This document shows positions 1 to 43,166 of a DNA stretch of 43,166 nt, one piece after another; within the stretch, counting starts at the first letter, position 1; each line of letters opens with the position of its first letter. The stretch is from contig NZ_JAATOW010000040.1 of the NCBI RefSeq assembly GCF_011806405.1, forward strand, positions 1 through 43,166, given 5' to 3'. The translations under genes were made by a program, and so were the position numbers. The notes under the pieces were generated by a model, which saw only the letters and a list, made by a program, of their open reading frames with translations, did not search any database and had not been told where the DNA came from. The DNA comes from Pseudooceanicola sp. HF7 (lineage in GTDB: Bacteria; Pseudomonadota; Alphaproteobacteria; Rhodobacterales; Rhodobacteraceae).

Positions 1-2
1 AT

Positions 3-77
3 TGGAGCGGGCGAAGAGATTCGAACTCTCGACCCTTACCTTGGCAAGGTAATGCTCTACCCCTGAGCTACGCCCGC
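3..77 (-). tRNA. tRNA-Gly (anticodon GCC)
   Basis: Read on the minus strand this is a complete 75-nt tRNA cloverleaf. The acceptor arm GCGGGCG (plus 71-77) pairs with CGCCCGC near the 3' end. The D arm contains GCTCAGGGGTAGAGC, the anticodon stem TTACC/GGTAA encloses the loop TTGCCAA with anticodon GCC, and the T arm contains the canonical GTTCGAATC. The terminal CCA is encoded in the DNA (plus 3-5 reads TGG), preceded by discriminator base U. It should decode GGC and GGU. I am sure of the identity; the exact 5' end is inferred from the acceptor pairing. Confidence 0.97.
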
Positions 78-184
78 ATCCGTTGGGTGAGGCACGATGT
101 ATAAAGAAGGCCGCTGGGCTGCAAGAGGAAATTTGGGCGGATCCAGAGATTTTTCGGGCCGACGCTGGGGCAACCGTTTGGACG

Positions 185-889
185 TTATCGCGTGGCGCGC
201 CGGACCATGGCTTCGGTAACATCGCTGCGGTAGCAGAGCGGCGAGTGGCCCCCTGGGCGGCTGTAGGCGCTGCGCCTCCCGCATTTCCTTCCGGCGCGGT
301 CACGGTTGTAGGGGCAGGGGCAGTTGCCGGGGTAACGCGCGATGCTGCGCTGGATCAGGGCGTCGCGAATGGCGTTAGGATTGGGGACAGAGGGTGCGGC
401 CGTCGTCCTGGCCGAAGTCTGAAGCGCTTGGTAGGCCTTCGGAGTCGCAAGGTAATCGCGGTGGATCCAGACCTGATCTCCCAAGGGATGGGCAAGCTTC
501 GCCCAGCGTCCCTCTGTGCCGATCACCTGCACCGTCATTCCCCGCCCGGCCTTGCCCAGGATGTTGGATTGCGTGTTCGGGCCGCTGCGTAAGCGCACAC
601 CTGAACCTGTGACGGTCATGGGCGTGGGGTTCGCAGGCGGATCAACGCGCGGTATCGACGGCCTCTTGACCGCAGCCGTAGATGGGGTGAGCACAGCGGC
701 CTTGTCCGGCTCGACCATCTGTGACGGGGGCGGGGGCCTGTAAGGAGCCTTGGGGCGCGGTTCTGAAGAGGTATTTGCCCCTCGGGTGTCGTCGGTAGAG
801 GTTCTATCCGGGGAAAAGGTCTCTCCGTCCGGAAGAAAGGCAACAATGATCAAGAGCGCGCCGATGCCCCAGATTAACTTTCCTCGCAT
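185..889 (-). CDS. Secreted or membrane-anchored SH3-domain protein with Cys-rich C-terminus
   Basis: The 234-residue product has an N-terminal hydrophobic segment (residues 7-20) acting as a signal peptide or anchor, then a low-complexity Pro/Thr/Ser linker (about 25-90). A bacterial SH3 (SH3b) domain follows at about 91-147, with the usual 'G.GVRLRSGPNTQSNIL' opening and 'WIHRDYL' end. The tail holds four cysteines (190, 192, 203, 219) in the pattern CPCPYNRD...CG.RSAYSRPGG...CY, which resembles a small domain seen in other periplasmic proteins of alphaproteobacteria. SH3b domains usually bind cell-wall peptides. The start ATG has GGGAG 6 nt upstream. The exact function is unknown; a periplasmic, wall-associated role is inferred. 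Confidence 0.85.
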   Translation of the reverse strand: MRGKLIWGIGALLIIVAFLPDGETFSPDRTSTDDTRGANTSSEPRPKAPYRPPPPSQMVEPDKAAVLTPSTAAVKRPSIPRVDPPANPTPMTVTGSGVRLRSGPNTQSNILGKAGRGMTVQVIGTEGRWAKLAHPLGDQVWIHRDYLATPKAYQALQTSARTTAAPSVPNPNAIRDALIQRSIARYPGNCPCPYNRDRAGRKCGRRSAYSRPGGHSPLCYRSDVTEAMVRRATR

Positions 890-944
890 GTGATGCTCCC
901 CCCGGATCCCACGAACTCAAGGTTAACGCTTTTTGATCCTGTGG

Positions 945-982
945 AAAGCAAAACTGCCGCCTCCAGGGCTGGAAGCGGCAGT
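945..982 (-). terminator. Intrinsic terminator downstream of ohr
   Basis: Inverted arms ACTGCCGC (953-960) and GCGGCAGT (975-982) enclose a second short stem TCCA/TGGA. On the minus strand the hairpin is followed by TTTTGCTTT. It lies 25 bp past the ohr stop codon, so it most likely ends the ohr transcript. Confidence 0.75.
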
Positions 983-1007
983 GATATGGCTTAGTCTGAT
1001 GGGGCGC

Positions 1008-1430
1008 TCAGACGCGGGAGAGGTGCACCTGGATATTGCCGCGCGTCGCGTTGGAGTAGGGGCAAACTTCATGCGCCTTCTCGATCAGCTTGTCGGCGGT
1101 CTCTGCCTCGACAGTGGGCAGATCGACCTTGAGCGTCACGGTCAGACCGAAGCCCTGGCCGTCCTTGCCGATGCCGACCTCTGCGGTCACGTTGGCGTCG
1201 TCGGACAGGTGGACCTTCTGCTTGCCGGCGATAAGGGTCAGGGCAGACAGGAAGCAGGCCGCATAGCCGGCTGCGAAAAGCTGCTCAGGGTTGGTACCTT
1301 CGCCGCCGGCTCCGCCCATTTCCTTCGGGGTGACCAGCTTGACGGAAAGCGCGTTGTCATCGGTGGAGGCCTGGCCATCGCGGCCTCCGGTAGCGGTGGC
1401 GCGGGCGGTGTAGATCGGTGAGATGGACAT
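1008..1430 (-). CDS. ohr: Organic hydroperoxide resistance protein, OsmC/Ohr family
   Basis: This 140-residue thiol peroxidase reduces organic and fatty-acid hydroperoxides, normally using lipoylated proteins as reductant. Both catalytic cysteines are present: Cys59 in 'GYAACF' and Cys123 in 'VCPYSNATRGN'. The second motif, together with 'TNPEQLFAAGY', is typical of Ohr rather than OsmC. Length matches the family (about 140). I chose the ATG at 1430, which gives the family-typical start MSISPIYTA and follows GAAGGGAAAG; the frame stays open upstream but runs through the operator region. It is divergent from the regulator ohrR, with 125 bp of shared promoter between them carrying repeated ATCGTGTGCGAT sites, so peroxide-induced expression is likely. 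Confidence 0.95.
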   Translation of the reverse strand: MSISPIYTARATATGGRDGQASTDDNALSVKLVTPKEMGGAGGEGTNPEQLFAAGYAACFLSALTLIAGKQKVHLSDDANVTAEVGIGKDGQGFGLTVTLKVDLPTVEAETADKLIEKAHEVCPYSNATRGNIQVHLSRV

Positions 1431-1445
1431 GGTCTTTCCCTTCTT

Positions 1446-1472
1446 ATCGTGTGCGATTAGATCGTGTGCGAT
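1446..1472. promoter_or_regulatory. Tandem OhrR operator-like sites near ohr
   Basis: The 12-mer ATCGTGTGCGAT, whose outer bases ATCG/CGAT are inverted repeats, occurs at 1446-1457 and again at 1461-1472, 15 bp apart. A looser copy (ATTGAGCGCGAT) lies at 1476-1487. OhrR and other MarR proteins bind short AT-flanked dyads in the shared ohr/ohrR promoter, so these are the natural operator candidates. Assignment to OhrR is inference from position. Confidence 0.55.
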
Positions 1473-1530
1473 AAAATTGAGCGCGATTTGGGCCCACTTC
1501 AAGTCCACCAGCAGATGGAGTTGTAAAAAA

Positions 1531-1542
1531 ATCGTGCGCGAC
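1531..1542. promoter_or_regulatory. Third OhrR operator-like site, near ohrR start
   Basis: ATCGTGCGCGAC differs at two positions from the two ohr-proximal copies (1446-1457, 1461-1472). It ends 13 bp before the ohrR start codon, where binding would block the ohrR ribosome site or promoter and so allow autoregulation. Its role is inferred. Confidence 0.45.
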
Positions 1543-1555
1543 CTATTTTCAACCC

Positions 1556-2056
1556 ATGACAGAGACACCCCAGAAAATGCCCGCAGGTCTGCCCGATCGT
1601 CCCGTGCCCCCGGAGGGGCCTACGACAGAGGCCCTGATCTGCTTCAACCTTTATGCGGCTAGCCATGCCTTCATCCGGCTTTATTCACCGCATCTGGAGC
1701 GCCTTGGGCTGACCTATCCTCAGCTGCTCGTGCTGCTCTTGCTTCATCAGAAGGACGGCCAGAGGGTGGGAGAGCTTGGCGCAGCCCTGGCGATGGAGAC
1801 GAATACGCTCTCGCCCTTGCTGAAGCGGTTGGCGGACACGGGTCTGCTGACGCGCGTGCGATCCGAAAAGGATGCGCGCAGCGTCGAGGTCAGGCTGACA
1901 ACCGAGGGACAGATCAAGGCGGCTGCCGCAGCCGAAGTGCCCGCCTGTATCGCGCAGGAAAAGGGCATGACGGAAGACGGCTACCGCTGGTCGCTGAAGA
2001 CACTTCAGGCGCTGCGCGGCTGGATCGAAGAGGCCGCCAGGGAAAGCGAGCGCTGA
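1556..2056 (+). CDS. ohrR: Organic peroxide sensor, MarR-family repressor
   Basis: The 166-residue winged-helix regulator carries the sensor cysteine at residue 29 in 'LICFNLYAASHAF', the signature of OhrR, where oxidation by organic peroxides releases DNA. A second cysteine at residue 131 ('PACIAQEK') lies where 2-Cys OhrR proteins form their intersubunit disulfide, so a 2-Cys mechanism is likely. The helix-turn-helix and wing span about 65-115 ('ALAMETNTLSPLLKRLADTGLLTR...EKDARS'). It is divergently paired with ohr, its expected target. The ATG at 1556 follows closely on the third operator-like repeat. No strong Shine-Dalgarno is visible, so weak translation or a leaderless start is possible. 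Confidence 0.93.
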   Translation: MTETPQKMPAGLPDRPVPPEGPTTEALICFNLYAASHAFIRLYSPHLERLGLTYPQLLVLLLLHQKDGQRVGELGAALAMETNTLSPLLKRLADTGLLTRVRSEKDARSVEVRLTTEGQIKAAAAAEVPACIAQEKGMTEDGYRWSLKTLQALRGWIEEAARESER

Positions 2057-2065
2057 ACCGGACAG

Positions 2066-2710
2066 TTACTGGTAGGGCGCCCGCCACCCGGCGCTCAGCG
2101 CTTCGGCCTCAGAGCAGAACCAGCGTTCCCCTTTTGAGGTTGTGATCCTGGTCGCCGCATAGCTGCGGGAATAGGGGGTATGGTAGATACGCTCACCCTT
2201 GCTGTTGATATTTCCCTTGATCGGGCAGTTCTCCGGCGTGGTTTGCGCGGCCGTGTTCCAGCGCTGCGCTCGGTAGTCCCATGGCATCTGCGGGGTGCCC
2301 TGCGCCCAGACGCCCCGCTTCGCGGCGCGCGCCTGGTCTTCGATCGGGACATAGGAGGTGGAGTATTTCCGGTAGGCGACGCCTAAACCGTTCGCCACGA
2401 GCGCGCCGCCGATGTCTTCCTTGTCGATGAAGCAATGGGCCAGCAGGCGGCCGTAGGCGTCGCGTTCTTCGCCCATGCAGTCGACGTCACGCCCGCCGAT
2501 CATGCGCCCCACGAAATCCGCCGCCCATTTGCCGCAGGGCTGGCCCGTGCAGGTCTGCGCGCTTTCAAAGGCATCGACATCAAGCAGCCGAATGACCTCT
2601 CCGTGGATCTCCAGCGTGTCGCCGTCGACGACGCGGGCGCGGCCTTCGATGGTCTCGGCAGAGACAAGGGTTGGCAGCAGGGCGAGGCAAAGGAAAATAA
2701 GGTGAGTCAT
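2066..2710 (-). CDS. Secreted thermonuclease-like (SNase-fold) protein
   Basis: The 214-residue product has a clear signal peptide (residues 1-18, cleavage after LVSA), then a staphylococcal-nuclease fold from about 20 to 140. Recognisable parts are 'VVDGDTLEI', 'RLLDVDAFE' and 'RDAYGRLLA', which supply the Asp/Arg positions that bind calcium and phosphate in active nucleases. A C-terminal module follows (about 160-214) with 'CPIKGNIN..GERIYH' and 'SKGERWFCSEAEA..AGWR', a tail common to alphaproteobacterial SNase proteins. It probably cleaves extracellular or periplasmic DNA/RNA. The gene is convergent with ohrR, only 9 bp apart. A TTAA-N6-TTAA sequence lies upstream at 2731-2744. Confidence 0.9.
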   Translation of the reverse strand: MTHLIFLCLALLPTLVSAETIEGRARVVDGDTLEIHGEVIRLLDVDAFESAQTCTGQPCGKWAADFVGRMIGGRDVDCMGEERDAYGRLLAHCFIDKEDIGGALVANGLGVAYRKYSTSYVPIEDQARAAKRGVWAQGTPQMPWDYRAQRWNTAAQTTPENCPIKGNINSKGERIYHTPYSRSYAATRITTSKGERWFCSEAEALSAGWRAPYQ

Positions 2711-2807
2711 GGCGCCAACTTATCCGAACGTTAAGAAAGGTTAACGCCGAATGTGATGGCATGGTGAAGGACCGCCTTGCCGTGATCTACGGCGGTACGT
2801 CCTTGCA

Positions 2808-2839
2808 ATAAAAAAGGGCGCGCCGGTTTCGGCGCGCCC
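2808..2839 (-). terminator. Intrinsic terminator of pyc
   Basis: A perfect 10-bp stem GGGCGCGCCG (2816-2825) / CGGCGCGCCC (2830-2839) with a GTTT loop is followed on the minus strand by six Ts. It begins 20 bp past the pyc stop codon. Confidence 0.93.
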
Positions 2840-2859
2840 TCTCTTCGATATAGGGAAAA

Positions 2860-5800
2860 TCAATCCTCGTATTCGATCAGCAGGTCCTTGGCATCGATCT
2901 GCGCGGCAGGGGTCACATGGACCGCCTTGATGGTTCCGGCGCGATCCGCATGCATCCCGGTTTCCATCTTCATGGCTTCGATGGTCAGCAGCAGGTCGCC
3001 TTCCTTCACCTCCTGGCCGGCTTGAACCCCGATGGAGGCGACAACCCCCGGCATCGGCGCTGCAAGGTGGTTGGGGTTTGTCGGATCGGCCTTAGGACGC
3101 GCGGCGGAGCTGCCGGTGATCGAACGATCGGGTACCCGGATGACCCGGGGCTGGCCGTTCAGTTCGAAGAAGACGCGCACATCGCCATCCTCTCGGGTTT
3201 CCCCAAGCGCCTGTAGACGGATTTCCAGGGTCTTGCCCGGGTCGATCTCGACCGAGATCTGCTCGCCCTCATCCATGCCGTAGAAGAACGTCTTTGTCGG
3301 CAGGGCGCGGACCGGACCGTAAATGGCGTGGCGGGTCGCGTAATCGGTGAAGACCTTGGGGTACATGATGTAGGAATTCAGATCCTCATCGTCGATCTCC
3401 ATCCCGTCCAGCGCGTCCGAGGCTTCCTTGCGCGTGGCCTCCAGGTCGATAGGGGGCAGGTGTTTGCCCGGGCGCTCTGTATTGGGTTTCTCACCCTTCA
3501 GGACCTTGTTCACCAACGCCTTGGGGAAGCCGCCCGGGGGCTGGCCCAGGTTGCCGCGCATCATGTCGATGACCGAATCCGGGAAGGAGATATCACGCTT
3601 GGGATCTTCGACCTCTTCACGGGTCAGGCCCTGGCTGACCATCATCAGCGCCATGTCCCCGACCACCTTGGAAGAGGGGGTCACCTTCACGATATCGCCG
3701 AACATCTGGTTCACCTGGGCATAGGTATGGGCCACCTCGTGCCAGCGTTCCTCCAGCCCCATGCTGCGCGCCTGGGCCTTGAGGTTGGTGAACTGGCCGC
3801 CGGGCATCTCGTGCAGGTAGACCTCGGATGCCGGAGCCTGCATACCGCTTTCAAAGGCAACGTATTGGCTACGCACGGTCTCCCAGTAATCCGACATCTG
3901 GCGGATCTGCTCGATATCCAGACCGGTGTCGCGATCCGTGTGCCGCAGCGCCTCGACGATGGAGCCAAGGGTGGGCTGGGAGGTATTCCCGGATAGCGCA
4001 TCCATCGCGGCATCCGCAGCATCCACGCCCATTTCGGCCGCGGCCAGGATTGTTGCCCCGGCGATGCCGGAGGTGTCGTGGGTGTGGAAGTGGATCGGGA
4101 TGGAGATCTCTTCCTTCAGCGCCTTGATCAGGACCCGCGCGGCGGAAGGTTTCAGCAGGCCCGCCATGTCCTTGAGGCCAAGGATATGCGCGCCGGCGGC
4201 TTCCAGATCCTTCGCCATGGCGACGTAATACTTGATGTCGTACTTGGCGCGGTCGGGGTTCAGGATATCGCCGGTGTAGCAGACCGTGCCTTCACAGATC
4301 TTGCCGGTTTCCACCACCGCATCCATGGCAACACGCATGTTCTCGACCCAGTTGAGGCTGTCGAAGACGCGGAAGACATCCATCCCCGTCAGCGCGGCCT
4401 GTTTCACGAAGCTCTGCACCGCGTTGTCGGGGTAGTTGGTGTAGCCCACGCCGTTGGACCCGCGCAGCAGCATCTGGGTCATGATGTTGGGGCATGCGGC
4501 GCGGATGTCGCGCAGGCGCTGCCAGGGATCTTCCTGCAGGAAGCGGAAGGCCACGTCGAAGGTGGCGCCACCCCAGCATTCCAGGCTGAACAGCTGCGGC
4601 AGGTTCGTGGAATAGACCGGGGCCGCGCGGATCATGTCGATGGACCGCATGCGGGTGGCCAGCAGGGATTGGTGCCCGTCCCGCATGGTCGTGTCGGTGA
4701 TCAGAAGCTGCTTCTGCTCCAGCATCCAGTCCGCCACGGCCTTGGGGCCTTTTTCGTCCAGCAGCGTCTTGGTGCCTGCCGGCCCCTCCTCAGCCAGCTG
4801 GGCGGGCGGCTTGGGGGGCTTGAACCCTTCCGGCAGGGTCGCGCGGCCCTTGGTCTCCGGATGGCCGTTGACGGTGATGTCGGCGATATAGGTCAGCACC
4901 TTGGTGCCGCGGTCCTGCGCCATCTTGAAATCGAACAGCTCAGGCGTCGTGTCGATGAACTTGGTCGAATACTGGTTGGACAGAAACGTCGGGTGCTTCA
5001 GCAGGTTCTGCACGAAGGCGATGTTTGTGCTGACGCCCCGGATACGGAATTCGCGCAGCGCCCGGTCCATACGGGCGATGGCCTTTTCCGGCGTCTGAGC
5101 CTTTGCCGTGACCTTGACCAGCAGCGAGTCGTAATAGCGAGTGATCACCCCGCCGCCATAGGCCGTGCCCCCGTCAAGACGGATGCCCATGCCGGTGGCG
5201 GTCCGATAGGCCGTGATGCGGCCGTAATCGGGGATGAAGTTGTTCTGCGGATCTTCTGTGGTGATCCGGGTTTGCAGCGCATGGCCCGTCAGGCGCACAT
5301 CGTACTGGCTGGCCTTGCCGGTGGCCTCTGCCAGGGACTTGCCCTCTGCAATCATGATCTGGGCCTGCACGATGTCGATGCCGGTGACCTCTTCTGTCAC
5401 CGTGTGTTCCACCTGCACGCGGGGGTTCACCTCGATGAAGTAGAAGGACCCGGTGTCCATATCCATCAGGAACTCGACGGTGCCGGCGCATTCATAGTTC
5501 ACGTGCTGGCAGATCTTCTTGCCCAACTCGCAGATCTCTTCGCGTTGCGCTTCGGAGAGATAGGGGGCAGGGGCGCGCTCAACCACCTTCTGGTTGCGCC
5601 GCTGGACAGAGCAGTCGCGCTCAAACAGGTGATAGATCGTGCCCTGCTGGTCGCCCAGGATCTGTACCTCGACGTGGCGGGCGCGGGTGATCATCTTTTC
5701 CAGGTAGCCTTCGCCGTTGCCAAAGGCGGCCTCGGCCTCGCGTCGGCCTTCCAGCACCTTTTCCTTCAGCTCTTCGGGGCCGTTGATCGGGCGCATGCCG

Positions 5801-6306
5801 CGTCCGCCGCCGCCCCAGCTGGCCTTGAGCATCAGCGGATAGCCGATTTCCTCGGCCTCCTTGGCGATGGCGTCGAAATCTTCGCCCAGGACCTCGGTCG
5901 CGGGAATCACCGGCACGCCGGCTTCGATCGCAACCTTCCGGGCGCTGGCCTTGTCACCAAGGGCGCGCATGGTGGCCGCTTTCGGTCCGATGAAGGTGAT
6001 GCCCGCCGCGTCACAGGCATCGACGAATTCGGGGTTCTCCGACAACAGGCCGTAGCCGGGGTGGATCGCATCCGCGCCGGACATCTTCGTCACCCGGATG
6101 ATTTCCGGAATGCTCAGGTAGGCAGCCACGGGCCCAAGGCCTTCGCCGATCTTGTAGGCTTCGTCCGCCTTGAAGCGGTGCAGGCCCAGCTTGTCCTCCT
6201 CGGCGTAGACGGCGACGGTCTTTTTCCCCATTTCATTGGCGGCGCGCATGATGCGGATGGCAATCTCGCCTCGGTTCGCGATGAGGATCTTTTGGAATTC
6301 GGACAT
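2860..6306 (-). CDS. pyc: Pyruvate carboxylase
   Basis: The 1148-residue enzyme carboxylates pyruvate to oxaloacetate using ATP, bicarbonate and biotin, replenishing the TCA cycle. Domains in order: biotin carboxylase (about 1-460, opening 'KILIANRGEIAIRI', glycine-rich ATP-grasp loop 'KASWGGGGRGM', 'FIEVNPRVQVEHTVTEE'); carboxyltransferase from about 530 ('DTTMRDGHQSLLATR', metal-binding 'HFHTHDTSG'); and the C-terminal biotinyl domain with the biotinylated lysine at about residue 1113 in 'EAMKMETG'. Single-chain length and domain order match type I (alpha) pyruvate carboxylase rather than acetyl- or propionyl-CoA carboxylase. It is monocistronic, with an intrinsic terminator just downstream and no adjacent regulator. 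Confidence 0.98.
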   Translation of the reverse strand: MSEFQKILIANRGEIAIRIMRAANEMGKKTVAVYAEEDKLGLHRFKADEAYKIGEGLGPVAAYLSIPEIIRVTKMSGADAIHPGYGLLSENPEFVDACDAAGITFIGPKAATMRALGDKASARKVAIEAGVPVIPATEVLGEDFDAIAKEAEEIGYPLMLKASWGGGGRGMRPINGPEELKEKVLEGRREAEAAFGNGEGYLEKMITRARHVEVQILGDQQGTIYHLFERDCSVQRRNQKVVERAPAPYLSEAQREEICELGKKICQHVNYECAGTVEFLMDMDTGSFYFIEVNPRVQVEHTVTEEVTGIDIVQAQIMIAEGKSLAEATGKASQYDVRLTGHALQTRITTEDPQNNFIPDYGRITAYRTATGMGIRLDGGTAYGGGVITRYYDSLLVKVTAKAQTPEKAIARMDRALREFRIRGVSTNIAFVQNLLKHPTFLSNQYSTKFIDTTPELFDFKMAQDRGTKVLTYIADITVNGHPETKGRATLPEGFKPPKPPAQLAEEGPAGTKTLLDEKGPKAVADWMLEQKQLLITDTTMRDGHQSLLATRMRSIDMIRAAPVYSTNLPQLFSLECWGGATFDVAFRFLQEDPWQRLRDIRAACPNIMTQMLLRGSNGVGYTNYPDNAVQSFVKQAALTGMDVFRVFDSLNWVENMRVAMDAVVETGKICEGTVCYTGDILNPDRAKYDIKYYVAMAKDLEAAGAHILGLKDMAGLLKPSAARVLIKALKEEISIPIHFHTHDTSGIAGATILAAAEMGVDAADAAMDALSGNTSQPTLGSIVEALRHTDRDTGLDIEQIRQMSDYWETVRSQYVAFESGMQAPASEVYLHEMPGGQFTNLKAQARSMGLEERWHEVAHTYAQVNQMFGDIVKVTPSSKVVGDMALMMVSQGLTREEVEDPKRDISFPDSVIDMMRGNLGQPPGGFPKALVNKVLKGEKPNTERPGKHLPPIDLEATRKEASDALDGMEIDDEDLNSYIMYPKVFTDYATRHAIYGPVRALPTKTFFYGMDEGEQISVEIDPGKTLEIRLQALGETREDGDVRVFFELNGQPRVIRVPDRSITGSSAARPKADPTNPNHLAAPMPGVVASIGVQAGQEVKEGDLLLTIEAMKMETGMHADRAGTIKAVHVTPAAQIDAKDLLIEYED

Positions 6307-6636
6307 CGGGACCTCGAATGACTTCTGTGATCCGTCAAGGAAACTCTATGCCGCGTCGCAGCGCAAGGGGCGTTTTGCAAAGTCAGGTTGAGCGGCGGTC
6401 CCTGAGGTGGCGAGGAAGTTGACGCATAGTCGCCTCAATTATCGTTCTGAAAAATAGGTGATTTCGCTAGGTTCCCCGCGCCGTCTTCTGTCGCGATGCG
6501 TGTGTGCTGGGCGCGCGCCCTGTGCCGTGGTGCAGCGAAAACCGTGCTTCCGGCAGGAAAGGATGGGCGACACTCAGGCAGGAACGGGCGTGTTCGCAGC
6601 CGCATCGGCAGATTTCGCGCGATAGCGTAGAGGGGT
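6307..6636. other. Divergent intergenic region pyc / uvrD
   Basis: This 330-bp stretch separates the divergent starts of pyc and the helicase gene. I find no convincing gene in it. It must hold both promoters, but no clear -35/-10 pair is visible. The only recognisable site is the SOS box at its right edge (6637-6651). Confidence 0.6.
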
Positions 6637-6651
6637 GAACACATAGTGAAC
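6637..6651. promoter_or_regulatory. Candidate LexA (SOS) box
   Basis: GAAC-N7-GAAC (reverse strand GTTC-N7-GTTC) matches the direct-repeat SOS box of alphaproteobacteria exactly. It sits 43 bp upstream of the preferred helicase start codon at 6694, as expected for a damage-inducible repair gene. The match is seen directly; LexA binding is inferred. Confidence 0.7.
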
Positions 6652-6693
6652 GTCGCTCTTTCCCTTTTTCCGGCAAGCGGGTACTCTGCGCGG

Positions 6694-9114
<2,421 letters not shown>

Positions 9115-9151
9115 CGCCTGGTCGAGCGGCCTGCGCACCGGACAGATCGAC

Positions 9152-9180
9152 AGGGCTGGGGCCATGCCCCGGCCCTTTTT
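9152..9180 (+). terminator. Intrinsic terminator of uvrD
   Basis: AGGGCTGGGGC / GCCCCGGCCCT form a stem of about 11 bp (one G-T pair, small loop) followed by five Ts. It lies 38 bp after the helicase stop codon. It faces the cuckoo RNA terminator at 9273, which ends the opposing transcript. Confidence 0.88.
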
Positions 9181-9272
9181 GCATGCGCTGGCCCTGTTCG
9201 GACCGGGATTTCAATCTGCCGAGACTCCTCCGGGCGACCCGAGGCCCCTCGGGGCAGACTTTCCATTTCCTG

Positions 9273-9319
9273 AAAACAAAAAAACCGCGGTGCCAGGGAG
9301 GAGGAGAGGCACCGCGGTT
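9273..9319 (-). terminator. Terminal cuckoo hairpin acting as intrinsic terminator
   Basis: The last hairpin of the array has a perfect 12-bp stem (9283-9294 with 9308-9319) and, on the minus strand, is followed at once by TTTTTTTGTTTT. It therefore ends the DUF1127-cuckoo transcript while still presenting the CCUCCUCCC loop. Confidence 0.9.
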
Positions 9320-9357
9320 CATTTCACGATCACCCAGGGAGGAGGAGAGGGTGACCG
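9283..9357 (-). ncRNA. Cuckoo (CcsR-like) small RNA, fifth unit
   Basis: The unit consists of a weak hairpin (TCACCC/GGGTGA arms, 9330-9335 and 9349-9354) followed by the 12-bp terminator hairpin (9283-9319). Both loops are the standard 13-nt sequence. As the last unit it would have a terminator-defined 3' end rather than a processed one. Confidence 0.82.
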
Positions 9358-9372
9358 ATCTGAGGCCAGTGT

Positions 9373-9443
9373 CCGGCAGGGCCAGGGAGGAGGAGAGGCC
9401 CTGCCGGTCTTGGCATCACCGCTCAGGGAGGAGGAGAGAGCGG
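9373..9443 (-). ncRNA. Cuckoo (CcsR-like) small RNA, fourth unit
   Basis: A weak 6-bp hairpin (CCGCTC 9419-9424 / GAGCGG 9438-9443) precedes a strong 11-bp hairpin (CCGGCAGGGCC 9373-9383 / 9397-9407). Both loops match the consensus. The unit and its flanks are nearly identical to the second unit at 9579-9649, apart from one compensated base pair in the strong stem and one loop base. Confidence 0.83.
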
Positions 9444-9491
9444 CGAATATATGGGAGTGGGGTCCTGATGGACCGAACTCCGGGAATAGGC

Positions 9492-9559
9492 CCGGTGGTG
9501 CCAGGGAGGAGGAGAGGCACCACCGGAAAACACGACCGCTCAGGGAGGAGGAGAGAGCG
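9492..9559 (-). ncRNA. Cuckoo (CcsR-like) small RNA, third unit
   Basis: A weak 5-bp hairpin (CGCTC 9537-9541 / GAGCG 9555-9559) precedes a strong 11-bp hairpin (CCGGTGGTGCC 9492-9502 / 9516-9526). Loops are standard. The weak stem is the shortest of the array. A U-rich stretch (TTTT on the minus strand) separates the two hairpins. Confidence 0.82.
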
Positions 9560-9578
9560 ACCGATCTTTTGCCAGTGT

Positions 9579-9649
9579 CCGACAGGGCCAAGGAGGAGGA
9601 GAGGCCCTGTCGGTCTTGGCATCACCGCTCAGGGAGGAGGAGAGAGCGG
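9579..9649 (-). ncRNA. Cuckoo (CcsR-like) small RNA, second unit
   Basis: A weak 6-bp hairpin (CCGCTC 9625-9630 / GAGCGG 9644-9649) precedes a strong 11-bp hairpin (CCGACAGGGCC 9579-9589 / 9603-9613). The strong loop carries one change, giving RNA UCUCCUCCUCCUU, which extends the match to the 16S anti-Shine-Dalgarno core CCUCCU. The unit is a diverged duplicate of the fourth unit. Confidence 0.82.
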
Positions 9650-9689
9650 CGAATTCTTTGCGAAGCGTGACCCTGCTTCGGGGATAGGT

Positions 9690-9763
9690 GCGACGATGCC
9701 AGGGAGGAGGAGAGGCATCGTCGCTAGTCTCAGTGGCCCTGGGAGGAGGAGCGGGCCGACTGA
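9690..9763 (-). ncRNA. Cuckoo (CcsR-like) small RNA, first unit
   Basis: The first unit begins 12 nt after the DUF1127 stop codon. Its first hairpin is the most divergent of the array: GGCCC/GGGCC plus TCAGT/ACTGA with a single-base bulge, and the loop TGGGAGGAGGAGC. The second is a perfect 11-bp stem (GCGACGATGCC 9690-9700 / 9714-9724) with the standard loop. Confidence 0.8.
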
Positions 9764-9775
9764 TCTCTTTGTTTC

Positions 9776-9997
9776 TTACGCCGCGTTGCGGTAGGCTTCC
9801 TGGTGTGCAACGTGGCGGATCTCGCCACGGCTCAGGCCCAGGTCGCGCAGTTCGCGGTTGCTCAGGTTCTGCAGTTCTTCCAGGCAGTTGCGGTACACGC
9901 GGTAGCGTGCGACGCGGAAAGCCAGGTTGGAAACGAAGCGCGCGAACGGGTTGTTCTGGTGGGCCACTTGGCCGTGAAGTTCGGTTGCCATCGTCAT
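9776..9997 (-). CDS. ccaF1: DUF1127 small protein, CcaF1-like, host gene of the cuckoo RNAs
   Basis: The 73-residue basic protein has the DUF1127 core at about residues 35-64 ('YRNCLEELQNLSNRELRDLGLSRGEI'). In Rhodobacter sphaeroides the homologue in the same position (CcaF1) is an RNA-binding protein that promotes maturation of the CcsR RNAs encoded in its own 3' UTR. Here the same layout is seen: the stop codon lies 12 nt before the first hairpin and there is no promoter-sized gap. I start at 9997 because AAGG lies 8 nt upstream; a second ATG at 9991 gives 71 residues and is also possible. Many GC-rich leader bases precede the gene. The function is inferred from family and context. Confidence 0.92.
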   Translation of the reverse strand: MTMATELHGQVAHQNNPFARFVSNLAFRVARYRVYRNCLEELQNLSNRELRDLGLSRGEIRHVAHQEAYRNAA

Positions 9998-10100
9998 TGC
10001 TTCGACCTTTCGTCTCGTATCTCTTGGCGAGCTCGCCTTCGGGGCCTTCCCGTCTGGGCTGGTCAGTCTCGGTGCCGACCGTGTCGCTGTTGTTGAAGCC

Positions 10101-10128
10101 AATTTAGCCAATTGCTGCGTTTGCACAA
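10101..10128 (-). promoter_or_regulatory. Candidate promoter of the DUF1127-cuckoo transcript
   Basis: On the minus strand TTGTGC (plus 10123-10128) and TAAATT (plus 10101-10106) are separated by 16 nt, resembling a sigma-70 promoter, with a leader of about 97 nt to the start codon. Rhodobacter counterparts are driven by stress sigma factors (RpoHI/RpoHII); I do not see an unambiguous heat-shock promoter here. Confidence 0.35.
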
Positions 10129-10149
10129 CGGACGGTTCAGCAACGCCGC

Positions 10150-10166
10150 TATGCAGAAAGTGCATA
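10150..10166. promoter_or_regulatory. Perfect palindrome TATGCA-N5-TGCATA
   Basis: A 17-bp perfect dyad (arms TATGCA/TGCATA, spacer GAAAG) lies in the shared upstream region of the DUF1127 gene and mrp, 22 bp upstream of the candidate -35 box of the former. Size and symmetry suit a dimeric repressor; the regulator is unknown. Confidence 0.4.
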
Positions 10167-10316
10167 AGAAGTGTTGACCTATGATTAACGATTTTCCGGT
10201 CCGCCCTGCTCGGGGTCGCATCACGCCGGGCGGAGCGACCCTGCCTTTCCCGGCTGTCAGCCTTGCTCCCGGCGGGAAAAATGCGCACCTATGCCCGGTA
10301 ACAGAAGGAGAGCGAC

Positions 10317-11417
10317 GTGACCGTGACGCGAGAAGAGATCCTGTCGGAACTGAAACGCCTCAGCCTGCCGGGCGGTGGCGACCTTGTCTCTGCGGACATG
10401 ATCCGGGCGCTGGCCGTGGATGGCGGGCAGGTGCGTTTCGTGATCGAGGCGCCGGACCCGGATACCGCCCGCAAGATGGAGGGCATCCGCTCTGCCGCGG
10501 AGGAACTGGTGGCCGCGCTTTCCGGGGTCACGAAGGTGAATGTCGCCCTGACCGCCCATGGCCCCTCTGCACCCGCCCCGCGCAAGTCGCCTGGCCCCGC
10601 CGCGGGAGAGGCGCCCTCTCTCAAGGTCGGTGGACATCCCAAGCCGCAGACCGAACCGATGAAGCCCGCTGGTGTCAGCCGCATCATCGCTATTGCCTCC
10701 GGTAAGGGTGGGGTGGGGAAATCCACCGTCTCTGCCAACCTGGCCGTTGCCCTTGCAAAAGAGGGCAAGAAGGTCGGGCTGTTGGATGCCGATATATATG
10801 GCCCCTCCCAGGCGCGCATGATGGGCGCGACCAAGCGTGCGGCTTCCGAAGACGGCACGCGCATCGATCCGCTGCATCTTCATGGGGTCACGGTCATGTC
10901 GCTCGGCATGATGCTGGAAGAGGACAAGGCCGTCATCTGGCGTGGCCCGATGCTGATGGGCGCTTTGCAGCAGCTGCTGACTCAGGTGAACTGGGGTGAG
11001 CTCGATGTGCTCGTCGTCGACCTGCCGCCGGGTACAGGGGACGTGCAGTTGACGCTTTGCCAGCGCTCGGCCTTGTCCGGCGCCATCGTGGTCTCCACGC
11101 CGCAGGACGTGGCGCTGCTGGATGCGCGCAAGGCGATCGACATGTTCAACACCCTCAAGACGCCGATCTTCGGGCTGATTGAGAACATGTCGACCTACGT
11201 CTGCCCCCATTGTGGCGAAACAAGCCATCCCTTCGGCCATGGCGGCGTGGCTGCCGAGGCGACGAAGATGGGTGTGCCGCTGCTTGGCACCCTGCCGCTG
11301 GACCTGGAGACACGGCTTTCCGGTGACAGCGGCGCGCCGGTGGCGCTTGGCGACGGGCCCCAGGCCCAGGCGTTCACGCAACTTGCGCAGGGTCTCATTC
11401 AGGGCGGCATCGTCTGA
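10317..11417 (+). CDS. mrp: Iron-sulfur cluster carrier protein, Mrp/ApbC (NBP35) family
   Basis: The 366-residue P-loop ATPase binds and transfers Fe-S clusters to apoproteins. An N-terminal DUF59/MIP18-like domain (about 1-85) is followed by a Pro/Ala linker and a MinD/Mrp ATPase domain. The deviant Walker A '[11 protein letters not shown]' lies at about 127-137, followed by 'DADIYGPSQ' and '[14 protein letters not shown]'. The CxxC pair in 'TYVCPHCGE' (about 295-298) forms the bridging cluster site. Translation starts at GTG 10317, preceded by AGAAGGAGAG. The gene is on its own strand, with the dcw leader downstream and the cuckoo locus upstream. Confidence 0.95.
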
Positions 11418-11719
11418 TAACGCACGGATACGTGGGGTTGAGGCAGGAATATCACGGTTCGGGGGATTCTGCTCCGGCCGTGGTGCCTCTGCGCCGGTGT
11501 CCGGCTAACAAGATCTGGTGGCTGGCCTCCTGTCCCCGGGCGGGGTGAAACAGTCCTTTTCGGCCCTGAACGTTCTGAAGGCAGGATTTCAGAAAGGTTC
11601 ACACGCCGGATCACGGGCGAATCACTTCTCTGTTTTCGTCGGGAACCGGCGGGAAATGGATCGGAAGGCGCCTCGAAGGGCCTTCGCGCGGCCCGAAAAT
11701 TCCATCGCTGAAAATTTTT
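11418..11719 (+). other. Gene-free upper part of the dcw leader
   Basis: I see no supported gene between the mrp stop and the repeat cluster at 11720. One pair of CGGGA pentamers 10 bp apart (11640 and 11650) is in phase with the TGGGA repeats that follow, which could extend the MraZ-binding region. No terminator for mrp is evident. Confidence 0.5.
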
Positions 11720-11744
11720 TGGGAAAGCCTGGTCCGTCGTGGGA
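11720..11744 (+). promoter_or_regulatory. Candidate MraZ box (three 10-bp-spaced repeats)
   Basis: TGGGA, TGGTC and TGGGA begin at 11720, 11730 and 11740, exactly one helical turn apart. MraZ binds direct repeats of the TGGGN type with 5-bp spacers upstream of its own operon. Inverted two-copy versions occur closer to the leader promoter (TCCCC/TCCCA at 11828/11838; TCCCA/TCCCG at 11873/11883). The pattern is seen; binding is inferred, and G-runs are common in this GC-rich DNA. Confidence 0.4.
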
Positions 11745-11898
11745 CGGGCCGGCCCAAAGTCCCTGAATCACAAGATATGGTGGCCTACCGTTGCCTTTTC
11801 GCAAGGTGAGGTGGGGTATTTTCTTTATCCCCCTTGATCCCAACCCCGCTATCGGACTCGGAATGCGACTCGTCCCACCGCTTCCCGCGAATTAACAG

Positions 11899-11927
11899 TT
11901 GATCCCCATCCAGTCCCATGCCATCCA
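11899..11927 (+). promoter_or_regulatory. Candidate promoter of the dcw leader / UpsM-like RNA
   Basis: TTGATC (11899-11904) and CATCCA (11922-11927) are 17 bp apart, predicting a start near 11934. The -10 match is weak. Support comes mainly from the distance to the terminator at 12146, which would give an RNA of about 213 nt, close to UpsM of Rhodobacter sphaeroides. Confidence 0.35.
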
Positions 11928-11933
11928 AGGCTT

Positions 11934-12146
11934 ACTGATGAGGACAGGAAGCCCGAGGCGCTAAGACCTCAAAACAAAAGGCTTTCCTGGCAGTGGTTCA
12001 TACAGGCACCGCTCTCCTCGAACGAAGAGATCCGGCGTGCGGGGCGAGCAGACATCCCCCCAGGTGGCCGCGCGCAGTCGGACATACCCGGAGACGGGAC
12101 GAGGGCGGCGGATAGGGCAGTGGCAGCAGCTCCTATCCGCCGTTTT
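11934..12146 (+). ncRNA. upsM: UpsM-like small RNA from the mraZ leader
   Basis: Upstream of mraZ lies a gene-free, structured stretch that ends in a strong terminator. Its first hairpin pairs CAGGAAGCC (11945-11953) with GGCTTTCCTG (11980-11989), with one bulge, and nests GAGG/CCTC (11955-11958, 11967-11970). The 3' end is the 11-bp terminator stem at 12106-12142. Rhodobacter sphaeroides has an abundant RNA of about 200 nt, UpsM ('upstream of mraZ'), produced by premature termination in the same place. Position, approximate length and architecture agree; I did not compare sequences, and the 5' end is only predicted. Confidence 0.65.
12106..12146 (+). terminator. Leader terminator upstream of mraZ
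   Basis: Perfect arms CGGCGGATAGG (12106-12116) and CCTATCCGCCG (12132-12142) are followed by TTTT. It lies about 60 bp before the mraZ start, so it must be read through or antiterminated for dcw expression. Confidence 0.92.
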
Positions 12147-12207
12147 CCGTTTCGGGGGTCGCGAGGGGACTAGATGAGGTAACGGGGCAAAAGGAGCTGG
12201 CGTTAGA

Positions 12208-12738
12208 GTGCGGATCCAGCGGTTCAGAGGCGAAGAAGAGCTCAAGCTCGATAGCAAGGCCAGGATGTCCATCCCGGTCGGCTTTCGCCGTGTGCTGGAA
12301 GCCCAGGATCCCGACTCCCGCGACACCCCCAAGGCAACACCCACCGTCATCGTCGTCTACGGCGGCCATCTGGATGGCTACCTGGAATGCTACTCGGTCG
12401 AGACCATGTCGGAGGTCGAGGCGATGATCGACGACATGGAGGATGCCGATCCGCGCAAGGATGTCATGATCGACATGTTCCTGACCTGCTCCGTCGACCT
12501 GACGGTTGATGACACGGGCCGCATCGTCCTGCCGGCCAAGCTGCGCGACAAGCTGGGGCTGGGACAGCAAAGCCCGGCCTATTGCCTGGGCAAGGGCAAG
12601 ACCTTCCAGCTCTGGAACCTTTCCGAGTACGAGGAACGCTTCGGCCCGCGGGATGCGGTCAAGTCCGAGCCCGCCTTCAATCCGAAAGCCGTCTTCGACG
12701 AAATGCGCAGCAAGCGCAAAACAGAGCAGGGGGCCTGA
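12208..12738 (+). CDS. mraZ: Transcriptional regulator MraZ
   Basis: The 176-residue protein has two MraZ/AbrB-like swapped-hairpin repeats: about 8-60 ('KLDSKARMSIPVGFRRVLE') and about 85-150 ('TVDDTGRIVLPAKLRDKLGL'). MraZ forms ring-shaped oligomers that bind direct repeats upstream of the dcw cluster and repress it. Length is slightly above the enterobacterial protein (about 152) because of a longer linker and tail, as is usual in alphaproteobacteria. Translation starts at GTG 12208 with AAAGGAG about 12 nt upstream. It is the first gene of the dcw operon; rsmH starts 3 bp after its stop. Confidence 0.95.
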   Translation: MRIQRFRGEEELKLDSKARMSIPVGFRRVLEAQDPDSRDTPKATPTVIVVYGGHLDGYLECYSVETMSEVEAMIDDMEDADPRKDVMIDMFLTCSVDLTVDDTGRIVLPAKLRDKLGLGQQSPAYCLGKGKTFQLWNLSEYEERFGPRDAVKSEPAFNPKAVFDEMRSKRKTEQGA

Positions 12739-12741
12739 GCC

Positions 12742-13728
12742 ATGGCTGAAGCCGGGCGGGCGCCCCATATCCCGGTCCTCCTCGGGCCGCTGCTGCGCGC
12801 AGTGGAGCCGGTGCAGGGCACCTGGCTCGACGGCACCTTCGGGGCCGGTGGCTATACACGCGGCCTGCTGGAAGCTGGGGCCGACAAGGTCATCGGCGTG
12901 GATCGTGACCCCCTGGCCATCGAGATGGCGCAAAGCTGGGCCGGTGATTTCGGCGACCGGCTTGAGATCGTGCAGCAGAACTTCTCCAACATGGATGAGG
13001 TCGCCACGGATCTTGACGGCATCGTGCTGGACCTTGGTGTCAGCTCCATGCAGCTCGACATGGCCGAACGGGGCTTTTCCTTCCTGCGCGACGGGCCGCT
13101 CGACATGCGGATGAGCCAGGATGGCCCCTCTGCCGCCGACCTCGTGAACGACAGCGAAGAGGCCGAGCTGGCGGATATCCTGTACCTTTACGGGGAAGAA
13201 CGCGCTTCCCGCCGGATCGCACGGGCGATCGTTAGGGCGCGTGAAGAGGCCCCGATCGAGACCACCTTGAGGCTTGCCTCCATCGTGGAGGGCTGCCTGC
13301 CACGCTCCAAACCCGGCCAGTCCCACCCCGCCACGCGCAGCTTCCAGGGGCTGCGGATTGCCGTGAACGACGAATACGGCGCCCTGGCCGAAGGGCTGAT
13401 GGCAGCAGAGCGCGCGCTCAAGCCCGGTGGTGCCTTGGCCGTGGTGACCTTCCATTCGATCGAGGATCGGATGGTGAAACGTTTCTTCCAGATGCGTTCG
13501 GGGGGCACGGGCCGTGCCAACCGCTACGCGCCCGAAGCCGAAGCAGAGATCCCCGCCTTCACGCAGAAGACGCGCAAGGGGATCAGCGCCGACAAAGATG
13601 AACTGGCCATGAACCCCCGCTCGCGCTCCGCACGGCTGCGGGTGGGGTTCCGCACAAAGGCCCCAGCAGAAGAGGTGGATCGCGCCGCTCTCGGAATGCC
13701 AGGGGCGAGGACCAGGAAAGGAAAGTAG
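12742..13728 (+). CDS. rsmH: 16S rRNA (cytosine(1402)-N4)-methyltransferase
   Basis: The 328-residue SAM-dependent enzyme (formerly MraW) methylates N4 of C1402 in the ribosomal decoding centre. Visible are the opening '[13 protein letters not shown]', the SAM-binding '[10 protein letters not shown]', the acidic 'GVDRDPLAI', '[12 protein letters not shown]' and '[14 protein letters not shown]', and the C-terminal '[16 protein letters not shown]'. All are diagnostic of the family, and the length is normal. It is translationally linked to mraZ and ends 2 bp before ftsL. Confidence 0.97.
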
Positions 13729-13730
13729 GG

Positions 13731-14111
13731 ATGAGATCGGTTCTGTTCGTGGTCAGCGCCATTGCGCTTATCGGACTTGCCTTCTGGGCCTACCGTGAGA
13801 ATTACGACACCAAGGCCGCGATCAACCAGGCTGAGGACCTTCAGGATGAAATCGCCGCCGCACGCGCGCGTCTCTCCATGCTTCGGGCCGAATGGGCCTA
13901 CCTGAACCGCCCTGATCGTTTGCGCGCCCTGGCAGAGGCCAATTTCGGCCCTCTGGGTCTGCAGCCGCTGGACGCCGCCCAGTTCGGTGTCGTGGCACAG
14001 GTTCGTTTCCCGCCCGCAGAAACTCTGCGGGCCATCAATCGTTCGATTGAGGTGTCGTCGCTGAACCAGCGGGCCCTGCTTGAAGCGCTGAATTCGGAGG
14101 TGGGCCAATGA
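13731..14111 (+). CDS. ftsL: Cell division protein FtsL
   Basis: A 126-residue bitopic inner-membrane protein with one N-terminal membrane helix (about 3-19), then a periplasmic coiled-coil-like stretch ('INQAEDLQDEIAAARARLSMLRAEWAYL') ending in 'NRPDRLRALAEANFGPLGL'. That ending is the typical alphaproteobacterial FtsL pattern. FtsL joins FtsQ and FtsB to activate FtsW/FtsI at the septum. No FtsB gene is in the window, as expected, since it lies elsewhere in this group. Identification rests on topology, size and position between rsmH and ftsI; the last four bases overlap the ftsI start. Confidence 0.9.
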   Translation: MRSVLFVVSAIALIGLAFWAYRENYDTKAAINQAEDLQDEIAAARARLSMLRAEWAYLNRPDRLRALAEANFGPLGLQPLDAAQFGVVAQVRFPPAETLRAINRSIEVSSLNQRALLEALNSEVGQ

Positions 14112-15889
14112 CCCGCACGCCGCTGCGTCCGCTGGCCCGGATCCTGGATGCTCGCAGCCGGGGCGTGAACCCCGACGAGATCGAAAAGGAAAACCTGCGC
14201 CTTCGCCACGAGGAGATGCGCGACAAGTCCCGCGCCAGGGCGGAAGGGCGTCTGCTTGTGCTGGGCGCGGTCTTCTTCTGTGCCTTCGGGCTGGTGGGAA
14301 CGCGCATGGGTGTCATGGCCAGCTCCGTACCCGAGGAACCCCGTGCCTCTGCCAGCGGGGCAGGGATCGCGGCGCAGCGCGGTGACATCACGGACCGGGA
14401 CGGGCGGCTTCTGGCCACCAACATGGAGACCTATGCGCTCTATGCCCACCCGCACCAGATGGTCTACCCAGAGGTCGCAGCACGCGAACTGGCCAAGATC
14501 TTTCCGGAGCTGGACGAGGCCGCGCTGAAGCGCCGCTTCACCGGCAATGGCAAGTTTTACTGGATCCGTCGCACCATGTCGCCGGAGCAGCGCCAGGCGG
14601 TGCATGATATCGGTGACCCCGGTCTGCTGTTCGGCCCGCGCGACATGCGGCTTTATCCCAACGGTCCCATCGCCTCTCACATCCTGGGGGGCACGTCCTA
14701 CGGCACGCAGGATGTCCGCTGGGCAGAGATCAAGGGCTCTGCCGGGATCGAGCACTACTTCGATGCCGATCTGCGCGACCCGGCCAATGGCGGTAAGCCG
14801 TTGCAACTGTCGCTCGACCTGACCGTTCAGGCCGCGCTTGAACAGGTGCTTGACGGCGGCATGAAGCTGATGAATTCAAAGGGCGCGGCGGCCGTGCTCA
14901 TGGATGTACACACGGGCGAGATCATCTCCATGGTCTCGCTGCCGGACTTCGATCCCAACAACCGCCCCCACCTGCCGACCTCGGGCCACCCCGATGACAG
15001 CCCGCTGTTCGACCGCTCCGTGCAGGGCGTCTACGAGCTTGGCTCGGTCTTCAAGCCCTTCACGGTCGCGCAGTCCCTTGAACTGGGCCTGGTCTCTCCC
15101 GACAGCATGATCGACATCCGCGGTCCCATCACCTGGGGCCGGTTCCGCATTCGGGATGACCACTACCTGGGCACCAGCGCCGACGTGACGAAGATTCTCG
15201 TGGAAAGCTCCAACATCGGCACCGCCCGGATTAGCCAGATGATCGGCGCGGCGCGGCAGCAGGAGTTCCTGAAGTCGCTGGGCTTCTTCGTGCCCTCGCC
15301 GCTGGAGCTGTCCGAAGCCTCCGTGACCCAGCCGAAGTACCAGTCCAACTGGTCCGAACTGACCACGATGACGGTCTCCTACGGTCACGGGATCTCCATC
15401 TCTCCGGTGATGCTGGCCTCGGCCTACGCGGCGATCGCCAATGGCGGGCGGCTGGTCAAGCCGACGCTGCTCAAGCAGACCCACGCCCAGCAGGGGGAGC
15501 GCGTGATGTCGGAAAACACCGCCGCCACCGTGCGCCGGATGCTGCGCCTTGTGGTGACAGAAGGCACGGCCTCCTTCGCGGATGTGCCGGGCTATGACGT
15601 GGGCGGCAAGACGGGCACCGCGAACAAGCTCAAGCCCACCGGTGGCTATTACGAGGACAAGACCATCGGCACCTTCGCCTCCATCTTCCCGATCCGGGAT
15701 CCGAAGTACGCGCTGATCGTCATGCTGGACGAACCCTCTACCCATATCTACGGCAAGGATCGCCGTACCGCCGGCTGGACGGCCGTTCCCGTCGCGGCAG
15801 AGGTCGTGCGCCGGATCGGCCCGCTGCTGGGGCTTCGGCCCTACATTGAACCCGCAAGCGGGACTGCTATAACTCCTGCATCCCATTGA
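14108..15889 (+). CDS. ftsI: Septal peptidoglycan transpeptidase (penicillin-binding protein 3)
   Basis: The 593-residue class B penicillin-binding protein cross-links septal peptidoglycan. A cytoplasmic N-terminus of about 45 residues precedes one membrane helix (about 50-70), the pedestal domain ('AQRGDITDRDGRLLA' near 95), and the transpeptidase domain. The active-site SxxK is 'GSVFKPF' (about 311), the SxN motif is 'ESSNIGT', and the KTGT motif 'GGKTGTANK' lies near 498. Partners are FtsW (encoded downstream) and FtsL. The start overlaps ftsL by ATGA, implying translational coupling. Confidence 0.97.
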   Translation: MTRTPLRPLARILDARSRGVNPDEIEKENLRLRHEEMRDKSRARAEGRLLVLGAVFFCAFGLVGTRMGVMASSVPEEPRASASGAGIAAQRGDITDRDGRLLATNMETYALYAHPHQMVYPEVAARELAKIFPELDEAALKRRFTGNGKFYWIRRTMSPEQRQAVHDIGDPGLLFGPRDMRLYPNGPIASHILGGTSYGTQDVRWAEIKGSAGIEHYFDADLRDPANGGKPLQLSLDLTVQAALEQVLDGGMKLMNSKGAAAVLMDVHTGEIISMVSLPDFDPNNRPHLPTSGHPDDSPLFDRSVQGVYELGSVFKPFTVAQSLELGLVSPDSMIDIRGPITWGRFRIRDDHYLGTSADVTKILVESSNIGTARISQMIGAARQQEFLKSLGFFVPSPLELSEASVTQPKYQSNWSELTTMTVSYGHGISISPVMLASAYAAIANGGRLVKPTLLKQTHAQQGERVMSENTAATVRRMLRLVVTEGTASFADVPGYDVGGKTGTANKLKPTGGYYEDKTIGTFASIFPIRDPKYALIVMLDEPSTHIYGKDRRTAGWTAVPVAAEVVRRIGPLLGLRPYIEPASGTAITPASH

Positions 15890-15929
15890 GGTGACATGAG
15901 AGGGCGGCAGGCCCCGGAAAGGCGCGGCG

Positions 15930-17435
15930 ATGACGAAGCGGACTCAGGCTTCGGAAATACCCCCGAAATCGCTGGCGGAGCTGGGGCTTACGGCTCGGGG
16001 CGGGCGCCAGGCGACGGTGACCGGCCTGGCCGTGGACAGCCGCGAGGTCGAAGAGGGATTCCTTTTCGCGGCCATGCCCGGAAGCCGGATGCACGGGGCG
16101 GAATTCAGCGAAACGGCGATCAAGAACGGCGCCTCGGCGATCCTGACCGATTCCGACGGGGCGCGCATCGCGGCCCCCCTGCTTGAGAACAGCGACATCG
16201 CGGTCATCGTTGCGGCGGATCCCCGCCAGGCGCTGGCCTGCGCGGCGGCGCTCTGGTTCGGTGGCCAGCCGCGCGTCGTGGCGGCGGTCACGGGCACCAA
16301 TGGCAAGACCTCCGTTGCAACCTTTCTGCGCCAGATCTGGCAGGTGCTGGGCCAGAAGGCCATCAACCTGGGCACCACCGGGGTAGAGGGCGATTTCGCC
16401 TGGCCTCTGCACCACACCACGCCGGAACCGATCACCCTGCACCGCGTGCTGGCCGAAGCGGCCCGCGCCGGGATTACCCATTGCGCGATGGAGGCTTCTT
16501 CACACGGGTTGGCGCAGCGCCGCCTTGACGGTGTCGTCCTGGCCGCCGGGGGCTTTACCAACCTCACCCAAGATCACCTGGATTATCACGCCGACTTCGA
16601 GGACTACTTCAAGGCCAAGGCTGGGCTCTTCACCCGCGTCCTGCCGCCCGAAGGCCATGCCGTCATCAACCTGGATGGCGAAAAGGGCCATGAGATGGTG
16701 GCAGAGGCAGAGGCGCGCGGTCTTGACGTGATGACCGTCGGCTCTTCTCCGGATGCAGAGATGCACGTGCTGGCCCGCCGGTTCGAACCGCGTGGCCAGG
16801 TGTTGCGCATCGCCTTCAACTCGGATGAACACCAGGTCACCCTGCCGCTCATCGGGGATTTCCAGGGAGAGAACGTCCTGGTGGCGGCGGGTCTTGCCCT
16901 GTTGACCGGCCATCCCCCGGAAGAGGTCTTCCCGGCGCTGGAACGGCTGACTGGCGTGCGCGGGCGGATGCAGTTGGCGGCCTCGCGCGCCAACGGCGCC
17001 TCCGTCTTTGTCGACTACGCCCATACGCCGGATGCCGTTGCCACCGCGCTGCGCTCCTTGCGGCCCCATGTCATGGGACGCATCATTGCCGTTGTCGGCG
17101 CCGGCGGGGATCGTGACCGGACCAAGCGCCCGCTGATGGGGCAGGCAGCGGCGGAGAACGCCCATCTGGTCTTCGTGACGGATGACAACCCGCGCACCGA
17201 GGATCCCACCGCCATTCGCCAGGCTGTCATGCTCGGCTGCCCGGAGGCGACGGAGATCGCCGATCGCGCAGAGGCCATCCTGCGTGCGGTCGATGCGCTT
17301 GGCCCCGGCGATGCGCTGCTGATCTGCGGCAAGGGGCATGAGACGGGCCAGATCGTGGGCGATACCGTCTTTCCCTTCGATGATGTCGAACAGGCCTCGG
17401 TCGCCGTGGCGGCCCTTGACGGGAGACTTGCATGA
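15930..17435 (+). CDS. murE: UDP-MurNAc-tripeptide synthetase (meso-diaminopimelate adding)
   Basis: The 501-residue ligase adds the third stem-peptide residue to UDP-MurNAc-L-Ala-D-Glu. The ATP-binding 'VTGTNGKTSVATFLRQ' lies near residue 115, the central-domain 'HYHADFEDY'-type region around 215, and 'DNPRTEDP' near 415. The DNPR motif indicates meso-diaminopimelate rather than lysine as substrate, as expected for a Gram-negative. The ATG at 15930 follows GGAAAGG, 40 bp after ftsI. The stop overlaps the murF start by four bases. Confidence 0.97.
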   Translation: MTKRTQASEIPPKSLAELGLTARGGRQATVTGLAVDSREVEEGFLFAAMPGSRMHGAEFSETAIKNGASAILTDSDGARIAAPLLENSDIAVIVAADPRQALACAAALWFGGQPRVVAAVTGTNGKTSVATFLRQIWQVLGQKAINLGTTGVEGDFAWPLHHTTPEPITLHRVLAEAARAGITHCAMEASSHGLAQRRLDGVVLAAGGFTNLTQDHLDYHADFEDYFKAKAGLFTRVLPPEGHAVINLDGEKGHEMVAEAEARGLDVMTVGSSPDAEMHVLARRFEPRGQVLRIAFNSDEHQVTLPLIGDFQGENVLVAAGLALLTGHPPEEVFPALERLTGVRGRMQLAASRANGASVFVDYAHTPDAVATALRSLRPHVMGRIIAVVGAGGDRDRTKRPLMGQAAAENAHLVFVTDDNPRTEDPTAIRQAVMLGCPEATEIADRAEAILRAVDALGPGDALLICGKGHETGQIVGDTVFPFDDVEQASVAVAALDGRLA

Positions 17436-18865
17436 GCGAGACCCTCTGGACCTCTGCCGCCGCCGCCCGTGCGACCGGCGGCGAGGTCACCCAAAGCTTT
17501 ACCGTAACCGGCATTTCCATCGACACGCGCACCCTGGAACCGGGCGATCTGTTCGTGGCGCTGAAGGATGTGCGTGACGGCCATGACTTCGTGGCCCAGG
17601 CGCTGGAAAAAGGGGCCGCCGCCGCCCTTGTCAGCCGCGTGCCCGAGGGCCTTCCTGCCGATGCGCCGCTCCTGATCGTCCCGGATGTGCTGGAAGGGCT
17701 GCAGGCAATGGCCGCGGCGTCGCGCCGGCGCATGCATGGGCATGTGGTAGCCGTCACCGGCTCTGCCGGCAAGACCTCCACCAAGGAAATGCTGCGCGAC
17801 GTGCTTGGCGCACAGCGCAAGACCCACGTCGCCGAAGCCAGCTACAACAACCATTGGGGCGTGCCCCTGACTCTGGCCCGGATGCCACGCGATACCGAAG
17901 TCGCGGTGATCGAGATCGGCATGAACCACCCGGGAGAGATCCTGCCGCTGGCAAAGCTGGCCCGGCCCCATGTCGCGGTCATCACCACCATCGCCCCCGC
18001 CCACCTTGAGGCCTTCCCTTCGATCGAGGCGATCGCGGAAGAAAAGGCCTCCATCTTCGAAGGGCTGGTGCGGGGCGGCGTGGCCGTTATCAACGGCGAT
18101 GTCTCCACCACCCCGCTGATGGTGGAAAAGGCGCGGGTCGAACGGGCGCGCGTGCTGCGCTTCGGGGAAAGCCGGCACTGTCACCACCGGCTGACAGAGG
18201 TCACGCTGACCGAAAGCTGCCTGGTCTGCCATGCCCGTGCCTGGCGCACGCCGATCACTTTCAAGGTCAACGCCACGGGGCGCCATTTCGCCATGAACGC
18301 GCTGGCGGTGCTGGCCGTGGCGCATGTGCTGGGGCTGGATCGGGCGCTTGCGCTGTCGGCCGTGGGCCGCTGGACCCCGCCTGCCGGGCGCGGGTTGCGG
18401 CAATGGCGGGTGCTTGATCCGCTTGACCGGGCGCTCAGCTTCGAACTGATCGACGATGCCTTCAACGCCAACCCGGTCTCTATGGCCGCGGCAATCGACG
18501 TGCTCGCGGCCTCCAGTCCGCGCGACAACCTTGGCCGCTATTCCGACGGCCGCCGCATCGCCGTGCTGGGCGAGATGCTGGAACTGGGCACCGATGAGCT
18601 TGAGATGCACCGCGCCATCGCGGAGCTGCCCGCCATGCAGGACATCGACATGGTGCATTGCGTGGGTCGCCGTATGAAACCGCTTTACGAGGCACTGCCG
18701 GATCACATGCGCGGCCGGTACGAGGAAAAGGCCGAACCGCTCGTCCGCGATGCGATGCGCCTGGTGGATGCCGGCGATGTCGTGCTCATAAAGGGCTCAA
18801 AGGGCTCCAGGGTCTCCCTGGTGGTTGACGCCCTGCGCAAACTGAGCCATCCGGCCGAGGATTGA
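17432..18865 (+). CDS. murF: UDP-MurNAc-tripeptide--D-alanyl-D-alanine ligase
   Basis: The 477-residue ATP ligase attaches D-Ala-D-Ala (made by Ddl, encoded downstream) to complete the pentapeptide precursor. Motifs are 'ISIDTRTLEPGDLFVAL' at the N-terminus, Walker A 'VTGSAGKTSTKEML', 'EASYNNHWGVPLTL' and 'IEIGMNHPGEI', and 'DDAFNANPVSM' in the C-terminal domain. Length is normal. It overlaps murE (ATGA) and is followed after 30 bp by mraY. Confidence 0.97.
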   Translation: MSETLWTSAAAARATGGEVTQSFTVTGISIDTRTLEPGDLFVALKDVRDGHDFVAQALEKGAAAALVSRVPEGLPADAPLLIVPDVLEGLQAMAAASRRRMHGHVVAVTGSAGKTSTKEMLRDVLGAQRKTHVAEASYNNHWGVPLTLARMPRDTEVAVIEIGMNHPGEILPLAKLARPHVAVITTIAPAHLEAFPSIEAIAEEKASIFEGLVRGGVAVINGDVSTTPLMVEKARVERARVLRFGESRHCHHRLTEVTLTESCLVCHARAWRTPITFKVNATGRHFAMNALAVLAVAHVLGLDRALALSAVGRWTPPAGRGLRQWRVLDPLDRALSFELIDDAFNANPVSMAAAIDVLAASSPRDNLGRYSDGRRIAVLGEMLELGTDELEMHRAIAELPAMQDIDMVHCVGRRMKPLYEALPDHMRGRYEEKAEPLVRDAMRLVDAGDVVLIKGSKGSRVSLVVDALRKLSHPAED

Positions 18866-18895
18866 TCGGGTCGGCAATAAAGGAAGGATCCACAG

Positions 18896-19978
18896 ATGCT
18901 CTATTGGCTGACCAGCCTCTCGGACGGAGGGGATGTCTTCAACCTCTTCCGCTACATCACCTTCCGCGCCGGCGGTGCCTTCCTGACCGCGCTTGTCTTC
19001 GGCTTCCTGTTCGGGCGGCCGCTGATCGACGTGCTACGGCGCACCCAGGGCAAGGGCCAGCCGATCCGCAATGACGGTCCCGAAGGTCACCTGATGAAGG
19101 CCGGGACGCCCACCATGGGTGGCTTGTTGATCGTGGGCGCGCTGGTCACCTCGACCCTGCTCTGGGCGCGGCTGGACACGGCCTATGTCTGGCTGCTGCT
19201 CTTCGTGACCATCTCCTTCGGGCTGATCGGCTTTGCCGATGACTACGCCAAGGTCTCCAAGCAGAACACCGCAGGGGTCTCGGGCAAGCTGCGTCTGGCC
19301 ATCGGCTTCGCCGTTGCCCTGATCGCCACGCTCTGGGCCACCTGGTATCACCCGGCAGAGCTTCAGTACGAACTGGCCTTCCCGGTCTTCAAGGACGTGC
19401 TGCTGAACCTGGGCTGGTTCTTCGTGCCCTTCGCCATGTTCGTCATCGTCGGTGCCGCCAACGCGGTTAACCTGACAGACGGTCTAGACGGTCTGGCCAT
19501 CATGCCGGTCATGATCGCCTCTGTCGCGCTTGGCCTCATCGCCTATTTCGTCGGGCGGGCGGATTATTCCGAATACCTTGGCCTGCATTACGTTCCCGGC
19601 ACAGGTGAGATCATCATCTTCGTCGCGGGTCTTGTCGGCGGCGGCCTTGGCTTCCTGTGGTACAACGCCCCGCCTGCGGCCGTCTTCATGGGCGACACGG
19701 GCTCCCTTGCGCTTGGCGGCGCCCTTGGCGCGATCGCCGTGGTCACCAAGCATGAAATCGTGCTGGCCATCGTCGGCGGTCTCTTCGTGGTAGAGGCGCT
19801 GTCTGTGATCATCCAGGTCGCCTATTTCAAGCGCACGGGCAAACGTGTCTTCCTGATGGCACCGATCCACCATCACTACGAGAAGAAGGGCTGGGCTGAG
19901 CCCCAGATCGTGATCCGTTTCTGGATCATCTCGCTCATCCTCGCCATGATCGGCCTGGCCACGCTGAAACTGCGCTGA
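18896..19978 (+). CDS. mraY: Phospho-N-acetylmuramoyl-pentapeptide transferase
   Basis: A polytopic inner-membrane enzyme of 360 residues with about ten hydrophobic segments. It transfers phospho-MurNAc-pentapeptide to undecaprenyl phosphate, forming lipid I. The catalytic aspartates are in 'GFADDYAK' and '[10 protein letters not shown]', and the substrate-binding histidines in '[15 protein letters not shown]'. All family hallmarks are present. A GGAAGG ribosome site precedes the ATG. A 128-bp gap with a GC-rich hairpin (20056-20073, no U-run) separates it from murD. Confidence 0.98.
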
Positions 19979-20106
19979 CCCTGGCGGGCCTTGCCCCTCG
20001 CTGGCAGGGCCATTCCGGCAGGGCAGGGGGGCGCAGGTCCCCCTGATGGCTTGAAGCCCGGCCCTTGCCGGGCAACCCTCGCGCTTGACCTTTTAGGGAG
20101 ACGACA

Positions 20107-21531
20107 ATGATTCCGGTTTCGGGTTTCACAGGCCACCGTGTCGCAGTGCTGGGTCTTGGCCGTTCAGGGGTTGCCACCCTGCGCGCCTTGCGGGCAGGCG
20201 GTGCGATCCCGCTGGCCTGGGATGACGGCCCCAAGGCCGCTGAGACGGCCGAAGCCGAAGGCGTTGAGCTGCGCGACCTCACGCGCCCCGGTGCCTTTGA
20301 GGATGTCGCCTGCCTTGTCACATCTCCGGGGATTGCGCACCTCTATCCCCGCCCGCATCCGGCCATCGCCGCCGCGCTTGAAGCCGGCGTGCCGGTGGAC
20401 AACGACATCGGCCTGTTCTTCCGCTCGCTGGGGGGGCAGGACTGGGGCAGCTTCGAACGCCCGCCGCGCGTTGTCGCCGTGACCGGGTCCAACGGGAAAT
20501 CCACCACCTCTGCGCTGATCGCCCATGTGCTGACAGAGGCCGGAAAGGACTTGCAGCTGGCCGGGAACATCGGGCGCGGCGTGCTGGATATCGATCCGCC
20601 CGGCGATGGCGGCATCGTGGTGCTTGAGCTGTCCTCCTACCAGACCGACCTCGCCCGCGCGCTGACGCCGGACGTGGCCGTCTTCACCAACCTTTCCCCC
20701 GATCACCTGGATCGCCATGGCGGGCTCGGGGGCTATTTCGCGGCCAAGCGCCGGCTCTTTGCCGAGGGCGGGCCGGATCGCTGCATCATCGGAGTGGATG
20801 AGAACGAAGGGCTGTTCCTGGCCGGCCAGCTGTCCGAAGGGCCTGCCGATGACCGCGTGATCCGCATCTCTTCCGGGCGCAAACTGGGCGGGCCGGGCTG
20901 GGCGGTCTTCGCGCGCAAGGGCTTCCTGTCGGAATACCGCAAGGGGCGGCAGATCGCCTCTGTCGACCTGCGCGAGATCCCGGGCCTTCCGGGGGCGCAT
21001 AACCACCAGAATGCCTGCGCCGCCTTCGCCGTCGCGCGCACCCTTGGCCTTGGTCCGCGCCAGATCGAGGACGCCTTCCATAGCTTCCAGGGTCTGCCGC
21101 ACCGCAGTCAGCTGATCGGGGAAGCGGGTGGCGTGCGCTTCGTGAACGACAGCAAGGCCACCAATATCGATTCCGCCAAGCAGGCCCTGCGGGCCTTCCG
21201 CAAGATCCGCTGGATCTGTGGTGGACTTCAGAAGGAAGGCGGCATCGACCCCCTGCTGGAGGCCACGGGCGAGGTCATCAAGGCCTATGTCATCGGCCGC
21301 GAGGCCGGGAATTTCGCCATGCAGCTCAAAGGCACAGAAGCCGAGGTCTGCGGTGACATGGCCACCGCCGTGGCGCGCGCCGCTGCAGAGGCAGAGCCGG
21401 GCGATACCGTGCTTCTGGCACCGGCGACGGCAAGCTTCGATCAATACGACAGCTTCGAGCGACGCGGAGAGCACTTTGCCACAGAGGTCGAAAAGATCCT
21501 CGTCGCAGGGAGCGCAGACCAGGACAGCTGA
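20107..21531 (+). CDS. murD: UDP-N-acetylmuramoylalanine--D-glutamate ligase
   Basis: The 474-residue Mur ligase adds D-glutamate to UDP-MurNAc-L-Ala. The N-terminal UDP-binding '[17 protein letters not shown]', Walker A '[13 protein letters not shown]' (about 126-138), 'LELSSYQTD' and 'FVNDSKATN' are all present. AGGGAGA precedes the ATG by 6 nt. This gene ends the first block of the dcw cluster; the following two genes lie on the opposite strand and the next cluster gene, ftsW, begins 2 kb further on. Confidence 0.97.
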
Positions 21532-21559
21532 CTCGGCCCCGCCCCGCTCTCTGCCCCGC

Positions 21560-22738
21560 TCAGGCGGCGGCGATTGCGCGGGCGGCAGCCATGGCCGATG
21601 ACCAGGCCCATTGGAAGTTGTAGCCGCCCAGCCAGCCGGTCACGTCAACGCATTCGCCGATGAAATAGAGACCCGGGTGATCCTTGGCCTCCATGCTGCG
21701 CGAGGACAGCGCATCGGTCGAAATCCCGCCCAGCGTCACCTCTGCGGTCCGGTAGCCTTCGCTACCCGCCGGCAAAAGGTGCCAGTCCGTCAGCCGCTCG
21801 CTCAGGGCTTCCAGCGCCTTGTCGGATTGGTCCGCCAAGTTGCCGGTCAGCTTCCATTCGATCGCCAGGTGATCCGAAAGCCGCGCAGGCAGAAGCGCAT
21901 CAAGGCTGCGGGTCAGGCTGCGCTTGCCCGCCGTCGCCCGCGCTGCGCGCAACAGTGGGAAGGGGGCCTGGCCGGGCAACAGGTTCAGGCGGATCTCCTC
22001 TCCCTCCCGCCAGTAGGAGGAGGTTTGCAGGATCGCCGGACCCGAAAGGCCGCGATGGGTGAACAGCAGCGCTTCGTCAAAGCTGACCGCGCCAGTGCCG
22101 ACACGCGCGGGCAGGGCGACGCCGGACAGGCCGGGAAAACGCTCCGGCGCGAAGGTCAGCGGGACCAGCCCGGGCCGCGTCTCTGTCACCGGGATGTCCC
22201 ATCCGCGCGCAAGCTCATGGGCAAAGGCGGTTGCCCCCATCTTCGGGATCGACTTGCCGCCGGTGGCCAGCACCAGGGTGCGGGTGGTGACGCGCTGGCG
22301 ATCCTTGCCACGCAGAAGGGTCAGGGCATACCCGCCCTCTGTCCGGGTGATCTCCTCGGCGGCGGTGGAAAGGGACAGCTCCGCCCCCGCGCTTTCGGCA
22401 AGGCCAACCAGCATGTCCACGATCTGGCGGGCGCTGTCATCGCAGAACAGTTGGCCCAGCGTCTTCTCATGCCAGGCGATCCCATGCTCCGACACCAGAG
22501 AGATGAAATCCCACTGAGTGTAGCGGGCCAGCGCGCTCTTGCAGAAATGTGGATTGGCGGACAGGAAATTCGCCGGCGTGGTGCCCGTGTTGGTGAAGTT
22601 GCAGCGCCCGCCGCCAGAGATGCGGATCTTCTCGCCGGGCTTCTTTGCGTGATCCACCAGCAGGGTGCGCCCGCCGCAATGGGCCGCACACATGAGGCCC
22701 GCGGCCCCGGCGCCAAGGATGATCGTATCGTAATTCAT
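21560..22738 (-). CDS. NAD(P)/FAD-dependent oxidoreductase, HI0933/YhiN (BaiN-like) family
   Basis: A 392-residue flavoprotein of unknown physiological substrate. The N-terminal Rossmann motif 'DTIILGAGAAGLMCAAHCG' binds FAD; the family motifs 'KIRISGGGRCNFTN' and 'LATGGKSIPKMG' follow. The C-terminus has 'GGISTDAL..RSME', 'GLYFIGECVDVTGWLGGYNFQWAW' split over residues 340-380, the FAD-capping region of this family. It is convergent with murD (28 bp between stops) and interrupts the dcw cluster. Family assignment is firm; a link to cell-wall synthesis is not shown. Confidence 0.9.
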   Translation of the reverse strand: MNYDTIILGAGAAGLMCAAHCGGRTLLVDHAKKPGEKIRISGGGRCNFTNTGTTPANFLSANPHFCKSALARYTQWDFISLVSEHGIAWHEKTLGQLFCDDSARQIVDMLVGLAESAGAELSLSTAAEEITRTEGGYALTLLRGKDRQRVTTRTLVLATGGKSIPKMGATAFAHELARGWDIPVTETRPGLVPLTFAPERFPGLSGVALPARVGTGAVSFDEALLFTHRGLSGPAILQTSSYWREGEEIRLNLLPGQAPFPLLRAARATAGKRSLTRSLDALLPARLSDHLAIEWKLTGNLADQSDKALEALSERLTDWHLLPAGSEGYRTAEVTLGGISTDALSSRSMEAKDHPGLYFIGECVDVTGWLGGYNFQWAWSSAMAAARAIAAA

Positions 22739-22894
22739 GGCGCGTGACTTGCGGGATTAGCTGCCTCGGCGCAAGCGGTTTGCGCGGGACCCCGGGCGTG
22801 TGCCGACACAGGGCAGACACGAATCCCCTGCCGCAGGGCGGCGCCGGCGAACAGGCGGGCCCGCTTGACCTGCGAAAGCCGAAGGGGGATCGCT

Positions 22895-22936
22895 GCGCGG
22901 ATTACTGCGCGGATTACTGCGCGGATTACTGCGCGG
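22895..22936. repeat. 12-bp tandem triplication spanning a stop codon
   Basis: GCGCGGATTACT is repeated perfectly three times (22895-22930), followed by a partial fourth copy. Read on the minus strand it is GCG CAG TAA TCC... and includes the stop codon of the SRPBCC-like gene, giving three in-frame TAA codons in a row. Confidence 0.9.
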
Positions 22937-23318
22937 CGTAAAGCGCTTCCATCTGCTCGGCCAGCCCGGACTCCAGCGCCGCATCGCGGGTCGCGCTGTC
23001 GGGGTACCACAGCTCCATGGTCATCAGCGTGCCGCCGTCCTCGTGGGAGATCATCAGCATGGTGCTCAGCACGTCGATATTGCCGAAGGTGCGGTTGTAC
23101 ACGATGCGACCGGGGGCCTGCATCTCCTGGATCTTGCAGTCCGGGCCGGAGGTGTCGGCGGTGAGAGCGGCAAAAAGCGGCTCACGCGGGCCGTCGAAGC
23201 GGCGATAGATGCGGATGCGGTTGCCGCTGAAGGCAGACACCATGCAGGGGCCGTGGCCGTGGTCGATAGGGGCTGCGTCGCCTGCGCCCGGCGCAACGCC
23301 GGAAATCATCATTGTCAT
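22926..23318 (-). CDS. Small protein resembling an AHSA1/SRPBCC domain
   Basis: A 130-residue cytoplasmic protein. 'NRIRIYRRFDGPREPLFAALT' near the N-terminus is followed by 'PGRIVYNRTFGN' (about 78-90) and 'ISHEDGGTLMTMELWYPDSA..RDAALESGLAEQMEALY'. The second half matches the pattern of AHSA1-type START-fold proteins, while the usual N-terminal third (the 'W....' entry strand and first helices) is missing, so it is short for the family. The ATG at 23318 has AAGGATTTG upstream; longer open frame exists but lacks a ribosome site. Function unknown. Upstream of, and co-oriented with, the flavoprotein gene. Confidence 0.6.
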   Translation of the reverse strand: MTMMISGVAPGAGDAAPIDHGHGPCMVSAFSGNRIRIYRRFDGPREPLFAALTADTSGPDCKIQEMQAPGRIVYNRTFGNIDVLSTMLMISHEDGGTLMTMELWYPDSATRDAALESGLAEQMEALYAAQ

Positions 23319-23578
23319 GGTCAAATCCTTGGGAACAAGGTTGCATAAAATAAGCTGGCCCGGAAAAAGAGGGCCGAAGGTCGGGGCCGCCGAAAAATTA
23401 CGTGGCGGGCAAGTCCCTGCCCAATCCCTAGGAAACCCGCCGATCCGGGTCAAGCCGGGGTGGCGCAAGGGGGGCATTGGGACTGGTCCTGAGACGGTAA
23501 AAAGGTTACAGTTTCGGCAGATCCCGCAAAGGGACAACCGGCGGCCGGGCAGCCGCCCCGATGAGGCACAGGCGAGTC

Positions 23579-24748
23579 ATGACAGAGATGGTCCATGGCA
23601 CCGTTCCCAAGCGGGATGGTGAACCGATAATTCCCAAGTGGTGGCGCACGATCGACAAGCTCACCCTGGGCTGCATTCTTGGCCTTTGCGCCATCGGTCT
23701 TCTGCTGGGATTCGCGGCCTCTCCGCCGCTCGCGGAACGCAACGGCCTGCCCCCCTTCTACTACGTGTCGCGTCAGGCCTTCTTCGGGATCCTGGCGCTT
23801 GGCGCGATGGCGGTCACCTCCATGCTATCGCCGGGCACGGTGCGGCGGATGTCCGTCGTGGGCTTTGCCGGTGCCTTCGTGGCTCTGGCCCTGCTACCGG
23901 TCCTGGGGACCGATTTCGGCAAGGGCGCGGTGCGCTGGTATTCGCTGGGCTTCGCCTCTGTGCAGCCCTCCGAATTCCTCAAGCCCGTCTTCGTCGTCGT
24001 GGCCGCCTGGCTCATGGCCGCCGCGCAAGAGATCAATGGCCCGCCGGGGCGCTCGCTGTCCTTCGCGGTCATGCTGACGATCCTTGCGATGCTGGTCGCC
24101 CAGCCCGATTTCGGCCAGGCAAGCCTGGTGCTTTTCAGCTGGGCCGTGATGTACTTCGTCGCCGGCGCGCCGCTGCTGCTGCTGATCGGGATTGCCGGGC
24201 TTGTCGTCGTGGGCGGCACCTTTGCCTATTCCAACTCCGAGCACTTCGCGCGCCGCATTGACGGCTTCCTCAGCCAGGAGGTCGATCCGAACACCCAGCT
24301 GGGCTACGCCGAAAACGCCATCCGCGAGGGCGGCTTCTTCGGCGTCGGCGTGGGCGAGGGGCAGGTCAAGATGTCCCTGCCGGATGCCCATACCGATTTC
24401 ATCATCGCCGTCGCCGCAGAGGAATACGGGCTGGTGCTGGTGCTGATCATCATCGCGCTCTATTCCATCATCGTGCTGCGCAGTTTCTCGCGCCTGATGC
24501 GGGAACGCGATCCCTTCACCCGCCTGGCCGGGACCGGCCTTGCCGCGATCTTCGGTGTCCAGGCGATCATCAACATGGGCGTCGCCGTGCGCCTGCTGCC
24601 CGCCAAGGGGATGACGCTGCCCTTCGTCAGCTACGGTGGCTCTTCGCTGATCGCGGGTGGCCTGGCCGTGGGGATGCTGCTGGCCTTCACCCGGACCCGG
24701 CCCCAGGGCGAGATCGGAGATTTCCTCTCCGGACGCGGCAAAGGTTAA
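23579..24748 (+). CDS. ftsW: Septal peptidoglycan polymerase FtsW (SEDS family)
   Basis: The 389-residue polytopic inner-membrane protein polymerises lipid II into septal glycan strands with FtsI. About ten hydrophobic segments are visible. Family signatures are 'GKGAVRWYSLGFASVQPSEFLKP' (about 110-135), 'DAHTDFIIAVAAEE' and 'PAKGMTLPFVSYGGSSLI' near the C-terminus. The ATG at 23579 is preferred; an in-frame ATG at 23561 would add six residues. Separated from murD by two opposite-strand genes, so it needs its own promoter in 23319-23560, where I see no clear -10. It ends 9 bp before murG. Confidence 0.96.
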   Translation: MTEMVHGTVPKRDGEPIIPKWWRTIDKLTLGCILGLCAIGLLLGFAASPPLAERNGLPPFYYVSRQAFFGILALGAMAVTSMLSPGTVRRMSVVGFAGAFVALALLPVLGTDFGKGAVRWYSLGFASVQPSEFLKPVFVVVAAWLMAAAQEINGPPGRSLSFAVMLTILAMLVAQPDFGQASLVLFSWAVMYFVAGAPLLLLIGIAGLVVVGGTFAYSNSEHFARRIDGFLSQEVDPNTQLGYAENAIREGGFFGVGVGEGQVKMSLPDAHTDFIIAVAAEEYGLVLVLIIIALYSIIVLRSFSRLMRERDPFTRLAGTGLAAIFGVQAIINMGVAVRLLPAKGMTLPFVSYGGSSLIAGGLAVGMLLAFTRTRPQGEIGDFLSGRGKG

Positions 24749-24757
24749 GGAAGACGA

Positions 24758-25858
24758 ATGCCACTGCTCATCATCGCCGCCGGGGGCACCGGCGGCCACA
24801 TGTTCCCCGCACAAAGCCTTGCAGAGCAGATGCTGGCCCGTGGCTGGCAGGTCAAGCTGGCGACCGATCCGCGTGGCGCACGCTACGCTGGCGGGTTCCC
24901 CGATGCGGTCGAGATTGAGGAACTCTCCTCTGCCACTTTCGCGCGGGGCGGGCTGCTGGCCAAGCTGGCGGTGCCGCTGCGCATCGCCGCCGGAGCGATC
25001 GGCGCGACCTTCCGCATGATGAAGGAAAAGCCCGATGCGGTCGTCGGTTTCGGCGGCTACCCGGCGATCCCGGCCACGGCGGCGGCAACGCTGCTGCGCA
25101 TTCCCCGGATGATCCATGAACAGAACGGGATCCTGGGCAAGGTGAACCGCGTTTTCGCGCCCCGCGTCGATGCGGTGGCCTGCGGCACCTGGCCCACCGA
25201 CCTGCCGGAGGGGATCGAGGGGATCTATACCGGCAACCCGGTGCGCTCGGCCGTCTATGCCCGCGCCGGCGCGCCCTATATCCCGCCCGGCGATTACCCG
25301 ATGTCGGTCCTTGTCATGGGCGGCAGCCAGGGCGCACGGATCCTGTCGGACGTGGTGCCAGAGGCCCTCGCGTCCCTGCCGGAGAAACTGCGCGGCTTCA
25401 TCCGTGTCAGCCACCAGGCCCGCCCGGAGGACCTGGATCGCGTCGTGGCCTTCTACGCGGAAGCCGGCATTCATGCAGAGGTGAAAAGCTTCTTCGACGA
25501 TGTCCCCGATCGCCTGTCAGAGGCGCAGCTGGTCATCACCCGGTCCGGCGCCTCGACCGTGGCCGATATCTCGGTCATCGGGCGGCCGTCGATTCTGGTG
25601 CCCTTCGCGGCGGCCGCGGGCGATCACCAGACCGCCAATGCGCGCGGCCTGGCAGAGGCCGGGGCGGCCATCATGATCCCCGAAAGCAAGCTGGACGCAG
25701 CGACGCTGGCCGGGCAGGTGGCGCTGGTGCTGGACAACCCGCAGGGCGCGGTGCAGATGGCCCATGCCGCGCTGGCCCATGGCAAGCCCGACGCCGCGAC
25801 GGAGCTGGCCGACATGGTCGAACACCTGGCCGCTGGCAATGCGATTCCCGCGCACTAG
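24758..25858 (+). CDS. murG: UDP-GlcNAc:lipid I N-acetylglucosaminyltransferase
   Basis: The 366-residue GT28 transferase acts on the inner face of the membrane and converts lipid I to lipid II. The glycine loops '[20 protein letters not shown]' and 'VMGGSQGAR' bind substrate; '[10 protein letters not shown]' and '[12 protein letters not shown]' are conserved, and '[12 protein letters not shown]' begins the UDP-binding C-terminal region. An AAGGAAGACG ribosome site precedes the ATG. The gene sits between ftsW and murC, consistent with one operon. Confidence 0.98.
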
Positions 25859-25923
25859 CTAGCCGGAACAGTCAAGAACACAGGCCGGCACCAAGACCGG
25901 CCAGGATTAAAGGACAGGCACAG

Positions 25924-27330
25924 ATGAACGCAGCAGCAACCAAGCTTCCCGGGGATGTCGGCCCGATCCATTTCGTCGGCATCGGCGGTATCGGCATGTC
26001 CGGCATCGCGGAGGTGCTGCTGAACCACGGCTACACCGTGCAGGGCTCTGACCTGAAGCGCTCCAAGATCACCGAGCGGCTCGAAGGGCTGGGCGCGCTG
26101 GTCTTCGAAGGGCAGCGGGCAGAGAACCTGGAGAAGGCGCAGGTGGTCGTGATCTCTTCGGCCATCAAGCCCGGCAACCCGGAGCTGGACGAAGCCCGCC
26201 TGCGCGGCCTGCCGGTGGTGCGCCGGGCAGAGATGCTGGCAGAGCTGATGCGCCTGAAGTCGAATATCGCGGTCGCCGGCACCCACGGCAAGACGACCGC
26301 CACCACCATGGTGGCCACGTTGCTGGACGCCGGTGGGCTGGACCCGACGGTGATCAACGGCGGCATCATCCACGCCTATGGCTCCAACGCGCGCGTCGGC
26401 CTGGGCGAATGGATGGTGGTGGAGGCCGACGAAAGCGACGGCACCTTCAACCGCCTGCCTGCCACCATCGCCATCGTCACCAATATCGACCCCGAGCACA
26501 TGGATCACTGGGGCGATTTCGATACGCTGCGACAGGGCTTCCTGGACTTCGTGTCGAACATTCCCTTCTACGGTGTCGCCATCTGCTGCACCGACCACCC
26601 GGAAGTGCAGGCGCTGGTCGGCAAGATCTCCGACCGTCGGGTGCTGACCTTCGGCTTCAACGCCCAGGCGGACGTGCGCGCGGTGAACCTGACCTACAAG
26701 GCCGGCGTGGCGCATTTCGACATCGCGCTGCAATCCGAAGACAAGGTGATCGAAGGCTGCACGCTGCCGATGCCCGGTGATCACAACGTCTCCAACGCGC
26801 TTTCGGGCGTGGCTGTGGCTCGTCACCTGGGCATGAAGGCGGATGAGATCCGCCAGGCCCTGGCGAACTTCGGCGGTGTGAACCGCCGGTTCACCCGCGT
26901 GGGCGAAGTGAACGGCGTGGCCATCATCGATGACTACGGCCACCACCCGGTTGAGATCGCCGCGGTCCTGAAAGCCGCGCGCCAGGCCTGTGAAGGCCGG
27001 GTGATCGCCGTCCACCAGCCGCACCGCTATTCGCGCCTGCACACCCTGTTCGAGGATTTCTGCGCCTGCTTCAACGAAGCCGACGTCGTCGCCATCGCAG
27101 AGGTCTATGCCGCCGGTGAGGACCCGATCCCCGGCGCTTCCCGCGATGACCTTGTTGCCGGGCTGATCCGCCACGGCCATCGCCATGCCCGCGCCATCAA
27201 CTCCGAAGATGAGCTTGTGCGGCTGGTCCGCGAACAGGCGCACCCGGGCGACATGGTGGTCTGCCTTGGCGCTGGTACGATCTCGACCTGGGCCAACGCG
27301 CTTCCCGAGCGCCTGAAAGAGCCCGCCTGA
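25924..27330 (+). CDS. murC: UDP-N-acetylmuramate--L-alanine ligase
   Basis: The 468-residue enzyme adds L-alanine to UDP-MurNAc, the first stem-peptide step. The N-terminal '[18 protein letters not shown]', ATP loop '[15 protein letters not shown]' and 'EADESDGTF' are diagnostic, as are 'HHPVEI' and 'HQPHRYSRL' in the C-terminal domain. AAAGGACAGGCACAG precedes the ATG. Downstream, 288 bp without a recognised gene separates it from the small membrane-protein genes. Confidence 0.98.
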
Positions 27331-27618
27331 ACGCACCGCCTGACGCCCGGACAACGGGGGTGGAGCGCCATCAAACTGTCACCTCGCCCTGTCAGAAGGG
27401 CGGGGAGGGATGGTTTGTTCCGCTGCGTCCGGAAACGCCGGATTTTCACGCTGAATCGCCATGTTTTCGCGCCATGCGGGTAGAATATCCTTGTCCCCAC
27501 AGCAACTTGTGCGTACTTTGTGTAAAACCGCAACAGTCGGCAAAAAAATATGAGGCTCGGGGGGAATCGTGGCAGTGTTGTTCCCCGGCACCAGAATATC
27601 GGTGAGAGGTGACGAACC
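27331..27618 (+). other. Gene-free stretch after murC
   Basis: No gene is supported in these 288 bp. A hairpin CGCCCT/AGGGCG lies near 27384-27401 without a U-run, and an AT-rich patch (about 27500-27555) may hold a promoter for the two small membrane-protein genes and murB. The sequence is less GC-rich than its surroundings. Confidence 0.5.
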
Positions 27619-27891
27619 ATGAGTGAATCCATATTCCTCCTCAGTCTTTGGGTCCTGGGCGTTTGCCTCATCGGGTTTGTCGTCTGTCCAAAGGTCACCT
27701 CCAGGCAGTCCGGATCGCGCCGCGTCCTGCGTTGCCTCGCGGTGCTGGCGGGGGTCGGAATTCCAGTTCTGGGGCTTGTCACCATGCAGCATGGTCCCTG
27801 GGTGGGGCTGCTGTCGCTGGTTGGCGGCTTTGCCCTGCTGGTCATGTCCATGGCGCGGACCGCACCGCAGCCAGACACCTCTCCCAGCTGA
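27619..27891 (+). CDS. DUF2484-like small membrane protein
   Basis: A 90-residue protein with three predicted membrane helices (about 5-23, 37-55, 60-80). The phrase 'AGVGIPVLGLVTMQHGPWVGLLSLVGG' matches the DUF2484 pattern ('GIPLLG.VT.QNGPW.GL'), a family I know from Rhodobacteraceae at this place between murC and murB. Its function has not been established. GAGAGGTGACG lies just upstream of the ATG. Conservation of place suggests a role in envelope growth, but this is only inference. Confidence 0.75.
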   Translation: MSESIFLLSLWVLGVCLIGFVVCPKVTSRQSGSRRVLRCLAVLAGVGIPVLGLVTMQHGPWVGLLSLVGGFALLVMSMARTAPQPDTSPS

Positions 27892-27903
27892 AGGGCGGGT
27901 CCG

Positions 27904-28173
27904 GTGTCCGTCGATCTGCTGCTGCCCTATCTTCCCATCATCGTCGCGCTCTTCCTTGGTCGGCTCAGCTACGGGCTGGTGCGGGGCGGGGTCGGTCTGC
28001 TTTCCGTCTCCCTGCCGTTGCTGGGCATCGCCATCCTTGTGCTGGCGAACCTGGCCGGGCAAAGCCTGCCGGGTGACGCCGTGCTGATGACCGCCTCTGT
28101 CGGGGCGGTGCTTGGCTCCATCTCCGGCAGTCTTGTCGCCCTGGTCGTCGGCATCTTCGTTCACGCCCGCTGA
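27904..28173 (+). CDS. Small membrane protein of unknown function
   Basis: The 89-residue product is almost wholly hydrophobic, with about three membrane helices (roughly 6-25, 31-50, 62-85) and short polar turns. It starts at GTG 27904, 12 bp after the DUF2484-like gene, and ends 56 bp before murB, so all three are probably co-transcribed. I do not recognise a family. A tight TGAGGC/GCCTCA dyad spans its stop codon. Confidence 0.7.
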   Translation: MSVDLLLPYLPIIVALFLGRLSYGLVRGGVGLLSVSLPLLGIAILVLANLAGQSLPGDAVLMTASVGAVLGSISGSLVALVVGIFVHAR

Positions 28174-28229
28174 GGCTTGCCTCACCCACGCCCTGACGCT
28201 ACTTCGGCCATCAACCCGAAGGAGAGACC

Positions 28230-29162
28230 ATGCCACGTCCAGAAGAGATCCAGATCAAAGGTCGCCTGACCCCGCAGCGGGACCTCTCCGCGCTGACCTG
28301 GCTGCGCGTGGGCGGTCCTGCGGACTATCTTTTCCAGCCGGCCGATACAGCGGACCTGGCGGATTTCCTGCGCCAGCTTGATGCCGATGTGCCGGTCTTC
28401 GTCATGGGCGTGGGCTCCAACCTGATCGTGCGGGATGGCGGCATCCGTGGCGTGGTGATCCGCCTGGGGCGCGGCTTCAACGGGATCGAGGTGGCCGGGC
28501 AGGTGGTCACCGCCGGGGCCGCCATGCTGGATGCCCATGTGGCCAAGCGGGCTGCCGAAGCCGGTGTCGACCTGACCTTCCTGCGTACGATTCCCGGTGC
28601 CATCGGCGGGGCGGGGCGCCTGAAAGCGGGCTGCTACCGCTCCTACACCGCGGGTGTGGTCCCATCCGCGACGGCCGGCCCGCGCAGCGGGGGGATAGAG
28701 ACGCTTGGCGCGACGGAGCTGGGCTTCGCCTATCGCCATTCCGACCTGCCCGAAGGCTGCGTGATCACGGAGGTGACGCTGACCGGACCGGCGGGCGATC
28801 CCGATGAACTGGCCGCGCGCATGGCCGATCAACTGGCCAAGCGCGACGCGACCCAACCCACGAAGGAGCGCAGCGCCGGCTCCACCTTCCGCAACCCGGC
28901 GGGCTTTTCCTCTACCGGACGGGCGGATGACGTGCATGACCTCAAGGCCTGGAAGCTGATCGACGATGCGGGCTTGCGCGGGCACCGCCACGGCGGCGCA
29001 AAAATGAGCGAGAAGCACTCCAACTTCATGATCAACGCGGGCGGGGCCACCGGCGCCGATCTGGAAGAACTGGGCGAGGAAGTCCGAAAAAAGGTTTTTC
29101 AAGACCGGGGAATAGAGCTAGAGTGGGAAATCATGCGGGTAGGTGATCCGGCGCCGGAATAG
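28230..29162 (+). CDS. murB: UDP-N-acetylenolpyruvoylglucosamine reductase
   Basis: The 310-residue FAD enzyme makes UDP-MurNAc from the MurA product. FAD-binding '[15 protein letters not shown]' and 'TIPGAIGGA' are present, as are 'YRHSDLP' with the catalytic arginine region, '[10 protein letters not shown]' with the proton-donor serine, and 'LEWEIMRVG' with the late glutamate. This is the type II layout seen in alphaproteobacteria. Oddly, the normally strict segment after GAIGGA reads '[16 protein letters not shown]' where relatives have LRMNAGCYGSYTADV-like sequence. The frame is intact. GAAGGAGAGACC precedes the ATG. Confidence 0.93.
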
Positions 29163-29341
29163 GCGGCCGTGTCACAGGTCCTCGCAGGATTTCCGGCCAA
29201 AGACATCGGGTGATTTCAATCACATCCATTTTACGGTAAGGCCGGTATCAGGAACGAAGAGCCCCAAGGGCCGGTTCCGGGGATCCAAAGGATCCCGTAT
29301 AGAAACAGGGCCAAAAAGGCCCGGTACATTGAGGCACGAAC

Positions 29342-30262
29342 GTGGGTTTGTCGAGCAGGGCGACCCCGAAAGTGGCGGTTCTCATGGGCGGACTCTCGGC
29401 TGAGCGCGAGGTGTCCCTGTCTACGGGTCGGGAATGCGCAGCCGCTTTGCGGGATGAAGGTTTCGAAGTGCAGGAGCTGGTGGCCAAGGCCGACCTGCCC
29501 GCGATTCTGGCCGACGAAAAACCGGATGTCGTCTTCAACGCGCTCCATGGTCGATGGGGCGAAGACGGCTGCGTCCAGGGTATCCTGGAATGGCTGAAGA
29601 TCCCCTATACCCACTCCGGCGTGCTGGCCTCTTCCCTGGCGATGGACAAGGAGCGCACCAAGGCCGCCTATACGCGCGCTGGCCTGCCGGTTGTCGAAAG
29701 CCTGCTGGCCACCAAGCCGCAGATCATGGCCGCGCATGTGATGGAGCCGCCCTACGTGGTGAAGCCCTTCAACGAAGGCTCCTCTGTAGGTGTCTACATC
29801 GTGCAGGACGGCAGCAACACGCCGCCCCAGCTGTCCGAAGACATGCCGGATTGCCTGATGGTGGAGAAATTCGTGCCGGGCCGTGAGCTGACGGTTTCGG
29901 TTCTTGGCGGCAAGGCGCTCTGCGTGACAGAGATCGTGACCGAAGGCTGGTATGACTATGCGGCCAAGTACCAGCCCGGCGGCTCGCATCATGTCTGCCC
30001 GGCGGAGCTGCCCGAAGAGATCACCCAGGCCTGCCTTGATTACGCCTGCCGCGCCCATGACGTCCTGGGCTGCCGCGGCGTGTCGCGCACCGACTTCCGC
30101 TGGGATGACAGCAAGGGCCTCGCAGGCCTCGTCCTGCTGGAGACCAACACCCAGCCGGGCATGACGCCCACCTCGCTGACCCCCGAACAGGCCCAGGCCT
30201 GTGACATGAGCTTCGGCGCGCTTTGCCGCTGGCTGGTGGAGGATGCCTCATGCGAGAGGTGA
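29342..30262 (+). CDS. ddl: D-alanine--D-alanine ligase
   Basis: The 306-residue ATP-grasp enzyme makes the D-Ala-D-Ala dipeptide that MurF uses. 'VLMGGLSAEREVSLSTG' at the start, 'VFNALHGRWGEDG', 'YVVKPFNEGSSVGV' and 'LLETNTQPGMTPTSL' are diagnostic. Translation probably begins at GTG 29342 with GAGG about 9 nt upstream. It lies 180 bp after murB, and its end overlaps the ftsQ start by 13 bp. Confidence 0.97.
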   Translation: MGLSSRATPKVAVLMGGLSAEREVSLSTGRECAAALRDEGFEVQELVAKADLPAILADEKPDVVFNALHGRWGEDGCVQGILEWLKIPYTHSGVLASSLAMDKERTKAAYTRAGLPVVESLLATKPQIMAAHVMEPPYVVKPFNEGSSVGVYIVQDGSNTPPQLSEDMPDCLMVEKFVPGRELTVSVLGGKALCVTEIVTEGWYDYAAKYQPGGSHHVCPAELPEEITQACLDYACRAHDVLGCRGVSRTDFRWDDSKGLAGLVLLETNTQPGMTPTSLTPEQAQACDMSFGALCRWLVEDASCER

Positions 30263-31191
30263 AGATCTATCACCCCGCCCACGGCGGCCCGAAGGCGCCG
30301 CGCAAGACGCCGCGCGCGCAGCGCCAGGAAGGCCGCCGCGCCGATCCCGCGCCCTCGCGCTGGTCCTACCGCAAGGAACGCCTGATGCTGACGCCGGGCT
30401 TCCGGCTGCTGGTCAAGGGCGTGCTGCCGACCGTTGTGATCCTGGGGGCGGGGATGCTTTACCTCAACAGCGAGGACCGGCGCGAAGAGCTCTTCGGCAC
30501 CGTCCAGGGCTGGGTCCAGGAATTCCAGGACCGCCCGCAGTTCATGGTCGCCCGGATGGAGGTCTCCGGCGCCTCCCGTGATACCGAATCCGCCATCCGC
30601 TCGATGCTCTCGGGCCTCTTGCCGCTGTCCTCCTTCGACCTGGAGCTGCCCATGCTCAAGGAGCAGGTGCAGGCCATGCCCGCCGTGGCAGAGGCCTCTC
30701 TTCAGGTGCGCACCGGCGGCGTGCTCTATGTCGGCGTGGTGGAGCGTGTCCCGCAGGTGATCTGGCGCAAGCCCGACGGCATGGTGATGCTGGACAGTGC
30801 CGGCGAGGTGACGGGGCCGCTCGAAAATCGCCTGGACCGTCCCGGCCTGCCGATGATCGCCGGTCTTGGGGCAGAGAAACACGTGCCCGAGGCGCTGGAC
30901 CTGCTTGCCGCCGCAGAGCCGGTCGAAGACCGCGTGCGGGGCCTCGAACGCATCGGGCAGCGCCGCTGGGATCTGGTCCTGGATCGTGACCAGCGCATCA
31001 TGCTGCCCGAGGCCAATGCCGTGACCGCGCTTGAGCAGGTGCTCGCGCTGCACAAGGCACAGGAACTACTGGACCGGGACGTTGCCGCCGTCGACATGCG
31101 GCTGGCGGCCCGTCCCACCGTGCGCCTCACCGCCGACGCGGCGGAAGAATGGCGCGGAATCCGAGGCATTGTGATCGAGACAGGAAACTAG
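30250..31191 (+). CDS. ftsQ: Cell division protein FtsQ
   Basis: The 313-residue bitopic protein bridges early and late division proteins. A basic, Pro/Arg-rich cytoplasmic tail (about 1-45) precedes one membrane helix (about 52-70), a POTRA domain beginning near 97 ('FMVARMEVSGASRDTESAI') and the FtsQ/DivIB beta domain ('VERVPQVIWRKPDG', 'LDRDQRIMLPE'). I chose the ATG at 30250 (MREVKIYHP), which overlaps ddl by 13 bp; an in-frame ATG at 30223 would add nine residues inside ddl. ftsA begins 3 bp after the stop. Confidence 0.94.
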   Translation: MREVKIYHPAHGGPKAPRKTPRAQRQEGRRADPAPSRWSYRKERLMLTPGFRLLVKGVLPTVVILGAGMLYLNSEDRREELFGTVQGWVQEFQDRPQFMVARMEVSGASRDTESAIRSMLSGLLPLSSFDLELPMLKEQVQAMPAVAEASLQVRTGGVLYVGVVERVPQVIWRKPDGMVMLDSAGEVTGPLENRLDRPGLPMIAGLGAEKHVPEALDLLAAAEPVEDRVRGLERIGQRRWDLVLDRDQRIMLPEANAVTALEQVLALHKAQELLDRDVAAVDMRLAARPTVRLTADAAEEWRGIRGIVIETGN

Positions 31192-31194
31192 GCG

Positions 31195-32529
31195 ATGGAG
31201 CTCTACGAATCCCAGCGGGCGATGCGGAACATGCGCAAGGCGGCGATGCAAAGAGGCGTCGTCGCGGTGCTTGATGTCGGCACCAGCAAGATCGCCTGCC
31301 TTGTCCTGAAGTTCGACGGCGACGTGCGCCAGGATGCCGAAGGGGATGGCGTTGGCTCCCTGGCCGGTCAGGCCGGCTTCCGGGTGATCGGCGCGGCCAC
31401 CACCCGGTCGCGCGGTGTCCGCTTCGGAGAGATCACCTCCATGTCTGAGACCGAGCGCGCCATTCGCACCGAAGGGAAGGAGGCCAAGAAGATGGCACAG
31501 GTTCGGGTCGATCACGTCATCGCCTGTTTCTCCGGGGCAGAGCCGCGCAGTTACGGGCTGACCGGGCGCGTCGAACTGGCGGGCCAGCAGGTCAGCGAAC
31601 AGGATGTCAGCCGCGTCCTGGCCGCCTGCGACATGCCCGATTACGGAGAGGGCAGGGAGGTGCTTCATGCCCAGCCCGTGAACTTCGCGCTCGACCACCG
31701 CTCGGGTCTGTCCGACCCTCGCGGCCAGATCGGCTATTCGCTGGCCACCGACCTGCACATGCTGACCGTGGAAGCGACCGCCGTGCAGAACCTGCTGCAT
31801 TGCGTCAAGCGCTGCGACCTTGAACTCGCCGGCGTGGCCTCTTCTGCCTACATGTCCGGCATCTCCACCCTGGTGGAGGATGAACAGGAACTGGGCGCGG
31901 CCTGCATCGACATGGGCGGCGGCACCACGACGATCTCCATCTTCCTGAAGAAGCACATGATCTACGCCGACGCCGTGCGCATGGGCGGCGATCACGTGAC
32001 CAGCGATATCTCCATGGCGCTGCAGATCCCCACCGCCAATGCCGAACGGCTCAAGACCTTCTACGGCGGTGTCGTGGCCACCGGCATGGATGACCGCGAA
32101 CGGATCGAGATCGGCGGAGAGACAGGCGATTACGAATTCGACCGCCGCACCGTCACCCGGGCAGAGCTGATCGGCATCATGCGCCCCCGGGTCGAGGAAA
32201 TCCTGGAAGAGGTCCGCCATTGCCTGGATGCGGCGGGCTTCGATCACCTGCCCAACCAGCAGATCGTGCTGACCGGCGGGGCCAGCCAGATCCCCGGCCT
32301 TGACGGGCTTGCCTCCAAGATCCTGGGCTCCCAGCTGCGTCTTGGACGCCCCCTGCGCGTGCACGGGCTGCCCCAGGCCGCGACCGGCCCCGGCTTTGCC
32401 TCGGCCGTGGGCATGTGCCTCTTTGCGGCCCATCCGCAGGACGAATGGTGGGACTTCGATCTGCCCCTGGATCGCTACCCGGCCCGGTCCCTGAAGCGCG
32501 CGGTGCGCTGGTTCAGGGACAACTGGTAA
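31195..32529 (+). CDS. ftsA: Cell division protein FtsA
   Basis: The 444-residue actin-like ATPase tethers FtsZ to the membrane. Phosphate-binding 'VAVLDVGTSKIACLV' lies near residue 22, with the SHS2 (1C) domain around 90-170, 'CIDMGGGTTTISIF' near 240 and 'IVLTGGASQIPGLD' near 360. The last residues ('LKRAVRWFRDNW') form the amphipathic membrane-targeting helix. A longer N-terminus than in enterobacteria is usual in this order. It is followed by 170 bp carrying a promoter candidate for ftsZ. Confidence 0.97.
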   Translation: MELYESQRAMRNMRKAAMQRGVVAVLDVGTSKIACLVLKFDGDVRQDAEGDGVGSLAGQAGFRVIGAATTRSRGVRFGEITSMSETERAIRTEGKEAKKMAQVRVDHVIACFSGAEPRSYGLTGRVELAGQQVSEQDVSRVLAACDMPDYGEGREVLHAQPVNFALDHRSGLSDPRGQIGYSLATDLHMLTVEATAVQNLLHCVKRCDLELAGVASSAYMSGISTLVEDEQELGAACIDMGGGTTTISIFLKKHMIYADAVRMGGDHVTSDISMALQIPTANAERLKTFYGGVVATGMDDRERIEIGGETGDYEFDRRTVTRAELIGIMRPRVEEILEEVRHCLDAAGFDHLPNQQIVLTGGASQIPGLDGLASKILGSQLRLGRPLRVHGLPQAATGPGFASAVGMCLFAAHPQDEWWDFDLPLDRYPARSLKRAVRWFRDNW

Positions 32530-32612
32530 CCGCAAGATGCGGTGCCTTGGTTGAAATCCTGCGGTTCTCGGCAAGAATCTTCCCAAGTTTGGCGTTTTCT
32601 AGGGAAAACAGG

Positions 32613-32641
32613 GTGACGCAGGGCGTGAAAATAGCTAAGAT
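32613..32641 (+). promoter_or_regulatory. Candidate ftsZ promoter
   Basis: GTGACG (32613-32618) and TAAGAT (32636-32641) are 17 bp apart, predicting a start about 50 nt before the ftsZ ATG. A short GC hairpin (CCCCC 32664-32668 / GGGGG 32675-32679) lies in the resulting leader. Confidence 0.5.
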
Positions 32642-32699
32642 TTAGGCCAATAGGCAGAAAAACCCCCCGCGAAAGGGGGCCTAGCAGGCGGATAAAGCA

Positions 32700-34439
32700 A
32701 TGACATTGAACCTGAGCATGCCCGGACAGGGAGAAGAGCTTAAACCTCGCATCACCGTCTTCGGTGTCGGTGGGGCTGGCGGCAACGCCGTCAACAACAT
32801 GATCGAGAAAGAGCTCGAGGGCGTCGATTTCGTTGTGGCAAACACCGACGCGCAGGCCCTGCAGCAAAGCAAGGCCGAACAGCGCGTCCAGCTGGGCATC
32901 AAGGTGACCGAAGGCCTTGGCGCGGGGGCGAAGCCCTCTGTCGGCATGGCCGCTGCCGAGGAAAGCATCGAGACGATCGTCGATCACCTGGCCGGCGCGC
33001 ACATGTGCTTCATCACCGCGGGCATGGGCGGTGGCACCGGCACCGGCGCGGCCCCGATCATTGCACAGGCCGCCCGCGAAATGGGCGTGCTGACCGTCGG
33101 CGTGGTGACCAAGCCCTTCCAGTTCGAAGGCTCCAAGCGGATGCGCCAGGCTGAAGAAGGCGTCGAAGCCCTTCAGAAGATGGTCGATACGCTGATCATC
33201 ATCCCGAACCAGAACCTGTTCCGCCTTGCCAACGAAAAGACCACCTTCACCCAGGCCTTCGCTATGGCCGATGACGTGCTCTACCAGGGCGTCAAGGGTG
33301 TGACCGACCTGATGGTGCGCCCGGGCCTGATCAACCTCGACTTCGCGGACGTCCGCGCCGTGATGGACGAGATGGGCAAGGCCATGATGGGCACCGGCGA
33401 AGCCGAGGGCGAAAACCGCGCCATCCAGGCCGCCGAGAAAGCCATCGCCAACCCGCTGCTGGACGAGATCTCGCTGCGCGGTGCGAAGGGTGTGCTGATC
33501 AACATCACCGGCGCCCACGACCTGACCCTGTTCGAGCTCGACGAAGCGGCCAACCGCATTCGCGAAGAGGTCGACCCGGATGCCAACATCATCGTCGGCT
33601 CCACGCTGGACGAAAGCATGGAAGGCCGGATGCGTGTCTCCGTCGTCGCCACCGGCATCGACGTGACCGAAGCCATGGTCGACGAAGGCCCCAACCAGCG
33701 CCGCTCCATGGCGGAACCGCTGCGCACCCCGCGTGCCGCTGAACCCCAGCCGGCGCCCGTCGCCGCTCAGCAACCCGCAGCGGCGCCGCAGCCCGTGGCA
33801 GAGCAGCAGCCGGCCCCGGAAGAGGCCGCGCCGCTTGAAAGCGCGCCCGAACCGGCCGAGGAATTCTTCGCCAGCCGCAACCAGCCGCCGATCCAGACCT
33901 CGTCCTACGGCGCCTCCGCGCCTGCTCCGCAAGGCGATGTCCCCCCGCCGGCCTACCGCCCGCGCCCGGCAGAGCAATACGCTGAGCCCGTCCACCAGGA
34001 GCCCGCGCCGCAACCCCGTCGCGCCGGTCAGCCGAGCGCTGAAACCATGGCCCGCCTGCAGGCAGCCGTGACCCATGCGCCCGCCGGTGGCCAGGCCCCG
34101 CGCCAGCAACCTGCGCCGCAGCCCGCGCCCCAGCAGTCCCGTCAGCAACCGGCGCCGCAGCAGCCCGCCGCGCGTCCGCAGCAACCCGCGCCTGCCGAAA
34201 AGCCGCGCTTCGGGATCAACTCGCTGATCAACCGCATGACCGGCCACGCAGAATCCGAGGCCCCGCGCCAGCAGCCTGCCATGCAGGAACCGTCCCCCCG
34301 CGTCGTGCCGCAGCCCGCACCGCGCCCCGCCGCCCAGGGTGGTCACGGTGGCCAGGCTGCACAGCGCCAGCCGCGCATGGACGAGGAAGAGCAGGACCGG
34401 ATCGAAATCCCCGCCTTCCTGCGCCGCCAGGCGAACTGA
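32700..34439 (+). CDS. ftsZ: Cell division GTPase FtsZ
   Basis: The tubulin-like GTPase polymerises into the division ring. The 579-residue product has the globular GTPase core at about 10-330 (tubulin signature '[11 protein letters not shown]' near 104-115, 'NTDAQAL', '[11 protein letters not shown]'). A disordered linker of about 230 residues follows (about 336-565), very rich in Pro, Gln and Ala, and then the conserved C-terminal peptide '[11 protein letters not shown]', which binds FtsA. The length exceeds the usual 380-400 because of the linker, as in other alphaproteobacteria. GGCGGATAAAG precedes the ATG. Confidence 0.98.
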
Positions 34440-34535
34440 TCGGGAAAGGGACTGACCGGGAACGGGCAGGGCATGTTGCAAAACCTGTGATTCCAGCCCG
34501 AACCGAATCAATTTCCCCGGCTGTATGAGCAAAAG

Positions 34536-34561
34536 AAAGGTCGCCCACGGGCGGCCTTTTC
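34536..34561 (+). terminator. Intrinsic terminator after ftsZ
   Basis: GGTCGCC (34539-34545) and GGCGGCC (34550-34556) form a stem with a CACG loop, flanked by AAA/TTT pairing and followed by Ts. It lies about 100 bp past ftsZ and separates it from lpxC. Confidence 0.88.
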
Positions 34562-34740
34562 TAATGAATTCAGCCTATTGTTTCCAATTCTTTCAAGTCA
34601 TGCGGGATTTCGCGCAAACTCGTTTGGGTTATTACAATACGTTGCAAAGAGTGAGTTGAGGTCCGGAGGGGCACCTACTACCTAAGATATCGTAAATTGC
34701 TGCAAGACAGCATGAGAATGCGAATACCTTGGGGAACAGC

Positions 34741-35661
34741 GTGCAACATACCCTCAAATCACCGGTGACCTTCACCGGCTTCGGCCTTCACTCGGGACGT
34801 CCCGCGAACCTGACCATCCGTCCTGCTGCCGCGGACCATGGCATCGTGTTCCGGCGGACGGACATCGTGTTGGGTGATGCGATGATTCCCGCGCTGTGGA
34901 ACGTGGTGGAGCGTACCGCGCTCTGCACCCGCCTGGTCAACCGCTCCGGTGCCAGCCTCTCGACCGTCGAACATGTCATGGCGGCGCTGGCCGGCTGCGG
35001 CATCAACAATGCCATGATCGACATCGACGGCCCAGAGGTTCCGATCCTCGATGGCTCCGCCGCCCCCTTCGTGCGCGGTATCCTGGCCCGTGGCCTGCTG
35101 GCCCAGAACGCCCTGTCCCAGGCGGTCGAAGTCCTGCGCCCGGTCGAAGTCAGCCATGGTCAGGCCGTTGCACGCCTGCTGCCGAATCCCCTGATGGAAA
35201 TCGCCTTCCAGATCGACTTTGACGTGCCGGCCATCGGCCACCAGCAGAAATCCCTGGTGATGGAGAACGGCTCTTTCGTGCGCGAACTCTGCGACAGCCG
35301 GACCTTCTGCCGCCAGGAAGACGTGGACAACATGAACGCTCACGGCCTGGCCCTGGGCGGCACGCTGGAGAACGCGGTCGTCTTCGATGGCGACAAGGTG
35401 CTCAGCCCCGGCGGGCTGCGCCACGCAGACGAACCCGTGCGCCACAAGATGCTGGATGCCCTTGGTGACCTGACCCTGGCCGGTGCGCCGATTCTCGGTC
35501 GGTACGAAGGCATCCGCGCCGGTCACTCGCTGACCAACACCCTTCTGCGGGCCCTTTTCGCGGACAAGTCCAACTATCGCCTTGTGACCTGCAACGAGAG
35601 CACGGCCGCCCGTCTTCCCGGTGCAGGTGTGACCTGGCAGGAAATCCCGGCCGTCGCCTGA
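34741..35661 (+). CDS. lpxC: UDP-3-O-acyl-N-acetylglucosamine deacetylase
   Basis: The 306-residue zinc enzyme catalyses the committed step of lipid A synthesis. 'VTFTGFGLHSGRPANLTIRP' opens the first domain. Zinc ligands are in 'STVEHVMAAL' and 'RHKMLDALGDL', and the catalytic histidine in 'RAGHSLTNTLLRAL'. I chose GTG 34741 (VQHTLKSPV) because GGGGAA lies 5-10 nt upstream and family members start with a similar Q-x-TLK; the frame also opens at TTG 34729, four codons earlier. It has its own leader after the ftsZ terminator. Confidence 0.95.
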   Translation: MQHTLKSPVTFTGFGLHSGRPANLTIRPAAADHGIVFRRTDIVLGDAMIPALWNVVERTALCTRLVNRSGASLSTVEHVMAALAGCGINNAMIDIDGPEVPILDGSAAPFVRGILARGLLAQNALSQAVEVLRPVEVSHGQAVARLLPNPLMEIAFQIDFDVPAIGHQQKSLVMENGSFVRELCDSRTFCRQEDVDNMNAHGLALGGTLENAVVFDGDKVLSPGGLRHADEPVRHKMLDALGDLTLAGAPILGRYEGIRAGHSLTNTLLRALFADKSNYRLVTCNESTAARLPGAGVTWQEIPAVA

Positions 35662-35780
35662 CCGCATTCCCGCCAATGGGGACGTAAAGGCGTTTTGCCC
35701 CGGAATTTTCTATGCTAGGAGCAGGGTGCGCGGGGTGTTTTCGGCTCTGCGCCACTAAACGTCGAGAGGGTCGAGTACGC

Positions 35781-36632
35781 ATGACAGGCGGCGGTTTCGG
35801 ATCGAGGCTGGCGAGCGCAGCGCTCCTTGCACTTTTGTTGAGCAGCTGCGGCGACGGTCTCCCGGAGATTGGCGATACCAATGTCCCGATGGAGTCCTTC
35901 ACCGCGCAGCAGATCTTTGAGCGTGGCGAATTTGAACTGGACCGGGGACGGTTCGAGGATTCGGCAGAATATTTCTCCGAGGTAGAGCGACTCTATCCCT
36001 ACTCGGAATGGGCCAAGCGCGCGCTCATCATGAATGCCTTCGCCCAGCACCGGGCGCAGAATTATGATGAAAGCCGTGCGGCGGCACAGCGTTACGTGGA
36101 TTTCTATCCCACGGATGAGGATGCCGCCTATGCGCAGTATCTTCTGGCGCTTTCCTATTATGACCAGATCGACGAGATCGGTCGCGACCAGGGCCTGACC
36201 TTCCAGGCGCTTCAGGCGCTGCGCGCCGTGATCGAGCGCTACCCGGACAGCGAATATGCCCGCTCCGCGATCCTGAAGTTCGACCTGGCCTTCGACCACC
36301 TTGCTGCCAAGGAAATGGAAGTCGGGCGCTACTACCTGCGCCGGGATCATTTCAGCGCCGCGATCAATCGCTTCCGTATCGTGGTGGAGGAATTCCAGAC
36401 CACCTCGCATACGCCCGAAGCCCTGCATCGCCTGGTCGAAGCCTACCTGTCCCTTGGTCTCACGGATGAGGCCCAGACGGCAGCGGCGATCCTTGGCTAC
36501 AACTTCCAGTCCTCCGAATGGTATGCGGAAAGCTACCACCTGCTCACGGGCCGGGGCCTGGAGCCGGAAGTGCGCGGGGACAACTGGCTTGCGGCGGTCT
36601 ATCGCCAGACGATCCAGGGTAAATGGTTGTAA
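35781..36632 (+). CDS. bamD: Outer-membrane assembly lipoprotein BamD
   Basis: The 283-residue lipoprotein of the BAM complex has a signal peptide and lipobox 'LLSSC' (lipidated Cys at about 23), followed by tetratricopeptide-like helical repeats. Typical BamD phrases are 'FERGEFELDRGRFEDSAEYFSEVERLYPYSEWA', spread over 45-80, and 'YYLRRDHFSAAINRF' near 190. It inserts beta-barrel proteins with BamA. The start is the ATG at 35781 with GAGAGGG upstream; an ATG at 35712 would put 23 extra residues before the signal peptide and is less likely. recN begins 69 bp after its stop. Confidence 0.95.
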   Translation: MTGGGFGSRLASAALLALLLSSCGDGLPEIGDTNVPMESFTAQQIFERGEFELDRGRFEDSAEYFSEVERLYPYSEWAKRALIMNAFAQHRAQNYDESRAAAQRYVDFYPTDEDAAYAQYLLALSYYDQIDEIGRDQGLTFQALQALRAVIERYPDSEYARSAILKFDLAFDHLAAKEMEVGRYYLRRDHFSAAINRFRIVVEEFQTTSHTPEALHRLVEAYLSLGLTDEAQTAAAILGYNFQSSEWYAESYHLLTGRGLEPEVRGDNWLAAVYRQTIQGKWL

Positions 36633-36701
36633 GCGCTTCGGCCCCTCGGGGCCGGGCACCCGTCCTGCATCCGCGGGGCGGTCTGGGGGAGTGACACGGG
36701 G

Positions 36702-38357
36702 ATGCTGCGCGGGCTCGATATTCGGGACCTCTTGATCATAGATCGGCTGGAACTTGATTTTCAGCCAGGTCTCAATGTGCTGACCGGTGAGACCGGTGCC
36801 GGCAAATCCATTCTTCTCGATTCTCTCGGCTTCGTGCTGGGCTGGCGCGGTCGGGCGGACCTGGTTCGCAGCGGTGCCGCGCAGGGCGAGGTGACGGCGA
36901 TCTTCGATCTGCCCCCCGGCCATGCCGCCCGCGCCGTGCTGGAAGAGGCCGGTCTGCCGGCCTCCGATGAGCTGATCCTGCGCCGCGTGAATACCTCCGA
37001 AGGTCGCAAGACCGCCTGGATCAATGACCGCCGCGCCTCTGGCGAAGTGCTGCGCCGGCTTTCCGAAACCCTGGTGGAGTTGCACGGCCAGCACGATGAT
37101 CGCGGTCTGCTGAATGCCTCCGGCCACCGCGCCATCCTGGACCGTTTCGCCGGACATGACGCCCTGCGCGCCGCGACCCGCACCACCTGGCGCGCCCGTC
37201 AGGACGCGACCCGCGCGCTGGAGGCCGCCCGCGCCGCCCTGGCCGATGCCAAGGCGGAAGAGGATTTCCTGCGCCACGCCGTGGCCGAACTGGAAAAACT
37301 GTCCCCCGAACCCGGAGAGGACGCGCGCCTGGACGTGCTGCGCCGCCGGATGCAGGGGGCTGAGAAGGTCCGCGAAGACATCGCCCGCGCCTCTGCGATC
37401 CTGGGTCCCAACGGGGCAGAGGGGGCCATGGGTGACGCCCTGCGCTGGCTGGATGGTGCCGCCGAAGGCACCGAGGGCGGGCTGGATGATGCCATCGCTG
37501 CCCTCTCCCGCGCGCTGACCGAACTTGGCGAAGCCAGCGATGGTGTGACCCGCTGCCTTGAGGCGCTGGATTTCGACCCTTACGAACTGGAGCAGACCGA
37601 AGAGCGGCTCTTTGCCCTGCGCGGCCTTGCCCGCAAGCATGACGTCGCCCCCGATGACCTTGCGGACCTGGCAGAGGCTCTCTCGGCTCGCCTGCAGGCG
37701 CTCGACAGCGGGGTGGAGCGGATCGCGGACCTGGAACGCGACTTCAAGCAGGCCGATGCCGCTTATGAAAAAGCCGCCCAGGCGCTGACGGCCTCTCGGC
37801 AGGAGCATGCCGCCAAGCTCGATCGCGCGGTCGAGGCAGAGCTTGCGCCGCTCAAGATGGATCGCGCCCGTTTCGAGACCCGCTTCACCGATGGCGAGCC
37901 CGGCCCGGAAGGGCGGGACGAGGTCTCCTTCACCGTGGCGACCAACCCCGGCGCGCCCGCCGGACCGCTGGCCAAGATCGCCTCGGGCGGGGAACTCAGC
38001 CGCTTCCTGCTGGCGCTCAAGGTCTGCCTGACCGGTGGCGAGCCCGAGCTGACCATGATCTTCGACGAGATCGACCGCGGCGTCGGCGGGGCCACCGCGG
38101 ATGCGGTGGGCCGCAGGCTGGCCGATCTGGCCAAGGGCGGTCAGGTGCTGGTCGTGACCCACTCGCCCCAGGTCGCTGCCCGCGCCGCGCATCACTGGCA
38201 GGTCGCCAAGAAGGTCGAGGACGAGGTGACGCTGTCCACCGTGACTCCGCTGACGGCGGATGCGCGGGTGGATGAACTGGCGCGGATGCTTTCCGGCGAT
38301 GCGATCACGGAAGAGGCCCGCGCCGCCGCCCGCCGCCTGATCGGCGATGCCGCCTGA
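36702..38357 (+). CDS. recN: DNA repair protein RecN
   Basis: The 551-residue SMC-like ATPase takes part in double-strand break repair. Walker A 'LTGETGAGKSILLDSLGFVLG' lies at about 25-45, 'VELHGQHDDRGLL' near 130, a long coiled-coil middle (about 160-370) with Ala/Glu/Arg-rich helices, then signature 'ASGGELSRFLLALK' near 427 and Walker B 'MIFDEIDRGVGG'. No GAAC-N7-GAAC box is visible upstream, so LexA control is not evident here, unlike uvrD. It is likely co-transcribed with bamD. Confidence 0.97.
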   Translation: MLRGLDIRDLLIIDRLELDFQPGLNVLTGETGAGKSILLDSLGFVLGWRGRADLVRSGAAQGEVTAIFDLPPGHAARAVLEEAGLPASDELILRRVNTSEGRKTAWINDRRASGEVLRRLSETLVELHGQHDDRGLLNASGHRAILDRFAGHDALRAATRTTWRARQDATRALEAARAALADAKAEEDFLRHAVAELEKLSPEPGEDARLDVLRRRMQGAEKVREDIARASAILGPNGAEGAMGDALRWLDGAAEGTEGGLDDAIAALSRALTELGEASDGVTRCLEALDFDPYELEQTEERLFALRGLARKHDVAPDDLADLAEALSARLQALDSGVERIADLERDFKQADAAYEKAAQALTASRQEHAAKLDRAVEAELAPLKMDRARFETRFTDGEPGPEGRDEVSFTVATNPGAPAGPLAKIASGGELSRFLLALKVCLTGGEPELTMIFDEIDRGVGGATADAVGRRLADLAKGGQVLVVTHSPQVAARAAHHWQVAKKVEDEVTLSTVTPLTADARVDELARMLSGDAITEEARAAARRLIGDAA

Positions 38358-38780
38358 GCCTTTGGCCCAGGCTGATCCCGGGCGGGCCGCTTCTGCAAGG
38401 GGCTGCAAGGTGACCCGGGCCTGTCTTCGAACGCGAAGGGACCCGGGTCGGGTAACCAGTAAACCACTTACCGCTGCTTTCCTGTCATGGTTTCGCCAGC
38501 GCGGGCAGGGGGGATCGTACTGCACATTTGAAAAGACGTCTTTGCAGTTCATGATTTGACCCACTGGTAAGTGGGTTGGCCAAATCACTGGCGTTCAACT
38601 GAAACACGCCCCACGGGTGCCGCGCAGGACCGCATCAGTGCAGGATTGCCGCGCCGAGCGGGCTTCCCGCCGCCCATGTCAGGCCAGGTCTTTTGTCAGG
38701 GCGCGGGCTGGCTTATGACGAGGGTAGGCCGCTTGCGCCCGAAGCGAGTGGGCGGCGCGGCGATAGATGGAAGGGCTCCG
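38358..38780 (+). other. Long intergenic region recN / ClC channel
   Basis: No gene is supported in these 423 bp. It holds a two-part hairpin (GACCCGGG 38412-38419 / CCCGGGTC 38442-38449, with CTTCG/CGAAG inside) that may end recN transcription though it lacks a U-run, and two inverted GGTAAGTGG sites described separately. The frame of the downstream gene is open back to 38571, but no ribosome site supports those earlier starts. Confidence 0.55.
38461..38577. promoter_or_regulatory. Pair of inverted GGTAAGTGG operator-like sites
   Basis: AAACCACTTACC (38461-38472) is the reverse complement of GGTAAGTGGTTT, which matches GGTAAGTGGGTT (38566-38577) at 11 of 12 positions. The second copy lies within a perfect dyad ACCCACT-GGTA-AGTGGGT (38559-38576). 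The centres are 105 bp apart, about ten helical turns. The layout suggests a dimeric regulator that may loop DNA; its identity is unknown. Confidence 0.5.
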
Positions 38781-40469
38781 ATGGCCAAGAGGGCAGGATT
38801 CCGGCGGGGGTTGCGGTCGGTGGGCGTGGTCGCCCAGGCCGTCAACGGCATCGGGCGCATCCGGACCGAGGTTCCGGGCCAGCTCAAGCTCTGGTTTGCC
38901 GCCCTCGTCGTCGGGATCGTCGCGGGCTTTGCCGCGCTGGCCTTCCGCAAGGGCATCGCCTGGCTTCAGGAAATCGTCTACGGCTCAGAGGATGTGCACC
39001 TGCTGCACACCGCCGCCGGCCAGCTTCCCTGGTACCTGCTGCTGGTCATCCCCATTATCGGCGGGCTGATCGTGGGGCTGATCCTGCACATCTTCACCCC
39101 CGATGGTCGCGTGCGCTCCGTGGCGGACGTGATCGAGGGCGCGGCGATCAAGGATGGCCGCGTGGAACAGCGGGCGGGCCTGGCCTCTGCGCTGGCCTCG
39201 CTTATCACGCTGGGCACCGGCGGCTCCACGGGCCGCGAAGGGCCGGTGGTCCACCTGGCCGCGGTGATCTCCACCTGGCCGCTGCGCTGGATGAAGGCCG
39301 ATGCCCAGACCGGGCGTGACCTTCTGGGCTGCGCGGTGGCTGCTGCTGTTTCTGCCTCCTTCAACGCGCCCATCGCCGGAGCGCTCTTCGCGCTGGAAGT
39401 GGTGCTACGCCATTTCGCCATCCATGCCTTTGCCCCCATCGTCATCGCCTCTGTCGCCGGCACGGTGCTGAACCGGCTGGAGTTCGGCGGCGCGGCGGAA
39501 TTCGTCCTGTCAGATCCCTCCGCGCTGGAGTTCTACGAGGAACTCCCCGCCTTCCTGCTGCTGGGCACGATCTGCGGCATCGTCGCCGGGCTGCTCATGC
39601 TGGCCTTCTTCCTGGCCGAGGACGTGGCCGGCACGATCCAGGCCCGCCTGCGCATTCCCCGCTGGCTTCGCCCGGTCGGCTCCGGCGCGATCCTGGGGCT
39701 GATCGCCATCCAGTTCCCCCATATCATCGGCGTCGGCTACGAGACGACGGCGCGGGCGCTCTCGGGTGACCTGCTGCTGAAAGAGGCGATCCTGATGGCG
39801 GTCATCAAGGGGGTCGCGACGGCCGTCACCTATGGCGGGCGCATGGGCGGCGGGGTCTTTTCGCCCTCGCTCATGGTGGGGGCGCTGACCGGGCTGGCCT
39901 TCGGGCTGATCGCCACCTCCGTCTTCCCGGAGATGTCGGGCACGCCGCGCCTTTACGCGCTGGCCGGGCTGGGGGGCGTGGCCGCGGCGGTGCTGGGCGC
40001 GCCGATCTCCACCACGCTCATCGTCTTCGAGATGACCGGAGACTGGCAAACCGCGCTGGCGGTCATGGTCACCGTCTCCATCAGCACGGCCATCGGGTCG
40101 CGGATCGTGGACCGCTCCTTCTTCCTGACCCAGCTGGAACGGCGCGGCATCCATGTCTCTGCCGGTCCGCAGGAATACCTGCTGGAACTCTTCCAGGTCC
40201 GCGACATCATGCGCCCCATGGATCATGCCCGCCCCGCGCCCGAGGACCGCTGCCGCGAGATGATCGAGGCGGATGATTACCTGACCCTCAACGGCACGCT
40301 GGCCGGGGCCTTCCCCGCCTTCGACCGCACCGGAGAGGCCTTCTTGCCCGTGGTGCGCGTCAGGGATCCCGAACAGCCGCCCGAACTGGTCGGCGCGCTG
40401 TTCCACGTCGATGCGCTGCGCATCTACAACAAGGCGCTGGCCGCCATGGCCAAGGAAGAGCACGGCTAG
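38781..40469 (+). CDS. ClC-family chloride channel or H+/Cl- antiporter
   Basis: A 562-residue polytopic inner-membrane protein with the ClC fold (about 40-440): 'STGREGPVV' with the gating glutamate and 'GGVFSPSL' of the second selectivity motif. The first motif, normally GSGIP, reads 'VRSVADVIEG', so the usual central serine is absent. The C-terminal part (about 460-555: 'VRDIMRP', 'PVVRVRDPEQPPELVGALFHVDAL') looks like a degenerate CBS pair. The ATG at 38781 is chosen because GGAAGGG lies 6 nt upstream. The transport mode cannot be decided from sequence alone. Confidence 0.92.
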   Translation: MAKRAGFRRGLRSVGVVAQAVNGIGRIRTEVPGQLKLWFAALVVGIVAGFAALAFRKGIAWLQEIVYGSEDVHLLHTAAGQLPWYLLLVIPIIGGLIVGLILHIFTPDGRVRSVADVIEGAAIKDGRVEQRAGLASALASLITLGTGGSTGREGPVVHLAAVISTWPLRWMKADAQTGRDLLGCAVAAAVSASFNAPIAGALFALEVVLRHFAIHAFAPIVIASVAGTVLNRLEFGGAAEFVLSDPSALEFYEELPAFLLLGTICGIVAGLLMLAFFLAEDVAGTIQARLRIPRWLRPVGSGAILGLIAIQFPHIIGVGYETTARALSGDLLLKEAILMAVIKGVATAVTYGGRMGGGVFSPSLMVGALTGLAFGLIATSVFPEMSGTPRLYALAGLGGVAAAVLGAPISTTLIVFEMTGDWQTALAVMVTVSISTAIGSRIVDRSFFLTQLERRGIHVSAGPQEYLLELFQVRDIMRPMDHARPAPEDRCREMIEADDYLTLNGTLAGAFPAFDRTGEAFLPVVRVRDPEQPPELVGALFHVDALRIYNKALAAMAKEEHG

Positions 40470-40520
40470 GCCCGGCGGGCGAACCGTATGAGCAAATCGG
40501 CCCACTGAAAAGACCCCACG

Positions 40521-40551
40521 AAAAAAGGGCCGCGCGATTGCCGCACGGCCC
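40521..40551 (-). terminator. Intrinsic terminator of the DUF427 gene
   Basis: GGGCCG (40527-40532) pairs with CGGCCC (40546-40551), extended by three pairs past one mismatch, and on the minus strand is followed by six Ts. It lies 36 bp beyond the DUF427 stop. Confidence 0.88.
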
Positions 40552-40587
40552 CTCTTTCGTTCATGATCCCGTTAGAGATCGCGCAGA

Positions 40588-40929
40588 TCAGATCTGTTCG
40601 ATGGTCACGTAATCGGTCGCGTAGAAGGCGATGTGGTCCTTGATCTGCTCGGTCCCGGGCAGCGGATTTTCATAGGACCAGGCCGCGTCCTTCAGCGTCT
40701 GGCTTTTCGTCACGATAGAGAAATAGCTGGCGTCGCCCTTCTTCGGGCAGTGGCTCACGTGGTCGGATGTATCCAGGAAGGCCATGGCGATATCTTCCCG
40801 CGGGAAATAGATCACATCCGACATCCCGGTTTCGCTCAGAACCAGCGCATTGCGGCTCTCAACCAGAACTGCACCGCCGGCACGTACCGTCCACACGCCA
40901 TCCGCGGCGCGAATTGTCACTTCATTCAT
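40588..40929 (-). CDS. DUF427 domain protein
   Basis: A 113-residue cytoplasmic protein with the DUF427 fold: 'VWTVRAGGAVLVESRNALVLSE' at 12-33, 'YFPREDIAMAFL' at 41-52 and 'HCPKKGDASYFSI' at 60-72, with 'AAWSYENPLP' at 82-91. The family is common in bacteria and has no established reaction. The ATG at 40929 is chosen because it yields the normal domain length; the longer frame upstream reads into the leader. The gene is alone, with its own terminator. Confidence 0.92.
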   Translation of the reverse strand: MNEVTIRAADGVWTVRAGGAVLVESRNALVLSETGMSDVIYFPREDIAMAFLDTSDHVSHCPKKGDASYFSIVTKSQTLKDAAWSYENPLPGTEQIKDHIAFYATDYVTIEQI

Positions 40930-41017
40930 GTCACGTCCCCCAATTCTCTTCCCTCCTGCCTGCCAGATGTAACAGGCGCGTGTCAGCACCTGTATCCGTC
41001 TTGGTTGCAAGGGAGGG

Positions 41018-42826
41018 TCAGAGTTTTTCCGTCGCGCGATCCAACCACATCCGGGCGGTCTCGTCCAGCAAGCCGGACAGCTTCTCACGGCACGTCGCAT
41101 GGTAACTGTCGATCCAGTCACGTTCTTCGGCGCTCAGCATCTCCGTCAGGATCAGACGCCGCTCGATCGGCACCCATGTCAGGGTCTCGAAGGCATACAT
41201 GTCGCGCGCATCGGCCCCGGCCAGCGCCTCGGCGTCCTGCACCACGATCAGGTTCTCGATCCGGATGCCGAAGGCCCCCTCGCGGTAATACCCCGGCTCG
41301 TTGGACAGGATCATGCCCGGCTCCAGCGGCACATCGCTGACACGGCTCAGGCGCTGCGGACCCTCGTGGACGCAAAGGTAGCTGCCCACGCCATGCCCGG
41401 TCCCGTGATCGTAATCCTGGCCCGCCAGCCACAGCGGGTAGCGCGCCAGCGCGTCCAGGTGCGACCCGGACAGCCCGCGCGGGAAGCGCAGGCGGGAAAT
41501 GGCGATCATGCCCTTCAGGACGCGGGTAAAGGCCTCCATCTCGGCGGCACCGGTGTCATCGCCCACCAGAAGAGTGCGGGTGATATCCGTGGTGCCGTCC
41601 AGGTACTGCCCGCCGCTGTCCAGCACGACCAGCTGGCCGGATTCCAGCTGGCGGTTGCTGTCGGTGGTGACGCGGTAATGGGGCAGGGCGCCGTTGGGCC
41701 CCGCGCCCGCGATGGTGTCAAAGCTGATCTCCATCAGCGCGTTGGTCTCGCGCCGGAAGATCTCAAGCCGGGTGGCCAGGTCGATCTCTGTCAGCTTGTC
41801 CTGGTTGGCGGCATCGAACCAGGCCAGGAAGCGGCACATGGCAACCGCATCGCGCAGGTGGGCCTGGCGTGCGCCCTCGATCTCCACCGCGTTCTTGCAG
41901 GCCTTGGGCAGCACGCAGGGATCGCCGTCCCATTCCAGCGTCGCGCCCTCCAGCCGCTGTTCCACCCAGACCGGGCAGGAGCCGGCATCCAGCCGGATCA
42001 CGTCGCCCTCGGCGGCCATGCCCTCCAGCGTCGGACCGAAGGCAGAGGGTTCCTCCACCTCCACATCCGGGCCAAGGTGTTCGATCAGCCTGTCATCCAC
42101 CTTCTCGTAGCGGGCAAAGAGCGTGACCTGGCCGCTGGCGCGCAGGATGGCAAAGCAATGGGGCACCGGGTTGCGGGCGATGTCGCTGCCCCGGATGTTG
42201 AGCAGCCAGGCGATGGAATCGGGCAGGGTCAGCACCGCGGCGGCCTGGCCCTTGTCCTTCAGCATCTTGCCCAGCCGCGCGCATTTGGCGCTCAGCGTCT
42301 CGCCGGAGAAATCCAGCGGCTGCGGCACGATGCGGCCTTCCGGCGGGGCGGGCTGATCGGGCCAGACCGCGTCCAGCGGATTGTCCTCAAGCGGACGAAG
42401 GGTGATGCCGCTGTCACGCAGGGCGCGCTCCAGCCGGGTGATCTCCGCATGGGCATGCAGCCAGGGATCAAAGCCCAGCACGCCGCCCTGGGGCAGCACC
42501 CTGCGCAGCCAGGCCTCTGGCCTGGTCGCGGGCCAGTCCAGCTTTTCGACTTCCTCCGCCACCTGTTCGCGGGCCTGCACGGTGTAGCGGCCATCGACGA
42601 ACAGCCCGGCGGTCTTTGCGGTCACGATGCAGAAGCCGGCAGAGCCGGTGAAGCCGGTCAGCCAGGACAGGCGCTCGTCATGGGGGGCAACGTATTCGCC
42701 CTGGTGCGCATCGGCGCGGGGCACAAGAAAGGCATCCACCCCGCGGGCGGCCAGGGCGGCGCGCAGATCGGCAAGCCGGGGCGGGCCCTGGTCCGGGGAG
42801 CTGGGGCTTTCGAAGGTCTGGAACAT
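41018..42826 (-). CDS. pepP: Xaa-Pro aminopeptidase (M24B, large form)
   Basis: The 602-residue metallopeptidase removes an N-terminal residue preceding proline. Two creatinase-like N-terminal domains (about 15-310, 'LADLRAALAARGVDAFLVPRADAHQGEY') precede the pita-bread catalytic domain. Metal ligands are visible: Asp in 'VLDSGGQYLDGTTDITRT', His in 'GTGHGVGSYLCVHEG' and two Glu in 'LSNEPGYYREGAFGIRIEN'. The length matches the eukaryote-like (XPNPEP1) form rather than the E. coli enzyme of about 440. I start at ATG 42826 (MFQTFESP), with CGGAG 10 nt upstream. The gene is expected in the cytoplasm, as no signal peptide is seen. Confidence 0.94.
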   Translation of the reverse strand: MFQTFESPSSPDQGPPRLADLRAALAARGVDAFLVPRADAHQGEYVAPHDERLSWLTGFTGSAGFCIVTAKTAGLFVDGRYTVQAREQVAEEVEKLDWPATRPEAWLRRVLPQGGVLGFDPWLHAHAEITRLERALRDSGITLRPLEDNPLDAVWPDQPAPPEGRIVPQPLDFSGETLSAKCARLGKMLKDKGQAAAVLTLPDSIAWLLNIRGSDIARNPVPHCFAILRASGQVTLFARYEKVDDRLIEHLGPDVEVEEPSAFGPTLEGMAAEGDVIRLDAGSCPVWVEQRLEGATLEWDGDPCVLPKACKNAVEIEGARQAHLRDAVAMCRFLAWFDAANQDKLTEIDLATRLEIFRRETNALMEISFDTIAGAGPNGALPHYRVTTDSNRQLESGQLVVLDSGGQYLDGTTDITRTLLVGDDTGAAEMEAFTRVLKGMIAISRLRFPRGLSGSHLDALARYPLWLAGQDYDHGTGHGVGSYLCVHEGPQRLSRVSDVPLEPGMILSNEPGYYREGAFGIRIENLIVVQDAEALAGADARDMYAFETLTWVPIERRLILTEMLSAEERDWIDSYHATCREKLSGLLDETARMWLDRATEKL

Positions 42827-42935
42827 GTGGGGGGCTCCGGAAAATGTGAGGCCCGGACCGCCGGTCCGGGCAAAGAGGTCGGGCAGGGCAGGCAAGGGGC
42901 GACGGAGCGGCGGGCCGGGCCCGCCGCGACCCGGA

Positions 42936-43166
42936 TCAGCCGGCCTTGCGGATGCCGACCATCCGCGCGCGGGCACGCGGATCGTTGTCGAACAGGCTGG
43001 CCAGCTGCTCGGTCATCGCGCCGGCCAGCTGGTCCACGTCGGTGATGGTCACCGCGCGCTCGTAATAGCGGGTGACGTCGTGGCCGATGCCGATCGCGAT
43101 CAGCTCGACCATGCGCTTCTTCTCCACCATGGCGATCACGTCGCGCAGGTGTTTTTCCAGGAAGCT
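42936..43166 (-). CDS. cobT: Cobaltochelatase subunit CobT-like, C-terminal part (partial)
   Basis: Only the last 76 residues lie in the window; the frame is open to the window edge. '[34 protein letters not shown]' (split over about 30-64 of this fragment) matches the C-terminal VWA-like end of CobT. CobT, with CobN and CobS, inserts cobalt in the aerobic cobalamin pathway. It is upstream of and co-oriented with pepP, 109 bp apart. The assignment rests on this tail alone. Confidence 0.82.

Follow-up and report, generated by a model that had tools for sequence, protein, structure and literature searches.

A DUF1127 gene with five two-hairpin CcsR-type RNA units in Pseudooceanicola sp. HF7, and a promoter box pointing to a possible LsrB/VtlR-class regulator

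What do ten hairpins with nearly the same loop do behind a short DUF1127 gene, and which regulator might switch them on? The question is raised by the minus strand of the window, the whole 43,166-nucleotide stretch of Pseudooceanicola sp. HF7 DNA analysed here. We suggest that the locus is likely to be a CcsR-type operon, in which the DUF1127 gene is followed by five two-hairpin RNAs that would pair with GGAGGAG sites, and which would be activated by a LysR regulator (LTTR) of the LsrB/VtlR class. The array is an added member of a known system; what appears to be new is the promoter box, which points, as far as sequence can tell, to this class of regulator. The gene and the array comprise the following features, where the two folding energies of each unit are those of its first and second hairpin.

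9776..9997, minus strand: DUF1127 gene, 73 amino acids, CcaF1-like by position (PF06568)
9690..9763, minus strand: unit 1, H1 (bulged) and H2; folding energies -16.2/-21.9 kcal/mol; CcsR1 52.0 bits, cut-off 65.3
9579..9652, minus strand: unit 2, H3 and H4; folding energies -15.5/-24.2 kcal/mol; CcsR1 34.8 bits
9491..9563, minus strand: unit 3, H5 and H6; folding energies -10.5/-24.6 kcal/mol; CcsR1 34.8 bits
9454..9481, minus strand: small hairpin that lacks the loop motif, in the linker of units 3 and 4 (fold of 9780-9271)
9373..9446, minus strand: unit 4, H7 and H8, near copy of unit 2 (0.92 against unit 2); folding energies -15.5/-26.3 kcal/mol; CcsR1 41.8 bits
9282..9357, minus strand: unit 5, H9 and H10; folding energies -14.6/-25.5 kcal/mol; CcsR1 48.8 bits
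9278..9284, minus strand: run of seven T with which H10 ends, probably the tail of an intrinsic terminator (from sequence)

The earlier note on this DNA described ten hairpins with 13-nt loops behind a DUF1127 gene on the minus strand, and this is borne out. Ten CTCCTCCTCC cores, one per 13-nt loop, lie at 9752-9295 with spacings of 39, 70, 41, 48, 39, 78, 41, 48 and 41, and the 73-aa frame matches PF06568 (DUF1127) with 49.1 bits (cut-off 23.3, E 4.5e-13). Four more DUF1127 matches are found in the genome, at C69:65668, C5:75166, C15:46818 and C37:141897. Eight of the ten loops are exactly UCUCCUCCUCCCU / TCTCCTCCTCCCT; that of H1 is GCTCCTCCTCCCA and that of H4 is TCTCCTCCTCCTT, where one U stands in place of C at the end of the loop. 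The plus strand of the window gave no match to CTCCTCCC/T. Genome-wide the 12-mer CTCCTCCTCCCT has ten copies (reversed control 1), eight of them in the array, one on contig C23 and one on contig C74. The C23 copy was considered as a second array and rejected, as by its reading frame it sits within an ABC-transporter permease gene. The hairpins form five pairs, weak then strong, and the folding energy alternates in 5/5. Hence the weak/strong order proposed earlier stands, and the 5-6 bp then ascribed to the weak stems does not: in units 2-5 these stems have 9 contiguous bp including at least one G-U pair, and a bulge occurs in H1 only. H10 probably doubles as the terminator stem of the operon, since of the ten array hairpins it alone is followed by seven T; a terminator scan limited to loops of 3-8 nt did not list H10 with its 13-nt loop. 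The extent given earlier, 9273..9997, holds for the array and the gene, and its start must be moved, as candidate promoter elements lie further upstream at 10101-10166. A tRNA gene is located at the window edge (6-77, minus strand).

How did the array reach this size? Unit-against-unit scores are highest for units 2 and 4 (0.92) and reach 0.71 for units 3 and 5. In the congener G171 three units lie behind a DUF1127 frame, with spacings of 40, 73, 42, 50 and 42, and by eye the same-looking helicase gene is found downstream of the array there and here. The simplest account is that a block of a linker and two units was duplicated, which would have turned three units into five. The stems of units 2 and 4 are thus not independent because of block duplication. 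The earlier view of constant loops on freely varying stems is therefore kept for the loops and given up for the independence of the stems. We suggest that the array illustrates how a known stress-RNA system may grow via duplication of a two-unit block.

To which family does the locus belong? The Rfam model CcsR1 (RF02791) aligns full length to 5/5 units under permissive settings (E 1.3e-11 to 1.6e-6), and the scores of all units (52.0, 34.8, 34.8, 41.8 and 48.8 bits) stay below the gathering score of 65.3. The array is hence filed as a CIN1-type locus and not as a RF02791 match. In the text available from PMC10253847, the ccaF1-CcsR1-4 operon of Rhodobacter sphaeroides has the same gene-then-array order and this association is labelled CIN1, and section 2.7 of PMC3927594 describes the CCUCCUCCC loop family. 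In agreement with this, a short DUF1127 gene on the same strand lies directly upstream of the array here, and the two-hairpin units carry CCUCCUCCC loops on variable stems. The sole Rfam RNA match in the region at the default threshold is ar14 (RF02344), with 61.2 bits against a gathering score of 58.8, at 9280-9413; two further ar14 matches (55.3 and 47.3 bits) fall below that score. The best one comprises H8-H10 and straddles two CcsR units, therefore it does not demonstrate a three-hairpin RNA. In the permissive search ar7 (33.3 bits, cut-off 60) and anti-hemB (20.8 bits, cut-off 49.5) are weaker than CcsR1. The assignment to the CcsR/cuckoo layout, for which the earlier note named a covariance search as the check, is thus supported: CcsR1 fits, though under the curated cut-off, ar14 passes its own once, and DUF1127-then-array is common in relatives. 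We consider the locus to be a CcsR-type (CIN1/cuckoo) operon of an already known layout, as its sequence features support.

The strict two-loop pattern is present in 88/199 genomes of the window's family. With one genome per GTDB species at least 117 stretches carry the array pattern; most of the 80 titled stretches listed among them bear names that we take to be those of Rhodobacterales, and the same 80 include three from Devosia, two Rhizobiales bins and one Euryarchaeota-labelled record. The last (L061) holds a weak hairpin cluster with stems of 5-6 and without DUF1127, and is either a mislabelled bin or chance. Identical arrays link the family genomes G039 and G119 with the named loci L124 (Antarcticimicrobium) and L114 (Rhodobacterales). 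Among 151 hairpin clusters four are repeats of others, which leaves 147 distinct ones. DUF1127 lies directly upstream in 110/147, and away from locus ends the DUF1127-then-array order is found in 93/119 distinct clusters. Two-hairpin clusters without a DUF1127 match number 22 distinct; isolated two-hairpin units of this kind are seen in G197 (several contigs; seven pattern matches spread over six of them), L018, L096 and L111. The latter, from Cereibacter, the genus now holding R. sphaeroides, was dropped as a promoter test since it is such an isolated unit. The viral contig L167 reads like a coding-stretch repeat and gave no hairpin cluster, thus it was rejected as an array. Two IMG/VR viral contigs carry one two-hairpin unit each with the same loops, L164 at 6049-6096 (minus strand) near a CI-like repressor gene and L165 at 6832-6878 (minus strand) near a phage-type DNA primase gene; we know of no phage-borne anti-Shine-Dalgarno RNAs.

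Of the distinct DUF1127-linked arrays 25/110 have at least ten hairpins and 15/110 have more than ten, so ten hairpins are ordinary. The claim that this array is larger than that of R. sphaeroides is right in that it has more than four units, and its size is not exceptional. The largest array counted has 21 hairpins at a locus that is possibly cut; in L020 (G146:C1, about 334948-336076) at least 21 hairpins repeat in blocks of ~140 nt. In 352/405 close pairs of relatives the 3' hairpin has the higher stability, and across wide gaps the next hairpin is more stable in 42/303 only, therefore the two-hairpin unit is a general rule. Flank pairing was compared for 807 distinct loops chosen by the motif alone. 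Between positions 1 and 12 the paired fraction goes from 0.83 to 0.44, and with shuffled 3' flanks from 0.71 to 0.37. The real value exceeds the shuffled one at each of the 12 positions (position 1, 0.83 and 0.71; position 8, 0.66 and 0.47), and each of them shows all six standard pair types. With related rows counted at full weight, the excess over shuffled flanks is moderate.

Which messages could such loops reach? A duplex of the loop with two GGAGGAG model sites has -16.2/-17.9 kcal/mol, and the 16S tail, in the sequence that we presume for it, has -12.8/-12.2 kcal/mol with the same sites. The GGAGGUGA site, a model sequence like the others, reverses the order (loop -11.8, 16S tail -18.0 kcal/mol). 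As the loop beats the 16S tail at GGAGGAG only, the RNAs are expected to win over ribosomes chiefly at GGAGGAG-type sites, and the earlier idea that they act on ribosome sites in bulk is toned down to this likelier preference. Sites of the form GGAGGAG-N2-10-ATG occur 137 times in the genome and the reversed pattern 15 times, an excess that is in part due to ordinary Shine-Dalgarno usage. From these 137 sites 30 loci were fetched, and a Pfam scan of ten proteins behind them gave two TctC receptors, cytochrome b, alcohol dehydrogenase and others, with no match for three of the ten. This set is too mixed, and we refrain from naming a GGAGGAG regulon.

Upstream of the DUF1127 gene the following elements are found.

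10150..10166, minus strand: T-N11-A palindrome TATGCA-N5-TGCATA, LysR-type box, left part (from sequence)
10141..10155, minus strand: VtlR/LsrB-like box TGCATAGCGGCGTTG, three mismatches to the Brucella motif as reverse complement
10123..10128, minus strand: TTGTGC, candidate -35, anchor in 99/104 upstream regions
10101..10106, minus strand: TAAATT, candidate -10, spacer 16, at a conserved AT-rich position

These elements recur among relatives. Upstream regions were taken from 112 array-linked DUF1127 genes, and the 104 with at least 250 nt upstream were kept (eight left out); 99 could be anchored on TTGTGC and five could not. The anchored regions read about ATGCA-n-TTnCTGCATrGCrGCATTG, followed by TTGTGC, by GCAGCA and by an AT-rich element. 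In 45/104 regions there is a perfect 6-5-6 inverted repeat (shuffled mean 7.35), mostly but not always with the sequence TATGCA-N5-TGCATA. The Brucella VtlR motif is CAATGCAGCCATGCA (PMC12595884, in the text available). With up to three mismatches its reverse complement is present in 94/104 upstream regions (92/102 distinct), against 12/1001 random pieces of the same loci and 1/1040 shuffles. TTGTGC follows 12-13 nt after the VtlR-like box in 91/94 box-bearing regions, and the remaining three lack TTGTGC up to 30 nt from the box. A sigma-70 consensus scan found no promoter at the operon, and the conserved TTGTGC and AT-rich element are described here independently of any sigma-specific model.

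Taken by itself, the pattern of box plus TTGTGC is found in 139/199 family genomes, mostly at one site (reversed pattern 3). Thirty such loci were fetched and 28 analysed, two that were not centred being left out; in 21/28 a DUF1127 ORF lies no more than 1.5 kb away, in 7/28 none does. Behind all 21 lies at least one CCTCC-loop hairpin, as called with a lax finder for which no control was run. By eye, the pattern is present in 79/88 array-positive genomes and missing from nine, and it is also present in 60/111 genomes negative for the strict array pattern, some of which carry arrays with other loops. In the Pseudooceanicola genome the looser box TGCATRGCNGCNTTG has one exact match, and 28 with at most one mismatch (reversed control 3). 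In Devosia, a box with 2-3 mismatches lies 84 nt ahead of the first loop in 5/5 clusters at three named loci, and there is no DUF1127 match there. When 300 random 400-nt pieces are drawn from the Devosia loci, such boxes also occur in 66, 58 and 34 of them; some of these pieces contain the real sites. Being so common by chance, the Devosia boxes were rejected as independent proof, and only their constant position is telling.

Which protein could read the box? Available parts of the literature tell that VtlR activates three DUF1127 genes and the sRNA AbcR2 in Brucella melitensis (PMC12595884), that an LsrB box of the T-N11-A kind precedes NfeR1 (PMC10746234), and that lsrB adjoins trxB in Rhizobiales (PMC11975290). 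Our references are the LysR genes beside trxB in three Devosia genomes, not studied LsrB/VtlR proteins themselves, and their best match in the Pseudooceanicola genome is C11:1251-2105 (frame 1188-2105; 237 bits, 42% identity; next 122.8 bits). In the return search the top match is the trxB-linked gene in 3/3 Devosia genomes (237-238 bits, next 148), and in a tree of 30 LTTRs, with several long branches elsewhere, eight family and three Devosia sequences form one clade (support 95/94). Thus the C11 gene is a reciprocal best match of the Devosia references and lies in a common clade with them. The helix-turn-helix (HTH) stretch SQSAVSRQ is identical in 23/23 LTTR rows. The redox cysteines of Agrobacterium LsrB are C144 and C273; the alignment gave no column with a cysteine in both the Devosia LsrB and the family rows. 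A cysteine at residue 190 (L201; C11:1188-2105) is found in 18/20 family rows and is absent from the Devosia rows. The trxB gene of the genome, on C37, has no LysR neighbour and is flanked, by ORF reading, by a Lrp-type gene and a sulfate adenylyltransferase gene, hence lsrB beside trxB was rejected for this genome. A relative of the C11 gene is present in 197/199 family genomes (E<=1e-60; missed in G083 and G141), among them 59/60 of those negative for the promoter pattern. The LTTR is a core gene, therefore its co-occurrence with the promoter says little. The tree suggests a sister group of LsrB in the window's family, despite the statement, made from a few species in the accessible text of PMC11975290, that LsrB is unique to Rhizobiales.

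We propose the following course of transcription, processing, target pairing and activation. The LsrB/VtlR-class regulator at the predicted box 10141-10166 probably switches transcription on. The box adjoins the candidate core promoter, and in R. sphaeroides the ccaF1-CcsR promoter is credited to RpoHI/RpoHII, with no LysR regulator named in the available text of PMC10253847 and PMC8307010. A single transcript would start ~100 nt before the DUF1127 gene, pass through the five units and end at the tenth hairpin. The DUF1127 gene would encode a CcaF1-like protein which, by analogy with R. sphaeroides, may act with RNase E in cleaving five short RNAs out of the 3' UTR. Each RNA would expose two CUCCUCC loops for pairing with GGAGGAG-type Shine-Dalgarno sites, thus blocking translation of a set of mRNAs, and the stronger second hairpin of each unit probably shields the 3' end.

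Other roles of the hairpins have to be weighed against this course. Their main task could be the titration of a protein, whether the DUF1127 protein, Hfq or RNase E, with feedback on processing; mRNA pairing would then be secondary. Many similar modules would suit such a sponge, and extra CcaF1 disturbs CcsR maturation and shortens the half-life of CcsR1 in R. sphaeroides (PMC8307010, in the part available). However, the most constant feature is the loop, which is complementary to Shine-Dalgarno sites, and the related NfeR1 silences ntrB via its anti-Shine-Dalgarno loops, the mutant in all three loops failing to do so (PMC10746234, in the text available); we hold titration as the main role to be improbable. 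Nor do we expect that the locus makes no regulatory RNA and that its hairpins only stabilise the 3' UTR or act as successive weak terminators of the DUF1127 mRNA. H10 with its seven T is terminator-like and the DUF1127 gene precedes most clusters away from locus ends (93/119), but the T run follows the final hairpin only, the stems vary while the loop, itself the search motif, is common to all ten here, and the 22 distinct two-hairpin clusters mentioned above have no DUF1127 match. This makes such a purely structural role very improbable.

The box may also have another reader, being either part of an RpoHI/RpoHII promoter or the site of a different LysR regulator. This is favoured by the uninformative co-occurrence of a core gene and by the restriction of LsrB to Rhizobiales stated in PMC11975290. 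It is opposed by the T-N11-A palindrome and the VtlR-like 15-mer lying upstream of the candidate -35 at a nearly fixed distance, by the lead of the best LsrB relative in the genome (237 against 122.8 bits) and by the identical SQSAVSRQ, and on balance another reader seems rather unlikely. We infer that an LsrB/VtlR-class regulator drives the DUF1127-CcsR operon via the predicted box. Going further, we lean slightly towards the view that throughout Alphaproteobacteria one ancestral regulator of this class governs DUF1127 proteins as well as anti-Shine-Dalgarno sRNAs, and that in the window's family it is near-universal with the DUF1127-CcsR operon as its main, perhaps only strong, site. If true, one regulator joins the CcsR RNAs of Rhodobacter, NfeR1/AbcR of rhizobia and VtlR with DUF1127 in Brucella. 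In the open-licence literature no paper came up that brings together CcsR, LysR and sphaeroides, or Rhodobacteraceae, small RNA and anti-Shine-Dalgarno; the accessible parts of PMC7486931, PMC11975290 and PMC12501420 draw no link between a LysR-class regulator and a CcsR operon.

How does the operon compare with known systems? The cuckoo RNA family of Reinkensmeier and Giegerich (2015) reportedly consists of adjacent hairpins with a common loop motif and variable stems; unlike in that description, ten hairpins stand here in a single run. The closest likeness is to ccaF1-CcsR1-4 of R. sphaeroides, which, in the available text of PMC10253847 and PMC3927594, has the DUF1127 gene, the two-hairpin CCUCCUCCC-loop units and a terminal Rho-independent terminator. 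It differs from the present operon in having four units instead of five, and the latter is further marked by the block duplication and by CcsR1 scores under the gathering score. The ar14/NfeR1 family of Rhizobiales (RF02344) shares the CCUCCUCCC loops, with one match above the gathering score, and NfeR1 has an upstream LsrB T-N11-A box (PMC10746234, in the text available), as is predicted for the operon here. However, NfeR1 is a single three-hairpin RNA with its own promoter, whereas the RNAs here come after the DUF1127 gene. The C11 regulator resembles the LsrB/VtlR regulators of Rhizobiales in its reciprocal best match, common clade and identical SQSAVSRQ, and differs from them in not lying beside trxB and in sharing no cysteine column with the Devosia rows.
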